Shown: in pieces, positions 1-64,000 of the stretch
How positions within the stretch are numbered: the first letter of the stretch is position 1
Layout: the number at the start of each line of letters is the position of its first letter
Made by a program: the position numbers and the translations under genes
Notes under the pieces: model-generated
Databases searched by the model: none
Told to the model about the DNA's origin: nothing
The model's input: the letters and a program-made list of their open reading frames with translations, nothing else
Assembly: GCA_031292555.1 (NCBI GenBank)
Contig: JARLGV010000011.1
Coordinates: forward strand, 45,796 to 109,795
Direction: 5' to 3'
DNA: 64,000 nt
DNA from: Fimbriimonas sp.
Lineage (GTDB): Bacteria; Armatimonadota; Fimbriimonadia; Fimbriimonadales; Fimbriimonadaceae

Positions 1-365
1 TCGACTGGAATCGGGGGACTCAGTGGACCCGAGCCAACTTGGTCAACCGATTCGAAACGATCGCAGAGGGCAAGGGATGGCACGAAGAGCGAACCGGCCT
101 CCACGAGATGGAGTTTATCGAGACCCGGCGTCATTGGTTCACCGACACCGTCGCGCACGACACCCATGGTGGTGTGAATGTGCTGAATCTGGTTGAAGGG
201 GAAGCCGCATTTGTGGAAAGCCCGACCGGAGCGTTCGAGCCCTTTGAAGTCCATTACGCCGAGACCTTCATCGTCCCCGCATCGGTCGGGAGCTACACGA
301 TTCGTCCCCGTCAATCTTCGCCTGCCAAACCGATGGGCACGATGAAGGCATTTGTAAGAACATGA
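1..365 (+). CDS. manA: Mannose-6-phosphate isomerase, class I (C-terminal part, cut by window edge)
   Basis: The open frame enters from the left edge (first full codon at base 3) and stops at 363-365, giving about 120 C-terminal residues. The visible part starts DWNRGTQWTRANLVNRF and continues as a beta-rich cupin tail with an LNLVEGEAAFVESP segment and VPASVGSYTIRP near the end. This is the usual C-terminal layout of class I phosphomannose isomerases, which interconvert mannose-6-phosphate and fructose-6-phosphate in the cytoplasm. The catalytic zinc site would lie upstream, outside the window, so activity cannot be judged. The stop overlaps the next start as ATGA, and the next gene is also a mannose-isomerase cupin, which supports the assignment. 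Confidence 0.7.
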   Translation, partial: DWNRGTQWTRANLVNRFETIAEGKGWHEERTGLHEMEFIETRRHWFTDTVAHDTHGGVNVLNLVEGEAAFVESPTGAFEPFEVHYAETFIVPASVGSYTIRPRQSSPAKPMGTMKAFVRT

Positions 366-763
366 GTACATTTATTACCAAACCCATTCCTCTCGAAAAG
401 CCGAGCATCGGCCGGATCACACGTCCATGGGGCAGTTTCTCGCAATACGCATTCAACGAGGAGACGACAGTTAGTTTGATGACCGTCAACCCCGGGCAAC
501 GCTTGAGTCTTCAGTCTCACACCGGACGCTCCGAGTTGTGGATCGTCCTTGACGACGGCGCTAACGTACAGGTTGACGACGTTATCGCCGATTACGACAG
601 TGGAGCCGAGGTGTGGATTCCCGCCAACTCTCGCCATCGACTTTCTTGCTCCGGCGATAGCCCTGTACGCGTACTGGAAGTGGCGTTCGGCAACTGGCAG
701 CAAGACGACATCCAACGCTACGAGGACGATTACGCTCGGCCTGCCGAAGGTGAGGCTTCTTGA
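362..763 (+). CDS. Cupin protein, type II mannose-6-phosphate isomerase-like
   Basis: A 133-residue single-domain cupin resembling the C-terminal isomerase domain of ManC-type bifunctional enzymes. Visible signatures are RPWGSF (about 22-27), the cupin motif GQRLSLQSHTGRSELWIVL (about 45-63), the second cupin motif IPANSRHRLSC, and the end motif VLEVAFG followed by DIQRYEDDYAR, close to the family's IVRFEDDYGR. The likely substrate is a sugar phosphate such as mannose-6-phosphate, or it may be a sugar-binding cupin without isomerase activity. The start overlaps the upstream stop as ATGA and the stop overlaps the next start as TTGA, so it belongs to the mannose operon. Confidence 0.75.
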   Translation: MSTFITKPIPLEKPSIGRITRPWGSFSQYAFNEETTVSLMTVNPGQRLSLQSHTGRSELWIVLDDGANVQVDDVIADYDSGAEVWIPANSRHRLSCSGDSPVRVLEVAFGNWQQDDIQRYEDDYARPAEGEAS

Positions 764-3360
764 GCCAAGCGCAGGACGACGCACGGCAAGTTGATCATCG
801 TTACAGCCCTCCGTGGTGGCAAACGCTAATCTGTCTGCCGGACGACCCGGTCAAGACTCTCGTCGGGCGCGAGGGACAGTTCTTTCTCGACTACGGCTCC
901 GGCGGCCCTCGAAATTTCCAGACGAGCCTCGGATTCGATCTCGTCGGGGGCAGCGATTGGATTGGCCAAGAGCTGCCGGTAGCGTCGACGCCGGTCCTGA
1001 TCACCCGCAAGCGAACCCCGGGTGTAACTATCGAGGAGACCGCCTTCCTTGAGATCCCAGGCGAAGGCGAACTTCCGCCCAAACTCGTGCGATACGATGG
1101 TTTCGAGACCCTGACCGAATGGGCCCACCCGACGGTTCCCTGCGATCCGGCGTTCCGAGACGCCGCAGTTCGCTACCCGAGCGGCTCCCACGAGGCTTCG
1201 CTCGAACTGCACCTGCATGTCAAACCCCACACCAACCGTACGGTTGCCCTGGGTTTCTGCGAAGGTCGCCATACAGCGCCAGGATTGCGCCGAGCGATCG
1301 CCCTGGTCGAAGGCTCTGAACCCCGCGAAATCGATCCGGTTCGCGATTTCGGCCCCAATACGCCGGGCGTTTATCTATTTCATGCGGCCGACGATGATGG
1401 CGACGGACGAATTCTCATCTCCCTCAAATATCATCCGGATACCCATTTCTCGGTCGATTCCGACCGTATCGCAGACCTGCGGACGATCATGCTCAGCGCT
1501 CTCTGGTCTTTTACCGGAGAAGCTCCCGATCCATCTGAAATCGTTAGGGGGACGGCAAATAGCCTGGCTGAAGTATATGCATCCGGACACGAGATGTTGT
1601 TGCCGCATCGGCGCAATCACGTGTGCGTTCGGCTAACGAACGAGACGGTTGAACGACGTAAGATCGAACCGATGGTGCGCATAGTCGGCATCCAGGAGCC
1701 TTTCCGCGACGGATCGGTCTTGAAGGTCGGCCCACACAACCTGATATCCTGCTCGCTTTCCGTCACTGGCATCGTCGAGGTGAGAGACGACCGTAAGGAG
1801 GTTCGCTCAGAGCACCTAGGCATCCAGGGCAGCGGGGGCGCCGAGTGGCACGTGAGCCTTGCGTGTCTGGATTTGGGGCCAGGCGAGACCCAAGAGGTAT
1901 CCCTCGTACTCGACCGGTTCGCGCGACACCAAGCACCCTTCGCCGATCCAGACGTATCGCGACGGGCTTTGGCCATGACTTCGGACCGGTGGTTGGCCAT
2001 CGGGCCCGGACTCCACATGATCCAGATCCCCGACGAGGGAGTTCAGCGGATGGTGGATTCGAGCATTCGGAACATCTTCCAAGCCCGAGACATCCGTAAC
2101 GGCTTACCGTCGTTTCACGTTGGGCCTACGGTCTATCGGGGGTTGTTCCTTGCCGACGGCGCCTTCCTGCTCGAAGTAGCCACCCTTCTGGACCGGGTCT
2201 CCGAATCTCGTCAAGGACTCGCCTATCTCCGCAGCTTCGAATTACCGGAAGGCGGGTTCAGCGTGATCGACACGTACTACAAGGAGAACGGCATCGCCGT
2301 ATTCGCCATCATCCGGCACGCCCAGTTGACAAACGATCCGGATTGGCTGCGCTCCAATTGGAGCACGATTCAGGGATGCGTGAAACGCATCCAAAAACTG
2401 AGGCGCTTACCGCCGAAGGGTGCTCCTAACGAGGGTCTGCTTCCGGCCGGCGCATTCTGCGACGGGGGTGTGTTCAATAACGGCCGCCCCTATGCCGACT
2501 ACTCGAATGTCGCCTGGTGTCTGAGCGGACTCAAGTGGGCAGCCCAAGCGGCGACTTGGATCGGGGAGACCGAGGACGCCCGCATATGGGGCGCCGAGTT
2601 CGACGACTTCATGGCGACATTCCGAACTGCCGCCAGTAAAGACCTAATCCAAGACGTAAAGGGCAACACTTACTTGCCGGTCGTGCAGGGCAATGGCGAC
2701 AATCACGAGCCGCAACGCGGTCAATGGGCATTCTGCCATTCGGTCTACCCCGGAGGAATCTATGAGCCGGAAGATCCGATAGTTTGCGGGAACATGGATA
2801 TGTTGCGCGATGCGATGATAGAGGGCGTCGTGATCGACACGGGCTGGATGTCGGGCGGGCTTTGGCCCTATTTCTCATCCTTCTACGCCCACGCACTTCT
2901 ATGGATGGGACGTGGTTCCGAAGTACCCCAAGTTCTCTATGACTTCGCCAATCACAGTTCGCCGACCCTGGTGTGGCGTGAGGAGCAAAAGCCGCAGGGC
3001 AAGGGATACGAAGAAGTAGGCGATATGCCGCATAACTGGGCAAGCGGCGAGTTCCTGCGCATGGTCATCCATATGCTGCAGTTGGATCGGGGCGATGAGC
3101 TCCACTTGCTGCAGGGGTATCCGGCGAAGTGGTCCGCGCCAGGCTTGACGACGCACCTCCAGGGAATCCGTACTCCGTTCGGCAAGATCGACCTGCTGAT
3201 CGAGGGGGTCATGGAGGGAGTTCGTATCCGGCTCGACTTCGCCGATCCAAATCATCTTCCGCGCCGCATCGTCGTCCATCGGGATGCCTGGGGCGGCTCC
3301 GGCGAAGTAGAGTTGCCTGTAGAGATGACCATCGACGAGGTGACGCCGCGCAATTCCTGA
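760..3360 (+). CDS. Large six-hairpin glycosidase-like protein
   Basis: An 866-residue protein without a signal peptide, starting at a TTG that overlaps the previous stop (TTGA). The N-terminal half (about 1-400) looks like beta-sandwich material. The C-terminal half (about 420-780) has the alternating helices and aromatic/acidic loops of an (alpha/alpha)6-barrel glycosidase, for example YADYSNVAWCLSGLKWA, GLPSFHVGPTVYRGLFLADG and a late MPHNWASGEFLRMV segment typical of six-hairpin enzymes. A small beta domain follows. I cannot assign a GH family or name catalytic residues. It sits between mannose isomerase genes and sugar transport genes, so processing of an imported oligosaccharide in the cytoplasm is the likely role (inference). 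Confidence 0.55.
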   Translation: MSQAQDDARQVDHRYSPPWWQTLICLPDDPVKTLVGREGQFFLDYGSGGPRNFQTSLGFDLVGGSDWIGQELPVASTPVLITRKRTPGVTIEETAFLEIPGEGELPPKLVRYDGFETLTEWAHPTVPCDPAFRDAAVRYPSGSHEASLELHLHVKPHTNRTVALGFCEGRHTAPGLRRAIALVEGSEPREIDPVRDFGPNTPGVYLFHAADDDGDGRILISLKYHPDTHFSVDSDRIADLRTIMLSALWSFTGEAPDPSEIVRGTANSLAEVYASGHEMLLPHRRNHVCVRLTNETVERRKIEPMVRIVGIQEPFRDGSVLKVGPHNLISCSLSVTGIVEVRDDRKEVRSEHLGIQGSGGAEWHVSLACLDLGPGETQEVSLVLDRFARHQAPFADPDVSRRALAMTSDRWLAIGPGLHMIQIPDEGVQRMVDSSIRNIFQARDIRNGLPSFHVGPTVYRGLFLADGAFLLEVATLLDRVSESRQGLAYLRSFELPEGGFSVIDTYYKENGIAVFAIIRHAQLTNDPDWLRSNWSTIQGCVKRIQKLRRLPPKGAPNEGLLPAGAFCDGGVFNNGRPYADYSNVAWCLSGLKWAAQAATWIGETEDARIWGAEFDDFMATFRTAASKDLIQDVKGNTYLPVVQGNGDNHEPQRGQWAFCHSVYPGGIYEPEDPIVCGNMDMLRDAMIEGVVIDTGWMSGGLWPYFSSFYAHALLWMGRGSEVPQVLYDFANHSSPTLVWREEQKPQGKGYEEVGDMPHNWASGEFLRMVIHMLQLDRGDELHLLQGYPAKWSAPGLTTHLQGIRTPFGKIDLLIEGVMEGVRIRLDFADPNHLPRRIVVHRDAWGGSGEVELPVEMTIDEVTPRNS

Positions 3361-5750
3361 AGACGATCGCAGTTGGAGCAGCCGTCTTGGCTCTGAGCGG
3401 ATTCGGCCGAGCCGACACGACGCTCTCCGTCTGGGGAGCCCAGCTTGGGCCGGACAGCATCGCCGGCAGCCTTGCCGTCGCCCAGACTTTCGAAACCCGC
3501 CATCCCGGCGTTCATCTGAGGCTATTGGGATTGGGTGTCGGGCATATGAACCCGCAGAAGCTGCTCACTGCAATTGTGGGCGGATCGCCGCCCGACCTAA
3601 TCTTTCAGGCCCGCTTCAACATCAGCGACTGGGCCAGCCGCGGGGCGTTCATTCCCCTTGATCCCTTCATCCGCCGGGACTTCAACCAACCGGATTGTCC
3701 CCGCGAGAAGGAATACTACGAAGCGGCTTGGAGCGAAGCGGTCTACAAGGGAAAGATCTACGGCATCCCGACTGGCGCCGATGACCGAGCGCTGTACTGG
3801 AATCGAGGGTTGTTTTCGCGAGAGAGAGAGCTTCTGACAAAGGCCGGGCTCGACTGGCGTCGCCCCCCTCGAACCTGGTCCGAGATGCTTCGCTATTCCA
3901 AAGCACTGACGATCAAGGGAAAGCGGGCGGGATTCATCCCGAATTTCGGTAACGCCTGGCTCTATCTCTATGCGTTCCAAAACGGCGCAAGCTTTCTTTC
4001 CCCAGACGGAAAGTCCTGCACCCTTGCCTCCGAGCCTGCCGCCGGCGCGCTCGAATTCATGAAGCAAGGGTACGACATCGTTGGCGGCTACACCGAGGCG
4101 AACGTTTTCCAGTCGGGCTTCCAGGGTGGCGAGAACGATCCGTTCATCTCCGGTCAGGTCGCGATGAAGATCGATGGCGACTGGTCGCTGCCCGGTCTCG
4201 CACGATACGGACCAGGATTGGATTTCGGCGTGGCGCCGCCCCCCGTTCCGGACGACCGCTATTATCGCCGAGGCAGATTCGCCAACGAGAAGGACCAATT
4301 CATTACCTGGATCGGAGGCTTCAGCTATGCGATGCCGAGGGGTTGTCCCCATCCCGAGCTAGCTTGGGAGTACATTAAGTTCGCGTCAAGCCTCGAAGGG
4401 CGGCTGATCGAGAATCGGGCTCAAGCCTCGTCCGATCGCGCCAAGGGCCGTATGTACCTTCCGCGAATTCAAGGGTTGAAGGCGGCAAACGAAGCGCTGT
4501 ACAAGCTCTACTGCCCGGCTGACCCGAAGTTTGCCGAGGGGCTACGCGTTCATGTAGGTCTCATGAATTCGGCACGGGTGAGACCGGCGACCGTCGTCGG
4601 CCAACTCCTTTGGGATGAACATGTGCGGGCGACCGAGCAGACGCTTCTTGGCAAGCTTTCGCCGATGGCCGCCCTGAGCGAGGGCCAGCAGACAGTCCAA
4701 CGCGAGATGAACGTGCTTGCGTCAAAGGGCGGCTATCCAGAAGTTTCGTTTGCGGTCGTCGGTGCAATCGGCGGCGCGCTCGCGCTTGCCGGAGTCATTC
4801 TCGCGGTAATCGTTTGGAGGCGTGCCCGGCTGGGTATCCTCGCCCGCAAAGAGGCAAGGTGGGGTTATCTGTGCATCGCGCCCTGGGCTATCGGCTTCCT
4901 GGTCCTCACCGTCGAGCCGATGCTCGCCTCGCTCTTTTTTAGCTTTACGGACTACGACGTCCTCTCTCCACCAAGGTGGGTCGGGCTCCGCAACTTCGCG
5001 GACATGTTGGGTCCGGATCGAGCGAACGTAATCAAGGCGTTCGCAAACGCGGGCTATCTTGCCGGCATGGGCGTGCCGCTCGGATTGGCATCCGGGTTAG
5101 CCGTAGCCCTGTTGCTGAACGTCGGCGTACGGGGGATTCGGTTCTATCGCACCGCCTTCTACCTTCCGGCAATCGTACCGGTAGCGGCAAGCGCAGTCCT
5201 TTGGATCTGGCTCCTGACTCCAGACCCAAACAAGGGGCTCATCAACACTGTATGGCGCTCCTCGGTAGGATCCTGGCTCGCCCTGCCGCCTCCCGGGTGG
5301 TTGACCGCCGAGTCGTGGGCCAAGCCTGCGCTGGTTCTGATGGGCATTTGGGGCGCCGGAAGCGGAATGATTCTCTGGCTCGCCGGGCTTAAGGGTGTGC
5401 CAGCCAGCCTCTATGAAGCGGCCGAGATCGACGGCGCCACTTCGGTGCGCTCGTTTTGGAACGTTACGATGCCGATGTTGAGTCCGATCCTCTTCTTCAA
5501 CATCGTAATGGGCTTCATCGGCGCGATCCAGGAGTTCGACAGGGTCTACATCATGGCGGGCGACGACAGCAACGGACCAAGCGACTCGCTGCTCGTACCT
5601 GCGAAGTACCTGTTCACGAATGCGTTCGGCTACTTCAAAATGGGCTACGCGAGCTCCCTTGCCTGGACGATCTTCGCCGTGATCCTGATCATCACGCTTG
5701 TGCAGTTCCGATTGGCCCCGTTGTGGGTCCATGAGGAGTCACTCAAATGA
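3357..5750 (+). CDS. ABC sugar importer: solute-binding protein fused to MalF-type permease
   Basis: About 797 residues. A family 1 sugar-binding domain (about 20-450) runs straight into a membrane segment (about 463-487) and a complete MalF-type permease with the cytoplasmic EAA loop YEAAEIDGATSVRSFWNVT near residue 685. Upstream frame extension would only be out-of-frame reading of the previous gene. The first sensible start is CTG at 3357, overlapping the previous stop as CTGA and giving the signal peptide MKTIAVGAAVLALSGFGRA; the next start-like codon, TTG at 3387, would destroy that signal. An AGGTGA lies about 14 bases upstream. The binding domain would face the periplasm, tethered to its own channel. 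No ATPase is encoded nearby. Confidence 0.8.
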   Translation: MKTIAVGAAVLALSGFGRADTTLSVWGAQLGPDSIAGSLAVAQTFETRHPGVHLRLLGLGVGHMNPQKLLTAIVGGSPPDLIFQARFNISDWASRGAFIPLDPFIRRDFNQPDCPREKEYYEAAWSEAVYKGKIYGIPTGADDRALYWNRGLFSRERELLTKAGLDWRRPPRTWSEMLRYSKALTIKGKRAGFIPNFGNAWLYLYAFQNGASFLSPDGKSCTLASEPAAGALEFMKQGYDIVGGYTEANVFQSGFQGGENDPFISGQVAMKIDGDWSLPGLARYGPGLDFGVAPPPVPDDRYYRRGRFANEKDQFITWIGGFSYAMPRGCPHPELAWEYIKFASSLEGRLIENRAQASSDRAKGRMYLPRIQGLKAANEALYKLYCPADPKFAEGLRVHVGLMNSARVRPATVVGQLLWDEHVRATEQTLLGKLSPMAALSEGQQTVQREMNVLASKGGYPEVSFAVVGAIGGALALAGVILAVIVWRRARLGILARKEARWGYLCIAPWAIGFLVLTVEPMLASLFFSFTDYDVLSPPRWVGLRNFADMLGPDRANVIKAFANAGYLAGMGVPLGLASGLAVALLLNVGVRGIRFYRTAFYLPAIVPVAASAVLWIWLLTPDPNKGLINTVWRSSVGSWLALPPPGWLTAESWAKPALVLMGIWGAGSGMILWLAGLKGVPASLYEAAEIDGATSVRSFWNVTMPMLSPILFFNIVMGFIGAIQEFDRVYIMAGDDSNGPSDSLLVPAKYLFTNAFGYFKMGYASSLAWTIFAVILIITLVQFRLAPLWVHEESLK

Positions 5751-7408
5751 CGTCCAACCTTCTCTACGCGATTGGCGTGCTTGCCGCCTGGTCGGGAGCC
5801 GCCATGCTGTTGAGGGCGCTGTATCTCACCCTTCGACGAGCGCCGGGTGTTGCGATTTCGGCCGGTGCGGGCGGCTTGCTTCTCCTTGGCGCGAGCACCA
5901 CGCCCGTCTACGCGCAAGGTCTTGGAATTCCGATACTCTGGATCGTCGCGCCGTTTGCCGCTTGGGCAACCGCGACCTGCGGCTGGATGGCAGCCGTCCG
6001 CCTGTTTCAAGCGATATTGGACGGGATACGCAGCCGACTGTATGCGGGCCTGATCTGGATCGCAGCAGGGGCAGTGTTCGTCGCCCTGTATCGACTCGAC
6101 CCGGAAAGCAAGATCGAGATCGTTAGGGGGCAAATCGGGCTCAGCCTGGTGTCTGGATCCTCTCTTGTGGGACTTGCCGTTGCCGCGATCGCTGCCATGG
6201 CGGCAGCCAGTCGACGTGTCCGGCAAGTCAGCGGGCGGTTGGCGGTACATGCCGCACTTCTAGCGGGCTCCATCGTCTTCGGTCTTCCCTTCGCTTGGCT
6301 ACTCGTCACGAGTTTCAAAGAGGACCGGGATATGTCGAACGCCAACGGTCTCATCTGGGTTCCTCGCGTTCAGCGCACAGTCCCTTTCCTGGACCCGAGC
6401 GATCCCCTCTTAGAAGGAGAGTACAAGGGCAACTGGGTGCAGGCGTCGCTCTCCGGTCGCACGTCGAACGGCTCCTACATCGTAGAAGTCCAGCGTCCTG
6501 CAAGCCTTCGCGGCGTTTCCTTCGTGGGCGCGCCCAAGTCGTTTCGAGTAGTCCCAAAAGATGCACCGGTCGTTTCCGGCGCGGGCTTCATTGGGTTTGT
6601 AACCAAAGAACTTGACGACGGACGCAGGGTCGTCCGGTTCTCGGCGCCCCTTTCGAAAGCCGGAAAGGAGCAGACGTTCATGCCGGCCGACCTACAGCCC
6701 GTTAGAGACATCGCCCTTCGGACTCAGAACTACACCGACGCGCTTGAGGCGATGCCGATCGAGACGAAGCACGGCCTGGTCTATCTCAAGAACACTCTGA
6801 TCTTGGTCGTGCTCAGCGTCATCGGAACCTTGCTCAGTTCGTCGATCGTCGCCTACGCCTTCGCGCGCCTACGCTTTCCCGGCCGAGACACATTGTTCAA
6901 GATTCTGCTGGCGACGATGATGCTTCCCGGCGCCGTCACATTGATGCCTCAATTTCTCCTCTATCGGTCGTTGGGCTGGATCGACACCCTGTTGCCCCTA
7001 TGGGTCCCTGCGTTCTTCGCTGGCGCTTTCAACGTGTTCCTGCTGCGCCAATTCTTCTCGCAGATCCCGACCGAGCTAGAGGATGCGGGGAAGATAGACG
7101 GCGCCGGGGTTCTGCAGACGTTCTGGCGGATCATGCTTCCGCAGATCAAGCCGGCGCTCGCCGTTGTCGCGATCTGGACGTTCATGGGCGCCTGGAACAA
7201 CTTTATGGGCCCGTTGCTCTACATCAACACCCCGGAGAATATGCCACTGAGCTACGCGCTTCAGCTCTTCCAAAGCGAGCGAGGCGGCGAGCCCGGCTTG
7301 ATGATGGCGTTCGCAACCCTCACCATCCTCCCGGTCCTTGCCCTGTTCTTCTTCGCCCAGCGCTACTTCATCGAAGGAGTCACCCTATCCGGATTCGGCG
7401 GACGGTAG
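5747..7408 (+). CDS. ABC sugar importer permease, MalG type, with extra N-terminal membrane domain
   Basis: A 553-residue protein whose last 220 residues are a standard MalG-type permease: the YAFARLRFPGRDTLF and TMMLPGAVTLMPQFLLYRSL segments, then the EAA loop EDAGKIDGAGVLQTFWRIML near residue 445. The first 190 residues add about four hydrophobic segments not found in ordinary MalG. Between the first core helix (about 165-188, ending in TSFKEDRD) and the rest there is an insert of about 130 residues, probably an extracytoplasmic loop. The start overlaps the previous stop as ATGA. It pairs with the preceding fused binding protein-permease to form the transmembrane channel; the energising ATPase must be elsewhere. 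Confidence 0.85.
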   Translation: MTSNLLYAIGVLAAWSGAAMLLRALYLTLRRAPGVAISAGAGGLLLLGASTTPVYAQGLGIPILWIVAPFAAWATATCGWMAAVRLFQAILDGIRSRLYAGLIWIAAGAVFVALYRLDPESKIEIVRGQIGLSLVSGSSLVGLAVAAIAAMAAASRRVRQVSGRLAVHAALLAGSIVFGLPFAWLLVTSFKEDRDMSNANGLIWVPRVQRTVPFLDPSDPLLEGEYKGNWVQASLSGRTSNGSYIVEVQRPASLRGVSFVGAPKSFRVVPKDAPVVSGAGFIGFVTKELDDGRRVVRFSAPLSKAGKEQTFMPADLQPVRDIALRTQNYTDALEAMPIETKHGLVYLKNTLILVVLSVIGTLLSSSIVAYAFARLRFPGRDTLFKILLATMMLPGAVTLMPQFLLYRSLGWIDTLLPLWVPAFFAGAFNVFLLRQFFSQIPTELEDAGKIDGAGVLQTFWRIMLPQIKPALAVVAIWTFMGAWNNFMGPLLYINTPENMPLSYALQLFQSERGGEPGLMMAFATLTILPVLALFFFAQRYFIEGVTLSGFGGR

Positions 7409-7502
7409 GCACGGAATATGCGACAGACGGATTCGGACCAGACTTGGCGGCAAAGCCGAGCCCTTGAGGCCGGGGCGATATCGAACGAAAGCTAACCGAC
7501 TT

Positions 7503-8741
7503 CTAGTGCGCGAGTAGCCATAGCATGCGTGCGACCCCTGCGTTGGCAAGGAGGGTCTTCGCCATCGGACGTTTCTCGACCGGCATCTTGACGTCCGCCG
7601 CCGATCGCTCCGACTCGTCGGCCGCCAAGGTGGGAGCATCCTGCCCGGTCCACTTGAGGAATTCGGCTTGAGTCGCCGAGTCGATCGTCCAGAGACGCAT
7701 GTTTCGCCAGTAGAGACCGTCTTCGTCTCGCAGGAACCCCATGCAGTAGTCGGCCTCCCGCCGCGCTTCATCGATATAGCGCGAGTCGTGCGTGGCAAGA
7801 CTCAGCGAGCGCATCCCGTCGACCAGGTACTGCACGAAGAACGTGGAGTCATACCAGTAGCGCTTCGAGGGGTCTTTCACCGCCCCATCGAACATCGGTG
7901 ATTGCGTCCGATCAAGGCAGCCATTCCCCATCTTGATTGCCCACTCCAGATAGCTCTTGTCGCCAGTTTGCCGCGCGTACTCGACGGCAGCCCGGATCGG
8001 AACACCCGTGTTGTAGGTCCAGATCGTGTTCATTCTCTCGAATTTCGGACTGGAGAAGCCGTCATAAATCAGCCCGTTCGAGGCGCTCAGCTTGAGGTGA
8101 ATCCAGTCGAGAGCACGCTTCGCCCATGCGCGGTACGTTGTCGCGTCGTGCGATTTTGCAATCAGCAGCGCCGCAAGGGCGCCGGCGGCGGTGGCTGACA
8201 CCGTCCGATCCTTGCGATCGTCGTAGGCCGACTTGGTTCCCCAGCGAAGTCCACCTGGCTTGTCGGAGCCGTCCCATCCCCCTTTCACGAACCCATCGAA
8301 GATCTCGATACCGCGGCTTCGATAGCGCTCCTCATGGGTAACGTCAAAGGCCTCCAGGCACGCAATCGCCGCCCACGTGTTGTCGTCGTAGAAACGGTCA
8401 TCGTTCCCTGGGAACCACTTCCAGGCGCAATAGGCGTGGTCGGCCCGGTCGAAGTACTGCTCCAGGACGCCATAGAAGCTGCCGACCTTGCTCTTCCACT
8501 GTCTCGGCTCCACCTTGGCCGCCTCGATCACCGATTGCCACGCAAGGAGCGACGTCCAAAACGTGTAACCGTCCGTCCCCACCGCTTCGCTTGAAGCCAC
8601 CGGCGGCTTCCAAATCTTCTTTGCCGAATCATAGAAGGTGGCGACGTTCAGTCTCGTCAATCTATCGGCTTCGAGCTCGAACCGATTCGGCTGACCTACG
8701 CTTGGGATCCCCGCTAGGGTTAGGAACGCAAGTAAAATCAT
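7503..8741 (-). CDS. Glycoside hydrolase family 76-like (alpha-1,6-mannanase type)
   Basis: A 412-residue secreted protein. The N-terminus MILLAFLTLAGIPSVGQ is a short signal peptide. The (alpha/alpha)6 barrel carries the GH76 hallmark of two adjacent aspartates in RFYDDNTWAAIACLEA (D119, D120), followed by WTYNTGVPIRAAVEYAR and YWYDSTFFVQYLVDG. GH76 enzymes cut alpha-1,6-mannan backbones of the yeast and mycobacterial type, which fits the mannose operon next door. The gene is convergent with that operon, 94 bases away. A near-perfect palindrome lies just upstream of the start. Family assignment is fairly sure; exact substrate is not. Confidence 0.75.
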   Translation of the reverse strand: MILLAFLTLAGIPSVGQPNRFELEADRLTRLNVATFYDSAKKIWKPPVASSEAVGTDGYTFWTSLLAWQSVIEAAKVEPRQWKSKVGSFYGVLEQYFDRADHAYCAWKWFPGNDDRFYDDNTWAAIACLEAFDVTHEERYRSRGIEIFDGFVKGGWDGSDKPGGLRWGTKSAYDDRKDRTVSATAAGALAALLIAKSHDATTYRAWAKRALDWIHLKLSASNGLIYDGFSSPKFERMNTIWTYNTGVPIRAAVEYARQTGDKSYLEWAIKMGNGCLDRTQSPMFDGAVKDPSKRYWYDSTFFVQYLVDGMRSLSLATHDSRYIDEARREADYCMGFLRDEDGLYWRNMRLWTIDSATQAEFLKWTGQDAPTLAADESERSAADVKMPVEKRPMAKTLLANAGVARMLWLLAH

Positions 8742-8757
8742 GACTACTCACGTTTAT

Positions 8758-8779
8758 TATGTCTTAATGTTTAGACATA
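8758..8779. promoter_or_regulatory. Palindrome upstream of the GH76 gene (probable operator)
   Basis: A 22-bp inverted repeat with arms TATGTCTTAA and TTTAGACATA around a central TG; nine of ten arm positions pair. It begins 17 bases upstream of the GH76 start codon, where a repressor would block transcription or initiation. No regulator gene adjoins it, and it differs from the LacI-type sites near 37.4 kb. Confidence 0.45.
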
Positions 8780-9359
8780 TCTTGGTCCGGCAAACTCAAG
8801 CTGCTCTGAGATCCGGCCCCGATGCCCTTCAAAGTCAAGGAACGGTGACCAATCTGCGTGGGTCATCACGAACATTGCGATAGGCGGTCGTGAACTCAAC
8901 CGCCTCTTGATACGAAGCAATGGGCCACGGACTCTTCGCTGCCCCTGAAGCTGAAGGAGCGAGGATCGGCATGAAGTAGGGTCGTGGACCATATTCAGGC
9001 CGATGGCTTTGATTCGGTGGTCGCAGATTCCTCTCTCGGCGATGTCGGTCTTCTACCGGGTGCAAAGGCTCCGCAAGTGATCAGTCTAGCCGGGTGCCCT
9101 AAGCCAAGCAAATGTTCGCAAGCGCTTTGATCGATTTGACGACTCCCCAGAAAGCCCCCGTTCAGGGCCGACGCGAACCTCATGCGCTGAAGCTCCAGTT
9201 CCTCCACGTATATTGGGTGCAATCTCACTTTCAAGCCATAGTCAATGCTGCTTACGAGTTGTCTGATAGCATGCTGACCGGGCTCAACATATCCACGCTG
9301 AAATCGCGTATCGTCTAGACGTCACGGGTCTTTACCCGGCGATCCGATGGGGGATTGAA
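8780..9359. other. Gene-free interval between the GH76 and GH29 genes
   Basis: About 580 bases with only short overlapping frames on both strands. A few - strand stretches read like protein, for example ASYQEAVEFTTAYRNVRDD near 8850-8920, but they lack a start, a consistent frame and any family I recognise. They may be remnants of a decayed gene. The last bases hold GGGGGA six bases before the fucosidase ATG, a usable ribosome binding site. Confidence 0.4.
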
Positions 9360-10688
9360 ATGAAAGACGTTGGTTCCGTTCTCGACCTGCCTTTGCGTCC
9401 TACGACAGGGGACAGTTCGTGGTTCACCGAGGCACGATTTGGGATGTTCATTCACTGGGGGCTCTACGCGCTGCCGGCACGGCACGAGTGGGTCAAGCAC
9501 TACGAGCGACTCAGCAACGACGATTACCAGAAGTACTTCGAGCACTTCGATCCCGATCTGTACAATCCGGAGATATGGGCGGATGCCGCTGCCGAAGCCG
9601 GCATGAAGTACTTCGTGATCACGACAAAGCATCACGACGGGTTCTGTCTCTGGGACACCGAACTCACCGACTACAAGATCACCAACACGCCCTACGGCAA
9701 GGACGCGATTGCCCCGATGGTCCGGGCCTTCGAATCGCGTGGGCTTGAAACCGGCTTCTACCATTCACTCATCGATTGGCACCACCCCCACTTCCGAGTC
9801 GACGAGATGCATCCGCTACGGGACCATCCTGATCGCAAGAAGCTGAACGAGAGTAGGATTCCTGCCCGATACACGGAGTATCTCCACGGCCAAGTCCGAG
9901 AATTGCTCACCCGCTATCCGAAGCTCCGACTGATCTTCTTCGATTTCTCCTATCCATCGACGCCAGGCAAACTCAACGCTCAGGGCGAACCTTGGGAGGG
10001 CAAAGGACACCTCGACTGGGGCAGCGAGGAGCTGGTCCGGATGATCCGCCAACTCAACCCCCAGATCCTGCTCGACGATCGCCTCGATCTTCCCGGCCAA
10101 GCGGACGCATGGGACTACATGACCCCCGAGCAGTACCAACCGGACGGCTGGAAGACGGTAGAGGGCCAGCGCGTCGTGTGGGAGGCGTGTCAGACGTTCT
10201 CTGGCTCCTGGGGCTACTACCGAGACGAGGAAACATGGAAGTCAGTCAAACAACTGCTCCTGATGTTGATCGACACGGTTGCCAAAGGCGGGAACCTACT
10301 CCTAAACGTGGGCCCGACTGGACGCGGAGAGTTCGACGAACGCGCCCTCGATCGGTTGAAGGGCATGGGAGAATGGATGAAACGCCACAACCGGAGCATC
10401 TATGGCTGCACGATGGCCCCGTTCGAGGCGCCCCAAGACTGCCGCTACACCTACAATCCGAAAACGAATCGGCTCTACCTGCATGTGCTTTCATGGCCCA
10501 CCGGAGCACTTCGACTCCAAGGGTTGAACGATCGATTCGAATACGCCCAACTGCTGAACGATGCATCGGAGGTGCGGTTCGTGGTCGGGGGCGAGCACGA
10601 GGAGTTCACAGGAATTACATTGAAACTTCCTGTGAAGTCGCCGAACGTGTCGATCCCAGTGATCGAGATCTACCTCAAGCCGGCCTAG
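9360..10688 (+). CDS. Alpha-L-fucosidase, GH29
   Basis: A 442-residue cytoplasmic enzyme (no signal peptide) releasing L-fucose from oligosaccharides. GH29 motifs are clear: WFTEARFGMFIHWGLYALPA (21-40), the substrate loop YFVITTKHHDGFCLWDT (84-100), and the strand-4 segment LRLIFFDFSYP, where D195 is the expected nucleophile. VAKGGNLLLNVGPTGRGEF marks the end of the barrel, and a small beta domain follows. The ATG at 9360 has GGGGGA six bases upstream. The gene stands alone, flanked by a decayed interval and a hairpin, so it is probably transcribed by itself. The acid/base residue varies in this family and cannot be named. Confidence 0.92.
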   Translation: MKDVGSVLDLPLRPTTGDSSWFTEARFGMFIHWGLYALPARHEWVKHYERLSNDDYQKYFEHFDPDLYNPEIWADAAAEAGMKYFVITTKHHDGFCLWDTELTDYKITNTPYGKDAIAPMVRAFESRGLETGFYHSLIDWHHPHFRVDEMHPLRDHPDRKKLNESRIPARYTEYLHGQVRELLTRYPKLRLIFFDFSYPSTPGKLNAQGEPWEGKGHLDWGSEELVRMIRQLNPQILLDDRLDLPGQADAWDYMTPEQYQPDGWKTVEGQRVVWEACQTFSGSWGYYRDEETWKSVKQLLLMLIDTVAKGGNLLLNVGPTGRGEFDERALDRLKGMGEWMKRHNRSIYGCTMAPFEAPQDCRYTYNPKTNRLYLHVLSWPTGALRLQGLNDRFEYAQLLNDASEVRFVVGGEHEEFTGITLKLPVKSPNVSIPVIEIYLKPA

Positions 10689-10698
10689 AGTTCCAACC

Positions 10699-10729
10699 AA
10701 TGCCTTCCCCACTTTTTGGGGAAGGCATT
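10699..10729. terminator. Bidirectional hairpin terminator between convergent genes
   Basis: A perfect 12-bp stem (AATGCCTTCCCC / GGGGAAGGCATT) with loop ACTTTTT lies 10 bases after the fucosidase stop and touches the stop codon of the convergent membrane protein gene. There is no strong T-run outside the loop, so termination strength is uncertain. Confidence 0.65.
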
Positions 10730-12468
10730 CAGACTAATCCCTTTTCGCGGCAGACATCGTCGAACATGGCGAATATCCGGCTTCGATTTCTCTCGAAACG
10801 TTGGGGCGACATCGTTACCAAAGGCGTCTCCATCGACTTGTCGAGCCACTCTTGGCCGGCCGCTCGACTGGGCACGACGGAGAGCGCCCCGCGGATCTGC
10901 CGCCTTTGGGAGTTCCTTACGATCGAGAGCATCAAGGGCATCGCCACGATGGCAGGAGCCAGCATAGCGAAAAAGAGGAGGAACGATCGAGTCTCGACCG
11001 GCGCATGGGCTCGCACATATGGCATGAGGAAGAACGCGAAAACAAAGCTCAGGGGGATGATCACCAAGAAGAAAGGTAGGATCTGCCTGACCGAGCTTCC
11101 CAGCAACGAATAGGCGATCCCAAAATCCAAACTATCTGGGCTTAGGCTTTCGATCGCCTTGCGCGTAATGGTCAGACGACCGTTGTACGAGACGATACTG
11201 ACCCGCTGAGACTGATCGCGCGGTTCGATCAAGTCGACTCCGCCGCACAAGCACTTGGACTCCCGAGCAATGCGCAGCGCGCGCTCCACGATCGGATCTC
11301 CTGTCTGGGCCGGGATCTTCCTGGCCGTGAATTTTGCGCTCATGTATCCCGACAGGGGAATTCCACCGAACATGACCACCGTGCCAATCAAGCGTATCGT
11401 CGAGCGGGAAGCCTGCTGTTTGGGCAAGCTCGACGAGTAGGCGGTCATCCCGAACCCGACAATGAAGAAGGCCAGCATCAGGCCGATGGGGGTGTACTTG
11501 GACGAAGGAGTCAAGTTGACCGTCTTCGAGCCCTGGAAATCCGGCTTGTCGGCGTTGTCGGAAAACAGTCGATTCTCGACGCCCGACATCGGGATCAGCA
11601 GGAGCATCGGAATCGGCATGCTTAGAAACAGGAACGGGATCAACGCCGTGGCCACGCTCGACGTGCCGAACCAGAGGTCGGCGATCGGGATCAGAAAGCC
11701 CCCCAGAATTCCCAGCATCGAGATCGGGATGCAAAGCCCAATCGCCCAGTAAATGGGCTTGATCGCGCAGGACTTGTAGAGCGCTCGACGTCGCGTCAAC
11801 TCGATATCGGTACGCTTGGCAACGATCACCGCAACCGAGAAACCACCGATCAGGGCAAGAAGAGGGCCAAAAACCACCACAAAAGGCAGGAGCCAAAGAA
11901 CGACGCTCATCCTTGCCTGGAGATGAATCGGCCGGTCGATCAGGGGTTCGATCGGGAATGTCGCGATCGAATTCGAATGGGTCACTTCGGTTGCCGGGAT
12001 CCCATCGGATGCATCCCTTGTAACACTTACCCCGCCAAAGACCGTCCAGCCATCCTCTCGAAGCACCCTAACGACGGCGCCAAGATCAAAATCCCACGCA
12101 TGTTCACGGCTAAGCAACCTGCCCCGCGAGAAGTTCGCCACGGCCGCCGCGTAATCGTCTTCTTGCGAGTAGGCCACATCGGCTGCTCCAAATCCCCGTC
12201 GCAAATCCTCCGCCAGCGCTTTGGCATTTTCGTTCGGGTTCGCCGCGACGATGACCTGAGCGAACGCGGCGCCCGTTCGGGCAATCAGATATAACTGCTT
12301 CCTTTCCAAGACTTCCGGGCCAAGTTGGTGCTTCCGGATCGTCGCGATGAAGTTGTGCTCCCGGGTTTTGATCAACCATTCCGCTGATTCGGTGACCTGA
12401 GCCGGACAAACAGAAGCTGCCAGCCACATAAGAACGCAAGCGATGCCGGGGAATAACTTCAGTCCCAT
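10729..12468 (-). CDS. Multi-pass membrane protein, possibly a catalytically dead M48-type peptidase
   Basis: A 579-residue protein. It has a signal-like N-terminus (MGLKLFPGIACVLMWLAASVCPA), an extracytoplasmic region with a TPM-like feel (about 25-195), and six to eight membrane helices (about 200-490). Within this is the soluble stretch VSIVSYNGRLTITRKAIESL, then DSLDFGIAYSLLGS. The order of strand, TRKAIESLS and then a helix resembles M48 peptidases, where the helix would carry HEXXH; here it reads AYSLLGS, so no zinc site is visible. No reliable family can be given. It is monocistronic and convergent with the fucosidase gene. The M48 resemblance is a weak inference. Confidence 0.5.
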   Translation of the reverse strand: MGLKLFPGIACVLMWLAASVCPAQVTESAEWLIKTREHNFIATIRKHQLGPEVLERKQLYLIARTGAAFAQVIVAANPNENAKALAEDLRRGFGAADVAYSQEDDYAAAVANFSRGRLLSREHAWDFDLGAVVRVLREDGWTVFGGVSVTRDASDGIPATEVTHSNSIATFPIEPLIDRPIHLQARMSVVLWLLPFVVVFGPLLALIGGFSVAVIVAKRTDIELTRRRALYKSCAIKPIYWAIGLCIPISMLGILGGFLIPIADLWFGTSSVATALIPFLFLSMPIPMLLLIPMSGVENRLFSDNADKPDFQGSKTVNLTPSSKYTPIGLMLAFFIVGFGMTAYSSSLPKQQASRSTIRLIGTVVMFGGIPLSGYMSAKFTARKIPAQTGDPIVERALRIARESKCLCGGVDLIEPRDQSQRVSIVSYNGRLTITRKAIESLSPDSLDFGIAYSLLGSSVRQILPFFLVIIPLSFVFAFFLMPYVRAHAPVETRSFLLFFAMLAPAIVAMPLMLSIVRNSQRRQIRGALSVVPSRAAGQEWLDKSMETPLVTMSPQRFERNRSRIFAMFDDVCREKGLV

Positions 12469-12557
12469 GTAATCATCAATCTTACTGTAACGACTGCAAA
12501 GGAGGAAGCGCTGCAGCGATCTGAGTTGAAATTGGGCGGTTCAGTTCGGTAGGGACT

Positions 12558-12986
12558 CTATGCCGGACGCTTCATCTTGTAGTGGGTTGCGCTCTCGGCA
12601 AATCCCAGACCTCGATAGAAGGCTCCGGCGCGTCGCGTCGGAACCACGACCTCAACGCATCCTTTTGTCCATGCTTCGGTCAACGCCGAATCAACCAGTT
12701 GTTTCCCGAGACCCTTGCCCCGGCAAGCTTCATCAACCACCAACTCCACGATCTCCAACACGGGACCGTTCGCGAACAGAGTCGGCAGAACGTAGCCCAG
12801 TAGGTAACCGACGACCGTACTCTCTTCCTCAACGACCAGGAACAAGGATTTGTTCACATCGACAAGGTGAGGATAGGTCGACTGAAATGCGATCCAGTCC
12901 GGCGAATACGAGACCGCGAACTGGCGGAGAAGCCGCCATACATCCGGAGCATCCGACAACGTTGCGATTCGTATGGCGTGGTTCAT
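12558..12986 (-). CDS. GNAT family N-acetyltransferase
   Basis: A 142-residue single-domain acetyltransferase. Motif A, which binds the acetyl-CoA pyrophosphate, is VDEACRGKGLGKQLVDSALT, with the R/Q-x-x-G-x-G/A pattern as RGKGLG. The C-terminal GAFYRGLGF followed by YKMKRP is the usual motif B end. I chose the ATG at 12986 (MNHAIRI); a GTG two codons upstream is possible. The substrate is unknown. The gene stands alone after the membrane protein gene on the same strand, with about 90 bases between them. Confidence 0.85.
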   Translation of the reverse strand: MNHAIRIATLSDAPDVWRLLRQFAVSYSPDWIAFQSTYPHLVDVNKSLFLVVEEESTVVGYLLGYVLPTLFANGPVLEIVELVVDEACRGKGLGKQLVDSALTEAWTKGCVEVVVPTRRAGAFYRGLGFAESATHYKMKRPA

Positions 12987-13252
12987 ACGCACAGATTACT
13001 GTGCAGTAGCCCGCCTGTCGTTGTTTCGGGATGTGAACCTGCCACCGGACGGTGGCTTTGCTTCCCAACGTGCCTTGGCTGCCATTCGTATGAGGGGAGT
13101 TGACTCGTCTTGCTGTGGTGAAATCGTCCTCCCTAAGGTTGAGATATCTGGATCGGAATAGCCTTGGCGAACGACTCGAAATTCATGTCCTCATCGTCTC
13201 AGTTTGCGTAGACTAAGTCGTCCGGGCCGTGGGCTCGACAGAACTAACATCC

Positions 13253-14176
13253 ATGAAAGCACTCCGATTTCACGAATACGGCGGACCAGAGGTCCTCAGA
13301 GTTGAAGACGCACCCATTCCCGAACCAGGCGAAGGCCAGATCCAAGTCAAAGTGGCCGGGGCCGGCGTGAACCCGGTCGACTGGAAGATCTGGGGTGGTC
13401 ACGTGCAAGCCTACTTCCCGGTCGAGTTTCCAGCGATCGTTGGACGCGAGTTCTCCGGTACCGTCTCCAAACTGGGCACCGGCGTCACCGATTTCGAAAT
13501 CGGCGACGAGGTCTATGGAATCGCGACGGAGTCTATGGCCGAGTATGTGGTCGCCATGACTTCGGCGACGGCCCGAAAGCCGGTCAGCATGGATCTGCCC
13601 GATGCGGCGGCGGTGCCTCTGGCGGCTATGACGGCGTGGCAAGCCCTTTTCGATGCCGCAGACCTACGGTCCGGCCAGCGTGTGCTGATTCAGGCGGCGT
13701 CCGGTGGCGTCGGCACCTTTGCGGTTCAACTTGCGAAGTGGAAAGGCGCTTACGTAATCGGTACTGCTTCGGCAAAGAACCACCACTTGCTCCAGCAGCT
13801 TGGGGCCGACGAACTGATCGACTATCGCACGACTGACTACTCCCAGGCCGTCAAGGACGTCGATGTGGTGCTGGAGGGGGTCGGCGGCGAAGAGAATATG
13901 CGCAAGTCCCTTTCCGTACTCAAGAAAGGCGGGATCCTTGTCTCGATCACCAGCGCCGAGCCGACCGAAGCGGCGGAAGCCCAAGGCAAACGGGCCGTCT
14001 ATCGCTTCATGCAGCCGGACTCGGCTCAACTTAGCCAGATCGCGTACCTGATCCAAGACCTGAAAGTCCGCCCCATCATTAGCTCGGTCGTCCCATTCCG
14101 GGAAGCGATCGAGGCACAGATGGAGAGCCAATCCGGCAGAGTCGTCGGAAAGCTCGTCGTCGACGTAACACGATAA
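13253..14176 (+). CDS. Zinc-less MDR-type NAD(P)H-dependent oxidoreductase
   Basis: About 307 residues of the medium-chain dehydrogenase/quinone oxidoreductase family. It starts MKALRFHEYGGPEVLRVED, has the GAGVNPVDWKIW loop of quinone oxidoreductases, lacks the zinc-ligand cysteines, and carries the nucleotide-binding glycine motif QAASGGVGTFAVQLA near residue 150. It probably reduces enones or quinones in the cytoplasm. A GTG at 13229 would add eight residues (GSTELTS), but family members begin at MKA, so I use 13253. It is convergent with the GH5 gene, six bases away, with no terminator visible. Confidence 0.85.
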   Translation: MKALRFHEYGGPEVLRVEDAPIPEPGEGQIQVKVAGAGVNPVDWKIWGGHVQAYFPVEFPAIVGREFSGTVSKLGTGVTDFEIGDEVYGIATESMAEYVVAMTSATARKPVSMDLPDAAAVPLAAMTAWQALFDAADLRSGQRVLIQAASGGVGTFAVQLAKWKGAYVIGTASAKNHHLLQQLGADELIDYRTTDYSQAVKDVDVVLEGVGGEENMRKSLSVLKKGGILVSITSAEPTEAAEAQGKRAVYRFMQPDSAQLSQIAYLIQDLKVRPIISSVVPFREAIEAQMESQSGRVVGKLVVDVTR

Positions 14177-14182
14177 AGGCAG

Positions 14183-15652
14183 CTAATGCTTGCCGACCAA
14201 GACGATTTCATCGACATAGTAGGTCGGCAGGCTGCTTCCGTCGGCAGAGCGCAAGACGAAGCTCTTCACATTCTCCTTGCCCGCGATGCCCAGGTCCCTG
14301 AAGGTAACCATCACGTGCGTCCATACGCCGGCCCTCAATTCGGGGAGTTTGACCGGCTTCTGGCCGGCATCCATGACGTTGGCAAACAGCACCAAACGCT
14401 GGCCCCCCGCCGTCCCCCCGTTCAAATACATCGAGATTCCGGCATAGGGATTGCCATCGAACGGAACATTGCCTAGCTGAACCTGCTGACCGGCGTTGGC
14501 ATCGACCTGGATCGATCGTTGCCCTCGCTTAACCGTCGTCGACTGGAAGTCGACCTTGGCCGAACCCCACGACTGGTATCCGAGCTTCAATCCGTCTTGA
14601 TAGATCGTTTTGTTGTCGATCTTCGTTAGGCGCGGCGGAATCGGGACGGATTTCCCCTTCAATGCGTCCATGACCAGACTTCCGAAATAGGGTGTGGGCT
14701 TGTAGGTCCAGTCGGCGATCAAGCACGGGGAGGCAGCGGGATGCATACACCAAGCACACCAGTTCCAGTCGTGCTTCTTCAGGACCGCGAGCACTTGGGC
14801 GGCCCGGCGCTTTGGATAGTCGAGCGGTAGCGACTGTGGATCGGCGCCAAATTCGCCGACCAAAACCGGAAGTTGCTTCGTCGCCACGATCATCCGCTTC
14901 TCCCAGCTATCGGTCGACTCCCAACCCGGATAGAAGTGATTGGAATAAACGATCCCGTTGCCCGACTTGTCGACGAGGCGATTCGTGATCAAGCCATCCA
15001 TCCGAGACGCGTACCCCAAGCCACCCGCAACGATAACGTTCTTGGCTCCGACGCCCCTGATCGCCTCAACAAGCGTCTGCATACCGATTGCCTGGTAGCT
15101 GAGCGTTTGGCCGTTGAACTGCTCCGTGATTGGGCCGCCGTTTCTCCAAACTGTCCAGGGGGCGTCGATCGGCTCGTTATACAAGTCGAACAGCACCGCC
15201 GGCTTGTTGGCATATCGCTTGGCACAGTCCTTCCAAAACGCCAGGCTTCCTATGTCGGGCAGCTTGTGCTGGGCGATATTTTGCCCCCAGACGCCGCAAT
15301 TGGACCAATGGAGATCCAACAGGATGTACTTTCCACGGCGTGTGGATTCGGAAACGAGCCGATCGACGATTTTGCGGTAATTCGTTCCGTCGCCTTTGCT
15401 ATCCGGCCCCTTGCCGAACCAACGGTCCTCCGAAAGCGGCACGCGGATCAAGTTGGCGCCCCATTTGTCGAAGGCGACGGGTAGGGACTGCTCGATGTGG
15501 TCTCCTTTGGCGTCCCACTCAAGGCTGCAGATGTCGATTCCGTGGAATCGCATCGTGGAGCCGGCAGGCGTGACCACTCGGGTTCCGCTCACATGGAGTT
15601 GAACCGAACTCAATCCGACAATCGACAGAAGGATTGTTACCGCGTTAACCAT
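14183..15652 (-). CDS. Secreted glycoside hydrolase family 5 enzyme with C-terminal CBM-like domain
   Basis: About 489 residues from the ATG at 15652 (MVNAVTILLSIVGLSSVQ, a signal peptide); a longer GTG start at 15691 is less likely. The TIM barrel has the GH5 acid/base in FDLYNEP (E160) and the nucleophile in LVGEFGADP (E267), with YILLDLHWSNCG before them. Residues about 345-489 form a beta-sandwich resembling a carbohydrate-binding module (YQSWGSAKVDF, YAGISMYLNGG, TYYVDEIVLVG). GH5 covers endoglucanases and mannanases, so the substrate is open. It lies just downstream of the porin gene on the same strand, suggesting one unit. Confidence 0.85.
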   Translation of the reverse strand: MVNAVTILLSIVGLSSVQLHVSGTRVVTPAGSTMRFHGIDICSLEWDAKGDHIEQSLPVAFDKWGANLIRVPLSEDRWFGKGPDSKGDGTNYRKIVDRLVSESTRRGKYILLDLHWSNCGVWGQNIAQHKLPDIGSLAFWKDCAKRYANKPAVLFDLYNEPIDAPWTVWRNGGPITEQFNGQTLSYQAIGMQTLVEAIRGVGAKNVIVAGGLGYASRMDGLITNRLVDKSGNGIVYSNHFYPGWESTDSWEKRMIVATKQLPVLVGEFGADPQSLPLDYPKRRAAQVLAVLKKHDWNWCAWCMHPAASPCLIADWTYKPTPYFGSLVMDALKGKSVPIPPRLTKIDNKTIYQDGLKLGYQSWGSAKVDFQSTTVKRGQRSIQVDANAGQQVQLGNVPFDGNPYAGISMYLNGGTAGGQRLVLFANVMDAGQKPVKLPELRAGVWTHVMVTFRDLGIAGKENVKSFVLRSADGSSLPTYYVDEIVLVGKH

Positions 15653-15712
15653 GCCCCTATTGTGGGCGATCCGGAAGGCGCAACATATCACCCGCCGGAT
15701 CGGATCCTAGGT

Positions 15713-16975
15713 TTAGAATCGGATCTGGTACTGCAAGTACCCAAAGATCATCTGATTCGATTGTCCGCTAACGTTCTGCACGAAGTTGCCCGGTTCGAAG
15801 AAGGCGATCCCGCCCGAGAAGATTCCTGCGTGCTTCACTGTGTAGGCCGCCTCTAAGTCGAACTCCTTTCCGATGTCCCGCCCGCTCAGACCCGTTGGGT
15901 CGCTAAGCGTTCCGCCACCGGCCTTCGGGTTCGCCGCCCCAACAGCGTTGTACCAGGCGTCGGACGCATCCCTTAGCGAGAACGCGTGGGCCGAAGCCTT
16001 CAAGGTCAGGTTGGGAATTGACCGGTTCTCGACCCGAATACCCAGGTGATTCATATTCTTCCACCCCTGCATGTCGGCCAGCCCATACAGATTGTGGTTC
16101 GACGGATAGAGGTTGTCGAACGTGTGGGAGGTCGTGGCGTTGCCGCCTCCGCTGGCCGCATCATTCTCCAAACTGAACGTCGTCTTTGGCAGAAGCTCCT
16201 GGCTGACCGCGAGGTGGTAAGCCCAGGCCCGTTGATCCCGACCGTTGCTGCTTCCATACTGGACGGCGCCTTCGCCGAAAAGCATCGTCTTGCCGACCTT
16301 CACCTTTGCCAAGTGGTCCAGGGTCTGAATATCAGTGCCAGATATCGTGCCGAGATCGTGCTTGAGAATCAGGCTTGTGGTCCCCCAATCCCGATCGGAG
16401 TGGCTCAACCCTTCAACGCGCACCGCCTGTGGCTTGTTGTTGGCGACGCCGAGCCGTCCCGCCCAGGCGTCCCACTGACCGGCCATCGCCCGCGCCGCGT
16501 CGAATGACCGGGCAAGATTCAGCCACTCAGTGGAACCGATCAACCGCTGATCGCCCAACTCGATTTTCTGGCGTCCGCCAATCGCGGTCACCGAAGGGCC
16601 GCTGTACTTAACATAGGCCAGCGACAGATCGCTGGCATCGACGGCTCCGTTCGAGTGCTGGTCCCAGTAGAGGTCGTGGGAATACTGATATTCGATCCGT
16701 CCAGACCATGCGGCGTTTGCTTTGGCATCGAGGCCAACGCGATAGCGGGAGAATAGATCGGATCGGTTCTTCCCCGCCGCATCAGAGAACGATGGGTTGA
16801 TATGGCGCTGGAATTGCTCCCGAAGGTCGACGGTGACCTTGACGATGGACGTCGAGTCCGTTGTTGATGGAGGTGGAGGCGTAAATATGAAGAACATGGC
16901 TTGAACCCAAATCGCTGGCAATTCTAACAGAAGCCTCGAGATTGCGGTGGACCTCGATGCGGCCGCGACACCCAT
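15713..16975 (-). CDS. Outer-membrane beta-barrel porin, alginate-export-like
   Basis: Up to 420 residues. Alternating beta-strand patterns run throughout (RIEYQYSHDLYWDQHS, SLAYVKYSGPSVTAIGGRQK) and the last residue is phenylalanine (GYLQYQIRF), as in outer-membrane barrels. The segment QRLIGSTEWLNLARSFDAAR matches the alginate-export porin family. The start is uncertain: the listed GTG/ATG frame has no clean signal peptide, and an internal ATG at 16897 (MFFIFTPPPP) is an alternative. It probably forms a channel for an oligosaccharide or another acidic solute. It is followed by the GH5 gene about 60 bases on. Its presence argues for an outer membrane. Confidence 0.7.
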   Translation of the reverse strand: MGVAAASRSTAISRLLLELPAIWVQAMFFIFTPPPPSTTDSTSIVKVTVDLREQFQRHINPSFSDAAGKNRSDLFSRYRVGLDAKANAAWSGRIEYQYSHDLYWDQHSNGAVDASDLSLAYVKYSGPSVTAIGGRQKIELGDQRLIGSTEWLNLARSFDAARAMAGQWDAWAGRLGVANNKPQAVRVEGLSHSDRDWGTTSLILKHDLGTISGTDIQTLDHLAKVKVGKTMLFGEGAVQYGSSNGRDQRAWAYHLAVSQELLPKTTFSLENDAASGGGNATTSHTFDNLYPSNHNLYGLADMQGWKNMNHLGIRVENRSIPNLTLKASAHAFSLRDASDAWYNAVGAANPKAGGGTLSDPTGLSGRDIGKEFDLEAAYTVKHAGIFSGGIAFFEPGNFVQNVSGQSNQMIFGYLQYQIRF

Positions 16976-17011
16976 ACGTGCTTGAATACAGCAAAAGAGC
17001 CTTAGTCGAGG

Positions 17012-17587
17012 CTATTGGTCTTCAGCGACGATCAGGTCGTATACATGCCACACGTGGGAGGTCGCGATCCTCATCCCGATTCCGGACGCAAGCTCCTTCA
17101 CGCGATTCCAATCGGTCTGCACATGCGCGCTTTCCAGTTCCGGTCCCCGATCCTTCGAACCGATTCGGCGATGGAGAAACCACTGGTGGATCGGTTTTGG
17201 CTTCGGTTTCGCATCGGCTCCCGCCGTCTGGCCGACCAATTCGACATGAACGCCAGTCCGGTCTGCGAAGACCTTTGTCAACCCCGCCTCGTCGATCCAC
17301 ACATCCGCTCCGTGGATAGCCAAGAGGGCCACCGGGATCTGCACTAGAGAATCGGCATTGAGCGTCGCCCATTGAACTACCCAAGTAGGCAGGTTTCCAG
17401 CCAAGATGCCGCTGCAGATCATCGCCCCATCGAAATCGCCGGGCTGGATCATCCAAAGGTCGTCAGACGATTCAACGACGAACACCCGGACGTACGCCTC
17501 GAATTCGCTCAGAACCGTTCGAATGCACTCGGCGATATTGAGGTACTGCTCGGTTCGACTGGAAATGACAACGGCGACTTTTTGCAT
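17012..17587 (-). CDS. Flavodoxin-like protein
   Basis: A 191-residue protein beginning MQKVAVVISSRTEQYLNIAECI, a Rossmann-like first strand followed by a loop and helix as in flavodoxins. PGDFDGAMICSGILAGNLP resembles the second FMN loop of HemG-like menaquinone-dependent protoporphyrinogen oxidases (DAVIVGASI). The phosphate loop lacks the usual T/S-G-x-T pattern, so flavin binding is uncertain, and the C-terminal third is not recognisable. A role in electron transfer is only a guess. It stands alone, separated from neighbours on both sides by untranslated sequence. Confidence 0.5.
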   Translation of the reverse strand: MQKVAVVISSRTEQYLNIAECIRTVLSEFEAYVRVFVVESSDDLWMIQPGDFDGAMICSGILAGNLPTWVVQWATLNADSLVQIPVALLAIHGADVWIDEAGLTKVFADRTGVHVELVGQTAGADAKPKPKPIHQWFLHRRIGSKDRGPELESAHVQTDWNRVKELASGIGMRIATSHVWHVYDLIVAEDQ

Positions 17588-17774
17588 GGCTCGGTCTCGA
17601 AAAAGCCCGCTAGGACATATCTATTCTTGTCTGTCGGACCGATTATTTCTAGTCGAAACTTAAGTGTCCAAGGAAACAAGGACAACTGAAATTTTACGCA
17701 CTCAGATATCACATACAAAAACATACCTTACGGCAGTACCTGCAGCTGCTAACATCTGAATAAAGCGCATTGCT

Positions 17775-18650
17775 TCACACGTGACGCAGAAGTAGCACCG
17801 GATACCGCTCATGCAACACCTCATGTAGCGACGTGCTGCCGACCATCACGCGATCGAGAAAGCTATGCCCCTGCGAACACACGATGAGTAGGTCCGCTCG
17901 TTGTTCTAGCATCACCCGGTGGATTGTCTCTTCAATCCCTCCCGGCGCCACGAGCGACTCGCTTGGAATGCCGCCTTCCGATAGCCTCTCAGCCACCGCC
18001 CCTCCGCTCGCCGTCAAATGATCGAAAGCTTTGTCCGGGTCCACCTTTGGTCCCGAACCGACGTGCGGAAACGCGTGGTGCTTCGCGCAATGAATGGTAA
18101 GAACCGTCAAATGGGCGATTCCTCGCGGTCGAAACCGGATGAGTTGGTCAATACACTGCTCGCAGTATTGAGAGTGATCGATCGCAAAAACCGCCCGGAT
18201 CGGTCCCTCCGAAGGAACGTCTTCCCTTGCCACAAGCAGTGACTGCTTTGCAGAAAGCACCAGGCCTCTAGCGACGCTGCCGCCAAGCACAGATTCGATG
18301 GTCCCAGTCACTGTCGACGTCACCGAAACGAGATCTGCCCTCACTTGATCGGCAAAATCGGTCAGGCACCGGATGGGAAACCCTTCGACCATCGACGTCG
18401 ACGGCCTCAAAAGTAGATCTGCCGCCTGAAACCGGGCTGCCTCAAGCGCTCTTTTGCCCGATTCACGGATCTCATTCATGACCTCGTCGGTTTCGACGAG
18501 CAAGCCGTATGCGCTGAACGGCACTGTTGACGACATGGGTTCGGAGACATGGAGAAGGCATGTCTCCTCCATGCTGAAACCGAGCCGGCCCAGAAGCGCG
18601 AGACTGGACCGGTAGCGGCCCTCGAGATCGATTCCGACGACTGACTTCAT
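17775..18650 (-). CDS. Tandem-domain universal stress protein
   Basis: A 291-residue protein made of two UspA domains. The first begins MKSVVGIDLEGRYRSSLALL. The second begins near residue 150 (PIRAVFAIDHSQYCEQCIDQ) and ends with VMVGSTSLHEVLHERYPVLL, the conserved G-S/T-x-x-x-x-hydrophobic ATP-binding tail. DLLIVCSQGHSFLDR precedes it. Such proteins bind ATP or AMP in the cytoplasm and are made under stress. The first domain's equivalent (VLGGSVARGLVLSAKQSLLV) also retains the tail. It is monocistronic. Confidence 0.88.
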   Translation of the reverse strand: MKSVVGIDLEGRYRSSLALLGRLGFSMEETCLLHVSEPMSSTVPFSAYGLLVETDEVMNEIRESGKRALEAARFQAADLLLRPSTSMVEGFPIRCLTDFADQVRADLVSVTSTVTGTIESVLGGSVARGLVLSAKQSLLVAREDVPSEGPIRAVFAIDHSQYCEQCIDQLIRFRPRGIAHLTVLTIHCAKHHAFPHVGSGPKVDPDKAFDHLTASGGAVAERLSEGGIPSESLVAPGGIEETIHRVMLEQRADLLIVCSQGHSFLDRVMVGSTSLHEVLHERYPVLLLRHV

Positions 18651-18837
18651 TGACGATCCTCGATTGATTCGATAACATCAAGGTATCGCAGGTCAGCCTA
18701 AGATGACAGTCCACCATTCTACGTCAAGGGAATTCAGGACGGTTGAATCATGGCAGACACGACAGACACAGCAATTTGCAGTTAGCCTCACTGGAACTCA
18801 TCCCTTAGCTTGAAACGCCCTCTACTCGGCGGCTGGG

Positions 18838-19152
18838 TCACTCTTTCGCGATAACGTCTTCCACCCAAGTCATTGCCTTCATCATGTTCGCAAAGCCGAG
18901 CGTCGTAAGCGACTGAAGCACCGCGTGCCTTAGCTCGTCGGGCGTGGCGCCCGCCTCAATGGCCTTGCGGGCTTGGCTGTGAGTGCCGCCCTCGGATCCG
19001 CTCCCAATCGACAAGCCGAGCTTCACCAAAGCACGCGTCTTTTCATCCAGAGGACCGGCATCCGCAACGGCTTGACTCAAATCGTTGTACGCTCTACCGA
19101 TCTCAGGGTAGGTTTCGATAAAGGCAGTAAATCGATTCGGAAGTTTGGACAT
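18838..19152 (-). CDS. Carboxymuconolactone decarboxylase family protein (AhpD-like fold)
   Basis: About 104 residues, all helical, with DEKTRALVKLGLSIGSGSEG followed by GTHSQARKAIEAGATPDELRHAVL and SLTTLGFANMMKAM. This is the CMD/AhpD fold. The redox CxxC of AhpD is absent (SGSEGG instead), while the histidine (GTHS) remains, as in the non-peroxidase branch. I chose the ATG at 19152 (MSKLPNRF); a GTG at 19161 is possible. Function is unknown; it may act on small ring-opened metabolites. It is divergent from mobA, about 65 bases apart. Confidence 0.8.
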   Translation of the reverse strand: MSKLPNRFTAFIETYPEIGRAYNDLSQAVADAGPLDEKTRALVKLGLSIGSGSEGGTHSQARKAIEAGATPDELRHAVLQSLTTLGFANMMKAMTWVEDVIAKE

Positions 19153-19217
19153 GTACGGCACCCATATCTATTATCGCTCGCTCCAAGAGCGCCGTTACCT
19201 GCTACTTTGGGCAACCC

Positions 19218-19787
19218 ATGAGGATTGAGGCGGTCCTCCTGACCGGCGGAGCAAGTTCACGGATGGGCATCGACAAGGCGGACTTACTCGTGGACGGAGT
19301 CCCCCTTGGACACAAGATCGCCTTGGCCCTCTCCTCCGCAGGCTATCCGGTCACGGTGTTGGGCCGGCAACCGCTCGCGGGGTTCCCATTTCAGAAGGAC
19401 ATCGAGGAATTTGGAGGGCCTTTGATCCCACTTTCCGAATACAGACCGACCAGAGAGTCCGTATTCGTCTGTGCATGCGACCTTCCTCAATTCGATGAGC
19501 GAATCGTGTCGCTGCTATCGGTCAAGATCGGTCGATCGGATGTAGCCGCACCGGAAGTGAATGGTCGCCTACAGCCGCTCTGTGGGCTCTATCGAAGCGC
19601 TGCATTTGACGTGGCGCGTTCCCTCGCGTCTGAAGGGCGACGATCGATGATGGCCTGGCTCGAACGGCTAGCCGTCGTGCGAGTGAACGAGACGGATTTC
19701 CAGTCCGCCGGTCTCGATCCGGAGATCGCCCTTGGGGTCAATACTCGTGCCGAGTTGGACGAGGCGTTGCACCGGCGTAAAGGCTGA
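19218..19787 (+). CDS. mobA: Molybdenum cofactor guanylyltransferase
   Basis: A 189-residue nucleotidyltransferase that attaches GMP to molybdopterin to make bis-MGD in the cytoplasm. The signature LLTGGASSRMGIDKADLLVDG (about 7-27) holds the GTP-binding G-G-x-S-x-R-M-G-x-x-K pattern. VFVCACDLPQFD holds the metal-binding aspartate, and PLCGLYRSAA is the family's product loop. GVNTRAELDEA closes the fold. No other molybdenum genes are in the window. It converges with the HTH-PAS regulator gene, three bases apart. Confidence 0.88.
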   Translation: MRIEAVLLTGGASSRMGIDKADLLVDGVPLGHKIALALSSAGYPVTVLGRQPLAGFPFQKDIEEFGGPLIPLSEYRPTRESVFVCACDLPQFDERIVSLLSVKIGRSDVAAPEVNGRLQPLCGLYRSAAFDVARSLASEGRRSMMAWLERLAVVRVNETDFQSAGLDPEIALGVNTRAELDEALHRRKG

Positions 19788-19790
19788 CGC

Positions 19791-20471
19791 TCAGGAGGCA
19801 GCGTCGGTCAGCGAATCGGTCAGATCCTGGAGAATACACGTGATGATAAGGCCGTTCGGCGTTTCGGCGCCGCTGAGCGAAACGGCCATGGGCAACTCCG
19901 AGCCATCTTTTCGGAGCGCGTAGGTCGCCATGTGACCACCCATCTGCCTCTTGACCGGATTCTCGACGTAACTGGCGCGGCTGATAGTGTGGTCGAGCCG
20001 AAATCGATCCGGCACTATCTGTTCGACATTCACGCCTTCCAGTTCTCCGCGTCCATAGCCGAGGATTCGCTCCGCCTGTTCGTTCGCCAACTGGATCTCA
20101 CCGGACTCCTGCACGAGCAAGATCGCGTGCGGCGCCGATTCCACTAGGTTCCGGAAGAACTCGAGCGTGCCGCGGAGCGCTTCCTCGGCTCGTGTCTTCT
20201 CTTCGAGCGCTTGAACGAGCCCTTGATTCTCCGCCTTTAGAGCTTCCACGATGCTTGCGGCATGCTCCTGAAGGAACACGGCGACCAGTTCGGTGCGATT
20301 GAGTGGGCCGAATTTGATTCGAACCCTTCCCCAGTAGGTGCCTACGGTCGCAAGGCTAATTCCCAGCTTATGAGCTATGGCTGTGTCCGTAAGGCCCTTC
20401 GATGCGAGCACGACCAACTGTCGCTCCCGATCGGAAAGGGACTCCGTCATGGCCAAGGCACGCTGATCCAT
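19791..20471 (-). CDS. HTH (LuxR-type) and PAS domain regulator
   Basis: A 226-residue protein with an N-terminal LuxR-type helix-turn-helix (LSDRERQLVVLASKGLTDTA, then IAHKLGISLATVGTYWGRVR), a coiled coil (about 70-100, LKAENQGLVQALEEKTRAEE) and a C-terminal PAS domain (about 100-215: FFRNLVESAPHAILLVQESG, NEQAERILGYGRGELEG, and GSELPMAVSLSGAE). The order is unusual, since LuxR-type HTHs are normally C-terminal. No phosphoreceiver is present. It probably binds DNA in response to a ligand or redox state. It is divergent from the Hsp20 gene across 120 bases, a plausible target. Confidence 0.85.
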   Translation of the reverse strand: MDQRALAMTESLSDRERQLVVLASKGLTDTAIAHKLGISLATVGTYWGRVRIKFGPLNRTELVAVFLQEHAASIVEALKAENQGLVQALEEKTRAEEALRGTLEFFRNLVESAPHAILLVQESGEIQLANEQAERILGYGRGELEGVNVEQIVPDRFRLDHTISRASYVENPVKRQMGGHMATYALRKDGSELPMAVSLSGAETPNGLIITCILQDLTDSLTDAAS

Positions 20472-20591
20472 ATTCCCTCACTATACAGCCTCGGTGTCAT
20501 TGGATTCTATGACATGAGTTTTCTGACATATCTTTGACGACTTGGACTAAATCTGAACTTAAACGAAAATTCAAGGATCGAATTCTGACTA

Positions 20592-21059
20592 ATGGAGTTG
20601 ACTGTCGTGACCAATGACCCGCTTCCAAAAATTTCTGACGTTATCCGCACGGCTGTCACCGAAGCCGTGAAGTTCGATTGCTCCGGCAGTGACGAAAATC
20701 ACTTTGCCTTCCACCCCCCTGTCGATGTGAAGGAGACCCCAACCGAGGTCGTCGTGTACGTCGACTTGCCCGGGGTCGACGAGGATGAACTCCAGTTTTG
20801 CTGGAGAGAAAGAGAGTTATGCATCTGCGGGATGCGTGACTTCAACCACGACACGGAGGATGCGGAGGAATTCACGAGGATCGAACGCACCTTCGGAAGT
20901 TTCAAATGTCAGATCCCGCTTGACGCCACCGTCGACATCGATCGAACAACCGCCAAATACCGACGTGGAGTGTTGAAGGTCATTCTCCCGCGATTCAAAC
21001 CTCTACCAAAGCCGCGGCCAGCCAAGCGCACCCAACTGAAGCAAGCGGATAAAGGCTGA
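20592..21059 (+). CDS. Hsp20/alpha-crystallin family small heat-shock protein
   Basis: A 155-residue ATP-independent holdase chaperone. The alpha-crystallin domain covers about residues 40-135: PPVDVKETPTEVVVYVDLPG at its start and YRRGVLKVILPRF, the conserved A/G-x-L-x-V-x-L-P ending strand. A short lysine- and proline-rich tail follows, without a clear I-x-I/V motif. The ATG at 20592 lies well downstream of AAGGA (about 15 bases); a GTG at 20607 is an alternative. It is divergent from the HTH-PAS regulator and convergent with the next gene, ten bases away. Confidence 0.88.
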   Translation: MELTVVTNDPLPKISDVIRTAVTEAVKFDCSGSDENHFAFHPPVDVKETPTEVVVYVDLPGVDEDELQFCWRERELCICGMRDFNHDTEDAEEFTRIERTFGSFKCQIPLDATVDIDRTTAKYRRGVLKVILPRFKPLPKPRPAKRTQLKQADKG

Positions 21060-21069
21060 TCGAATCAGG

Positions 21070-22488
21070 CTACTCGCCTAGAAGGTAGGCAATCACATCG
21101 GCCGCGCTGTAAGTGTTCTGCCCGGCCGGGATCACTTTGGACAGGTTTTCGATGTCGTCGCCGGCCGTAATGAGGGCTGGCTCAAACTTGCCGTCCTTTC
21201 TGCGCTGCGGATAACCGACCGTCGAAAACAAACCATTGCACACACATTTGCGCGAATCGGTCTCCTCGATTTTGCCGCCCTTTGCGACGTAGTCCTCCAA
21301 AGGCTCAGCCGGACAGCGGTAGCCGATCGTGCCATCCTCCTTGCGGTAGGACTGACGCAGATAGCCGAGGTCGCAGATACGGTCGCGCTGTTCAAAGACA
21401 TCCGCGTCCGCAAGAGAACCTTCCAACTGAAGCACCTTGAATGGAAAACCAGTAGGGGAGGCAAGCGGGTCGGTAAAGACGGATAATTTGCCGGTGAGGC
21501 TCTGTTCGATGACTTGGCGTTTGATTTCGGCATCGATGCCAGATTCGTTGCAGAATGCAAAGACCGTTCCTGCTTGAATCCCGGCCGCGCCCAGTGCAAG
21601 TGCTTCCTTCAGCTTATGGGGTTCGGCATAGGAGCCGGCCAGCCAGAACGGAAGGCCGAGATCGGCGATCTCCTTGAGGTCCGGAACGTCTCTTGGCCCA
21701 TAGACCGGCTCTCCAGAATCGCTCAAATGCATCGCCCCTCTCGGCGGAGCGTTATGGCCACCTGCCGTCGGCCCCTCAACGACGAACCCATCGACGCGAC
21801 CTGATCCCTTCTTGACGAGAGTGATCGCTAGGGTCGCCGATGCAATGATCGCAAGGAACTTCGGTCGGAGCAACTCCATCGTTCCTTCCGGAACGAAATC
21901 TTTCGGATGAAACTCGACGAGGAACTCCTCGCCTGCCTTGGCGCCCACGACGTCCAATTTCTGATGCGCCGGCTGAAGCGTGGCAAAACGATCGAGAATG
22001 CCAGGAATCGCGCGGGGGATGCCCGCACCCATCAATACATAGTCGACCTTTGCGAGCATGGCGCCGAAAAGCGAAGGCAAGGTCGGTAGCTGGATCTTCT
22101 CCAGCAGATTGATGCCGACCGGTCCGTTGTGACCGTGCTTGGCAAGGAAGATCTCGACGAAGTTCGCAACGACAGTGAGTTCAAGAAGCGCCTTCGGGGA
22201 ATGCTGAGACGCGACCGGCTTGCTCTTGAACGCCTTGTTGATCTTCTTGCCGCCTTCGACAAAGTAGCGCTCCCAGACCCGTTCCGCCATCTCTTTGATG
22301 GGGAAATGATCGAGGGCAAAACGCATCTGCCCGTCCGGGTCACCCGACTGAAGTCGGCGGGTTAAAACGGCATCCAGACCAGTCCCGGAAACGACTCCGA
22401 GTTGTCCGCTAAGAGACACTGCGCGCGCCAGTCGCCAGTTCGACACGGCAACGCCCATGCCACCTTGAATAATAAGCGGAAAGCCCAT
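21070..22488 (-). CDS. Nitronate monooxygenase / FMN-dependent TIM-barrel oxidoreductase
   Basis: A 472-residue flavoenzyme of the 2-nitropropane dioxygenase family. It starts GFPLIIQGGMGVAVSNWRLA, the family's N-terminal glycine loop. It contains FVVEGPTAGGHNAPP, which binds the flavin phosphate together with LAGSYAEPHKLKEALALGAAGIQAGTVF (quoted here as two halves around LKEALALGAAG). The C-terminal third (about 350-472) is longer than in classic nitronate monooxygenases and has a cysteine pair (KCVCNG). The substrate could be an alkyl nitronate or an enoyl thioester, as in PfaD-like relatives. It is monocistronic. Confidence 0.8.
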   Translation of the reverse strand: MGFPLIIQGGMGVAVSNWRLARAVSLSGQLGVVSGTGLDAVLTRRLQSGDPDGQMRFALDHFPIKEMAERVWERYFVEGGKKINKAFKSKPVASQHSPKALLELTVVANFVEIFLAKHGHNGPVGINLLEKIQLPTLPSLFGAMLAKVDYVLMGAGIPRAIPGILDRFATLQPAHQKLDVVGAKAGEEFLVEFHPKDFVPEGTMELLRPKFLAIIASATLAITLVKKGSGRVDGFVVEGPTAGGHNAPPRGAMHLSDSGEPVYGPRDVPDLKEIADLGLPFWLAGSYAEPHKLKEALALGAAGIQAGTVFAFCNESGIDAEIKRQVIEQSLTGKLSVFTDPLASPTGFPFKVLQLEGSLADADVFEQRDRICDLGYLRQSYRKEDGTIGYRCPAEPLEDYVAKGGKIEETDSRKCVCNGLFSTVGYPQRRKDGKFEPALITAGDDIENLSKVIPAGQNTYSAADVIAYLLGE

Positions 22489-22672
22489 ACTATCGGAATA
22501 CCTGCCGACGGCACGTCAACGCTGTACTTACTTTCATTGACGCATCGTCCGCAGCTTCCCTCATTTATGACACATACCGACCGTTTTCTGCTTCAATGAA
22601 CTAGATTCCTCATTCCATACTGCCACGATACCAGACTGAGAACCTCGGCATTTTCCATCTGGAATCTTGACC

Positions 22673-23530
22673 TCACCAGCGTATCTGCGGAGGGAAATAC
22701 TCGTTAATCAGCTCTTCGTAGTAAGGTCGGAGCTTCTCCACATCGGGCCTTACATCCACCTTGGAGTAGAGGTCATATCGGTTGAACTCCTTGATCCAAT
22801 TGAGCATTTCGCGGTCCTGCTCCGAAGCCAAGTGAGTGTACGCTCCCTCTCGATGCCAAGGATAGAACGAGTGGTACCGGATCATGTAGAGCGACTCGAG
22901 CGGCATGTAGTCCTTCACCACGTGGTACAAGTACTCGTCGTGTCCGAATGACAGGTCGACCTTGTCGAAGCCGCAGCCAGGCTCGTAGACGCCGCAGTCC
23001 GTCTGATATTCGGCCACTTTCGAGTCCGGATTCGCTTCGAAGAACTCCGAGAACACGACCTTGTCCGAATAGCGGCATCCGGTGGCGAACGTATCGCCGA
23101 CTACCGCCCACTGAGGCTCCCCATAGAGGCATAGGACCTTGCCGAGATCGTGGAGCAAACCGGTCAAGATGAACCAGCGAGGATGTCCGTCGGCGCGAAT
23201 CGCTTCCGATGTCTGCATCAGGTGCTCGATCTGCGTCGCATCGGTATCGGGGTCGCTGTCGTCCACGAGCGTGTTCAAGAACTCCATCGCCTCCCAGACG
23301 CTCATTTTGCGCGTTTCCAGTTGGCAATACTGCTCCTTCTTGGCCCGCACGAATTCGCGCGTCTGATACGTGTGATTGAGCCGGTAGAACTCCTTCACCG
23401 TGGGGCGCACTTCAGCCGCGTAGTCGCGGAAAACATGCTCTTTCGTGGGATAACGCTCAAGAAGATCCTCTTCCCATTCGTCCAGCGATTGCAGGGGCGC
23501 CGATTCCTGCTTTTCGACGTTAACGTCCAT
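22673..23530 (-). CDS. Myo-inositol oxygenase
   Basis: A 285-residue di-iron enzyme that cleaves myo-inositol to D-glucuronate. The start is taken at the ATG at 23530 (MDVNVEKQES), giving the same length as the animal enzyme; upstream extension reads non-protein-like. All six iron ligands expected from that enzyme are visible: H103 (EHLMQTSEAIR), H127 and D128 (GLLHDLGKVL), H197 (FGHDEY), H220 (RYHSFYPWH) and D253 (YDLYSK). GEPQWAVVGDTFATGC is the most diagnostic stretch. The gene is alone, with no inositol transport or uronate genes nearby. The left repeat of a 353-bp inverted-repeat segment begins about 55 bases upstream. Confidence 0.93.
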   Translation of the reverse strand: MDVNVEKQESAPLQSLDEWEEDLLERYPTKEHVFRDYAAEVRPTVKEFYRLNHTYQTREFVRAKKEQYCQLETRKMSVWEAMEFLNTLVDDSDPDTDATQIEHLMQTSEAIRADGHPRWFILTGLLHDLGKVLCLYGEPQWAVVGDTFATGCRYSDKVVFSEFFEANPDSKVAEYQTDCGVYEPGCGFDKVDLSFGHDEYLYHVVKDYMPLESLYMIRYHSFYPWHREGAYTHLASEQDREMLNWIKEFNRYDLYSKVDVRPDVEKLRPYYEELINEYFPPQIRW

Positions 23531-23585
23531 CCCAATAATATAACCAGCTATGACGAAAGTTGGAAACGTCTTGGCGCGGCGATCC

Positions 23586-23938
23586 CTAGCCCAACTTCCG
23601 CAGTTATCTGCCACCGTGCGTGGATTTTGAACCTACGATGGCTGGTGATCAGGGTCGAGTCTTCACTACATTTTTCGACACAGATGTCTTTTGGGGCAGG
23701 TCGAGCTTGAGCTTGTGCAGCTACCGCCCAGTATCCGTGCTCAGATCCACTCTTGCGGCGGGCAATGCGACGAAGATACACGCAACTATTCTAGGCTCCA
23801 AAATCCGAAAGGCGGTCTTCACTACATTGACTTCGACGACTGAACTGAACCTAACACACACAGGACTCTGCGTGCGGCTGAACCTGTGAAAAAACTCGAA
23901 ATCTCAATTCGGCCGAATAACTGCGGAAGTTGGGCTAG
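23586..23938. repeat. 353-bp segment bounded by perfect 22-bp inverted repeats (MITE-like)
   Basis: Bases 23586-23607 (CTAGCCCAACTTCCGCAGTT and two more) are the exact reverse complement of 23917-23938. Between them there is no convincing gene. A 14-bp direct repeat, GTCTTCACTACATT, occurs at 23659-23672 and 23815-23828. No clear target-site duplication flanks the ends. It resembles a miniature inverted-repeat element or an excision relic between the inositol oxygenase gene and the next gene. The whole gap 23531-23992 holds nothing else that I recognise. Confidence 0.6.
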
Positions 23939-23992
23939 AACGCCCGCAGAAAAGACCGTTACGCCTTGGCGCGCTGTACGTATCAAGAGGTA

Positions 23993-24862
23993 ATGTTGGC
24001 ATCCTTCTGCTTCATGCCTCTCCTCACGAAATCGCCGTCGCTCGACAAGCCAAAGGCCGATATCGCAATCGCCGCGCGCATCTACACAAGCCCATCCAGT
24101 AAGCGCAAATCCCATCTGGCTCTCTACCTCTGCGGTATTCACGGTGAGCACCTGCACCGGCTCACTCAGCCATCGGGCGACGTCATCCTCGTTCGCTGGA
24201 AGGATGCGAATCACCTTCAATGGCTTTCGACCGATCCGAAAAAAAACAGTTCGAACATGGAGCAGGGACAGTTGGATTTGAGTTCCGGACAGGTCGTCCG
24301 GACTCAGGTCCAGACAATTGATGGAGCCATTTGGCACGCGTCTGAAGTGCAGTTCCGCGCGGAACAGAAGTCTTACGACTCGATGGACCCCAAGCACCCA
24401 GGCCGATTCGGGTTCACGGAGGACCAGCAAGCTTGGGTCTACCGATCGAACGGCAAGGAGCAAACATTCCCAACTTCCGATGGCTCTCCCCACGGAATTG
24501 TCTTCGATGGAATGACGAACCGGCTTTGGACGATCCAGTGGACCCACAGCCCGGACGGCAGCCATTTCGGCCTCTCCCGTTTCGACTGGACCAAGCATAA
24601 ACTGATCCCGATCTTCGAAGAGGCTGAGTCTTTCGACTTCAATCCGAACCGACCGCTCTATGCGGCGGTGGCGACGCGCGGCCTCGCCGACTATCCAGGG
24701 AAACGAACCGTATGGGTCGCCAAGGCATGGGTTGGCGAATGGGAGTCCGGAAAGCGGTGGACCATGCTCGACGGCCTCGCCTATGCGACCTCGATCGCAA
24801 TCCGTCCCTCTGCCGCATTAAAGACTAGTGCGGCAAAGACTGCACCGTCAGCCGGCCGCTAA
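23993..24862 (+). CDS. Hypothetical protein, possibly a beta-propeller
   Basis: About 289 residues. A weak hydrophobic N-terminus (MLASFCFMPLLTKS) may be a signal peptide. The rest shows repeated beta-strand blocks reminiscent of TolB-like propellers: ALYLCGIHGEHLHRLTQPSG, VILVRWKDANHLQWLS, AWVYRSNGKEQTFPTSDGSP and RLWTIQWTHSPDGSHFGLSR. I could not name a family. The ATG at 23993 has AGAGG only two bases ahead; a TTG at 23966 is the alternative. Its 3' end overlaps the convergent GH2 gene by 38 bases. An antisense frame (23822-24598) is rejected because it lacks protein-like composition. Confidence 0.55.
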   Translation: MLASFCFMPLLTKSPSLDKPKADIAIAARIYTSPSSKRKSHLALYLCGIHGEHLHRLTQPSGDVILVRWKDANHLQWLSTDPKKNSSNMEQGQLDLSSGQVVRTQVQTIDGAIWHASEVQFRAEQKSYDSMDPKHPGRFGFTEDQQAWVYRSNGKEQTFPTSDGSPHGIVFDGMTNRLWTIQWTHSPDGSHFGLSRFDWTKHKLIPIFEEAESFDFNPNRPLYAAVATRGLADYPGKRTVWVAKAWVGEWESGKRWTMLDGLAYATSIAIRPSAALKTSAAKTAPSAGR

Positions 24863-27734
24863 GTCCCTCCGGAGTAAGTGCCCGCACGAGAATTCGCCCG
24901 GGCGTACTCCCCGCCCTCATCAGAACGGCAGCGGTACCCGCCTCTGCGTGGACACTAGACTCGCCCAGGAAGACGCCGGTGGAACTCGAAAACGAAACCG
25001 GCCCGTTGTACGGGGTGACAACCGCCCCGTCGGCATCGACGAGGCCGGCATAGACAAACACCGAATCCGATCCATCGGCGCGTAGCGGTCTACCCGATAG
25101 GTCGACCCGGAGTTTGAGAGCGACTGCCTTGCCTGGCGTTCGAACGGACGATCGGGTCACCACCTTGCCACGAATCTTGCCAAGTGCCTCCAGCGAACCT
25201 GCTTTGAACGGCACATCGGTGAAGGTAAATACCGGATGCGACAGATGCCGACAATTCCCGCCGTCCCATGGATTCCCACCCTTGTCGTAGTCGCCGTAGG
25301 GTGTGTCAGGCCCGTCGTCAGGCTTACGTTCTTCGATTTTCTGTCCGTTCAACCGAAGTTCGACAGTCTCGCAGTTTGAAAAGACAACGACTTTCGCGGG
25401 AGACGAACGAGGAGTCCAGTAGTTGGCAATGAATACCATCGGCCCTCTGCCTGGAGCAAACGGATCGACTTGGGATTGGAAGAAACGGTAGGAGAACCTG
25501 GGCAGCCGCATGTTGTCGGCGATCCCGCTCCGCTCCAGCCAGGGGTTGCAGCCCCGATTGTAGTCGTACATCACCCACGTGCCGTCGCCGATCGTCCACG
25601 GATAGTGCCCCCGGTTCAAGTTGTGCGACCAAGCGAAGTTCCACGCCGCTTGCAGTTCCGCCTTCTCCCCTTGCGATCGGCTGATGCGCGTGGTTGAACC
25701 TTCGCCGCCGAACTCATAGTCGCCGTACTCGCGGATATAGCCCGGCTTATCCGGCATGTTGCTTTGCGGGCGAGAGTGGGTGGCATCGTCCCACCCGTTG
25801 TAAGCCATGTCCCATGGCTGGCCGGCGCCTGAATCTCCAACCGTGTAGAAGTTGCCGCCGATGAACTCGGCATGGGCTGCATCGTTCCATCGCCGGGCGA
25901 TCTTGGGGCCCACGTACGTCTCATTGAGCGACGCCTCCCACATCAGCACGCACGGGTGATTTCGGTGCCAACGGACCAACTCGTGAATATCCTGGTCGAC
26001 CCGCTTCATGAATCGCTCGTCATAGTTGACGATCTGCCATCCGGCGATCGGTGGAATCGTCAGAATCCCAAGTTCGTCGCACGCGTCCATGACGGCCGGA
26101 TCTTGGGGATAGTGGGAAAGCCGAACGCAGTTAAAACCGGCGTCCTTGATCTTCCACATGTCGCGATAGCTCATGTCTCGCGACAGCGCGTTTCCGATAT
26201 ACGGGTATTCCTGATGCCGGTTCGTCCCCACAAGGCGAAGCGGCCTCCCGTTCAACAAAAGTCCCTCGGCCCGAGTGAAACGGATCGAGCGTATGCCGAT
26301 GCGAGTGTCTACGCGGTCCACCACTCGATTGCCGATCCGTAGGGTGGTCACGAGCCTATACAGGTTCGGGTGCTCGGGACTCCAAAGCCGGGGATGCTCA
26401 ACCGTTAGGGATTGCCTGGCCTGATGAGAGGTCCATCCAGCAAGAGTAATCGCCTGAACGTTGGCAGCGACCTTACTTCCACCGGAGTCGAACAACTCCT
26501 GGTCCACTCGGATATCCGCTTCATCCAAGGCCGACTCGTTCGCGACATGGGTGCGAACGGCGATCTGTGCCTTGTCGGCTGCCACTTGCGGGAACGTGAC
26601 GTAGATTCCTCCGCTCTTGGGCAAGTCGGCGAGCATCGGATCGGTGACGTGGACCGCGGGCGTGACCGTGAGGAAGGAATCTCGGTACAGCCCGCTGTAG
26701 TAGCTGAAATCGAGGTTACGCCACGGCTTGCCAGGCGGGACGAGTGGGTTGTCACGGCAATCCAATCGCACAAGGAGGGCATTCGTTGCACCAAGGCGGA
26801 GTTTGCCGGTCAAATCGACGACGACCGGCAGATAGCCACCTCTCCGTCCGCCGATGTACTTGCCGTTCAGCCACAGATCCGATACTTGCATCGCGCCGTT
26901 GAGCGTCAGAACGACGCGCTTATTCCTCCAATTCCTTGGGGCGGCGATGTCACGACGGTAGAAGCACACACCCTGCCACATCGTCTTGGCGTCTCTTGCT
27001 TCGATGTGAGCCGTATGGGGCAGCGTCACCGTTTCCCATTGCTTCGACTCCAGATTGCGGAGATCGGCGTTCTTTACCTTCTCCAGCAAGTCTCCGGATA
27101 GGTCATACTTTGCTCCGCCCAAATTGATGTTTTCGATGTTGTACTGCGATGCCCACGACCGTTTCTCCACCTTGCTCATCGGCCGGGCCAGGCCGATTTC
27201 GGATAGGACGCAGTACTCGTCGTGTCCGCTCAGGGCCCGAAAACGCAGGTACCGACCCTTGACCGTGCGATGAAACGGCACGTCCAGGGTCGAGAAGTCT
27301 TCACCGAAGTCACCCGTCACGGTCGGCGCCCCCCATTGGTCGGGCGAATCGCCGAGCGTAACATCAAATTGCTTGGGCAGGCCGTTACGGGCGCCGGTCT
27401 GCCTCGGAGTCGCACGGAACCCGGTGGCCGAAATCTCGCTGCCGAGGTCGACGACCAACTCGTGCGGGTACTTGGCCGGGTCCCGGCTCCAGCGCGTGTG
27501 CCAGAAAGTCTGCGGACTCCCGTCAAACACGTTCGAAACACGCCCGTCCTCGCGTTCGGTCTCCTCGCTGCTCACACGGACAACCTTCCAATTCGTCGTC
27601 GGCATCGCGTCTGGGAACTGTGCGAACGACGGCTCCTGCTTCACCCGGACGAATTGCCAACCGTGATCCAAGTCGACGATTTGTCTGGGAGTGGATGAAG
27701 CCATCAATGTCATGAGCATAAGGGGCGCCAGCAC
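24825..27734 (-). CDS. Glycoside hydrolase family 2 enzyme with an inserted F5/8 type C domain
   Basis: A 969-residue secreted enzyme of the beta-galactosidase/beta-mannosidase type. The GTG start gives a hydrophobic leader (MLAPLMLMTLMASS). The GH2 sugar-binding domain begins at DLDHGWQFVRV (20-31), is interrupted by a discoidin-like F5/8C domain (about 58-185: VSNVFDGSPQTFWHTRW, HELVVDLGSE, GRYLRFRALSG) and resumes at WETVTLPHTAHIE (233-245). The barrel carries the acid/base E605 (MWEASLNET) and probable nucleophile E669 (YIREYGDYE). A C-terminal beta domain follows, as in family members. It is the last gene of the - strand glycan operon. The exact sugar is not determinable. Confidence 0.85.
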   Translation of the reverse strand: MLAPLMLMTLMASSTPRQIVDLDHGWQFVRVKQEPSFAQFPDAMPTTNWKVVRVSSEETEREDGRVSNVFDGSPQTFWHTRWSRDPAKYPHELVVDLGSEISATGFRATPRQTGARNGLPKQFDVTLGDSPDQWGAPTVTGDFGEDFSTLDVPFHRTVKGRYLRFRALSGHDEYCVLSEIGLARPMSKVEKRSWASQYNIENINLGGAKYDLSGDLLEKVKNADLRNLESKQWETVTLPHTAHIEARDAKTMWQGVCFYRRDIAAPRNWRNKRVVLTLNGAMQVSDLWLNGKYIGGRRGGYLPVVVDLTGKLRLGATNALLVRLDCRDNPLVPPGKPWRNLDFSYYSGLYRDSFLTVTPAVHVTDPMLADLPKSGGIYVTFPQVAADKAQIAVRTHVANESALDEADIRVDQELFDSGGSKVAANVQAITLAGWTSHQARQSLTVEHPRLWSPEHPNLYRLVTTLRIGNRVVDRVDTRIGIRSIRFTRAEGLLLNGRPLRLVGTNRHQEYPYIGNALSRDMSYRDMWKIKDAGFNCVRLSHYPQDPAVMDACDELGILTIPPIAGWQIVNYDERFMKRVDQDIHELVRWHRNHPCVLMWEASLNETYVGPKIARRWNDAAHAEFIGGNFYTVGDSGAGQPWDMAYNGWDDATHSRPQSNMPDKPGYIREYGDYEFGGEGSTTRISRSQGEKAELQAAWNFAWSHNLNRGHYPWTIGDGTWVMYDYNRGCNPWLERSGIADNMRLPRFSYRFFQSQVDPFAPGRGPMVFIANYWTPRSSPAKVVVFSNCETVELRLNGQKIEERKPDDGPDTPYGDYDKGGNPWDGGNCRHLSHPVFTFTDVPFKAGSLEALGKIRGKVVTRSSVRTPGKAVALKLRVDLSGRPLRADGSDSVFVYAGLVDADGAVVTPYNGPVSFSSSTGVFLGESSVHAEAGTAAVLMRAGSTPGRILVRALTPEGLSGRLTVQSLPH

Positions 27735-27784
27735 ACCCTAACCTTAGCATGGAGGCTCCGAATCGAACTAAATCGGCACTTAAC

Positions 27785-29434
27785 TCACGACCGATGCCAT
27801 AGCCGCAGTTCGATACGATCCACATCGGGATCGCTTGACGTGCATTCGAAGCGATAGACGCCGACCTCGTCCGCCGAGACATCCACGCATCGCCACGAGG
27901 CTCCGCTCCAGATCTTGCGCGCGCAATGATCGTCCACACTAAATGCCCCCGCCTCTAGGGACACGGCAATGCTTAGCGAGAGAACCGGATTGTCGGCGGG
28001 CGGGAAGTTCCTAACCAATCCGTCCGACTTGTCCCGAATCGCCGCGACGATCCGCATATCCTTGCCGGCCGCTTCGGCCACCAGTTTCCCCTTGGATTGC
28101 TCGACAATCTCAAACGCTGCTGGAGACATTTCGACGATCATGCAATCGTTTTGAACGCCCAAGTCCACCGGATCGCGGCTCAGCAGGGCCATCTGAAATG
28201 GACCAAGGACAATCTGTTCCGGATAGACCTCCGGAACAAGTCCGACATCGCAGAACGCAAGCGACCATTGGCCGGCCGGAATCGGAACGAGCGCCCTCTC
28301 CGGTCGCGGGTTCACCACCGCGCATAGCCTTTCGCCAACGAGCCAACCGTACGGTTCGATCGCTCCGGGAATGCCACCAAAACTCGAAGAGGGTCCGGCG
28401 GCATAAGCAACTTCAAAGAGGGCCTGAACCGATGCCATCCATCGACCATCCTCATCGTCGAACAGACTGAGATCACCGTAGAAAACGGTCAGATCCCCGC
28501 CCCGGGCGAGCGTCAGAATCAACATCCCCTTCCACATCGCCTTGCCGCGCCAGTAGCAGGTTCCGGTTGGTCCGGCCATGAACCCACAGCTATCGATCCG
28601 GTTCAGGGGCAACCCGGCCTCCTCGAGAACGCGCGTCGTGTGATCGCCGTAAATGTCGACCGATCGCCAGAACGGAGCGGTAGGCACGTCCGCCGGTCGA
28701 GGGTCGCCGCTGTAGATCGAATCGAACGCAGCCAGCCAATTGGGGTCGACGAGTTGAAGCCCTTCGTCGACCGCTTCCTGCCATTCCAAGCCTGGCAAGT
28801 GCGCCAGCGGCCGGTCGGTGCGGTTCATGTACTCGACCCATTCAAAGCCGTTGAACGCCATAAAGAGGGCATCGGGATGGTTGGCACGAAAACCCACGAT
28901 CGCCGACCGGAATGCGTCGACGTTTCGGCGGCGAATAGCGTATTCCGACATCTCGGCCTTTACCGATGCGGGCGCTGCCCCGAAGCTGGCGAAATCGATC
29001 TTGAAGATCCGAACGCCTCGGGCGTACCAGTTGTCGAGAACCTCAAGATAATCGGCCATGAAGCCGCCCGTGAAGCAACACAGCCCCCACTGGTCTTCAT
29101 CGGCCGAATCGGACCATTGGGACGCCGGTTCGAGATGACAGAGCGTGTTCGCGGTGAACCAAAGTCCGGGCAGAATCCCGTTGGCCCGGCACCGATCCAG
29201 CCACCGATCCGGTCCCTCCGGCCAGTTGGGAGTGCGCCATTGGCGGTACCCGCCGTCGGGGGCAAACCAGAAGGCATCCATCAGATAGGCATCGAACCGC
29301 GCGCCGAGACCTCGCAGACGCAACATCTCGTCGAACTGCCGCATGGCAAGTTCTTCGGTCAATGGGACGCCGTCTGAGAGTTCGTCGTACGCCGACCAGT
29401 TCCCGTAGATCGAGAGTCTCTTGCCCTTCGCCAT
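27785..29434 (-). CDS. Clan GH-D-like (alpha-galactosidase type) TIM-barrel protein
   Basis: A 549-residue cytoplasmic protein. The barrel portion (about 1-370) has FDAYLMDAFWFAPDGGYRQW, NGILPGLWFTAN and RGVRIFKIDFASFG; the KIDF strand is where GH36 and GH27 alpha-galactosidases carry their nucleophile aspartate (inference here). A greek-key beta domain follows (CAVVNPRPERALVPIPAG, IVLGPFQMALLSRDPVDLG). A family number cannot be given with certainty. It lies between the GH42 and GH2 genes in the same operon, so action on an alpha-linked galactose, such as that in galactans, is plausible. The last 90 residues are not recognised. Confidence 0.6.
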   Translation of the reverse strand: MAKGKRLSIYGNWSAYDELSDGVPLTEELAMRQFDEMLRLRGLGARFDAYLMDAFWFAPDGGYRQWRTPNWPEGPDRWLDRCRANGILPGLWFTANTLCHLEPASQWSDSADEDQWGLCCFTGGFMADYLEVLDNWYARGVRIFKIDFASFGAAPASVKAEMSEYAIRRRNVDAFRSAIVGFRANHPDALFMAFNGFEWVEYMNRTDRPLAHLPGLEWQEAVDEGLQLVDPNWLAAFDSIYSGDPRPADVPTAPFWRSVDIYGDHTTRVLEEAGLPLNRIDSCGFMAGPTGTCYWRGKAMWKGMLILTLARGGDLTVFYGDLSLFDDEDGRWMASVQALFEVAYAAGPSSSFGGIPGAIEPYGWLVGERLCAVVNPRPERALVPIPAGQWSLAFCDVGLVPEVYPEQIVLGPFQMALLSRDPVDLGVQNDCMIVEMSPAAFEIVEQSKGKLVAEAAGKDMRIVAAIRDKSDGLVRNFPPADNPVLSLSIAVSLEAGAFSVDDHCARKIWSGASWRCVDVSADEVGVYRFECTSSDPDVDRIELRLWHRS

Positions 29435-29457
29435 GTTGTCCTAGAACCGAGCGCATA

Positions 29458-29488
29458 ACGGAAACCGCTCTGGTCAGGCGGTTTCCGT
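29458..29488 (-). terminator. Intercistronic hairpin overlapping the GH42 stop codon
   Basis: An 11-bp perfect stem (ACGGAAACCGC / GCGGTTTCCGT) with a nine-base loop spans the end of the GH42 gene and the start of the gap before the next - strand gene. There is no T-run, so it may slow RNA decay or cause partial termination rather than end the transcript. Confidence 0.45.
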
Positions 29489-31528
29489 AAGCACCGCCAC
29501 GCCGAAGGGTCCCAGTTCCAGACTTTCGCTCAGGACATCACCGCTCAGAAGTTCCGTATACGTCGCGGGCAACGCGATCCAGTGAGTGTCTTGAGTCGAG
29601 TTCAGCACGAACAGAAACTCGCCCTTGTCGTTAACTCGCTTGGTCGCCGACACGCCCTCCGGAAGTTGGAACGGGGTCGCCGGCTCGATATCGAGCTTTG
29701 AGACAAGGCAGCGGATGAGCGCGGCCGTGAAATCAGGGTCGTTTCGCGACGCAACGTAGATAGCCTTGCCCTCTCCCACCGAATTTACGGTGATCGCCGG
29801 TTCAAACGCATACCAGACGTTGCCGTACTGGGCGATCACGTCCGCGGTGGTGGGATGGATGCGCTCGCAGAACGTGTGCGCCTGGAAGATCCCATCCAAT
29901 CCCAGTTCGTTGTAACCCAAGACGACGTCGACGGTCTCCGAATCGAATTTGGCGTCGATCTCCTCCGTCTCGACGCCGAATAGCTCGCGAAGCGGACCCA
30001 AGAAGCCGTTCCCGAAGATGAGATCGTTCTCGTCCACATAGCCGGTCAAATAGGTCGACACCAACGTGCCGCCGTCCTGAACATATTGGGTCAGGCGTTC
30101 CGCAACCCCCGGCTTCACCATGTACAGCATCGGAGCGATCACGAGTTTGTAACCGCTCAGGTCGCAATCGGAAGATAGGACGTCGACCGATATGCCGGAC
30201 TCCCAAAGGGGCAGGTAGTGGTCGAGGCAGGTCGTGAAGTAGCCCTTATCCTTCTGCACCGGGCCACAGGCATGCTCGATCGCCCATGCGACTTCCCAGT
30301 CGTAGATGATCGCCACCTGAGACGGGGACACCGCTCCGACCACGTCCCCGAGCAGCGCCAGATCGGCGCCGACCGAGGCAACATCTCGGAACACGCGTGA
30401 GTACTCACCCTGGTTGATCCCGACGACCGCCCCGTGGAACTTCTCCTGGCAGCCCCTGGACTGACGCCACTGGAAGTACATCACGCTGTCCGAGCCGTGA
30501 GCAACCGCCTGCATGCCCTCCAAGTGATGCATTCCCGGCGGTTTGAGGCTCATCACCGGGTACCAGTTCGAGGAACTCGGAGTGCTCTCCATCAGTAGGA
30601 ACGGCTTGCCCCGTTTGAGCGACCGGTTGAGATCGTGCGTCATCGCCACCTTGGCCCAGGACCGGTCGTTCATCGGCTCCAGCGAGAACTGCGGGTAGCT
30701 GTCCCACGCGATGACGTCGAGGTGCGGCACCATCTTCCACGGGTCCAATCCGCCGTAGAAGCCCATCAAGTTGGTCGCGATCGGCACGTCCGGCGTGATA
30801 CGCCGGAAGGGCTCGGATTCATTCAGGAAGAAGTCGACGATCTCGTCGGTCACGAACCGGTCCCAGTCGACCGATAGACCATGAATCGCGGTCTCTCCAT
30901 ACGGTTGACCTGGAATCTCGATCTGGTCCCACTCCGTGAATGTATGTCCCCAGAAGCTCGTCCAGTACGCCGCGTTCAGCTTGTCCAGATCGCCGCCGAA
31001 CTTGTTCTGGAGCCAGCGAACAAACGCCTGCCGGGAGGCCTCCGAATAGGAAGCGCCACCGTACTCGTTGCTCAAGTGCCACATTAGCAGAGCGGGATGG
31101 CTCCCGTACCGCTCGGCGAGCACCGTCGCCATCTTTCGCACCTTCTCGCGGTAGACCGGCGACGACCAATCGAAATTTACGCGGTTGCCATGCAAACGCC
31201 GGACTCGATCCGGCCCGACACGCAGGATCTCGGGGTACTTTTGCGACATCCACGCGGGAGGCGCTGCGCTTGGGGTCGCCAGGACGGCGAACCGCCCCGA
31301 CTGATAGAGCAAATCCATCACCTCGTCGAGCCACTCGAACTGGTAACAGCCTTCTTCCGGCTCCAGGGAGACCCATGAGAAGACGCCGATGGTGGCCACA
31401 TTGACCTGGGCCAAATCCATCAGCCGCATGTCCTCCGGCCAGACGGCCTTTGGCCATTGCTCGGGGTTATAGTCGCCTCCATGCCAAAGGACAGGGAGTT
31501 TGGGGCTGATCGGTTTGTATGAGTTCAT
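29474..31528 (-). CDS. Beta-galactosidase, GH42
   Basis: A 684-residue enzyme, full length for the family and without a signal peptide, so cytoplasmic. It starts with the typical LWHGGDYNPEQWP (14-26). The acid/base is E155 in MWHLSNEYGG and the nucleophile E314 in LLMESTPSSSNW. The GH42 beta-galactosidase trimerisation domain (about 400-600) and short C-terminal domain (LGPFGVAVLTE) follow. It hydrolyses terminal beta-D-galactose from short oligosaccharides, the expected last step of galactan or agaro-oligosaccharide breakdown in this locus. It follows the two GH50-like genes by about 30 bases. Confidence 0.93.
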   Translation of the reverse strand: MNSYKPISPKLPVLWHGGDYNPEQWPKAVWPEDMRLMDLAQVNVATIGVFSWVSLEPEEGCYQFEWLDEVMDLLYQSGRFAVLATPSAAPPAWMSQKYPEILRVGPDRVRRLHGNRVNFDWSSPVYREKVRKMATVLAERYGSHPALLMWHLSNEYGGASYSEASRQAFVRWLQNKFGGDLDKLNAAYWTSFWGHTFTEWDQIEIPGQPYGETAIHGLSVDWDRFVTDEIVDFFLNESEPFRRITPDVPIATNLMGFYGGLDPWKMVPHLDVIAWDSYPQFSLEPMNDRSWAKVAMTHDLNRSLKRGKPFLLMESTPSSSNWYPVMSLKPPGMHHLEGMQAVAHGSDSVMYFQWRQSRGCQEKFHGAVVGINQGEYSRVFRDVASVGADLALLGDVVGAVSPSQVAIIYDWEVAWAIEHACGPVQKDKGYFTTCLDHYLPLWESGISVDVLSSDCDLSGYKLVIAPMLYMVKPGVAERLTQYVQDGGTLVSTYLTGYVDENDLIFGNGFLGPLRELFGVETEEIDAKFDSETVDVVLGYNELGLDGIFQAHTFCERIHPTTADVIAQYGNVWYAFEPAITVNSVGEGKAIYVASRNDPDFTAALIRCLVSKLDIEPATPFQLPEGVSATKRVNDKGEFLFVLNSTQDTHWIALPATYTELLSGDVLSESLELGPFGVAVLTETA

Positions 31529-31560
31529 GGCTGATAATTGCTAGAGTTCGGTTGACCGGA

Positions 31561-33369
31561 CTATTCGGACAGCGGTTTCGAACAGGCCCACCGAATCGAG
31601 TAGGCGCGCGAACGTGTTTGCAGGGAAACGTTGAAGCGAAGCTTCTGGTTCGAAGCCGGTGTCGTCAGTCCAAGTGCTTTGGCGGATATGCGAATAATGG
31701 CGGTATTCCTAACCCCCATTTTGAGCGAAACGAGTTCGGCTAGACCACCCACCGCCGGCTTTCCTTCGACAAGGCGTAGGCTTGCCAAACCGGTAGGCAA
31801 ACCGATGGTTGCGATCGGTTCGTCCTCGGTCGGTACCCTGCCGCTTCGGTAGAACGCCTCGGGGAACCGATCCTCGTTCCAGTAAATCGCGAGATAGGCT
31901 GATCCCGCGCTCCAAGCCACAAACGCATCGCCACGTTCCGAATCGCGGGAGGGCTTTAGGTACGCCTCCGCTCGGGGCCACTTTTCCAGATCTTTGACGT
32001 CGGATAGCGTGATCGAAGGTACCGAAGGCGATATAACGGCATCCAAGGGCTTCCGGTCGGCGAGCGCGAGTCTAGAGGCGGTTCCGGTGAGATCTTCATA
32101 CGGATCGTTGTACACGTCAACTAGACCCATGTTGTAATTTTCTCCGTCGCCCCGTCCGTTCTTGGGTTCGTCGTAGTACTGGAACCAGTGGGCGCCCACC
32201 ACGTACGGCGTCTGGAGAAGCACTCGTGTCGTCGTCAAGAACCCCTGGGCACGTTCGGCTTGGGTTTGCACCAACGGAAAGCCGGACGAGTCGTTCTTGT
32301 TACCGGTCCGGTTCTCTTTGGCGCACATGTAGTACTCGGTGATCATCAGCGGTTTGCCCGCGATCCGATGCAAACTCGGCAGATAGAACGGAGTCACCGT
32401 GCCGTCGTTCCAATCCGCATTGAGGTTCGTCGAGACGACATCGGCGTACTTACCGGCTGCCTTCGCGACTTCTGGATAGAAGTTCGAGATGAACCGGTCG
32501 CCCAGATAGAGCGCCTTTGGGTCGTACTTCTTGATGAGCGAGTTGCAGAGCGAGTAGTACCGATCGGCGAGCGCTCCGATGTAGGCATGAACGGCCGCGA
32601 TCCCGTTACTGCCCGGACGAAGGAAAAGCCGGCCGGCTCGCTTCAATTCAGTAAAGCTGCGGGCGCTGGCGGGTTCGAAATCGCCGAGCAAGGCGGCCCA
32701 CGATTTGTAGCGACTCTCCAACTGACCGACGAGCAGTTTCCGGGTTCCCGCCCCTTTCCAAGCCCACTCGAACAGTGCCCCGTTCCACCAGCCCTGCTCG
32801 TTGTCCGAGAAGTAGCCGATGACACGCGATTCCGATTTGAGATCCTTGATCTGGTCGCGAGCGATGTCCGACATCATTGACACCACGGTACGATCCCACA
32901 TGTCCTTCCATGGCGCCCCCGCGCCGGAACCCATGTGGAGAATCGGCGTGAATTTGAGCTCGGGCGCAATAACCTGGCGTAAGGTTTTCGCATCGCTCCA
33001 TGCCCCGATAGTGTTGAACCCCCACGATTGCAGCCGCTGTACGACGTCATCGGCCCACTGCTGCTTGCCTTCGGCATAGTATTTGAAGGCGGCATAGCTC
33101 GGGTTCTTCGGATCGTAGTCGGCGTAGGAAGTGCCGGTATCGACACAGCAGACGCCCAGCGAGAAGAACGGCTTGCCGTCCGGCCCTTGAAGGTACATGC
33201 TTCCGTGGTCGTCGACGACTCGGAACCTGCTGGGCGGCCCCACTTCCCTCCCACGAAGCTGCGCAGCCGTCGACCCACTCGTCGCTGGACCTTGCGGATA
33301 CGACACCGAAAACCCGGTCGCCCCCGCTCCCAACGAGCCAACGACGATGGACGATAGAAAGATCAACAT
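31561..33369 (-). CDS. Secreted GH50-like (beta-agarase type) enzyme
   Basis: A 602-residue protein with a signal peptide (MLIFLSSIVVGSLGAGATGF). The clan GH-A barrel has FFSLGVCCVDTGTSYADYDP (69-88), LQSWGFNTIGAWSD, the likely acid/base E191 in VIGYFSDNEQGWW and the likely nucleophile E345 in LMITEYYMCAKENR, all matching the layout of GH50 agarases. GDRFISNFYPEV is a further conserved loop. A C-terminal beta domain (about 470-602) resembles a carbohydrate-binding module. The agarase label rests on family resemblance only; another beta-galactan is possible. Its neighbour just upstream is a clear paralogue. Confidence 0.75.
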   Translation of the reverse strand: MLIFLSSIVVGSLGAGATGFSVSYPQGPATSGSTAAQLRGREVGPPSRFRVVDDHGSMYLQGPDGKPFFSLGVCCVDTGTSYADYDPKNPSYAAFKYYAEGKQQWADDVVQRLQSWGFNTIGAWSDAKTLRQVIAPELKFTPILHMGSGAGAPWKDMWDRTVVSMMSDIARDQIKDLKSESRVIGYFSDNEQGWWNGALFEWAWKGAGTRKLLVGQLESRYKSWAALLGDFEPASARSFTELKRAGRLFLRPGSNGIAAVHAYIGALADRYYSLCNSLIKKYDPKALYLGDRFISNFYPEVAKAAGKYADVVSTNLNADWNDGTVTPFYLPSLHRIAGKPLMITEYYMCAKENRTGNKNDSSGFPLVQTQAERAQGFLTTTRVLLQTPYVVGAHWFQYYDEPKNGRGDGENYNMGLVDVYNDPYEDLTGTASRLALADRKPLDAVISPSVPSITLSDVKDLEKWPRAEAYLKPSRDSERGDAFVAWSAGSAYLAIYWNEDRFPEAFYRSGRVPTEDEPIATIGLPTGLASLRLVEGKPAVGGLAELVSLKMGVRNTAIIRISAKALGLTTPASNQKLRFNVSLQTRSRAYSIRWACSKPLSE

Positions 33370-33382
33370 ACCGGCTGCCCCT

Positions 33383-35116
33383 TCACCGTTTCACTCCTGT
33401 CAACGTGGCCTTCCACTCCATGTGCTCACCCCGACCGTGGGAATCGAGCGAGGAGCCAAACTCTACCGGTCCAGATTTGCGAATCATCGCCTTTGGAACC
33501 CGAATCATAACCGTGTACTTCAGACCTCCCGATTCCTTGATGTCGATCCCAGGCATGCTGGTCGAAGCCTTCCGCCCCTTGCCGCCGAAACGAATGTCGA
33601 TGGGTTTCGATAGCCCGTTCAGCCGGATCTGCCAACGTGCCCGATCCACTTCTGGAACGTGACCGTCTGCATACACGCCTTCATCCATGTAGTCCATCGC
33701 ATACAGGCCGAGATATAGATTGCCCGCATCTTGGGCGACAAAGGCATCGCCGAAGGGAGTTCCTTCCGATGTGGGCAGCACTCCTTCTTGCCGTGGCCAT
33801 TGCTTGAGGCCCGTCATCGGATCCCCGGTCACCGTCGGAACGGTCAGGTTCGTTGAAGGCAGACGGTCCTTTGCCTCGCTTCGGAGCTTGGACAAGTCGA
33901 GGGATTCCGAGGCTCGGACCATCTCATCGTACGGTCGACCTTCGACGTCGAGAAACCCAAAGTCAAAGTCCTCCCCGTCGCCCCTACCGTGTGCCGGCTC
34001 GTCCGTGAACTGGAACCAGTGCGCCCCGACAACATACGGCAGTGAAGCCAGCGCACGGACGTACTTCGTATAGGCGGCTGCCCGTTCCTGTTGCGTTTCG
34101 ACGACCGGAAACGCCGATCCAGAGTTCTTGTTCCCGCTCCGGTTTTCGGTCGCGGCCAAATAGAACTCGGTCACAATCGCCGGCTTCTTCGTGATCGAAT
34201 TCAAAGTTCGCAGAAAGAACGGCGCAATCGATCCGTCGTTCCAATCCGCCCCGTAATTCGTCGAGACGACGTCCACATACTTGGATGCGGCTCGAACTAT
34301 CGGCAGCGTGTAGTACTGGCAGTAGCGGTCCCCCAAGATCAGATGCCGCTTGTCATACCTCCGGATCGTGTCGCGCATCAGCGAGTAATATCGCTCGCCG
34401 AGAACCTGGGTCCAGGCGTCGACCGCCTTTCGCCCGTTTCTCCCCGGCCGTTGATGCAGCGAACGAATCGTTTCAAACGACGTCCCGTTAACAAACCAGT
34501 CGAGTTTGAGATGCTCGAACGATCCTTGGTAGAACGAACGAAGGGTACCGATCAACTTACGATGGCCGGGAGCGGTTGGCTTCATCCCCAAGTAGGATAG
34601 AAACAAGGTCTCGTCCCACCAGCCCAACTCGTTATCGGTGAAGTAGCCGACGAGCTTCGGATCGTTCGCGATAGGAGGGATCTGCTTCTGAGCCGCGACG
34701 TTGACCCAGTGCTCCATTGCCGAGTCGAACAGATCGTGCCAAGGCGCCTGGTCCCATGCACCCAGGTGGAGACACACAAAGTAGGCCAACCGGTCCTTGC
34801 CGGCATACTGCCGAAATAGATCATCGTTCGACCAGGCTCCCGTGGAATTGAATCCCCACGACTTGAGACGCGATAGCGTATCGTCGACCCATTCCGAATT
34901 GCTAACAAACAGCCGGTAGGAAGCATAAGACGGGTTGGACTTCTTGAAACTCGTGCGGCTCGTGCCAGTGTCCACGCAATCGACACCGTACGACCAGAAG
35001 CTTCTGCCAGCAGGATCGACAAACGACCAAGCTGCCCCCGGGCGGTGCACCGTGAACACCGAACTTACGGCGAATCCGAGGCTCGCGACAAGCAGGCCGA
35101 TCATCCTAGATCCCAT
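33383..35116 (-). CDS. Secreted GH50-like (beta-agarase type) enzyme, paralogue
   Basis: About 577 residues from the ATG at 35116 (MGSRMIGLLVASLGFAVSSV, a signal peptide); ATG 35104 is also possible and a further upstream start at 35149 would lie in a hairpin. The architecture mirrors the downstream neighbour: SYGVDCVDTGTSRTSFKKSN, LKSWGFNSTGAWSNDD, probable acid/base E163 in VGYFTDNELGWW and probable nucleophile in AIVTEFYLAATENRSG, then a C-terminal beta domain. The two genes are separated by 13 bases, so this looks like a tandem duplication. Divergence in loops suggests different linkage or chain-length preference (inference). Confidence 0.75.
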   Translation of the reverse strand: MGSRMIGLLVASLGFAVSSVFTVHRPGAAWSFVDPAGRSFWSYGVDCVDTGTSRTSFKKSNPSYASYRLFVSNSEWVDDTLSRLKSWGFNSTGAWSNDDLFRQYAGKDRLAYFVCLHLGAWDQAPWHDLFDSAMEHWVNVAAQKQIPPIANDPKLVGYFTDNELGWWDETLFLSYLGMKPTAPGHRKLIGTLRSFYQGSFEHLKLDWFVNGTSFETIRSLHQRPGRNGRKAVDAWTQVLGERYYSLMRDTIRRYDKRHLILGDRYCQYYTLPIVRAASKYVDVVSTNYGADWNDGSIAPFFLRTLNSITKKPAIVTEFYLAATENRSGNKNSGSAFPVVETQQERAAAYTKYVRALASLPYVVGAHWFQFTDEPAHGRGDGEDFDFGFLDVEGRPYDEMVRASESLDLSKLRSEAKDRLPSTNLTVPTVTGDPMTGLKQWPRQEGVLPTSEGTPFGDAFVAQDAGNLYLGLYAMDYMDEGVYADGHVPEVDRARWQIRLNGLSKPIDIRFGGKGRKASTSMPGIDIKESGGLKYTVMIRVPKAMIRKSGPVEFGSSLDSHGRGEHMEWKATLTGVKR

Positions 35117-35123
35117 TTCATAC

Positions 35124-35151
35124 GGTTGCCGGGGAAAGGTGCCCGGCAACC
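35124..35151 (-). terminator. Intercistronic hairpin upstream of the first GH50-like gene
   Basis: A perfect 10-bp stem (GGTTGCCGGG / CCCGGCAACC) with an eight-base loop lies four bases beyond the lipoprotein stop codon and just ahead of the next - strand start. No T-run follows. It could terminate part of the transcription coming from the regulator-prepilin-lipoprotein end of the operon or protect the mRNA. Confidence 0.5.
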
Positions 35152-35155
35152 TAGA

Positions 35156-35419
35156 CTATTTTCCACCTGGACGCGCTGGTCTTGCGGGAGGTCCGAGAAG
35201 CATGCGTGCAGTCTGCTCGCTGCCATGAGCCAGATCGTTGATCAAGTAGTTCTTGTCCGCGTCCGACAGCTTGCTCCAATCGCTCCCTGTCTTTTGCTGG
35301 ATCTCGTTCAGGCGCGACGATTGCTCTTGCGTCTTGGCGGATGGGGCCGAATCGTCGTGCCCACAACCACCAACCGCCAAAGCCGCCAGAACCCCCGCGA
35401 GAAGCAGTAGTTTCCTCAT
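35156..35419 (-). CDS. Small lipoprotein
   Basis: An 87-residue protein from the ATG at 35419 (MRKLLLLAGVLAALAVGGCG). The leader ends in the lipobox VGGC at C20, so the mature protein is about 68 residues, charged and helical (SDADKNYLINDLAHGSEQ). A longer upstream reading exists but would bury the signal peptide. The start is four bases after the prepilin stop, so the two are probably co-translated. No family recognised. Its place between a prepilin and secreted glycanases suggests an envelope role tied to glycan uptake. Confidence 0.7.
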   Translation of the reverse strand: MRKLLLLAGVLAALAVGGCGHDDSAPSAKTQEQSSRLNEIQQKTGSDWSKLSDADKNYLINDLAHGSEQTARMLLGPPARPARPGGK

Positions 35420-35423
35420 CTTC

Positions 35424-36248
35424 CTAGTTACCCGTATAGTTGGCGAGCCAGTGCTTTGGTGTATCCATTTCATCCGGATGGTGGAACTTGGCGCTCGTAT
35501 CGGCCATCACGAAGTTGGAACCACCGCTGAACTTACGCCAGGCGTTGTACATCGCTTTCCAGAACGAGTTCGTCGACTGCGGAGTCGCTAAACGAATGCC
35601 GGTCGGAATCCAGTCGCCGTAGATGCCCGGGAACACGTAGCAGTAATCAACTTCGTTGTTCAGCCACTCTCCACAACCGTAGGCATAGTTGTAGTACTCG
35701 TCCAGACCGTTCGCCAACATGACAACATCGGAAGGTGAGCCGACCATCGTCGCAGTAGTCGCGCCCGAAGCGGAGTTCGTGAAGTTGCCTGGGACTGTGA
35801 ACAGGCCGGTCGGGTTGTTGACGCCCCAGTTGGCATAGCCGAAGTCCGAAACCGCGTTCGGCCAGTACGACATGACCTTGGTCGGTCTGCTGGTGGGCAA
35901 GCCGTAGTAGGCGTCGCCGTCAATGGTTGGGAACTGGTCGATCGGACACTTAATCAGGTCGGTGTTCTTGATGTAGGGTTGGGTGACAAGTTGGCTCGAC
36001 CACAGGGCAGTGCTTACTGGCCAGTTCGTAAAGTCGCCCTGAACGAGACGCGGGAACGTGTCATCGAAATCGTTCAGGTAAATCGTCACCCCCGTAGCAA
36101 TCTGCTTCAGATTGGAGAGGTCGGCGGTTTTCTTTGCGGCTGCCTTGGCCTGGGCAAAAACCGGGAAAAGTATAGAGGCCAAAATCGCGATAATCGCGAT
36201 GACGACCAGGAGTTCGATGAGCGTGAATGCTCGATTATTGCGCTGCAT
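35424..36248 (-). CDS. Prepilin-type pseudopilin (DUF1559-like secreted protein)
   Basis: A 274-residue protein whose N-terminus, RNNRAFTLIELLVVIAIIAI, is a classic type IV prepilin signal, cleaved before F7 with E at +5. The segment FPVFAQAKAAAKKTADLSNL then LKQIATGVTIYLNDFDDTFP follows, a pattern common in Armatimonadota. The C-terminal domain ends FVMADTSAKFHHPDEMD, a DUF1559-like ending. I chose the ATG at 36248, which has TGAGGA eight bases upstream; an ATG at 36263 overlaps the LacI stop as ATGA. The frame extends far upstream only as noncoding shadow of lacI. It follows the regulator in the operon. Confidence 0.88.
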   Translation of the reverse strand: MQRNNRAFTLIELLVVIAIIAILASILFPVFAQAKAAAKKTADLSNLKQIATGVTIYLNDFDDTFPRLVQGDFTNWPVSTALWSSQLVTQPYIKNTDLIKCPIDQFPTIDGDAYYGLPTSRPTKVMSYWPNAVSDFGYANWGVNNPTGLFTVPGNFTNSASGATTATMVGSPSDVVMLANGLDEYYNYAYGCGEWLNNEVDYCYVFPGIYGDWIPTGIRLATPQSTNSFWKAMYNAWRKFSGGSNFVMADTSAKFHHPDEMDTPKHWLANYTGN

Positions 36249-36259
36249 GGATAATTTCC

Positions 36260-37333
36260 TCATTGACTTGAGACATGGGACGACATCGTCCCGCCGACGA
36301 AATGCGAAGCATCGGCTCCGCATGAATGACGAATCGTTAGCGAAACCGGCAGAACCGGTTGTGGGTCGATGCCGTTCTGCCCTTCCAGGCGGGCGATCAG
36401 CATGCGTGCCGCCATCTCTCCCATCTCCTCGATCGGCATATGAACGGTCGTGAGCGGCGGCTGGGTGAGCGTCGCATACCAGGTGTCGTCGTATCCGACA
36501 ACGGCGATATCGTCCGGCACGGACATACCTGCGGATCGAATGGCCCGTATCGCGCCCTCTGCGCACAGATCGTTGGCGGCAAAAATCGCAGTTGGCCTGG
36601 TACGTGCGCTTCGCTCGAGCAGCAGTCTTGTGGATTCCAAGCCCAACCTCCAGTCGAATCCAGACTGAACGATCAGATCCTCGACAACCTCGATGCCCGC
36701 CTCCTTCAGCGCGTCACGGAAGCCGCGCTCTCTCGGCACGGACGTCACGACGCCAGGCGAACCCACGAGATGGGCGATTCGGCGATGACCCAAGGTGATC
36801 AGATGCTCGGCCGCGATGCGCCCCCCGGTGTAATCGTCCGAGTTGACCGTCCAGCTCCCGACGGTGGGCGTGTCCAGGATCGATACATACGGAATCCCTC
36901 GCTTCTTACACTTCAGAAAGATCGCGCTATCTTCCGGGGGCATGACGAGCAGCAGTCCCTCGATGCGTGAGTCGACGAGCATCGCTGCACGGTCCAGCTG
37001 AATTCCGCTGGTGGCGGTGTACAGCATCAGGTTGTAGTGCTGATGCACCACCTCCCGCATGATGCCGGACATCACCTGATTGCAGAACGGATTCTGGTCG
37101 ACGAACGCGTTCGCGTAGGGGAGCATGAGCCCTAGAACCTTGGTCTTACCGGTAGCAAGGCTCTTGGCAATCGGGTTGGACACGTACCCAAGTTGGGCCG
37201 CCGCCTCATAGATCCTCTCCCGCGTTGCCTGACCTACTCGGATCGTGCCTCCGGTCGAACCATTCAGCGTCGCAGAAACGGCGGTGACCGACGTTCCCGC
37301 CAATTTCGCTACATCTCGGATCGTGACTGCCAT
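36260..37333 (-). CDS. LacI family transcriptional repressor
   Basis: A 357-residue repressor. The N-terminal helix-turn-helix and hinge are [20 protein letters not shown] and [20 protein letters not shown]. The periplasmic-binding-protein-like effector domain follows (about 60-340: [38 protein letters not shown], and [20 protein letters not shown]). The ATG at 37333 (MAVTIRDVA) is chosen over a TTG/ATG pair at 37375/37372, which lie inside an operator-like palindrome. It heads the glycan operon and is divergent from the ABC importer. The effector is probably a galactose-type oligosaccharide (inference). Confidence 0.92.
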
Positions 37334-37356
37334 GTCGTTGTGATTCGATGAGCGGA

Positions 37357-37374
37357 TGATAAACCGCTTCATCA
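37357..37374. promoter_or_regulatory. LacI-type operator, regulator side
   Basis: On the - strand this reads TGATGAAGCGGTTTATCA, a palindrome with a single mismatch between arms and the central CG usual in LacI-family sites. It lies 24 bases upstream of the lacI ATG and next to a - strand TATACA (37381-37390 region) that could be the -10 box. It differs at one base from the second operator at 37536, consistent with autoregulation. Confidence 0.75.
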
Positions 37375-37510
37375 ACAGACCTATTGTATAGCAGAAGACG
37401 GGCCAAACGGAACGATATGTTGTTCGAGATGTGATAAAAACGCCGATGTCGAACAGGTTTTTGGCAGAAAACTCTGAGGATGAGAGAGACCGAACCGCGA
37501 AAGAATGCCT

Positions 37511-37519
37511 GGTTCATCA
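37511..37519 (+). promoter_or_regulatory. Operator half-site
   Basis: GGTTCATCA matches exactly the right half of the operator at 37536-37553 and lies 17 bases ahead of it, overlapping where a -35 element would be for the TATGAT at 37534. Confidence 0.35.
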
Positions 37520-37535
37520 CTTGCTTGGCGTTGTA

Positions 37536-37553
37536 TGATGAAGCGGTTCATCA
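37536..37553. promoter_or_regulatory. LacI-type operator abutting the importer start codon
   Basis: TGATGAAGCGGTTCATCA is a palindrome with perfect seven-base arms, ending one base before the ATG of the binding-protein gene at 37554. A -10-like TATGAT (37534-37539) overlaps its left arm, which would put the transcript start within about ten bases of the ATG and leave no room for a normal ribosome binding site. It is the near-twin of 37357-37374. Confidence 0.8.
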
Positions 37554-38903
37554 ATGCGGACGTTCCTCCTTGTCTCGATCGCGGTCCTTGTAGCGTCGTC
37601 GCTATTGGTCTGGAAACTCCAGCCTTCCTCGTCCGAGGATGGGCGGATCGTATTGACTTGGGTCAGCGACGAGAACCCTGCCCGTAAAGCCCAGGCCGCG
37701 CTGTTCGAGAAGCTGCACCCCAACATCAAAGTCAATATCGATCCCGCCAACTCGGGCGTAGAGAAGGTCATCGTCCAGTGCCTCGCCGGCGTCGGACCGG
37801 ACGTGTTCGATGCGTTCGACGTCTTCCAGTTGTCGGCGTTCGCCCGATCCGGCGTGGCCATGGACGTGACCGATGAACTTCATCGTCACGGTATCGACCT
37901 CAAAGCGCAGGTGTTTTCGGGCATTTTGGGAACCTGCGTCTTTGAAGGCCGAACGTACGGAATCCCGAACAACATCGCGGCAGACGGCCTTTGGTATCAC
38001 GCAGACATGCTCCGCAATGCAGGCGTTTCACTCCCGCAAGGGGCTTGGACATGGAGCGAGATGATCCCGATCGCTCAGAAGTTGACGTTGAAGAGCCCGG
38101 ACGGGCGCATTGCTCGATACGGCCTCATGTTCGAATGGTGGAATTGGCGCCATTTCTTCGCTGGGTTCGGCGCCCACGTTTTCAACTCCGACGGCACCCG
38201 ATGCACACTGGACTCTCCTTCCGCTGTCGCCGCCGTCCAGATGATGTACGACCTCGTGTACAAGTACCATGTGTCGCCAACCCCGGTCGAAGAGACGTCG
38301 ATGGTCACCCAAGGAGGCTTCGGATCTGGATACATCTCACTCTTCGCCGCCAAGCGTGGGGCGATGGCGATCGGCGGCCGGTGGTGGCTCGAGCAATTGA
38401 GACAGGCCAAGGGTCTCGACCTCGATGTCGCTGAGTCGCCCTACGGCACTACCCACGCTACCCACGCCTACGGACGAGGACTCCTCGTCAACAAGGACTC
38501 GCGACACCTCCAAGAAGCCTTGGAGTTTCAGCGGTTCTTGGCGTCCGAGGAGTACCTGGATCTCATCAACGAACAGGCGGATGGCGCAGCGGCGTTCAAG
38601 GCGGCCGATGAAAAGCCGTCCTTCTTTCACGACCCTCATCACCCCGAAGAGCGGTACAACGCCGCGTGGCTTCACATCTTGGAGATCGGTAAAGGGGACG
38701 ACGTTAGCCCCTATGTCGACTCCAACACGGTCGCCCGGTTACTTCAGGTTCAGCTGGATCTGATCCAAGCCGGCCAAAAGGCCCCCGCCGCGGGCATGCG
38801 CGACGCCGCCGCCAACATCAACGACGCGATCGAGAAATCGGTGGCAGAGGATCCTTCGCTGAAGGAGCGCTTCCATGCGACCGTGGAGTCAACGCCGCGA
38901 TGA
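37554..38903 (+). CDS. ABC sugar transporter solute-binding protein
   Basis: A 449-residue family 1 extracellular binding protein. The N-terminus MRTFLLVSIAVLVASSLLVW is an export signal or membrane anchor, without a lipobox cysteine. RIVLTWVSDENPARKAQAAL, VKVDIDP-like strands (VNIDPANSGVEKVI), GRTYGIPNNIAADGLWYHAD and MAIGGRWWLEQLR are typical of maltose-type binding proteins. It would capture an oligosaccharide in the periplasm for the two permeases downstream. The start codon directly follows the LacI-type operator. The stop overlaps the next start as ATGA. Confidence 0.92.
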   Translation: MRTFLLVSIAVLVASSLLVWKLQPSSSEDGRIVLTWVSDENPARKAQAALFEKLHPNIKVNIDPANSGVEKVIVQCLAGVGPDVFDAFDVFQLSAFARSGVAMDVTDELHRHGIDLKAQVFSGILGTCVFEGRTYGIPNNIAADGLWYHADMLRNAGVSLPQGAWTWSEMIPIAQKLTLKSPDGRIARYGLMFEWWNWRHFFAGFGAHVFNSDGTRCTLDSPSAVAAVQMMYDLVYKYHVSPTPVEETSMVTQGGFGSGYISLFAAKRGAMAIGGRWWLEQLRQAKGLDLDVAESPYGTTHATHAYGRGLLVNKDSRHLQEALEFQRFLASEEYLDLINEQADGAAAFKAADEKPSFFHDPHHPEERYNAAWLHILEIGKGDDVSPYVDSNTVARLLQVQLDLIQAGQKAPAAGMRDAAANINDAIEKSVAEDPSLKERFHATVESTPR

Positions 38904-39856
38904 GGGCCAATCGAAGCCGGACGATTGCAGCGCTCGCCTTCCTCGCACCCAATCTCGTCGGCTTCCTCGTCTTCACGGCCGGTCCCGTGATCTTCTCGCT
39001 AGGAGCCAGTTTTACTAACTGGAATCTGCAGCAGACGGTGCCCACACGGGTGAACGGGTTCGCCAACTATTCCGAACTCCTGGGCGACCACTACTTCTGG
39101 CTCTTCTTCGTCAACACGCTCTACATGATGCTCGGACTCCCGTTCGCGTTGTTCGGAGCGCTATGGCTAGCGATTCTTCTCAATCGAAAGGTTCGGGGAC
39201 TTGGCGCCTATCGAACCCTGCTTTATCTGCCGAGCTTTGCGTCGGGCGTTGCGATCATGATCCTGTGGAAGGCGCTATACAACCCAGACTTCGGCCCGAT
39301 CAACGAGACGATTCGGCACCTCTTCACGGCAGTGGGCGTGCATGCGGACACGCCTCAATGGCTCCAATCCACCCACAATTTGGCCGCCCTCGATGTCGAG
39401 AAGGTCGGACTGAGCACCAAGCAGTTCGGTATCGGCGCACGCGATGCCCTGATCTTGATGGGTATCTGGATCGCGATCGGCGGGAACAACATGCTGCTCT
39501 ATCTGGCGGCGCTTACCAACGTGCCCGAAGAGTTGATCGAAGCAGCCCAGCTGGATGGGGCATCGCCATGGAAATGCTTCGCCAACGTCACTTGGCCCCA
39601 GCTTGCTCCTACCACCTTCTTCATCCTCGTCATGTCCATCATCGGGGGGCTTCAAGGCGGATTCGAGACCGCTCGGGTAATGACGTCGGGCGGTCCGGCT
39701 GGCACCACCACCACCCTCGCCTACTTCATCTACAGCCTGGCATTCGAGCAATTTCGCATCGGATATGCCTCGGCCGTCGCCTGGGTCCTGTTCGCGTTCG
39801 TCTTCGTGGCGACCCTGATCAACTGGAGGTTCGGCAATCGTGCAGCGGAGTTCTAG
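38900..39856 (+). CDS. ABC sugar transporter permease, MalF type
   Basis: A 318-residue permease with six membrane segments. It starts RTIAALAFLAPNLVGFLVFT and has the cytoplasmic EAA loop EAAQLDGASPWKCFANVTWP (about 215-234), which docks the ATPase. GGFETARVMTSGGPAGTTTT is the usual last periplasmic loop. The start overlaps the binding-protein stop (ATGA), so translation is coupled. The next permease starts 198 bases later; that gap shows no gene and ends in a strong ribosome binding site. Confidence 0.92.
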   Translation: MRANRSRTIAALAFLAPNLVGFLVFTAGPVIFSLGASFTNWNLQQTVPTRVNGFANYSELLGDHYFWLFFVNTLYMMLGLPFALFGALWLAILLNRKVRGLGAYRTLLYLPSFASGVAIMILWKALYNPDFGPINETIRHLFTAVGVHADTPQWLQSTHNLAALDVEKVGLSTKQFGIGARDALILMGIWIAIGGNNMLLYLAALTNVPEELIEAAQLDGASPWKCFANVTWPQLAPTTFFILVMSIIGGLQGGFETARVMTSGGPAGTTTTLAYFIYSLAFEQFRIGYASAVAWVLFAFVFVATLINWRFGNRAAEF

Positions 39857-40054
39857 AACGCCCTTGTTGCCCATTTGCTCCAGACAAGCAAACCAGCAGC
39901 CTTGGTATGAACTTGTCGCCGCGTCTCCTCTCCCTCGGCGGACGGAAGGAGAAGAAGCGCTGCCGGTCGGGCTTGGCAAACTCATGGGTTGGCGCGAATC
40001 CGGCAATCACGCTCCCTGTCCCTCCGCGTTTCGAACAGGGTGTTGGAGGAATGA

Positions 40055-40882
40055 ATGAAGCGTAACTACGTGACCGGAGTGAAGAACGGAGCAGTAGTTG
40101 CGTTGCTCACCGTGTTCGCCCTCTCAACCGTTGCGCCGTTGCTTTGGATGCTGTTCACAAGCTTCAAGCCGATGCAGGAGGTGGAGAGCGGGAACCTTCT
40201 GCCCAAGGTTTGGCACCGCGAGAACTACGGCGCGGTGTTCGAGCAGGTCCCGTTCGCCCGATACTACATGAATTCGGTTTTCGTGGCCGCCTGGGTTACA
40301 TTCCTTACTTGCCTCACGAGCGCAATGGGGGCTTTCGCATTTGCCCGCATGGAGTGGAAGGGGCGCGACGCCCTGTTCCGACTCTATCTCGCCACGATGA
40401 TGATTCCGGGTGTTGTGACGATGATTCCGAATTACACGCTCATGGTGAAGCTGCACATGCTCGACTCCTTCACCGGGCTGATCGTCCCCTCCTCCTTCGG
40501 CGCTTTCGGAACATTCCTGCTTCGCCAATTCATGCTCACGATCCCAAAGGCTCTCGATGAAGCGGCCACTATCGACGGCGCGGGCTATTGGAGCATCTTC
40601 GTCGACGTGGTGCTTCCCTTGGCCCGGCCCGGGCTGATCGCGCTTGCGATCTTTACCTTCCTCGGCAACTACGGCTCCTTCTATTGGCCGTTGGTGCTCA
40701 TCAAGTCGGAGAGCCTGCGGACCTTGCCGATCGGGCTTATGTACTTCGACTCTACTTACGGGCAGCAAACGAACCTGCTGATGGCGGCAAGCGTCATGAG
40801 CCTGCTACCGCCGATTCTGCTCTTTCTGGTGGGTCAGAAGCACCTGGTCAAGGGCATCGCTTTCGGCGCGGTCAAGGGCTAA
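40055..40882 (+). CDS. ABC sugar transporter permease, MalG type
   Basis: A 275-residue permease. It starts LLWMLFTSFKPMQEVESGNL, has YLATMMIPGVVTMIPNYTLM and the EAA loop DEAATIDGAGYWSIFVDVVL (about 170-189), and ends MSLLPPILLFLVGQKHLVKG. GGAGGA four bases before the ATG at 40055 is a strong ribosome binding site; an ATG at 40051 is out of frame. It completes the membrane part of the importer. No ATPase gene follows, so a shared MsmX-type ATPase from elsewhere is expected. The last four bases overlap the convergent coaBC gene. Confidence 0.92.
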   Translation: MKRNYVTGVKNGAVVALLTVFALSTVAPLLWMLFTSFKPMQEVESGNLLPKVWHRENYGAVFEQVPFARYYMNSVFVAAWVTFLTCLTSAMGAFAFARMEWKGRDALFRLYLATMMIPGVVTMIPNYTLMVKLHMLDSFTGLIVPSSFGAFGTFLLRQFMLTIPKALDEAATIDGAGYWSIFVDVVLPLARPGLIALAIFTFLGNYGSFYWPLVLIKSESLRTLPIGLMYFDSTYGQQTNLLMAASVMSLLPPILLFLVGQKHLVKGIAFGAVKG

Positions 40883-42051
40883 CGCGCAAGGTTATCAAGA
40901 AGCCAGAGTGCGCAAGCGAGCTTGCTTCGCCTACCGCTCATGACCGGAGCAACGTCGCGTCGGATCAGCGCGATGTCGTTATCCTCTGCGTCGAAGCCGG
41001 TGCCGGGGGCGCTCACATCGTTGGCCGCGATCGCAAACAGACCTTTCCGAACGAGCTTCTCCATGGCGACCGAGAGGTCGGACGTCGGTTCGGCAGCAAA
41101 TCCGACTACGCAAGCACTCGGGTAGCTCCGCGCCACCTGAGCGATGATATCGGGGTTGGGAACGAGCGTCAGCGTGATGTTGTCCTTGCCACGGCGCATC
41201 TTGCCCGCGACCGGATCGGCGGGACGGTAGTCCGCGACTGCCGCGGCACCGATCACGATGTCGGCCCCGGCCGATTCATTAATCGTGGCCTCCAACATCT
41301 GAACGGCGTCTCCCACCCGGACCACCTTGGCCTGCAGCGGATACGCGATTTGCACCGGCCCGCTAACGATCGTCACCTCCGCACCCATTAATAGAGCCGC
41401 ACGCGCGATCGCCGATCCCATCTTCCCGCTGGACCGATTGCTGAGGAATCGCACTTCGTCGATCGGCTCCTGGGTGGGCCCGCTGGTGATCACGACCCGC
41501 TTTCCGGCTAACAGACGAGACGATGCGAGCACCGCCTGCACCGTGTCGACGATCTGGCTGTTGGGCGCCAGTTTGCCTTGGCCATGTTCGCCGCACGCTA
41601 CGTCCCCCTCTTGCGGTTCGACGATCGCCACCGCGCGAGCCGACAACGTCTTTAGCGAACGCTGGGTGATCTCGTTGGCGTACATCTGCGGGTTCATCGC
41701 GGGGGCGACAACCAGCGGGCAGGTGGCGGCAAGAACGAGGGTCGTCAGCATGTCGTCGCCGATCCCCGCCGCAAGCTTGTTGATCGTGTTCGCGGTCGCC
41801 GGCGCCACGAGGATCAGGTCCGCCTGCCTGGCCCAGTCGATATGGGCCATCCGACCGGTTTCCGGTTCGTCGAAAGCGTCGATCAGGCATGGGTTCCCGG
41901 TCAGCGTCTCGAAGAGGGTCGGCGTCACGAACTGCTGCGCCGCATCGGTCAGACAGGCGCGGATCGTATGGCCTTGCCGCATCAACTCGCGGGCCAGATC
42001 CGCCGCCCGATACGCTGCGATCGACCCACTTACGCCGAGAACGATGTTCAT
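40879..42051 (-). CDS. coaBC: Phosphopantothenoylcysteine decarboxylase / phosphopantothenate-cysteine ligase
   Basis: A 390-residue bifunctional enzyme making 4'-phosphopantetheine for coenzyme A. The N-terminal flavin decarboxylase domain (CoaC, about 1-180) has GVSGSIAAYRAADLARELMR, the PAMNPQMY loop and GDVACGEHGQGKL with the catalytic cysteine. The C-terminal CTP-dependent ligase domain (CoaB, about 185-390) has VVITSGPTQEPIDEVRFLSN and RSSGKMGSA. The start overlaps the gmk stop as ATGA, indicating translational coupling with gmk and yvcK upstream. Confidence 0.95.
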   Translation of the reverse strand: MNIVLGVSGSIAAYRAADLARELMRQGHTIRACLTDAAQQFVTPTLFETLTGNPCLIDAFDEPETGRMAHIDWARQADLILVAPATANTINKLAAGIGDDMLTTLVLAATCPLVVAPAMNPQMYANEITQRSLKTLSARAVAIVEPQEGDVACGEHGQGKLAPNSQIVDTVQAVLASSRLLAGKRVVITSGPTQEPIDEVRFLSNRSSGKMGSAIARAALLMGAEVTIVSGPVQIAYPLQAKVVRVGDAVQMLEATINESAGADIVIGAAAVADYRPADPVAGKMRRGKDNITLTLVPNPDIIAQVARSYPSACVVGFAAEPTSDLSVAMEKLVRKGLFAIAANDVSAPGTGFDAEDNDIALIRRDVAPVMSGRRSKLACALWLLDNLAR

Positions 42052-42599
42052 TCCGAGGTCAGCTCCCTCAACTTCTGCACCGCTAGATCGACGACGTCAT
42101 TCACGATCTGATGCTGGTACTCGCCAGCATGAGACATTTCTTCGACCGCTTTGGCAAGCCTCTTTTTCTTCACTTCCGGGGAATCCAAATCACGGAGATT
42201 GATCCTGTCTCGGAGGGCCTCCTCCGAGGGGGGCATTAGAAATACTGTGATTGCATCTGGGCGGAGTTTCATGACGTCCAGCGCCCCTTGCACGTCGATC
42301 TTCAGCACCGCGATCCTGCCTTCTTCCAACGCCCGATCCATCAACGTGCGCGGCGTTCCGTAGAAATTGTCGAAGACCGGTTTGTACTCGAGGAAGAAAT
42401 CCTCATCGATCAGCTTCCTGAACTGCTCAACCGTAAGGAAAACATAGTCTCTGCCATCGACCTCTCCCGGCCGCGGATCTCGCGTCGTTCGTGCGACGAT
42501 GCGTTCGACCGAGGGGTCAAGTTCCTTCCATCGATCGATCACCGAGTCTTTCCCTACCGCACTCGGGCCACTGAGTATAACGAGCCGTCCCGCTGCCAT
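42048..42599 (-). CDS. gmk: Guanylate kinase
   Basis: A 183-residue kinase converting GMP and ATP to GDP and ADP. The P-loop is LSGPSAVGKDSVIDRW; GPSAVGKDS deviates mildly from the family's usual GPSGVGKG/ST. Next come the GMP-binding VARTTRDPRPGEVDGRDYVF (about 36-55) and the lid segment. The C-terminus is typical. It lies between yvcK (two bases) and coaBC (four-base overlap) in one - strand operon, a common bacterial gmk neighbourhood. Confidence 0.95.
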   Translation of the reverse strand: MAAGRLVILSGPSAVGKDSVIDRWKELDPSVERIVARTTRDPRPGEVDGRDYVFLTVEQFRKLIDEDFFLEYKPVFDNFYGTPRTLMDRALEEGRIAVLKIDVQGALDVMKLRPDAITVFLMPPSEEALRDRINLRDLDSPEVKKKRLAKAVEEMSHAGEYQHQIVNDVVDLAVQKLRELTSE

Positions 42600-42601
42600 C
42601 G

Positions 42602-43912
42602 CTATCGACCCACCAAACTCATCAAACGCGACACCACTTTGATTGGGTCGTGCCGCACGAAATCGGTATCACTCATGTAGTTCCCCTGTAGCACCTTGAG
42701 ACCCAACACCTTGATCCGGTCGATATCGGGCTCGACCACATACTGCCCCACGTTGGAGTATCGGCCCAAGAGCGATTCGTTTGGAGTTCCGGTGTTGACC
42801 ATCACATAGTCGAACACCTTCCGTTCGGTGTTATTCAAGATCGTCGTGACGTGTTCGGAAGCGCTGAACGTATCGCTCTCGCCCGGTTGGGTCATGACGT
42901 TGCAGATATAGACTTTGGGCGCCTTGCTGAGGCGGATCGCCTCCGCGATCTCCGGCACGAGCAGGTTCGGGATCACGCTTGTGTACACGCTCCCTGGTCC
43001 GATGCAAATCAGATCTGCTTCCTGGATCGCCTCCACCGCCGCCTTGTACCCGATGCAGTTTGGCGGATCCAAGTGAATGCGCCGGATGCGCCGGCCCGCC
43101 GATACGATGGCCGTCTCCCCGCAAATCTCCTCGCCGTCTTCCAGTACCGCGCGCAACCCTACCGTCTCAAGGGTGGAAGGTACGACCCGTCCACGAATCG
43201 CAAGAACGTCGGAGGCGATTTCGATCGCTCGCTCGAAGTCGCCTTTCGCCTGATCCACAAGCGCCGCAATGAGCAGGTTTCCGATTGCGTGGCCGCTGAG
43301 CGATCCGCTATCGTCCTTGAACCGGTGCTGGAAAAGATCGGTCATCGACTTTTCCGCGTCAGCCAGGGCAACGAGGCAGTTCCGGATGTCGCCGGGCGGG
43401 ATCATGCCCTTGTCTTGAATCAGTTTCCCCGAGCTTCCGCCGTCGTCAGTCACGGTGACGATTGCGGTGATGTTGCTCGAATGGTGCTTCAAGCCTCTGA
43501 GCAACGTGCTGAGGCCGGTTCCCCCTCCCATCGCGACGATCCGTGGGCCCTGGGCAAGCTGGCGTCGCCGCACGTAGACGTCCACCTTGCCGGCGGTCAG
43601 ACCGGGGTTGAGCGTCTCGACGATGTGGTTGATAACCGCTCGAATGGCGCGGAACGTGAGGTAGATGCCAAACAGCAGGAAAACCAGGCCTAGGGCCCAT
43701 TCGGTGGTGTCCAGGCGATCTCGAGGTACCAGCCGCTCCAACCCCAGGTGGGTCATCGTCGCAAACCAGTTGGCCAGCGGCTTGACGATCGGCTTGAAGC
43801 CAAGCCCGATGCCGAGAAGGAGCGAGATGATCCCAAGGACCATCATGCCCGCAGCCTTTTGGAGGCCGACAGTCGGAGCAAGCAGCTTCCGCAGCCGGTA
43901 GCTCTTAATCAT
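42602..43912 (-). CDS. yvcK: YvcK/CofD-like protein with N-terminal membrane domain
   Basis: A 436-residue protein. Two membrane helices (about 15-45 and 65-95: MMVLGIISLLLGIGLGFKPI, LGLVFLLFGIYLTFRAI) precede a CofD-like Rossmann domain beginning RIVAMGGGTGLSTLLRGLKH with TVTDDGGSSGKLIQDKG. DIRNCLVALADAE and GPGSVYTSVIPNLLV are further YvcK signatures. In Firmicutes, YvcK binds UDP-GlcNAc and is needed for gluconeogenic growth and cell shape. The membrane extension occurs in several phyla. It overlaps the upstream gene by eight bases and is two bases from gmk. Confidence 0.9.
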   Translation of the reverse strand: MIKSYRLRKLLAPTVGLQKAAGMMVLGIISLLLGIGLGFKPIVKPLANWFATMTHLGLERLVPRDRLDTTEWALGLVFLLFGIYLTFRAIRAVINHIVETLNPGLTAGKVDVYVRRRQLAQGPRIVAMGGGTGLSTLLRGLKHHSSNITAIVTVTDDGGSSGKLIQDKGMIPPGDIRNCLVALADAEKSMTDLFQHRFKDDSGSLSGHAIGNLLIAALVDQAKGDFERAIEIASDVLAIRGRVVPSTLETVGLRAVLEDGEEICGETAIVSAGRRIRRIHLDPPNCIGYKAAVEAIQEADLICIGPGSVYTSVIPNLLVPEIAEAIRLSKAPKVYICNVMTQPGESDTFSASEHVTTILNNTERKVFDYVMVNTGTPNESLLGRYSNVGQYVVEPDIDRIKVLGLKVLQGNYMSDTDFVRHDPIKVVSRLMSLVGR

Positions 43913-44300
43913 CCTTGTCGTCGGGCAGGAATACCCCTAAAACTCCATTGATGAATGAAATCAAAAGGCTGGCGACGAACGCGGCGATAAACGCCTTGGG
44001 TCCCGAATCGCTGATCTTGAAGCCAAGGTTCAGCGAAGCAGCAACCCAAAGCACGACCGCATTGATCACTAGCGAAAACAGGCCGAGCGTAATGCAGCTG
44101 AGTGGGATTGTAATCAGCTTGAGAATCTTGCCCAGCGTCGCGTTGAGGAAGCTGAGCACGGCTACGCCGATCAGCAGTTTCAGAGCCCCGTCGATCGAGC
44201 TGACGTCGACTTGGAAACCCAGTTGTAGTGCGTGAGTCACCAACGATGCCGCAAAGACCGATATCGCGAGAACGATCCAACGTAAAAGTAACTTCCTCAT
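43905..44300 (-). CDS. Small YvlD/phage-holin-4-like membrane protein
   Basis: A 131-residue protein with four membrane helices (about 5-25, 38-58, 65-90, 105-125). LIGVAVLSFLNATLGKILKL and TIPLSCITLGLFSLVINAVV match the YvlD family (DUF360, also called phage holin 4_2), which is widespread in chromosomes and not a sign of phage. The C-terminus is acidic (PDDKDD). It leads the yvcK-gmk-coaBC operon, overlapping yvcK by eight bases. It is divergent from mutS. The cellular role is unknown. Confidence 0.85.
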   Translation of the reverse strand: MRKLLLRWIVLAISVFAASLVTHALQLGFQVDVSSIDGALKLLIGVAVLSFLNATLGKILKLITIPLSCITLGLFSLVINAVVLWVAASLNLGFKISDSGPKAFIAAFVASLLISFINGVLGVFLPDDKDD

Positions 44301-44371
44301 ACTTCGCCCCCTATCCCATTATGATGTCATACGGTCTTGGGCGCTCATTTTGGTGCAAAACGTGCGCGCCA

Positions 44372-46981
44372 ATGAGCGGCGTCCGAACGCATACTAAATG
44401 GGTGACCGGACGCACGCCCATGATGCAGCAGTATTTCGCCGCCAAGGCGGAACATCCTGGTGTGCTGCTGGCGATGCGCGTCGGAGATTTTTACGAGTTT
44501 TACGGTCACGATGCCGAACTGGCCGCCGAGGCACTAGAGATCACGTTGACCGGACGCGAAGACGGTTCGAACGGACGGATTCCGATGGCGGGAGTGCCGT
44601 TCCACTCGGTGGAGAAATACCTTGCCCGGCTCCTTCAGAAAGGAATGAAAGTCGCGCTCTGCGACCAACTTGAGGACCCCAAGACCGCCAAGGGTCTCGT
44701 CAAGCGAGGCGTGACCCGGGTTCTGACTCCCGGCACGCTCGTGGAAGATTCGATGCTCAGCGCGGCCAAAAACAACTACCTGGCCGCCATCTGCGTTCAG
44801 GATAGCAAAGCCGGCCTCGCGATCCTCGACCCGAGTACCGGCGAGTTCGCGGTGACCGAGCTAATCGGTAACAGCGCCCAGGAACTGCTGCTTCAGGAGT
44901 TGGCTCGTCTACGCCCGTCGGAACTGCTCGTCGGACCGAACGCCGAGCCATACGGGGAGGTCGCTTCGAGTGCACTGGGCGCCGCCGTCACCGCATCGCC
45001 TACATTGAGCGTCGACCGAGCGACGCGTAAGTTGATCGAGCGCTTCGAAGTGGCGAATCTCCAGGGATTTGGCTGCGAAGACAAGCCCAGCGCGGTCGTC
45101 GCCGCATCGATGATCCTGGCATATGCTGAAAGGAACCAGCTTCCCCTCTCTCACGTCGACGCCATTGCGACCTACTCGGTCGACGGGTTCATGAGCTTGG
45201 ACCTTGCGACTCGAAAGAGCTTGGAACTCAGCCAGAACATGCTCGACGGCGGCCGCCGATACACTCTTCTGAGCGTCCTGGACGAAACCGTTACCGCGAT
45301 GGGATCGCGCCTGATACGCCGCTGGATCGAGCAGCCTCTTCTCGATCTTGGCCTGATCCGGTCTCGGCAGAATGCGGTGGAGCGATTCTTCGGACAGGCG
45401 ATGGTTCGCGGCGACCTACGCGACGCCCTACGCAAGCTCTCGGACCTGGAGCGGCTTGTTTCCCGCGCCGCCACCGGTTTGGCTGGCCCGCGCGACCTTG
45501 CCGCGCTGCGCACCTCGCTCCTTGCTCTGCCCCAACTGTCTGACCCACTACGCAAAGTCGGCCTCGGCCGCATTCAGGAGTTGCGCGAGCAGATCTCGGA
45601 TCATGCTGAGACCGCGCTTCTGCTTGATCGGGCACTGGTCTCCGAACCGCCTCACAGCGTGCGTGACGGCGGCGTGATGCGCGAAGGACACGACCTGGAA
45701 CTCGACAAGCTGCGCGATCTGAGCCGGAACGGCAAGGGCTATATCGCCAGCCTCGAAAAGGAGGAGCGCGAGCGTACCGGGATCAACAACTTGAAAGTCG
45801 GCTACAACGCGGTTTTTGGCTACTATATCGAAGTATCCAAACTCCACTCCGGCAAGGTCCCCGACCACTACATCCGAAAACAGACAACGGCAGGCGCCGA
45901 GCGTTATATCACCGCCGAACTGAAAGATCATGAGTCGCTCGTGCTTGGCGCCGAAGAGAAGGCCACCGCTCTGGAGACCGATCTCTTCAATCGGCTTCGC
46001 CTAAGAGTCGCCGAGCACTCACGCTCCCTGCTTCAGACGGCACGCGCGCTCGCCGAGGTCGACACGCTTGCCGGTCTGGCCGAAGCCGCCTCCAAGCGGG
46101 GGTACGTGAAGCCGGATGTCGTAGAGGACGACGTTCTGGAGGTGGCTTCGGGCCGCCACCCGGTCGTCGAGGCAAGCGCGTCGGGATTCGTACCGAACGA
46201 CACCGCGCTCGGAGTCGGAGAAAGCCCTACCCGCATCGTTATTCTGACCGGCCCGAACATGGCCGGAAAATCCACGTACCTGCGCCAGAACGCTTTGATC
46301 GTTCTAATGGCGCAAATCGGTTCGTTTGTTTCGGCAAAGAGCGCGCGGATCGGACTCTGCGACCGGATCTTCGCTCGAATCGGGGCCAAGGACGAACTGG
46401 CCCTGGGGCAAAGCACCTTCATGGTCGAAATGGTGGAGTCGGCAAACATCCTCAACCACGCCCGGGAACGATCGCTCGTTATCTTGGACGAGGTGGGCCG
46501 AGGAACCTCGACCTATGACGGACTGGCGATCGCCTGGGCGATGGTCGAGCACTTGGCGGATGTCGGTGCAAAGACGATGTTCGCTACCCACTATCACCAG
46601 CTCAACGCCCTTGCCGATCAGATCCCCGGCATTGCTAACTTCCGGGTCGCGGTCGAGGAGTTCGGAGACGACATCGTCTGGACCCACCGGGTTCTGGCGG
46701 GCGGCACCGATCGGAGTTACGGCATTCATGTCGCCCGAATGGCGGGGGTTCCTCAGCCGGTCCTCGAGCGAGCCACCGATATTTTGATCGAGTTGGAGGA
46801 CCGCGCCGACGGCCCGAGGGCGGCGCCCGCCACCACGCAGAGGCTCCAACTCACCCTCTTCGACATTGAGGACTCCCCGGTCGAGAAGGAGCTCAAGAAG
46901 GTCGATGTGAATCAACTGACCCCGATCGAGGCGCTCCGCCTCCTCGATGCGTGGAAGCGGAAATTCCTCAAGGGCGGGTAG
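44372..46981 (+). CDS. mutS: DNA mismatch repair protein MutS
   Basis: About 869 residues, normal for MutS. The mismatch-recognition domain begins TPMMQQYFAAKAEHPGVLLA and has the Phe-x-Glu wedge in VGDFYEFYG. Connector, core, clamp and ATPase domains follow. Walker A is TGPNMAGKSTYLRQ (about 625-638) and Walker B/signature VILDEVGRGTSTYDG (about 704-718), with the dimer loop FATHYHQL. The frame extends upstream to 44228 without protein-like content. I take ATG 44372; GTG 44402 is possible. It is divergent from the YvlD-like gene and converges on the sigma fusion gene. Confidence 0.93.
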   Translation: MSGVRTHTKWVTGRTPMMQQYFAAKAEHPGVLLAMRVGDFYEFYGHDAELAAEALEITLTGREDGSNGRIPMAGVPFHSVEKYLARLLQKGMKVALCDQLEDPKTAKGLVKRGVTRVLTPGTLVEDSMLSAAKNNYLAAICVQDSKAGLAILDPSTGEFAVTELIGNSAQELLLQELARLRPSELLVGPNAEPYGEVASSALGAAVTASPTLSVDRATRKLIERFEVANLQGFGCEDKPSAVVAASMILAYAERNQLPLSHVDAIATYSVDGFMSLDLATRKSLELSQNMLDGGRRYTLLSVLDETVTAMGSRLIRRWIEQPLLDLGLIRSRQNAVERFFGQAMVRGDLRDALRKLSDLERLVSRAATGLAGPRDLAALRTSLLALPQLSDPLRKVGLGRIQELREQISDHAETALLLDRALVSEPPHSVRDGGVMREGHDLELDKLRDLSRNGKGYIASLEKEERERTGINNLKVGYNAVFGYYIEVSKLHSGKVPDHYIRKQTTAGAERYITAELKDHESLVLGAEEKATALETDLFNRLRLRVAEHSRSLLQTARALAEVDTLAGLAEAASKRGYVKPDVVEDDVLEVASGRHPVVEASASGFVPNDTALGVGESPTRIVILTGPNMAGKSTYLRQNALIVLMAQIGSFVSAKSARIGLCDRIFARIGAKDELALGQSTFMVEMVESANILNHARERSLVILDEVGRGTSTYDGLAIAWAMVEHLADVGAKTMFATHYHQLNALADQIPGIANFRVAVEEFGDDIVWTHRVLAGGTDRSYGIHVARMAGVPQPVLERATDILIELEDRADGPRAAPATTQRLQLTLFDIEDSPVEKELKKVDVNQLTPIEALRLLDAWKRKFLKGG

Positions 46982-47013
46982 AGGGTTCGTTACACGCGGT
47001 ACTTGCGGCAGGT

Positions 47014-48549
47014 TCACTCCTTGGGTTGGGCGCCGGTCATATAGAAGGCATCTCGGTGGATCGAATCGAGTCGACCGTTCAGGATGTCCGCGAAGACTCG
47101 TCGCGCCTCATCAGGTTTCACGAAGACTCCCGGACGCTTCGTATAGGGCTCGGCCACGTAGAACGGTTGTGACAGGTACCGTAGCGCCTTTCGAGCACGT
47201 TGGACACGCTCCAGGGCGTCCGGCGAAAGTGCATGCCTCTCCGACGAGTTCACCGAAAACTGAAGCGCCATGTATTCTCTGAGCAGGTTACAAATACTCC
47301 GAGGCAATTCCTCCCCTCCATTGGGCTCGAGTCGTTTCGATCGGGACGCCAAGGGGTCGACACAGGGCCAGATCGCCTGTTCTGCCAGATAGCGGCCCAG
47401 GACGATTCGAGCATCGAGTTTGCTCGTCGAGTCGATGAAGCCGCCGTCAACCGGATCGTCCACGGGCAAGTAGGTGATCTGGATATCGTTGGTCCCCACT
47501 GACGCTTCGTCGACGAATTCGGACCACTGCCGTTCATCGCGCATGGGCGGCGCAAACACGAGAAGGCTCTGGCGCGCTGCCGCATTCTCCAAGCGATAGA
47601 CAAGTTCGGGTAGGAGCACCAGTACTCCAAGGCCCCATTCGCAGAAGATCCCACTGACGCCAGATTGGGAAAGCGGCGAGAACAGGTCGACCGTCTTCAC
47701 GCCGGTTGTCACCGGCTGTCCCGAATGAGCGGTTGCCGATTGAGACACGATCTGGGAAACCACATGGGTGTCGAGTGAACCGGCAAAGGCTAGCCTCTCA
47801 TCCAGCACTTCCTGGCCCGGCAGCCAGATCGATCCGGCTCGCCTAGGAGCGGCGATAACGCGTCCCGCCGAATGATGCCGTATGACGCATAGGCGTTCCT
47901 CTCCCATGCCCCTGATGCTCGATAGGATCGGTGGAACGGAATTGGGGGCGAACTGCACTGTCAAAATGGGACCCCGGACATCTTGGATGCGCCCGGAATT
48001 CGGTAGGTGGGATGTGTTGTCAGACATGGTCGTCAGTCTCCTTCTGAGTCGTTTTCGAGCGGCGTGGAGGCGCATGTTGACCGCATGGACGGTTACTCCC
48101 ATCTGCGTCGCAATCTCGCTCTGAGACAGCCCACACTCATAGAAGAGTAGGATTGCTTCCCTCTGTTCAAGTTCGAGGGCGTCAATCGCGTCTCGTACCT
48201 GCGACGAGATCGCAGGTCTGAGGGTGTCGTATCGGGACGACGGCGCCTCGAGATCAGAATCGACGATTTCGTCCCAGGAATCGGTCGGCAATTGGGTTCT
48301 GATGGCTCGAAACGCCTGGTGACGAACAATCCCTCGGAGCCAAACCCCGAACGCTCGTGGGTCTCGAAGACGATCCAGATTCTGGTAAGCAGCTAGGAAA
48401 GACTCCTGGACGACATCCTCTGCCATCTGGTCCCGCCCGACAAGCGTCAGAGCATAACCGAATGCCATGTCGCGATAGCACATGACCAAGCCACTAAACG
48501 CCTGAACGTCTCCGCTGTAGGTTCGGTCGATGATCTCTTCAAGATCCAT
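47014..48549 (-). CDS. ECF-type sigma factor fused to a degenerate F1-ATPase beta subunit
   Basis: A 511-residue single frame. Residues 1-85 form sigma region 2 (LTLVGRDQMAEDVVQESFLA), and 120-172 region 4 (LELEQREAILLFYECGLSQS, then EIATQMGVTVHAVNMRLHAA). From residue 185 to the end it follows ATP synthase beta: SGRIQDVRGPILTVQF (barrel domain, 185-200), TTGVKTVDLFSP (281-292), ITYLPVDDPVDGG (358-370), IWPCVDPLASRSKRLEP (393-409) and ALRYLSQPFYVAEPYT (455-470), ending DSIHRDAFYMTGA. Walker A GGAGVGKT is replaced by CEWGLGVL (303-310), the GER glutamate is lost, and roughly 90-110 residues around Walker B are missing. An internal ATG (residue 175) sits at the junction. It probably binds promoters, with a non-hydrolysing beta-like sensor or binding domain (inference). 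Confidence 0.88.
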   Translation of the reverse strand: MDLEEIIDRTYSGDVQAFSGLVMCYRDMAFGYALTLVGRDQMAEDVVQESFLAAYQNLDRLRDPRAFGVWLRGIVRHQAFRAIRTQLPTDSWDEIVDSDLEAPSSRYDTLRPAISSQVRDAIDALELEQREAILLFYECGLSQSEIATQMGVTVHAVNMRLHAARKRLRRRLTTMSDNTSHLPNSGRIQDVRGPILTVQFAPNSVPPILSSIRGMGEERLCVIRHHSAGRVIAAPRRAGSIWLPGQEVLDERLAFAGSLDTHVVSQIVSQSATAHSGQPVTTGVKTVDLFSPLSQSGVSGIFCEWGLGVLVLLPELVYRLENAAARQSLLVFAPPMRDERQWSEFVDEASVGTNDIQITYLPVDDPVDGGFIDSTSKLDARIVLGRYLAEQAIWPCVDPLASRSKRLEPNGGEELPRSICNLLREYMALQFSVNSSERHALSPDALERVQRARKALRYLSQPFYVAEPYTKRPGVFVKPDEARRVFADILNGRLDSIHRDAFYMTGAQPKE

Positions 48550-48660
48550 GGTTCTTCCAGTGCCTAGAGGGCCAGGCGTCGGTTGCCTTTGCTCTCTGTG
48601 AACGGTCTCACCCTAACGTGCCTTTTATGAGAGGTTCTCTTTCGACTTTTTCGGTTTGAG

Positions 48661-49033
48661 TCTATCGCCTTGATTGCCGACGCCCTGACTTTCCGGGCAT
48701 ATAGGCGCGCCCTGTTTCCCTCTGCGGCAATCAACGAGGATCGGATGGAAGTCCACGAAGGGCTTGCTCAATACACGGGCATCCGCATGATGGGACTCTC
48801 AGATTGGAGCCGACGGCATGGTGTTTCCCAACACACAAATCTCCGATGACTGGGGGAATTCTGGAGGTGACAGGCGGCGCTAGGGTGAGTAAGGGCTTTG
48901 ACACTGCCTACATGCCGGCGCCCACGGCCGGGAATCTGCTGCAAGGCGATGGATGGAAACTCACTTTGAAACCAGGCTGGAGGCTCGTCCCGGCCTCGCG
49001 CAGGGGGACTACACCGTGGCCAAGGATTTGTGA
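48661..49033 (+). pseudogene. Relic of a larger protein gene (internal deletion and frameshift)
   Basis: Three frames each hold a fragment of what looks like one protein. Frame 1 (48661-48825) reads ALIADALTFRAYRRALFPSA and MEVHEGLAQYTGIRMMGLSD. Frame 3 (from about 48850) reads GGARVSKGFDTAYMPAPTAG and LLQGDGWKLTLKPGWRLVPA. Frame 2 ends GDYTVAKDL with a TGA at 49031. One extra G in the run at about 49003-49007 would join the last two. I recall families with an EGLAEYTG helix and a GDGWTLTLAPGW C-terminus in putative metal-dependent hydrolases, but cannot name one. The N-terminus and middle are missing. The rest of the 48550-49072 gap shows nothing clear. Confidence 0.6.
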
Positions 49034-49072
49034 ACGGGGGCTGCCCAACAGGCGCAAAGTTCGAACACTCGA

Positions 49073-50404
49073 TCATAGTGATCGCTTCGTCGTTTGGCGA
49101 CCGATCCACCAAACGACCGGGCCGGATGCGAGTGCCACCGCGGACAGCCAAATGGCAACTTGTCCCTTGTCCTGGAATCGGCTGATGCACGCGAAGACCA
49201 CCAAGGCAGCGGGCGCTGTCAGAACAAGGACGAGTGCCGGCCAGCCCCCCGGTATGCGAAATGGGCGCATTAGGTCCGGCTCCTTGAACCTCAGAACCGC
49301 CAGCGCGATGAACTCGAACACGAGCGCGGAGCTATAAAGGACGACGTCGACGACAGTCAGATCGTTGAACCGCTCGTAACTGAGTGCGGTGTAGAACACC
49401 GCGCTGACCAGAATCGCGACCGTCGGCGTGCCCCACTTTGGGTGGAGCTTGGTCAGTCGGGCGGGGAGCCAACGGTCTCGGGCCAGCACGAACGGGATTC
49501 GTGAACTGGACAGCAAGGTCGCCGAGAACAACCCCGCGCTCGAAACGATGCCGGCGGCGGCGACCGCGATGCCCAGCCACCTTCCGCCAACGAGAGAAGC
49601 GACTTGAACCCAAGCGCCATCTTTCCAGGCGTCCGTCCCCCGAAGAACCGTCAAACCCACAAGCACAGGGAAGAGGTAGGAGGCGGTGACGATCAACACA
49701 CCGACCCCCAACGCTCTAGGAAGATTCCGCTGGGGCTCGACGATCTCGCCCGACACCGTCGAGATCGAATCCCAACCGAGGTAGTTCCACATCACCGAAA
49801 AGAGGCCGACCCCAACCGCTCCGGTTGCGCCCTGCGACTGCCACACGAAGGGATGGACGGTCGCCGAAAGATCGGTCACAACTTTCGACATCCCGAACGC
49901 GAGCAACACGGCGAACGGCACGAGGAGCAGCACAAAGAACGAAACTGAACCAACTCCAACGATCTTCGTACCTCGCATATTCAGCCAGGTGAGGGGCACA
50001 ATGATCGCCAGACCAACCAGCCATTTAGTCCAGGGATTGCTGTCGATCGCCGTCGAGTAACCGACCAACTCCAGAAACCGAGCCACATAGGCGGCAAACA
50101 AAGTCGGATAGATCGCCGTGTCGACCCAAGAGTAAATCCACGTCCACCAGCCGCAGAGGAATGCGCATGGCTGTCCGAGCGCCCGTTTGACCCAAACGTA
50201 ATAGCCACCCTCGTCCGGCATCGCGCTGCCCAATTCCGCCGTCAGTAGCGCAACCGGCGCGCTCCAGATGATCGGGGTCACGATCAGCAGAAGCACCGCC
50301 AACCCCGCTCCCGCCTGCACCATCGGCTCTAGTCCGAACGCGCCACCGCTCACGCAGAAGTAAATCGTCGCCAACAGCGGCCAAAACCGAAGCGTGCGCT
50401 TCAC
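49073..50404 (-). CDS. APC superfamily amino acid permease
   Basis: A 443-residue transporter with about 12 membrane helices. The first helix has FCVSGGAFGLEPMVQAGAGL, the broken-helix substrate site of APC proteins, and the second has APVALLTAELGSAMPDEGGY followed by YVWVKRALG, the family signature. A later conserved stretch is MWNYLGWDSISTVSGEIVEP. The substrate is probably an amino acid or polyamine taken up with cations. Divergent from glcD by about 190 bases. No regulator is adjacent. Confidence 0.92.
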   Translation of the reverse strand: MKRTLRFWPLLATIYFCVSGGAFGLEPMVQAGAGLAVLLLIVTPIIWSAPVALLTAELGSAMPDEGGYYVWVKRALGQPCAFLCGWWTWIYSWVDTAIYPTLFAAYVARFLELVGYSTAIDSNPWTKWLVGLAIIVPLTWLNMRGTKIVGVGSVSFFVLLLVPFAVLLAFGMSKVVTDLSATVHPFVWQSQGATGAVGVGLFSVMWNYLGWDSISTVSGEIVEPQRNLPRALGVGVLIVTASYLFPVLVGLTVLRGTDAWKDGAWVQVASLVGGRWLGIAVAAAGIVSSAGLFSATLLSSSRIPFVLARDRWLPARLTKLHPKWGTPTVAILVSAVFYTALSYERFNDLTVVDVVLYSSALVFEFIALAVLRFKEPDLMRPFRIPGGWPALVLVLTAPAALVVFACISRFQDKGQVAIWLSAVALASGPVVWWIGRQTTKRSL

Positions 50405-50597
50405 GGGAGGATTCTATCCTCTGGCGCTTCGACATACGAGGAGGCAAAGAGGCGAGGGATGGCAACTGCCAGGTCACTGCGAATCCTCTGGCTCTCGGCG
50501 AACGTGCCGCCTACCTTCGCCTCCACCAGAACTGCAGTTCACGACTGCAAAACAGATACGAAGCTATAGGTCAAGCCGCCTGCGGTACGCTCCATCC

Positions 50598-52031
50598 ATG
50601 CTCTCGTCGCATGCCGAACTGGCCAAAGCGCTACAGTCGGTTCTTACTCCCGACGCCGTTCTCAGCGGAGACGCGGCCGAGCGCGCCTATGACTGCGACG
50701 CCTACACCGTCGACCGGAATAACCCATCTGCCGTCGTCCTTCCCCGATCCACCGAGGACGTCGCCAAGGTCGTTCGATGGTGCAACAAGAACGACGTGCC
50801 ATTTACCGCCCGGGGAGCCGGAACCGGCCTGAGCGGAGGCGTCCTTCCTGCCATGGGCGGGGTCGTGCTTTCCACCAAGAGGATGACCAAGATCCTCGAG
50901 ATCGACTACGATAACCGTTGCCTTCTCGCCCAAGCGGGCATCCCAAACAAACGGCTATCGGACGCGGTGAAAGACCGGGGCCTCTACTTCGCACCCGACC
51001 CATCGTCCCAGTCAGTGTCGACGATAGGCGGAAACATCGGTGAGAATGCGGGCGGGCCGCACACGCTGAAATACGGAGTCACCGTCCAGCACATTCTGGG
51101 CTTAACGATGGTCGACCCGCTGGGGGAGATCCTCCACCTCGGGGGCAAACTGCCCGGCGCACCCGGATACGACTTTGTGGGGATCGTAGTGGGAAGCGAG
51201 GGCACGATGGGGATCGTGACCGAAGCCTGGGTCAAGCTTTGCCCGATACCCAAGGCTGTCGCCACCGCGCTCATCTCCTATCGAAACGTTGCCGACGCCT
51301 GTCGGACCGTGGCCGAGATCATCGCCCAAGGCACCATTCCCGCGGCCCTCGAGATGATGGACCACGGCATTCTGCGCGCGGTCCGGGCTGCATTCGGCCT
51401 CGAGTACCCGGAAGGGACGCTCGCCATGCTGCTCATCGAATGCGACGGCGAGCCGGATCGCGTCGCCCACGAAATGGAGTCGGTACAGAAGGTGTGTAAG
51501 AAGAACGGTGCCCTCCAGATCCGACTGGCCGAGGATGAAGCCGAGCGAGCCAAGCTCTGGACGGCCCGGAAGAAGGGCATCGGCGCGATGGGTCGGATCG
51601 CTCCAAGCATCGTCACCCACGACGGGGTCATTCCCCGCTCCAAACTGCCCGAGATGCTCGAATTCGTCTACGACGTCTCGTGGCGATACCAGATCGGCGT
51701 GGCGAATCTTTTCCACGCCGGTGACGGCAACCTGCACCCGTGCTTCTACTTCAACGACCGCGATCCCGAGCAGGTAAAGAGCGTCGTTGCAGCAGGAGAA
51801 GAGATCATCCGGCGGTGCGTCGAACTGGGCGGCAGCGTCAGCGGGGAGCACGGAATCGGCATCGAGAAGGTCGATCTGATGCCGCTCATGTTCACTCCGG
51901 AGGACATGGAGTTCCAGGCGACCGCCAAGAGGATCTTCAACGACGGGTCTTTGTGCAACCCGTGCAAGGTCCTCCCCAGCCAAAAGGGATGCGTCGAGCA
52001 CCGACGGAGATGGAGAGGCACCGCATGGTAA
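50598..52031 (+). CDS. glcD: Glycolate oxidase FAD subunit
   Basis: A 477-residue flavoprotein oxidising glycolate (or lactate) to the keto acid. The PCMH-type FAD domain has VPFTARGAGTGLSGGVLPAM and GNIGENAGGPHTLKYGVT. The C-terminal FAD-oxidase domain has ANLFHAGDGNLHPCFYFNDR and GGSVSGEHGIGIEKVDLM, with the catalytic-site histidines. The ATG at 50598 starts at the family's normal position (MLSSHAELAKALQ); the open frame extends upstream without protein-like content. It overlaps glcE by seven bases and leads the glcDEF operon. Confidence 0.93.
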   Translation: MLSSHAELAKALQSVLTPDAVLSGDAAERAYDCDAYTVDRNNPSAVVLPRSTEDVAKVVRWCNKNDVPFTARGAGTGLSGGVLPAMGGVVLSTKRMTKILEIDYDNRCLLAQAGIPNKRLSDAVKDRGLYFAPDPSSQSVSTIGGNIGENAGGPHTLKYGVTVQHILGLTMVDPLGEILHLGGKLPGAPGYDFVGIVVGSEGTMGIVTEAWVKLCPIPKAVATALISYRNVADACRTVAEIIAQGTIPAALEMMDHGILRAVRAAFGLEYPEGTLAMLLIECDGEPDRVAHEMESVQKVCKKNGALQIRLAEDEAERAKLWTARKKGIGAMGRIAPSIVTHDGVIPRSKLPEMLEFVYDVSWRYQIGVANLFHAGDGNLHPCFYFNDRDPEQVKSVVAAGEEIIRRCVELGGSVSGEHGIGIEKVDLMPLMFTPEDMEFQATAKRIFNDGSLCNPCKVLPSQKGCVEHRRRWRGTAW

Positions 52032-52900
52032 TCCCGGAAACCCTCGAAGAAATCGCCAACATCGTTAGGGACGCCAAGGGGACCGTCATCTTTCACGCAC
52101 GGCCCCAACCCCATCCGTTTGCCATCTCGGGCCCGACTGGTCCCGACGTCGTAGCTATCTCAATGAGCTCTTACGAGGGCATCATCGAGCACGACGTTGC
52201 CGACCAGGTCGTGGTCGTTCGAGCAGGCACGACACTGACCCAGCTTCAGTCCCATTTGGCCATAACCGGCCAGTGCCTCCCGCTTCCCCGATTCGATGCG
52301 AACTACGAATTGGCAACCGCCACGATCCACGGCCCGCTGATCGACAAGATCGCCTTCAATCTTCCCCACGGGTTACAATTCCAGTGCGGATCCTGGCGCG
52401 ACTGGATCATCGGGATGAAGATCGTGCGAGCCGATGGGACCATCGTGAAGTGCGGTAGCAAGGCAGTCAAAAATGTCGCCGGCTTCGACGTGCAAAAGCT
52501 TATGATCGGAGCGCGAAACACTCTCGGATTGGTTGCGGAAGTGACGCTCAAGACGTACCCAATTGAGGCCTTGCCCCTATCGGAAGTTCAAATCGTGCCA
52601 ACCATGGCCGGACGGGCGCCGAACTTCATTCAGCGTGTGCTTCCGACCGATCTCAATGCCGCGATCCGATCGTTGGGACAGCAACTGATCGCCTGTGACC
52701 GCCCCTCGTCGACGCTATGGGCCGAAGTAAGGCCCATGGAGTCGCCCCGGCGATTCAACGGCGACTGGATCATGCGAGCAGGCGCCGGACCGCGAAACCT
52801 GGAGTTTCCCGATGCCGCGCTCGTCAAGCTAATGCGTCGCACCAAAGAGCTCTTCGATCCTGGCTACAAACTAAACCCGGGGGCGATGGGCATCTTCTAA
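52025..52900 (+). CDS. glcE: Glycolate oxidase FAD-binding subunit
   Basis: A 291-residue smaller FAD-binding subunit of the glycolate oxidase complex. It lacks a full oxidase domain, as usual. VKNVAGFDVQKLMIGARNTL and LVAEVTLKTYPIE are diagnostic of the PCMH fold, and YKLNPGAMGIF resembles the family C-terminus. The ATG at 52025 has GAGAGG six bases upstream and overlaps the glcD stop; the ATG at 52010 is less well placed. It is followed by glcF after five bases. Confidence 0.9.
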   Translation: MVIPETLEEIANIVRDAKGTVIFHARPQPHPFAISGPTGPDVVAISMSSYEGIIEHDVADQVVVVRAGTTLTQLQSHLAITGQCLPLPRFDANYELATATIHGPLIDKIAFNLPHGLQFQCGSWRDWIIGMKIVRADGTIVKCGSKAVKNVAGFDVQKLMIGARNTLGLVAEVTLKTYPIEALPLSEVQIVPTMAGRAPNFIQRVLPTDLNAAIRSLGQQLIACDRPSSTLWAEVRPMESPRRFNGDWIMRAGAGPRNLEFPDAALVKLMRRTKELFDPGYKLNPGAMGIF

Positions 52901-52905
52901 TCGAC

Positions 52906-54264
52906 ATGGATCGTCGGTCCGGAGTCATCGGTTACGTGGATGATCGAACCGGCGAACGGCTAAACTTCACATTGCCATTATCAACCAGGATTGGACCGGT
53001 AATGGTCGAAACCGTATCCCGCGTTTCGGCTCAAAACATGAACGACATCCTCGAACTGACGACTCATTGCATCCGATGCGGGTTCTGCCTCGAGTCTTGT
53101 CCAACATTTGTCACGACCGCGAACGAGATCGAGTCGCCAAGAGGCCGGATCTACCTGGTTCGCAGCGCAGTCGAAGGATTGCTTGACTGGCAGAAAGACG
53201 TCCGGCCGCACATCGAGCTATGTCTAGGTTGCCGGGCATGTGAGACCGCATGTCCAAGTGGGGTCGAGTACGGTCGGATTCTCGAAGGTGCGAAGGAAAA
53301 GCTGGAGCAGGATCGACCCCAGTTCTCCAAGCTAGCGCTTCTCAACGCAACGACAAGGCCCTCGACGCTCAAAGCTCAGCTCGCAATGGGCAAGCTCCTG
53401 CCTGGAAAGCGCATACCTACTCCGATTTCTATGCTCTTGAGCAAACAGAAGCCGGAAGTCGACCAGCCGACCCCTCAGAAACTGAGTCCGCTTCCGCCTC
53501 TGATCCATTCGCAACTCAAGCCGGTCCAGGGCCAAGTCTATCTGCTCGAAGGATGCGCGATGCGCGTGCTGTTTCCTAGAGTGCATGAAGCCACTCGCCG
53601 CCTTCTCCGACGAATTGGCTACGAGGTTCTCGAAACAGCCCAAGGCTGCTGCGGCGCCATGCATGCCCACAACGGATACATCGATACCACGAAGTCGGTG
53701 GGCCGCGAGTTGCTGATCGCGATGTCCCGTGAGATTCCTGTCATCGTCAACTCTGCCGGATGCGGTAGCACGATGAAGGACTACGGCAATATTCTCGAGG
53801 ACACCGCCGGCGCCACCAAGTTCGCAAAGCGGACCTTTGATGCCTCTGAGTTCCTATTCGCCAACGGGCTGATGGAGGAGTTGGCCTCCGCCAGTGGGTT
53901 GCCCGTAACTGCCACCTATCACGACGCGTGCCACCTGGCCCATGGACAAAAGATCACGAGTCAGCCTCGCGAGTTGATTCAAGCCATTCCCCGCCTGACC
54001 TACGTACCCCTGCAAGAAGCCGACATGTGCTGTGGCAGCGCCGGCGTCTATAACGTGCTTCAACCCAAAATGGCTCGATCGCTGGTGGAGCGCAAGTACG
54101 CAAACATCGAAGAGACCGGCGCCCGGATTGTGGCGACCGGGAACCCCGGTTGCCATGCCTGGATCGCTCAGGCCGCGCAAGAGCACGGCAAGAAGATCAG
54201 CGTCTTGCACACCATGGAATTGCTCGAAGCGGCTTTTTGCGGGCTCGAACCGTTCATGAACTAG
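52906..54264 (+). CDS. glcF: Glycolate oxidase iron-sulfur subunit
   Basis: About 452 residues. Two [4Fe-4S] motifs, CIRCGFCLESCP and CLGCRACETACPSG, pass electrons from the flavin subunits to the quinone pool. Two CCG domains follow, with EGCAMRVLFPRVHE, ETAQGCCGAMHAHNGY, YHDACHLAHGQ and ADMCCGSAGVYN. The ATG at 52906 adds a 45-residue lead (MDRRSGVIGYVDDRTGERLN) before the ferredoxin part; a start at 53002 or 53039 cannot be excluded. It completes glcDEF. Confidence 0.92.
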   Translation: MDRRSGVIGYVDDRTGERLNFTLPLSTRIGPVMVETVSRVSAQNMNDILELTTHCIRCGFCLESCPTFVTTANEIESPRGRIYLVRSAVEGLLDWQKDVRPHIELCLGCRACETACPSGVEYGRILEGAKEKLEQDRPQFSKLALLNATTRPSTLKAQLAMGKLLPGKRIPTPISMLLSKQKPEVDQPTPQKLSPLPPLIHSQLKPVQGQVYLLEGCAMRVLFPRVHEATRRLLRRIGYEVLETAQGCCGAMHAHNGYIDTTKSVGRELLIAMSREIPVIVNSAGCGSTMKDYGNILEDTAGATKFAKRTFDASEFLFANGLMEELASASGLPVTATYHDACHLAHGQKITSQPRELIQAIPRLTYVPLQEADMCCGSAGVYNVLQPKMARSLVERKYANIEETGARIVATGNPGCHAWIAQAAQEHGKKISVLHTMELLEAAFCGLEPFMN

Positions 54265-54308
54265 GGATTCGAGAGGCAGTCATAACTGAAAACGTAGTAA
54301 CGAAAGCA

Positions 54309-55136
54309 ATGAGTGTAAACAGTCCCGAACTCAAGACGAAGAGGATTGACGATGCGAGCCCTCTGGTGGATGTCCAGAGTTCGCCCGATGCGCGCGATAT
54401 CCCGATCGACAAGGTCGGCGTCCGCAACGTCAAATACCCAATCCTGATCGAAAACTCTGGCGGCGGCCAACAGCAAACCGTGGGCAGCTTCACCCTCACC
54501 GTCGATCTTCCCCGCCATTTCAAAGGCACCCACATGAGCCGATTCATGGAGGTCCTTGGCAACTTCAACCACGAAATCAGCGGGAAGACAATTCCAATCA
54601 TCCTGTCCCGACTAAGGGAAAAACTAAAGGCAAGGACCGCCCATCTCGAAGTCAGGTTCACTCTGTTCCGAGAGAAAGCGGCGCCCGTTTCGGGCAAAGT
54701 CGCCATGATGGGCTACGAGTGCGGCTTTATCGCCTCCGGCGGCGAGACGAACGAGTTTCTGATCTACGCCAACGTCCCGGTCACCACCCTCTGTCCGTGC
54801 TCCAAGGAGATCTCCGAATACGGCGCCCACAACCAACGAGGCTACGTGACGGTTCGAGTCGAAACAAAAGGGCTTCTGTGGTTGGAGGACGTGATCGACA
54901 TGATCGAGGCTTCCGCTAGCTCTCAACTCTATCCGGTTCTTAAGCGGCCCGACGAGAAATTCGTGACGGAGCACGCCTACGAAAACCCGCGATTCGTGGA
55001 GGACATGGTCCGTGAGGTCTCACTTGCATTCGACAAACACCCCAACGTCGGAACGTACGAGATCGAAGTCGAGAATCACGAGTCGATCCACGATCACAAC
55101 GCCTACGCCTTCGTTCGCCGTCAGAAAGCGACCTGA
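54309..55136 (+). CDS. folE2: GTP cyclohydrolase I, FolE2 type
   Basis: A 275-residue zinc- or manganese-using type IB enzyme converting GTP to dihydroneopterin triphosphate for folate. YPILIENSGGGQQQTVGSFT, PRHFKGTHMSRFMEVL and the active-site VTTLCPCSKEISEYGAHNQR match FolE2, with the catalytic cysteine in the LCPCSKE loop. The ATG at 54309 gives MSVNSPELKTKRIDD. It lies 44 bases after glcF on the same strand, with a strong hairpin after it, so its transcription may end there. Confidence 0.93.
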   Translation: MSVNSPELKTKRIDDASPLVDVQSSPDARDIPIDKVGVRNVKYPILIENSGGGQQQTVGSFTLTVDLPRHFKGTHMSRFMEVLGNFNHEISGKTIPIILSRLREKLKARTAHLEVRFTLFREKAAPVSGKVAMMGYECGFIASGGETNEFLIYANVPVTTLCPCSKEISEYGAHNQRGYVTVRVETKGLLWLEDVIDMIEASASSQLYPVLKRPDEKFVTEHAYENPRFVEDMVREVSLAFDKHPNVGTYEIEVENHESIHDHNAYAFVRRQKAT

Positions 55137-55142
55137 AGCAGC

Positions 55143-55176
55143 TGCCTCGCGCCCGAGTGGTCACGGGCGCGAGGCA
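55143..55176 (+). terminator. Hairpin after folE2
   Basis: A perfect 13-bp GC-rich stem (TGCCTCGCGCCCG / CGGGCGCGAGGCA) with an eight-base loop lies six bases after the folE2 stop and 13 bases before the next start. There is no T-run, so termination is likely but not certain. Confidence 0.6.
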
Positions 55177-55189
55177 TACTGAACACCCT

Positions 55190-55738
55190 ATGGATAGCCC
55201 GAAAGCACGACGCCTCGCACGAGCGACTCGATCAGCGACCCTTGTATTGATCGCCCTTTCGAGTGCGGCCTGTTCCAAGCCAAAGACGACGCCGATCGTG
55301 AATGCCGAGGACGGATGGTCCTTTGCTCTTCCGGAGGGCTTCGTCAAACGATCAGTCAGGCTTCCCGCGTATGTGCAGCAATTCGTCGGACCGACCGAGG
55401 AGGGCAACACGATCAATATCGTGATCGAGTCGCTGCCCGGCAAGGACTCGGCCGAAGCCGTTGGAAAGGCGGTCGCCAAAGATCCGGGAAAGGATGCCGT
55501 CCTCCAAGACAGCGGCAAATACGACCTGCCTGGAACAGACGCTTTTTCAGTGAAAGTCACCAAGTCCAAGGGCATTCTGGGACAGCGACAGGTCTACCTA
55601 AGCCATGATGGTGTTTGCGTTATTTTTACTCTAACTGCTCCTTCCACGTCCTTCGATAACTGGGACCAAGTTTTTCGGAATAGTTTGGAGTCGTTCCGAT
55701 GGATTCAGAAGTCAAAACCGAAGCCGGAGTCCACCTGA
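55190..55738 (+). CDS. DcrB/PsbP-like lipoprotein
   Basis: About 182 residues from the ATG at 55190. The leader ends in a lipobox (LSSAAC). The mature part has the mixed alpha-beta pattern of DcrB/PsbP-like proteins: DGWSFALPEGFVKRSVRLPA, GNTINIVIESLPGKDSAEAV, and a final FTLTAPSTSFDNWDQVFRNS then LESFRW. The last motif recurs in the next gene, so the two are tandem paralogues. Likely an outer- or inner-membrane lipoprotein; its partner is unknown. Confidence 0.75.
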   Translation: MDSPKARRLARATRSATLVLIALSSAACSKPKTTPIVNAEDGWSFALPEGFVKRSVRLPAYVQQFVGPTEEGNTINIVIESLPGKDSAEAVGKAVAKDPGKDAVLQDSGKYDLPGTDAFSVKVTKSKGILGQRQVYLSHDGVCVIFTLTAPSTSFDNWDQVFRNSLESFRWIQKSKPKPEST

Positions 55739-55774
55739 TCGCGTATACAATCATCGATCAAACGGGAGAACAAA

Positions 55775-56302
55775 ATGGATCATCTCTTGAGCAGACGTCA
55801 GATTCTCGTGTTTGCGCTAGCCGGAACCATCGCTTTTGCGGCAGTTACGGCAATTGGATGCGGTTCGAGCCACCCGAGCAACGCTGGCGACTGGACCTAC
55901 AATCCGCCCGAAGGTTTTCAGCAGCAGGATCAGCAGGATCGAGGCGACACCGTGTTCAAGGGTCCCATAGAGGACGGTTTTCAGACCAATCTCCGTGTTA
56001 AGTCAGGCACGAACCAGAACCAGTCGGCGGAACAGATCGGAAAGGATGCGGTGAGCAAGATCGCGTCCCAGCCTAAGGTGTCGGTGAAAGAGCAGGAGCC
56101 CTATACGCTTGCCGATTCCGACTGCTACACCTGGCTTGTCACTAAAGAGGGCAAGAGCGGGCTGCTGGCCAGCCAGCGGCAGTTCATCGTCAAGAAGAAT
56201 GGCGTAGTCGTGCAGTTCACTCTGACCGCCCCTGACAAGTCGATGTCGAAGTGGGACCAAGCGCTTGCCGACAGCCTCCAATCGTTCAAATGGGGCCGCT
56301 GA
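55775..56302 (+). CDS. DcrB/PsbP-like lipoprotein, paralogue
   Basis: A 175-residue protein with a lipoprotein leader (LAGTIAFAAVTAIGCGSS, lipobox AIGC). The mature part parallels the upstream gene: DWTYNPPEGFQQQDQ, TNLRVKSGTNQNQSAEQIGK, SQRQFIVKKNGVVVQFTLTA and MSKWDQALADSLQSFKWG. Pairwise similarity is clearest in the first and last blocks. It follows the first copy by 36 bases and precedes sdhA by about 110. Function unknown. Confidence 0.75.
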   Translation: MDHLLSRRQILVFALAGTIAFAAVTAIGCGSSHPSNAGDWTYNPPEGFQQQDQQDRGDTVFKGPIEDGFQTNLRVKSGTNQNQSAEQIGKDAVSKIASQPKVSVKEQEPYTLADSDCYTWLVTKEGKSGLLASQRQFIVKKNGVVVQFTLTAPDKSMSKWDQALADSLQSFKWGR

Positions 56303-56411
56303 CGGCGCAATCCACGTAGGGATTATCCACCTCAAAACGCGCGATTCCGCCTCGTTGGAGGACCAAACCCCGGAATTGAAAGGGCGACAACGAGTAGGAT
56401 AGAGCTTAGTA

Positions 56412-58319
56412 ATGGCTGCTCAACGAACCGTCGTCGTTGTGGGAGGAGGCCTCGCAGGCCTCATGACCACCATGAAACTCGCGGAGGCTGGAAACAAGGT
56501 CAAACTGTTTAGCCTTGTCCCCGTGAAGAGATCGCACTCCGTGTGTGCGCAAGGTGGCATCAACGGTGCGGTGAACCTCCGGGGTGAAGGGGACTCTCCT
56601 TACCTGCACTTCGAAGACACGATCACTGGCGGCGACTTCCTGAACCACCAACCGCCCGTCATGCGAATGGCCGAGCGCGCGCCGGCGATGATCTACCTTT
56701 TGGACCGCATGGGCGTTCCGTTCAACCGAACAAGCGAGGGCATGCTCTCGTTCCGGCGATTCGGTGGCACCCTACTGCACCGCACCGCCTATGCCGGCGC
56801 CACTACCGGTCAACAGCTTCTATATGCCTTAGACGAGCAGGTGCGCCGATTCGAGACCACCGGCAACGTCGAGAAGTACGAGGGCTGGGAGTTCCTCGGC
56901 GTCATCAAGGATAGCGACGGCGCCTGCCGCGGCATTACCGCCCAGAATCTTCGCACGATGGAGGTCGAGGCGTTCGCGAGCGATGCGACCGTCATCTGCA
57001 CCGGCGGCAACGGCCTGATCTTCGGCCTCAGCACGAACTCCATTATCAACACCGGCAGCCCAGTGAGCATCTGCTACCAGCAGGGCGTCCACTACGGCAA
57101 CCCGGAGATGGTGCAAATCCACCCAACCGCGATCCCCGGCGAAGACAAGTGCCGGCTTATCTCCGAGTCAGTACGCGGCGAAGGCGGACGCATTTGGGTA
57201 CCGCGCGACCCGATGGATTCGCGCAAAGCGGTCGAAATCCCCGAGGCAGATCGCTGGTACGTCTGCGAAGAGATGGATCCGGTCTACAAGAACCTCCTAA
57301 GCCGTGACATCGTCAGTTTCATCATCTACTGCGTGTGCCGAACCGGGAAGGGTATCAAGGGCGGGCAGCAGGTCTACCTCGACATCACCCAACTCCACAA
57401 GGACCGGGGCGGCCCGTATACGCGGGATCAGATCAACGACAAGCTGGAAGGCGTGCTCGAAATCTACGAGAAATTCATGCGCGAGGATCCGATCGAGATG
57501 CCGATGCGTATCTATCCGGCGGTGCACTACACGATGGGCGGCCTGTGGGTCGACTATGAACTGAACGGAGACGGAAGCTGGGCGGTCGATTCGCACCGCA
57601 ACCAGATGACGAATATCCCCGGTCTCTACGCTGCGGGCGAGTGCGAGTTCCAGTACCACGGCGCCAACCGACTCGGAGCCAACGCTCTCTTGAGCTGCCT
57701 TGTCGGTGGCGAAATCGCTGCCCAAGGCGTATCTTCCTATCTTAAGTCGATGGCGACAAGCGGAGAAGCCGCCCCGTCGGCCCTGATTTCCGAAGCCAAG
57801 CGCGACAAGCAGGCCGAGTACAACGACCTCAAGAAGAGCAACGGCATCGAGAACCCGTATCGCTTACACGCCGAACTCGGCAACTTGATGTGGAATAACT
57901 GCGGTATCTGGCGAGTCCAGAAGGACCTGCTTACGACCAAGACCAAGCTCGACGACCTCGCGGCACGTGCCAAGCAGTGCAACCTGCTGGACGACGGCGG
58001 CTGGAGCAACCAAGCAGTGCCGTTCACCCGAGCCCTAACCCACATGATCGAGAACGCAAAAGCGATTGTCGGCGGCGCGATTGTCCGCGACGAGAGCCGA
58101 GGCGCCCACTTCAAGATGGACACGCCCGACCGCGACGACACGGGTTGGCTGAGAACGACGCTCGCGACCTACACGCCGCAAGGACCGACCTTCTCGTTCG
58201 AGCCGATCGACACCCGATACATCGCCCCCCGACCTCGAAAGTACAAGATCAATCAGATCAAGATCGTCAAAGAGATCATGGGCGAGGACTACCTCAAGAG
58301 CCTCAGCAGCACCGACTGA
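56412..58319 (+). CDS. sdhA: Succinate dehydrogenase / fumarate reductase flavoprotein subunit
   Basis: A 635-residue FAD subunit that oxidises succinate in the TCA cycle or reduces fumarate. TVVVVGGGLAGLMTTMKLAE binds FAD; RSHSVCAQGGINGAVN carries the covalent-FAD histidine (H42). VQIHPTAIPGEDKCRLISES and VRGEGGRIWVPRDP line the active site. YHGANRLGANALLSCLVGGE is the C-terminal FAD motif. The form resembles the type B enzymes that pair with a two-haem membrane subunit. No iron-sulfur or membrane subunit gene is beside it here, which is unusual. Confidence 0.93.
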   Translation: MAAQRTVVVVGGGLAGLMTTMKLAEAGNKVKLFSLVPVKRSHSVCAQGGINGAVNLRGEGDSPYLHFEDTITGGDFLNHQPPVMRMAERAPAMIYLLDRMGVPFNRTSEGMLSFRRFGGTLLHRTAYAGATTGQQLLYALDEQVRRFETTGNVEKYEGWEFLGVIKDSDGACRGITAQNLRTMEVEAFASDATVICTGGNGLIFGLSTNSIINTGSPVSICYQQGVHYGNPEMVQIHPTAIPGEDKCRLISESVRGEGGRIWVPRDPMDSRKAVEIPEADRWYVCEEMDPVYKNLLSRDIVSFIIYCVCRTGKGIKGGQQVYLDITQLHKDRGGPYTRDQINDKLEGVLEIYEKFMREDPIEMPMRIYPAVHYTMGGLWVDYELNGDGSWAVDSHRNQMTNIPGLYAAGECEFQYHGANRLGANALLSCLVGGEIAAQGVSSYLKSMATSGEAAPSALISEAKRDKQAEYNDLKKSNGIENPYRLHAELGNLMWNNCGIWRVQKDLLTTKTKLDDLAARAKQCNLLDDGGWSNQAVPFTRALTHMIENAKAIVGGAIVRDESRGAHFKMDTPDRDDTGWLRTTLATYTPQGPTFSFEPIDTRYIAPRPRKYKINQIKIVKEIMGEDYLKSLSSTD

Positions 58320-58355
58320 CGCTTCTGAAATCTCTTGGGCTGTCAGATTCAAACC

Positions 58356-58384
58356 CCCGATAGTGTCATAACGACACTATCGGG
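58356..58384. promoter_or_regulatory. 12-bp perfect palindrome before the DUF4143-type ATPase relic
   Basis: Arms CCCGATAGTGTC and GACACTATCGGG flank the five-base loop ATAAC. It lies 36 bases after sdhA and ten bases before the ATPase frame. It could be the sdhA terminator (no T-run follows) or an operator or boundary belonging to the ATPase unit. Confidence 0.55.
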
Positions 58385-58393
58385 TGTTAGATT

Positions 58394-59614
58394 TTGACAA
58401 CATACTTCCCACGTGAGATCAGGGCAAGGCTGGAGAGTTCCATGAGGCAGCTACCGGTCGTCGTGCTTTCCGGCCTGCGACAGAGTGGAAAGAGCACCTT
58501 CCTCAAGAACGAGAAGGACCTCCTGGGTAGCCACAAATATCGACCCCTCGATGATTTCGCGATGCTGGCTGCCGCCCGTGCCAACCCCGAGTCCCTTCTT
58601 GAGGGACCCACGATCATTGACAAAGCCCAACGCGCTCCCGAACTCCTCGCCGTGATCAAGAAACTGGTCGATGAAGACCGTCGTCCCGGGCAGTACATCC
58701 TCTCGGGTTCGGCGAACCTCCTGCTGCTCAACCATGTAAGCGATACGCACGCAGGGCGAGCAGTTTACTTGCCTTTCGAACCGATGACGTTACGGGAGAT
58801 CCTCGGCAACACGTCGGAAGTGCCTTTCCTTGTCGAGTTCATGAAGCGACCGCATGTTCGATCCGAGAGCCGCCCTCCGATCGAAAAGTCGTCTATCCTC
58901 GCCGGGGGTATGCCTCCAGTCTGTCTGAGATAGCGTGGTCACACCGGTGAGTGGTTTCGGGGTTACATCCAGCCCTATGTCGAGCGTGACGTGCGTCTGT
59001 TGTCTCAGGTGACAGACCTCATCGCATTTCGCAACTTGACACAGCTTGCCGCCCTAAGGACATCTCAAGTGCAGTCCATCAGCAGCATTGCTCGAGATGC
59101 CGGGATGAACTCAATGACAACGACCCGGTACCTGAATCTGCTCGAAACCTCGTTCCTGATCAGCCGCATGCCCCCGTTCATGCGGAATCGGAGCAGTCGC
59201 TTGGTCAAATCGCCGAAACTGTTCTTCACGGACAGCGGCCTGGCGGCCCACCTCGCTTCCGTCGCCTCGCTTGAATCCGACGAAGATGATCGAATGAGGG
59301 GGCCCCTATTCGAGACGTTCATGCGCCAGAACCTCGCGGCCATCCTTGGAGCCCATGTACCCGACGCCCGGCTCTGCTATTGGAACGAGCAGGGCAGGCA
59401 AGAAGTCGATTTTGTCGTTGAAAACGGTCGCAGTAATTATGCGATTCAGGTCAAGGCAGCCTCCCAGTGGAGCTAGCACGACCTACGAGGCCTGCGAGCC
59501 TATCTCGGCCGAACGCCGGATTGCCAGGCGGCAATTCTCGCCTACAACGGGCCGGAATCGGTGAGCTTGGGCGAAAGGCTCTACGCGATTCCCATCGCGA
59601 CTCTCCTGTCGTGA
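58394..59614 (+). pseudogene. AAA_14/DUF4143-type ATPase interrupted by two in-frame TAG codons
   Basis: One uninterrupted reading frame of about 406 codons from a TTG at 58394 to TGA at 59612, broken only by TAG at 58931 and TAG at 59474. The first part has the P-loop VVVLSGLRQSGKSTFLKN (about 23-40) and a degenerate Walker B (PTIIDKAQRAPELL, with K where the family has E). After the first TAG comes WFRGYIQPYVERDVRLLSQV and a DUF4143 domain ending in the nuclease-like QEVDFVVENGRSNYAIQVKA. The last 45 codons continue after the second TAG. Family members form chromosomal ATPases of uncertain role. TAG is a normal stop in neighbouring genes, so decay is likelier than recoding. Confidence 0.8.
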
Positions 59615-59647
59615 TTCTGTGCGCCACCTACCAAGTAGTATCCGGAG

Positions 59648-60298
59648 ATGGCGCAAATTGGGATCAGCGTGTTGGCGACGGACCGGACCGGGCTGCTTCG
59701 AGACTTGGCAGGATGCGTGGCCGAGTTCGGGGCAAACATCGAGGCGGTCCACCACGACCCGGGAGCCCATACCGAAATCCACCTGGAGATAGACGGCGAG
59801 TTCGACGTCGAGGCGCTTCGGGCCAGCCTTACCGCCATCGACAGCGTCAAGCGGGTAGAGGTCACCGACTCGGCGGGGACGATCTTCGGGAAGCGGGTCA
59901 TCGTGATGGGGGGCGGAGCGCAAGTCGCCCAAGTGGTCCTCGGCGCGGTATCGGAAGCAGATCGCCACAATATCCGGGGCGAACGGATCAGCGTCGACAC
60001 GATCCCTTTGGTCGGCGAGGCTATGCTCGCCGATGCGGTGCGGGCGGTCGGACGCTTGCCCCGAGCCCGGATTCTCGTTCTTGCCGGAAGTCTGATGGGA
60101 GGCGAGATCACCAAGGCGGTTCGGGAGCTTCGGCAGCAGTACGGCATCCCGGTGATCTCGCTGGCCATGGCGGGAACAGTTCCGGGCGCCGCCGATTTCG
60201 TCGTCACCGACCCGGTTCAAGCCGGAACGATGGCGGTCATGGCGATCGCGAAAACCGCCCAATTCAGCGTCGACCGGGTTCGCGGTCAGCGATTCTAG
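59648..60298 (+). CDS. ACT domain protein with DUF5612-like C-terminal domain
   Basis: A 216-residue protein. Residues 1-75 form an ACT-like ligand-binding domain (ISVLATDRTGLLRDLAGCVA, EFGANIEAVHHDPGAHTEI). The rest matches the DUF5612 family known from methanogens and some bacteria: VVLGAVSEADRHNIRGERIS, VLAGSLMGGEITKAVRELR and ADFVVTDPVQAGTMAVMAIA. ACT domains usually sense amino acids. No partner gene is apparent. It starts 33 bases after the ATPase relic and stands alone. Confidence 0.75.
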   Translation: MAQIGISVLATDRTGLLRDLAGCVAEFGANIEAVHHDPGAHTEIHLEIDGEFDVEALRASLTAIDSVKRVEVTDSAGTIFGKRVIVMGGGAQVAQVVLGAVSEADRHNIRGERISVDTIPLVGEAMLADAVRAVGRLPRARILVLAGSLMGGEITKAVRELRQQYGIPVISLAMAGTVPGAADFVVTDPVQAGTMAVMAIAKTAQFSVDRVRGQRF

Positions 60299-60397
60299 GC
60301 CCTCCGCAATATTACCGAGTACAGTAATGGCTCTCCATCCCCCATACAGATCGTGTAGGTCGCACGACTGGTGTATTGTGCGGCGGGAGGGTGACGT

Positions 60398-61309
60398 ATG
60401 AAATCACTCGAAGTTGGGGTTCCTCCGTTCAATTGCACGTTTATGGGCATGATGAGGGGTGTAGCCGACGCCTTCGGCAACCCGATATCGAATCCGATGC
60501 TCTATGGAGGGAGCGGGCACGCCTTTGTGATCCATATCCACAAAGAGCTCTGCCCAAGCGGACCCTATTGCTGGGACCGATCGCCGGTCTTCGGCCTGTT
60601 GCGTAATATTGGGCTGGTGACCGAAGACCTCGGCTTCTTTGGCGGAGACGCCCCGGCATCCCGTCGCGAAGCCGTTGAGGCACGGTTGCGAGCCGAAATC
60701 GACGCGGGACGTCCGGCAGGTCTGGTGAATATGGAGTTCCAGTTGATCACCGGTTACGACGAAACCGGCTTCCTGACCAGTCAACCTTGGCCGGGTCACG
60801 ACTTTCCGCCTCGGCACCTGACGTTCGGCACCTGGAGCGAACTGGGACACGAGGTGCACGTAAACTTCTTCGCGCTCGCGCCATGCGACCCAATCGACAC
60901 AAGACGCGCTATCGCCGAAAGTCTTCGGTTCGCGATCGGCCTCTACGACGAGCCGGGCACGTATGCCGGTCCTCACTACGGCATGGGGCCCGAGGCGTAT
61001 CACCTGTGGAAGGACGCCCTTGCCCAGCACGGCATCAGCCACGGCAACTGGTGGAACGCAACCGTCTACGCGGAGTGCCGGAGACGCGCCGGCGAGTATT
61101 TCTTGGAGGTCGCCCGCCTAACCGGCTTGGCAGCAGCGGAGGAACTCACCGAGACCTATGCAAGAGTCTCGGCCGCCCTATGCAACGCGTCGGAGCGAGA
61201 CGCCTCCGTCGAATCGAAGCGCCATTGGGTAGAGCTTGCCGAAGCGACGGAGCAAGAGGCAATCGTCAAGGTTCGCATCTTGCTCAAGGCACTTGACGCG
61301 ACTCAGTAG
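60398..61309 (+). CDS. BtrH N-terminal-like (cysteine peptidase/acyltransferase fold) protein
   Basis: A 303-residue protein. It opens PPFNCTFMGMMRGVADAFGN, where C13 sits in the position of the catalytic cysteine of BtrH_N/C39-like proteins, and continues with PMLYGGSGHAFVIHIHKELC. GRPAGLVNMEFQLITGYDE is the strand pair following in that fold. The C-terminal half is helical with HISHG-like motifs (AQHGISHGNWWNATVY). BtrH transfers an acyl group in butirosin synthesis, but no antibiotic genes are here, so the reaction is unknown. It overlaps the convergent TPR gene by seven bases. Confidence 0.55.
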   Translation: MKSLEVGVPPFNCTFMGMMRGVADAFGNPISNPMLYGGSGHAFVIHIHKELCPSGPYCWDRSPVFGLLRNIGLVTEDLGFFGGDAPASRREAVEARLRAEIDAGRPAGLVNMEFQLITGYDETGFLTSQPWPGHDFPPRHLTFGTWSELGHEVHVNFFALAPCDPIDTRRAIAESLRFAIGLYDEPGTYAGPHYGMGPEAYHLWKDALAQHGISHGNWWNATVYAECRRRAGEYFLEVARLTGLAAAEELTETYARVSAALCNASERDASVESKRHWVELAEATEQEAIVKVRILLKALDATQ

Positions 61310-63630
61310 TACGACCACTTCGCCTGGTTGGAGTAGTCGTAGTGGTTTGTCTTGCGGTCCTTCTCCTCTTCGGCGAACGCCTGCCGATCGGACTCCCGCC
61401 TCTCGACGAAGACGCGCACATACTTCCGCGCCTTTGCCGAGAGTTGGGGGTCCGGCGATCGCTTGGCCATGCTCATTAAGTTGACCGCCCGTCCCATCAG
61501 GTCCCGCTCGCGTCCCTGCCATCGCCAGTAGGGGTTCATATGGGACAAGTGCTCTGCCGCGCAACCTGCCCGATAGGCGACCCGATAGCGAACCGACGCG
61601 TGGGGATACTTCTTCAGGATCTTCTCGCACAAGGTAAGGGCCCTTGCGTAGCAGTCGTGGTCCCAATGGTGTTTTTCGAGCGCCTGGTAATCCTCCTTGG
61701 TGGCGACCGTCGCATCCCAGAACGTGCCGATACCGACCGCTCGGACATGATGCCAAAGCGCCGGATTATAGAGCAGCAGATCGTGGCGATCGTAGTAGTA
61801 GTCGGCAATGAAGGTCAGCACTTTCGCCTTCGACTCCGATGTGCGAGCCCGACTGAACTGGCGGTAAAGCCTTCCCAGTTGGCGAGCGGTCTGGAGGGGG
61901 TCCTGAATGAGTTCCGGGTCGATGTCCTTGCTGCCGATTTCCGACTGATAGAGGACCGGGCAGAACTTCGTCCGTTGGGCGTCTGAAAGGCGAGAAAGCT
62001 CGCGCTCGGCATCGTCGAAGCGGTCGGCTCTCAGGTACCGGACGCCGAGGCTGAACCGCAGGAGGTCGATCTCCTTGTCCTTCGGATGAGCCGCGACGTA
62101 GGTCGCGACTTGCTCGGGAGTCATGCGAATGTCCAACAGATACGCCATGTCGAACACGTAGCCAAGCTTTCGGTACAGGTCGAGTGCGTCGGCGAAGCGG
62201 TGGGCGCGCTCGTACAGGATGGCGAGATTCTCCCGGGCGCCTCCTGACATCAAGTCGCCCGGATAGTGGGCGAGAATCGCCTCGTACCGCTTCGTGGCAT
62301 CCGCATACCTCCCCTCGCGCCGGTCGATCGAGGCCAGCACGAATGTGGCGAGAGCGTCGTCGGCCTTGTCGTGGGTCGCTGCCAGGGCACGATTCGCGTA
62401 TCGCACCGCCGCCGAGTTCTTCTTGAGCACATAGGCAGCTTGGGCCAATCTGGCAAGGATGTGGCCGCCGTAGGACGATGCAAAGGCGCTGGCTCCTCCA
62501 TTGGCGGATAGCTTGAGCAGGTCCGGAGTCGGCTCTGTCATCTCCATTCGGTAGTCGAGATAGAGCCCAAGCAGCTTGGGGCTGTCGTGGAGGCGGCGCC
62601 AGAACCGGTTGGCCTGGGCGCCGTTGAAGCGGCCGAGGGTTTGTTGAATGAGGGCGAACGCCGACCCCTTGAGCGTGAGATCGGTCTCCGCGCCGTACAC
62701 CTCGAGCGCCGTGGTGGCCACCGCCGGAAAGTTCCCCGCCTCCCGTTCGCACAGCACGAGCGAAGCATAGACGGTCGCCCGCTTGCGCCATGTGGGGGCC
62801 AAGGCGAATTGCCGCCGGTAGATCGCGATAGCCTCGGCATAGCGCCCGGCGAGATAGGCGATGCGTCCCCGCCAACCCACCACATCGAACCGGAATCGAC
62901 TATGCGGATAGCGCTTGGCGAGGTCGTCGATCGCGAGGCGACTCAGTGCCACCTCTTCCGGCACAATCTTGTTGACAGGAGCCGCAAGAAGGGTTCGTGG
63001 GACGCTGATTAGCGCCGGTTCGGCCATCGGCGATTGCGGATAGTCGTTGGCAACTTGCATGAGTCGCCTGGCGACATTGATCGGCTTCGCCCGGCCATCG
63101 TCGGCGAGCCGAAAGGCGGCAAATGGACGAATCGCCGACGCCAAGGACGCCGGTTGGGGCACTATGCCGGAAGGCTTGAATGCGGCAGTCGCGCGCAGAT
63201 ATTCGGCCGCGCCGGAGAGCTTCGGCGACCCCGCGAGAATCCGAAGCAGATCGATTCGCTCCCGAACGATCGCCTGATTTCCAACGCCATGCGTCCATCC
63301 CCATCGCCACGTCTTGAGCGCCTGTCGGTATTTGCCTTCCGACTCAAGCTGCGTCGCCTTGTGATAGAGGTGGGTTGGGTCAACCTCACCGGAATCGTCT
63401 CCATCGCGGTAGCGTTCCAGAAACACCATCCCCGGCCGCCACGGGCTTTGCCCGGACACGTCGTGCGACGAATCATACAGGGCATAGCGGCTGGGAGGCT
63501 CACCGAAGTCGACCGTTCCCCCGCGAAAGTGGATGGTCTTCTCCTCAAACCAGATGTGGGCGAGAGCCGCCGGAACGACGACGGTGGTCAGCCCGGCCAA
63601 GGACAGCAAAATGCGCGAACGAAGTTTCAC
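61303..63630 (-). CDS. Secreted TPR-repeat protein
   Basis: About 775 residues from the GTG at 63630 (VKLRSRILLSLAGLTTVVVP, a signal peptide; ALAHIW marks its end). Tandem helical pairs of TPR type run through the protein: HLYHKATQLESEGKYRQALK, IAYLAGRYAEAIAIYRRQFA, SIDRREGRYADATKRYEAIL, LYERAHRFADALDLYRKLGY. The C-terminus is charged. Such proteins usually act as periplasmic scaffolds. I see no enzymatic domain and no partner gene. An upstream extension to 63747 is less likely. Confidence 0.75.
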   Translation of the reverse strand: MKLRSRILLSLAGLTTVVVPAALAHIWFEEKTIHFRGGTVDFGEPPSRYALYDSSHDVSGQSPWRPGMVFLERYRDGDDSGEVDPTHLYHKATQLESEGKYRQALKTWRWGWTHGVGNQAIVRERIDLLRILAGSPKLSGAAEYLRATAAFKPSGIVPQPASLASAIRPFAAFRLADDGRAKPINVARRLMQVANDYPQSPMAEPALISVPRTLLAAPVNKIVPEEVALSRLAIDDLAKRYPHSRFRFDVVGWRGRIAYLAGRYAEAIAIYRRQFALAPTWRKRATVYASLVLCEREAGNFPAVATTALEVYGAETDLTLKGSAFALIQQTLGRFNGAQANRFWRRLHDSPKLLGLYLDYRMEMTEPTPDLLKLSANGGASAFASSYGGHILARLAQAAYVLKKNSAAVRYANRALAATHDKADDALATFVLASIDRREGRYADATKRYEAILAHYPGDLMSGGARENLAILYERAHRFADALDLYRKLGYVFDMAYLLDIRMTPEQVATYVAAHPKDKEIDLLRFSLGVRYLRADRFDDAERELSRLSDAQRTKFCPVLYQSEIGSKDIDPELIQDPLQTARQLGRLYRQFSRARTSESKAKVLTFIADYYYDRHDLLLYNPALWHHVRAVGIGTFWDATVATKEDYQALEKHHWDHDCYARALTLCEKILKKYPHASVRYRVAYRAGCAAEHLSHMNPYWRWQGRERDLMGRAVNLMSMAKRSPDPQLSAKARKYVRVFVERRESDRQAFAEEEKDRKTNHYDYSNQAKWSYY

Positions 63631-63811
63631 AGCAGTTCCAGACAGACGGTAAACGTCTAGCCGGCTCCGAGTACCGCGCGCTCCTTCGGAGGGTGGGTTC
63701 GGAGCGACTAGATGCCCAATTTGGGCGCCATGTTCACCTCCTATCATAGCGCCGTTTCAGCGTGTTTTGGATGAGCAATTTACAGGCGTTCACTCGCCCT
63801 AATATGGGTTG

Positions 63812-64000
63812 CTAACCTGGGGATTCGAGCTTCGATCGCGGCTTCAAGAACACGGCGAGAAGGCCTGCGGCCAGCAGGCTTGCGCTTAGGAACCACATGC
63901 CGGACTGGAAGGAGCCGGTGCGCGTCGTTAGTTCGCCGACGATTTTCGGGCCAAAGAAGCCGCCGAGGTTGCCGAACGAGTTGATCAGCCCGACTGCCGC
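63812..64000 (-). CDS. MFS transporter (C-terminal 62 residues, cut by window edge)
   Basis: Too short to hold a start. The frame runs from the right edge to the TAG at 63812-63814 and reads GLINSFGNLGGFFGPKIVG, then MWFLSASLLAAGLLAVFLKP, the last two helices of anion:cation symporter-type MFS proteins (hexuronate/phthalate group). The GLINSFGNLGGFFGP motif is characteristic of that group. The substrate is probably an organic acid or uronate. The rest of the gene lies outside. Confidence 0.75.
   Translation of the reverse strand, partial: AAVGLINSFGNLGGFFGPKIVGELTTRTGSFQSGMWFLSASLLAAGLLAVFLKPRSKLESPG

Follow-up and report, generated by a model that had tools for sequence, protein, structure and literature searches.

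A sigma factor joined in one reading frame to a shortened, catalytically dead F1-ATPase beta-like module

A single open reading frame of 511 residues, carried on the minus strand of a 64,000-nucleotide stretch of Fimbriimonas sp. DNA (contig JARLGV010000011.1; this whole stretch is called the window below), encodes sigma-70 regions 2 and 4 (residues 21-168) followed by a half that resembles the beta subunit of F1-ATPase (residues 184-511) (Table 1). The initial annotation had proposed that this gene joins a sigma factor to a catalytically dead F1-beta in one frame, and the proposal is confirmed by the frame itself, by profile and fold matches, and by a pool of 128 proteins in which both halves are found. 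If the regulatory scheme set out below is true, such a protein would offer a direct physical route from the adenine-nucleotide state of the cell to promoter choice; we know of no other sigma factor with a former rotary-ATPase subunit as a built-in regulator. A sigma-beta fusion is not reported among the literature titles searched, which leave preprints and most subscription journals outside their scope, such that an earlier mention is possible, and a term search of the main text of two ECF reviews returns no occurrence of "ATP synthase".

The first half of the protein has the domain content of an ECF (group 4) sigma factor, with regions 2 and 4 found and no region 1 or 3 model matched in Pfam. 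It scores 80.6 bits against TIGR02937 (cut-off 42.9) and lies slightly below the cut-off of PF07638, Sigma70_ECF (19.5 against 21.1). As in ECFs with a C-terminal extension, the frame continues past regions 2 and 4 into a conserved soluble domain, present in all 128 pooled proteins, and no anti-sigma gene was recognized when the neighbors looked at (mutS and an amino-acid-transporter-like permease) were judged by inspection rather than by profile search. Unlike the known ECF extensions, the one described here derives from F1-beta and spans about 330 residues. Over residues 185-511, the part that had been assigned to beta from the start, profile and fold homology extends through the barrel, nucleotide and C-terminal domains, and the structure model retains these domains in the order that they have in beta. 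The window protein does not reach the Pfam cut-off for PF00006, and its 119 bits against TIGR01039, the AtpD equivalog model, are far under the cut-off of 462.85. The module resembles AtpD in its fold, in its barrel-to-C-terminal helical domain order and in its adenine-pocket residues, and differs from it in being joined to a sigma factor and in having lost the Walker A lysine, about 20 residues near positions 113-132, and a core of about 90 residues that includes the GER glutamate and Walker B.

These losses are not peculiar to the window protein, in which the Walker A lysine, the GER glutamate and the Walker B aspartate are all replaced or missing. When 50 fusions were aligned with 12 AtpD sequences (P0029 numbering), AtpD residues 193-286, where the GER glutamate and Walker B are located, and residues 113-132 were gapped in at least 90% of the fusions. 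The Walker B columns are gaps in every one of the 50, the GER glutamate is gapped in 49 with a threonine in the remaining one, and the Walker A lysine is present in a single protein. Across the pool of 128 fusions the GER and Walker B columns are gapped without exception, and the position of the Walker A lysine is mostly taken by T, I, A, V or L. The DELSEED stretch is likewise mostly lost in the alignment to AtpD. The enzyme parts had been described at the outset as decayed; the catalytic residues are indeed lost, but the losses are common to 128 proteins rather than a decay of this gene, and together with the absence of the core of about 90 residues they point to an old, stable module.

What has been kept is the pocket for adenine. 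Tyr345, Phe418, Ala421, Phe424 and Thr425, which form the adenine pocket of bovine F1 and whose numbering fits a constant offset of 6 to P0029, correspond in the 128 fusions to Y (106) or W (22), F (127), A (128), Y (126) or W (2), and T (122). Trp394-Pro395 of the window protein is the counterpart of bovine Tyr345-Pro346. Within the QPFYVAEPYTKRPG stretch, the Q, P, A and last G are found in 128 of 128 fusions, the F in 127, and the Y in 126 with W in the other two; judged by eye, no other nearly invariant run in the beta half is as long as QPFxVAEPY. The same pocket residues are conserved in ordinary AtpD too, so their retention could be structural. The affinity of the module for ATP may also be low, since the phosphate-binding lysine is gone.

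Table 1. Coordinates of the features discussed (positions refer to the window unless a locus is named)
Feature	Position	Strand	Basis
Whole sigma-beta gene, 511 aa	47014..48549	-	open frame, ATG start; full-length relatives
Sigma-70 region 2, residues 21-86	48292..48489	-	Pfam PF04542, 49 bits against a cut-off of 24
Sigma-70 region 4, residues 117-168	48046..48201	-	Pfam PF08281, 53.6 bits against a cut-off of 25.7
AGA AGG AGA (Arg169-171), Shine-Dalgarno-like, 5' of the internal ATG	48037..48045	-	duplex energy -8.9 kcal/mol
Internal ATG (Met175), likely second translation start	48025..48027	-	M in 122/128 fusions; linker pLDDT <50
F1-beta-like half, residues 184-511	47017..48000	-	
Dead Walker A, CEWGLGVL, residues 303-310	47620..47643	-	AtpD alignment; Lys in 1/50 fusions, absent here
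Site of the missing AtpD core (GER Glu and Walker B), about residues 334-335	47545..47550	-	Walker B columns gapped in 50/50 and 128/128
Trp394-Pro395, adenine-pocket aromatic	47365..47370	-	Y 106 / W 22, P 128/128
QPFYVAEPYTKRPG, residues 461-474, remaining adenine pocket	47128..47169	-	conservation in 128 fusions
Permease and glcDEF-like genes beside the fusion	49073-54264		
glcD-like gene downstream of the fusion	L128 215-1624		
F-type ATPase beta genes, own genome	L133 8764-10230; L134 7542-9065	-; +	intact Walker A
Frame with alpha-like P-loop, after the L134 beta gene	L134 11933-13513	+	
HTH-beta genes	L069 (Bacillus sp. RO1) 9782-10825; L058 (Robertmurraya) 9794-10840	+; +	

The fusion recurs well beyond the window. 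A first search with residues 180-511 as the query returned 62 proteins, to which two loci were added. Both halves lie in one frame in 50 of these 64 examined proteins; of the other 14, six are of AtpD length and eight are shorter, four of the shorter ones being encoded on contigs of less than 1.5 kb that are too short for the whole gene and one, P0022, still having sigma region 4 according to its precomputed Pfam domains. A profile made from 38 fusions then matched 304 proteins at E<=1e-60, and new fusions were drawn from the best 120 of these. The resulting 78 and the 50 earlier ones, the window protein included, constitute the pool of 128, and in all of them the sigma and beta halves are both present and the frame is open across the junction. 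As this pool was drawn with fusion queries, the figure speaks for breadth and not for the absence of split forms, and the pool is redundant, with only 18 proteins remaining at less than 60% identity. Two of its members, P0206 and P0250, each score above the Pfam cut-offs for sigma region 2, sigma region 4, PF02874, PF00006 and PF22919. Three of the 62 proteins of the first search (P0018, P0021 and P0045) are predicted as beta-only on contigs long enough for a whole fusion gene (longest contigs of 14,394, 3,038 and 8,163 bases, respectively), so split versions may exist. The expectation that relatives would share the fusion with a conserved junction is therefore borne out by 128 proteins with both halves and a junction methionine in most of them, and no stop or frameshift parts the halves in the window frame or its relatives; the initial annotation had also stated that its proposal would fall if related genomes encoded the halves as unrelated genes, and the three beta-only predictions point partly that way.

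Among the genomes sampled, the fusion is rare and patchy. Its source-named hosts are Rokuibacteriota/Methylomirabilota, Vineibacter and Xanthobacteraceae, and the named loci among the matches listed belong to Rhodospirillales bacterium URHD0017 (L031) and to a Bradyrhizobium MAG whose fusion gene is split over two contigs (L039 and L128). In a set made up of the window's own genome and 60 relatives, only the former has the fusion (1 of 61); no match in the other 60 improves on E=7.7e-29, and the matches listed are limited to the sigma or the AtpD-like part. A sample of the phylum, searched at E<=1e-25, again yields the own genome only (1 of 291). Although 66 of the 291 pass this threshold, the listed matches outside the own genome cover only query residues 156-332 of 336, which is the same as ordinary AtpD gives. 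The order of G291, the genome that holds L031, has the fusion in 2 of 76 genomes, the class of G291 in 1 of 385 and the family of G292 in 1 of 248; in each of the latter two the single positive is the genome on which the sample was centred. No fusion was found in the phyla of G293 (0 of 149) and G297 (0 of 217), both sampled without a positive control. With respect to a plasmid origin, none of the 167 plasmid records with a match is covered over at least 80% of the query.

Purifying selection acts on both halves in the pair formed by L031 and L127, with a dN/dS of 0.244 over 175 codons of the sigma half and 0.257 over 352 codons of the beta half. Pairwise distances in the two halves correlate closely (r=0.94, n=50; 0.76 and 0.98 inside the two clades), and a tree built from 60 beta sequences has a branch (86/99, recovered in 89% of bootstrap trees) that sets its 26 fusions apart from the rest. 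The window protein sits on a long branch in this tree (0.74); given also its PF00006 match below the cut-off, it may be under weaker constraint than its relatives.

The junction between the halves is marked by a methionine. Met175 lies among residues 174-181, which are poorly ordered in the predicted structure (pLDDT <50), and its column is M in 122 of the 128 fusions. A methionine occurs somewhere in residues 173-177 in 126 of them, and the two exceptions have valine, which a GTG start would also give. No other internal column reaches 90% M across the 128 fusions, and among the 18 representatives less than 60% identical this one is M in 17. Similarly, a motif-anchored count places methionine at the junction position in 42 of 44 fusions and in 0 of 22 lone ECFs; 6 of 50 fusions had been dropped for want of the motif, and 22 of 74 lone ECFs had both the motif and sufficient downstream sequence. 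To judge from these alignments, a second start at Met175, which would give a free beta module, is likely.

A Shine-Dalgarno-like stretch, AGAAGGAGA, stands ahead of Met175. The DNA at the junction reads CTCAGAAGGAGACTGACGACCATG in the window, CTCAAGGAAAGGATGCTC(GCC/GAC)ATG in L031 and L127, and CGGAGGATGTTGACCATCATG in L128. The duplex energy is -8.9 kcal/mol at the internal site versus -3.3 where the gene itself starts. Of 3000 random 21-mers from the window, 6.9% are at least as strong as the internal site, and in-frame start codons that score better than it number one in the window (TTG 415), four in L127 and at least five each in L031 and L128. In the 32 ORFs of the window, AGA and AGG account for 5.3% and 8.2% of arginine codons. 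The strength of the Shine-Dalgarno-like stretch is modest and not decisive, and the argument for an internal start therefore rests on the conservation of the methionine. Five predicted proteins (P0018, P0021, P0039, P0048 and P0045) start at or beside the junction methionine, of which P0039 and P0048 come from contigs too short to judge.

In the window, the fusion gene is flanked on one side by a convergent mutS and on the other by the amino-acid-transporter-like permease together with glcD-, glcE- and glcF-like genes, the NCBIfam matches of these flanking genes being under the curated cut-offs of their models. A small protein with a Phage_holin_4_2 match (PF04020, E=1.5e-20) is encoded at 43905-44300 on the minus strand, where it overlaps the beginning of the longest mutS frame. 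In L128, a glcD-like gene lies about 700 bases downstream of the fusion, on the same strand and with 40.6% identity to that of the window. L031 is flanked by an MFS transporter, a TPP enzyme and a luciferase-like monooxygenase, L127 has the same neighbors by eye, and no glcD-like gene was seen in the parts of these two loci that were read. A link to a glycolate oxidase regulon was considered and set aside, as a glcD-like gene near the fusion in the window and L128 only makes too few loci. In two relatives, G004 and G005, the fetched stretches keep the permease-glcDEF-queF order but contain neither the fusion nor mutS, so that the presence of the gene looks lineage-specific; in four other genomes (G003, G006, G008 and G012) the glc genes alone were found in the corresponding stretches. 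A candidate ECF autoregulation promoter of the form GAACC...CGTT (48637-48615, minus strand) was given no weight, the pattern occurring 22 times on both strands of the window; it is also found four times in L133 and three times in L134, the own-genome atp loci, counts that carry no meaning.

Those two loci contain AtpD genes with an intact Walker A, one of which also has the GER motif searched for, and because they coexist with the fusion in the same genome, the fusion is not a replacement for AtpD. Behind the beta gene of L134 lies a frame with an alpha-like P-loop, an arrangement like that of N-ATPase operons.

How might such a protein work? The scheme that we tentatively put forward, and whose chance of being right we place somewhat short of even, is an ECF-type sigma factor gated by a shortened, non-hydrolysing F1-beta-like module through an adenine-containing ligand. 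The sigma half would be active, and the beta module would bind a ligand bearing adenine without hydrolysing it. Binding would alter whether sigma regions 2 and 4 are free for RNA polymerase, by analogy with ECF41 and ECF238, in which C-terminal extensions are described as controlling the sigma factor (PMC8999054, section 3.5); that section describes C-terminal extensions of ECFs as taking over from missing anti-sigma factors. The second start at the conserved Met175 would supply free beta module, which may associate with the fusion and tune it, and the two could assemble into rings. Were the ligand ATP, ADP or AMP, the protein would be tied to the energy status of the cell.

Other schemes accommodate some of the same observations. 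The beta module could, as the initial annotation suggested, be a docking part that binds F1 subunits (alpha, gamma) or assembly partners and so reports on the state of ATP synthase. The module follows beta in its succession of barrel, nucleotide and C-terminal domains, and genes for F1 subunits are present in the same genome, as docking would have it. In F1, DELSEED touches gamma, however, and this is the stretch that the fusions have mostly lost; moreover, no atp gene was recognized adjoining the fusion in the four loci inspected (the window, L031, L127 and L128, the last being a 3.5-kb contig), and we regard docking as unlikely. It is rather unlikely, too, that the beta half is an inhibitory, built-in equivalent of an anti-sigma factor which assembles with itself in the absence of any ligand, free beta entering mixed rings and thereby setting how far the sigma factor is held back. 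The F1 beta fold makes rings together with alpha, and ring formation of this kind, the conserved junction methionine and the want of a recognized anti-sigma gene among the neighbors inspected would all suit such an arrangement, but it leaves unexplained why, by eye, conservation in the beta half is highest along the adenine-pocket stretch. The three beta-only predictions that start at or near the junction methionine raise the further thought that two proteins share a frame by history only, the internal start yielding a working beta-like protein and the fusion being a by-product. We consider this improbable, as the frame is open across the junction in 128 of 128 proteins (though their pool was built with a fusion profile) and the distances in the sigma and beta halves correlate. 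Finally, the long branch of the window copy and its beta match under the Pfam cut-off might be taken for signs of a decaying pseudogene or an assembly artefact, a notion that we give next to no credence and that is already contradicted for the family by the recurrence of the architecture in 128 pooled proteins from several sources and by a dN/dS of about 0.25 in both halves of the L031/L127 pair.

A second class of DNA-binding proteins with a beta-like part is found in Bacillaceae. In L058 and L069, genes for proteins of about 350 residues place a Cro/C1-type HTH ahead of the beta-like part, the HTH match being weak in each protein alone. A search with the L069 protein gave 930 proteins at E<=1e-3, ordinary AtpD possibly among them, and the best 120 of the 930 were examined (P0063-P0182). 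In all 120, Lys167 is replaced by Gln and the pocket aromatics are kept, and HTH_26 and ATP-synt_ab are both found in 34 of 34 aligned members (Pfam, E<=0.05). Many of these HTH-beta proteins carry the database name ATP synthase beta. They are like the sigma fusions in combining a DNA-binding domain with a beta-like part that has a dead Walker A and retains adenine-pocket residues, and unlike them in having a Cro/C1-type HTH in place of sigma, in missing much of the barrel, and in the change of the Walker A lysine to glutamine. The AlphaFold model of HTH-beta is poor (pLDDT 62.8), and its fold matches consequently carry little weight.

The 10 HTH-beta proteins sampled in the beta tree are set off by a single branch (100/100) and do not join the sigma fusions. 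With a length of 3.24 this branch is very long, and support is poor for the forks near the point where it attaches, so that an independent origin of HTH-beta is no more than probable. Sequence comparison thus suggests that F1-beta probably entered transcription regulators twice, once with a sigma factor and once with an HTH, and the HTH-plus-dead-beta family hints that the F1-beta fold has been reused more generally for sensing ligands. A bolder version, in which F1-beta was made into a sensor for transcription control at least twice, and in which sigma-beta and free beta, both made from one gene by way of a second start, would form an F1-like ring that reads the adenine-nucleotide state and releases sigma, strikes us as doubtful in its entirety. 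Long C-terminal extensions of another kind were met along the way in Paenibacillus, where ECF sigma factors of about 525-528 residues (L042, L048 and L057) carry a C-terminal DUF1835 extension.
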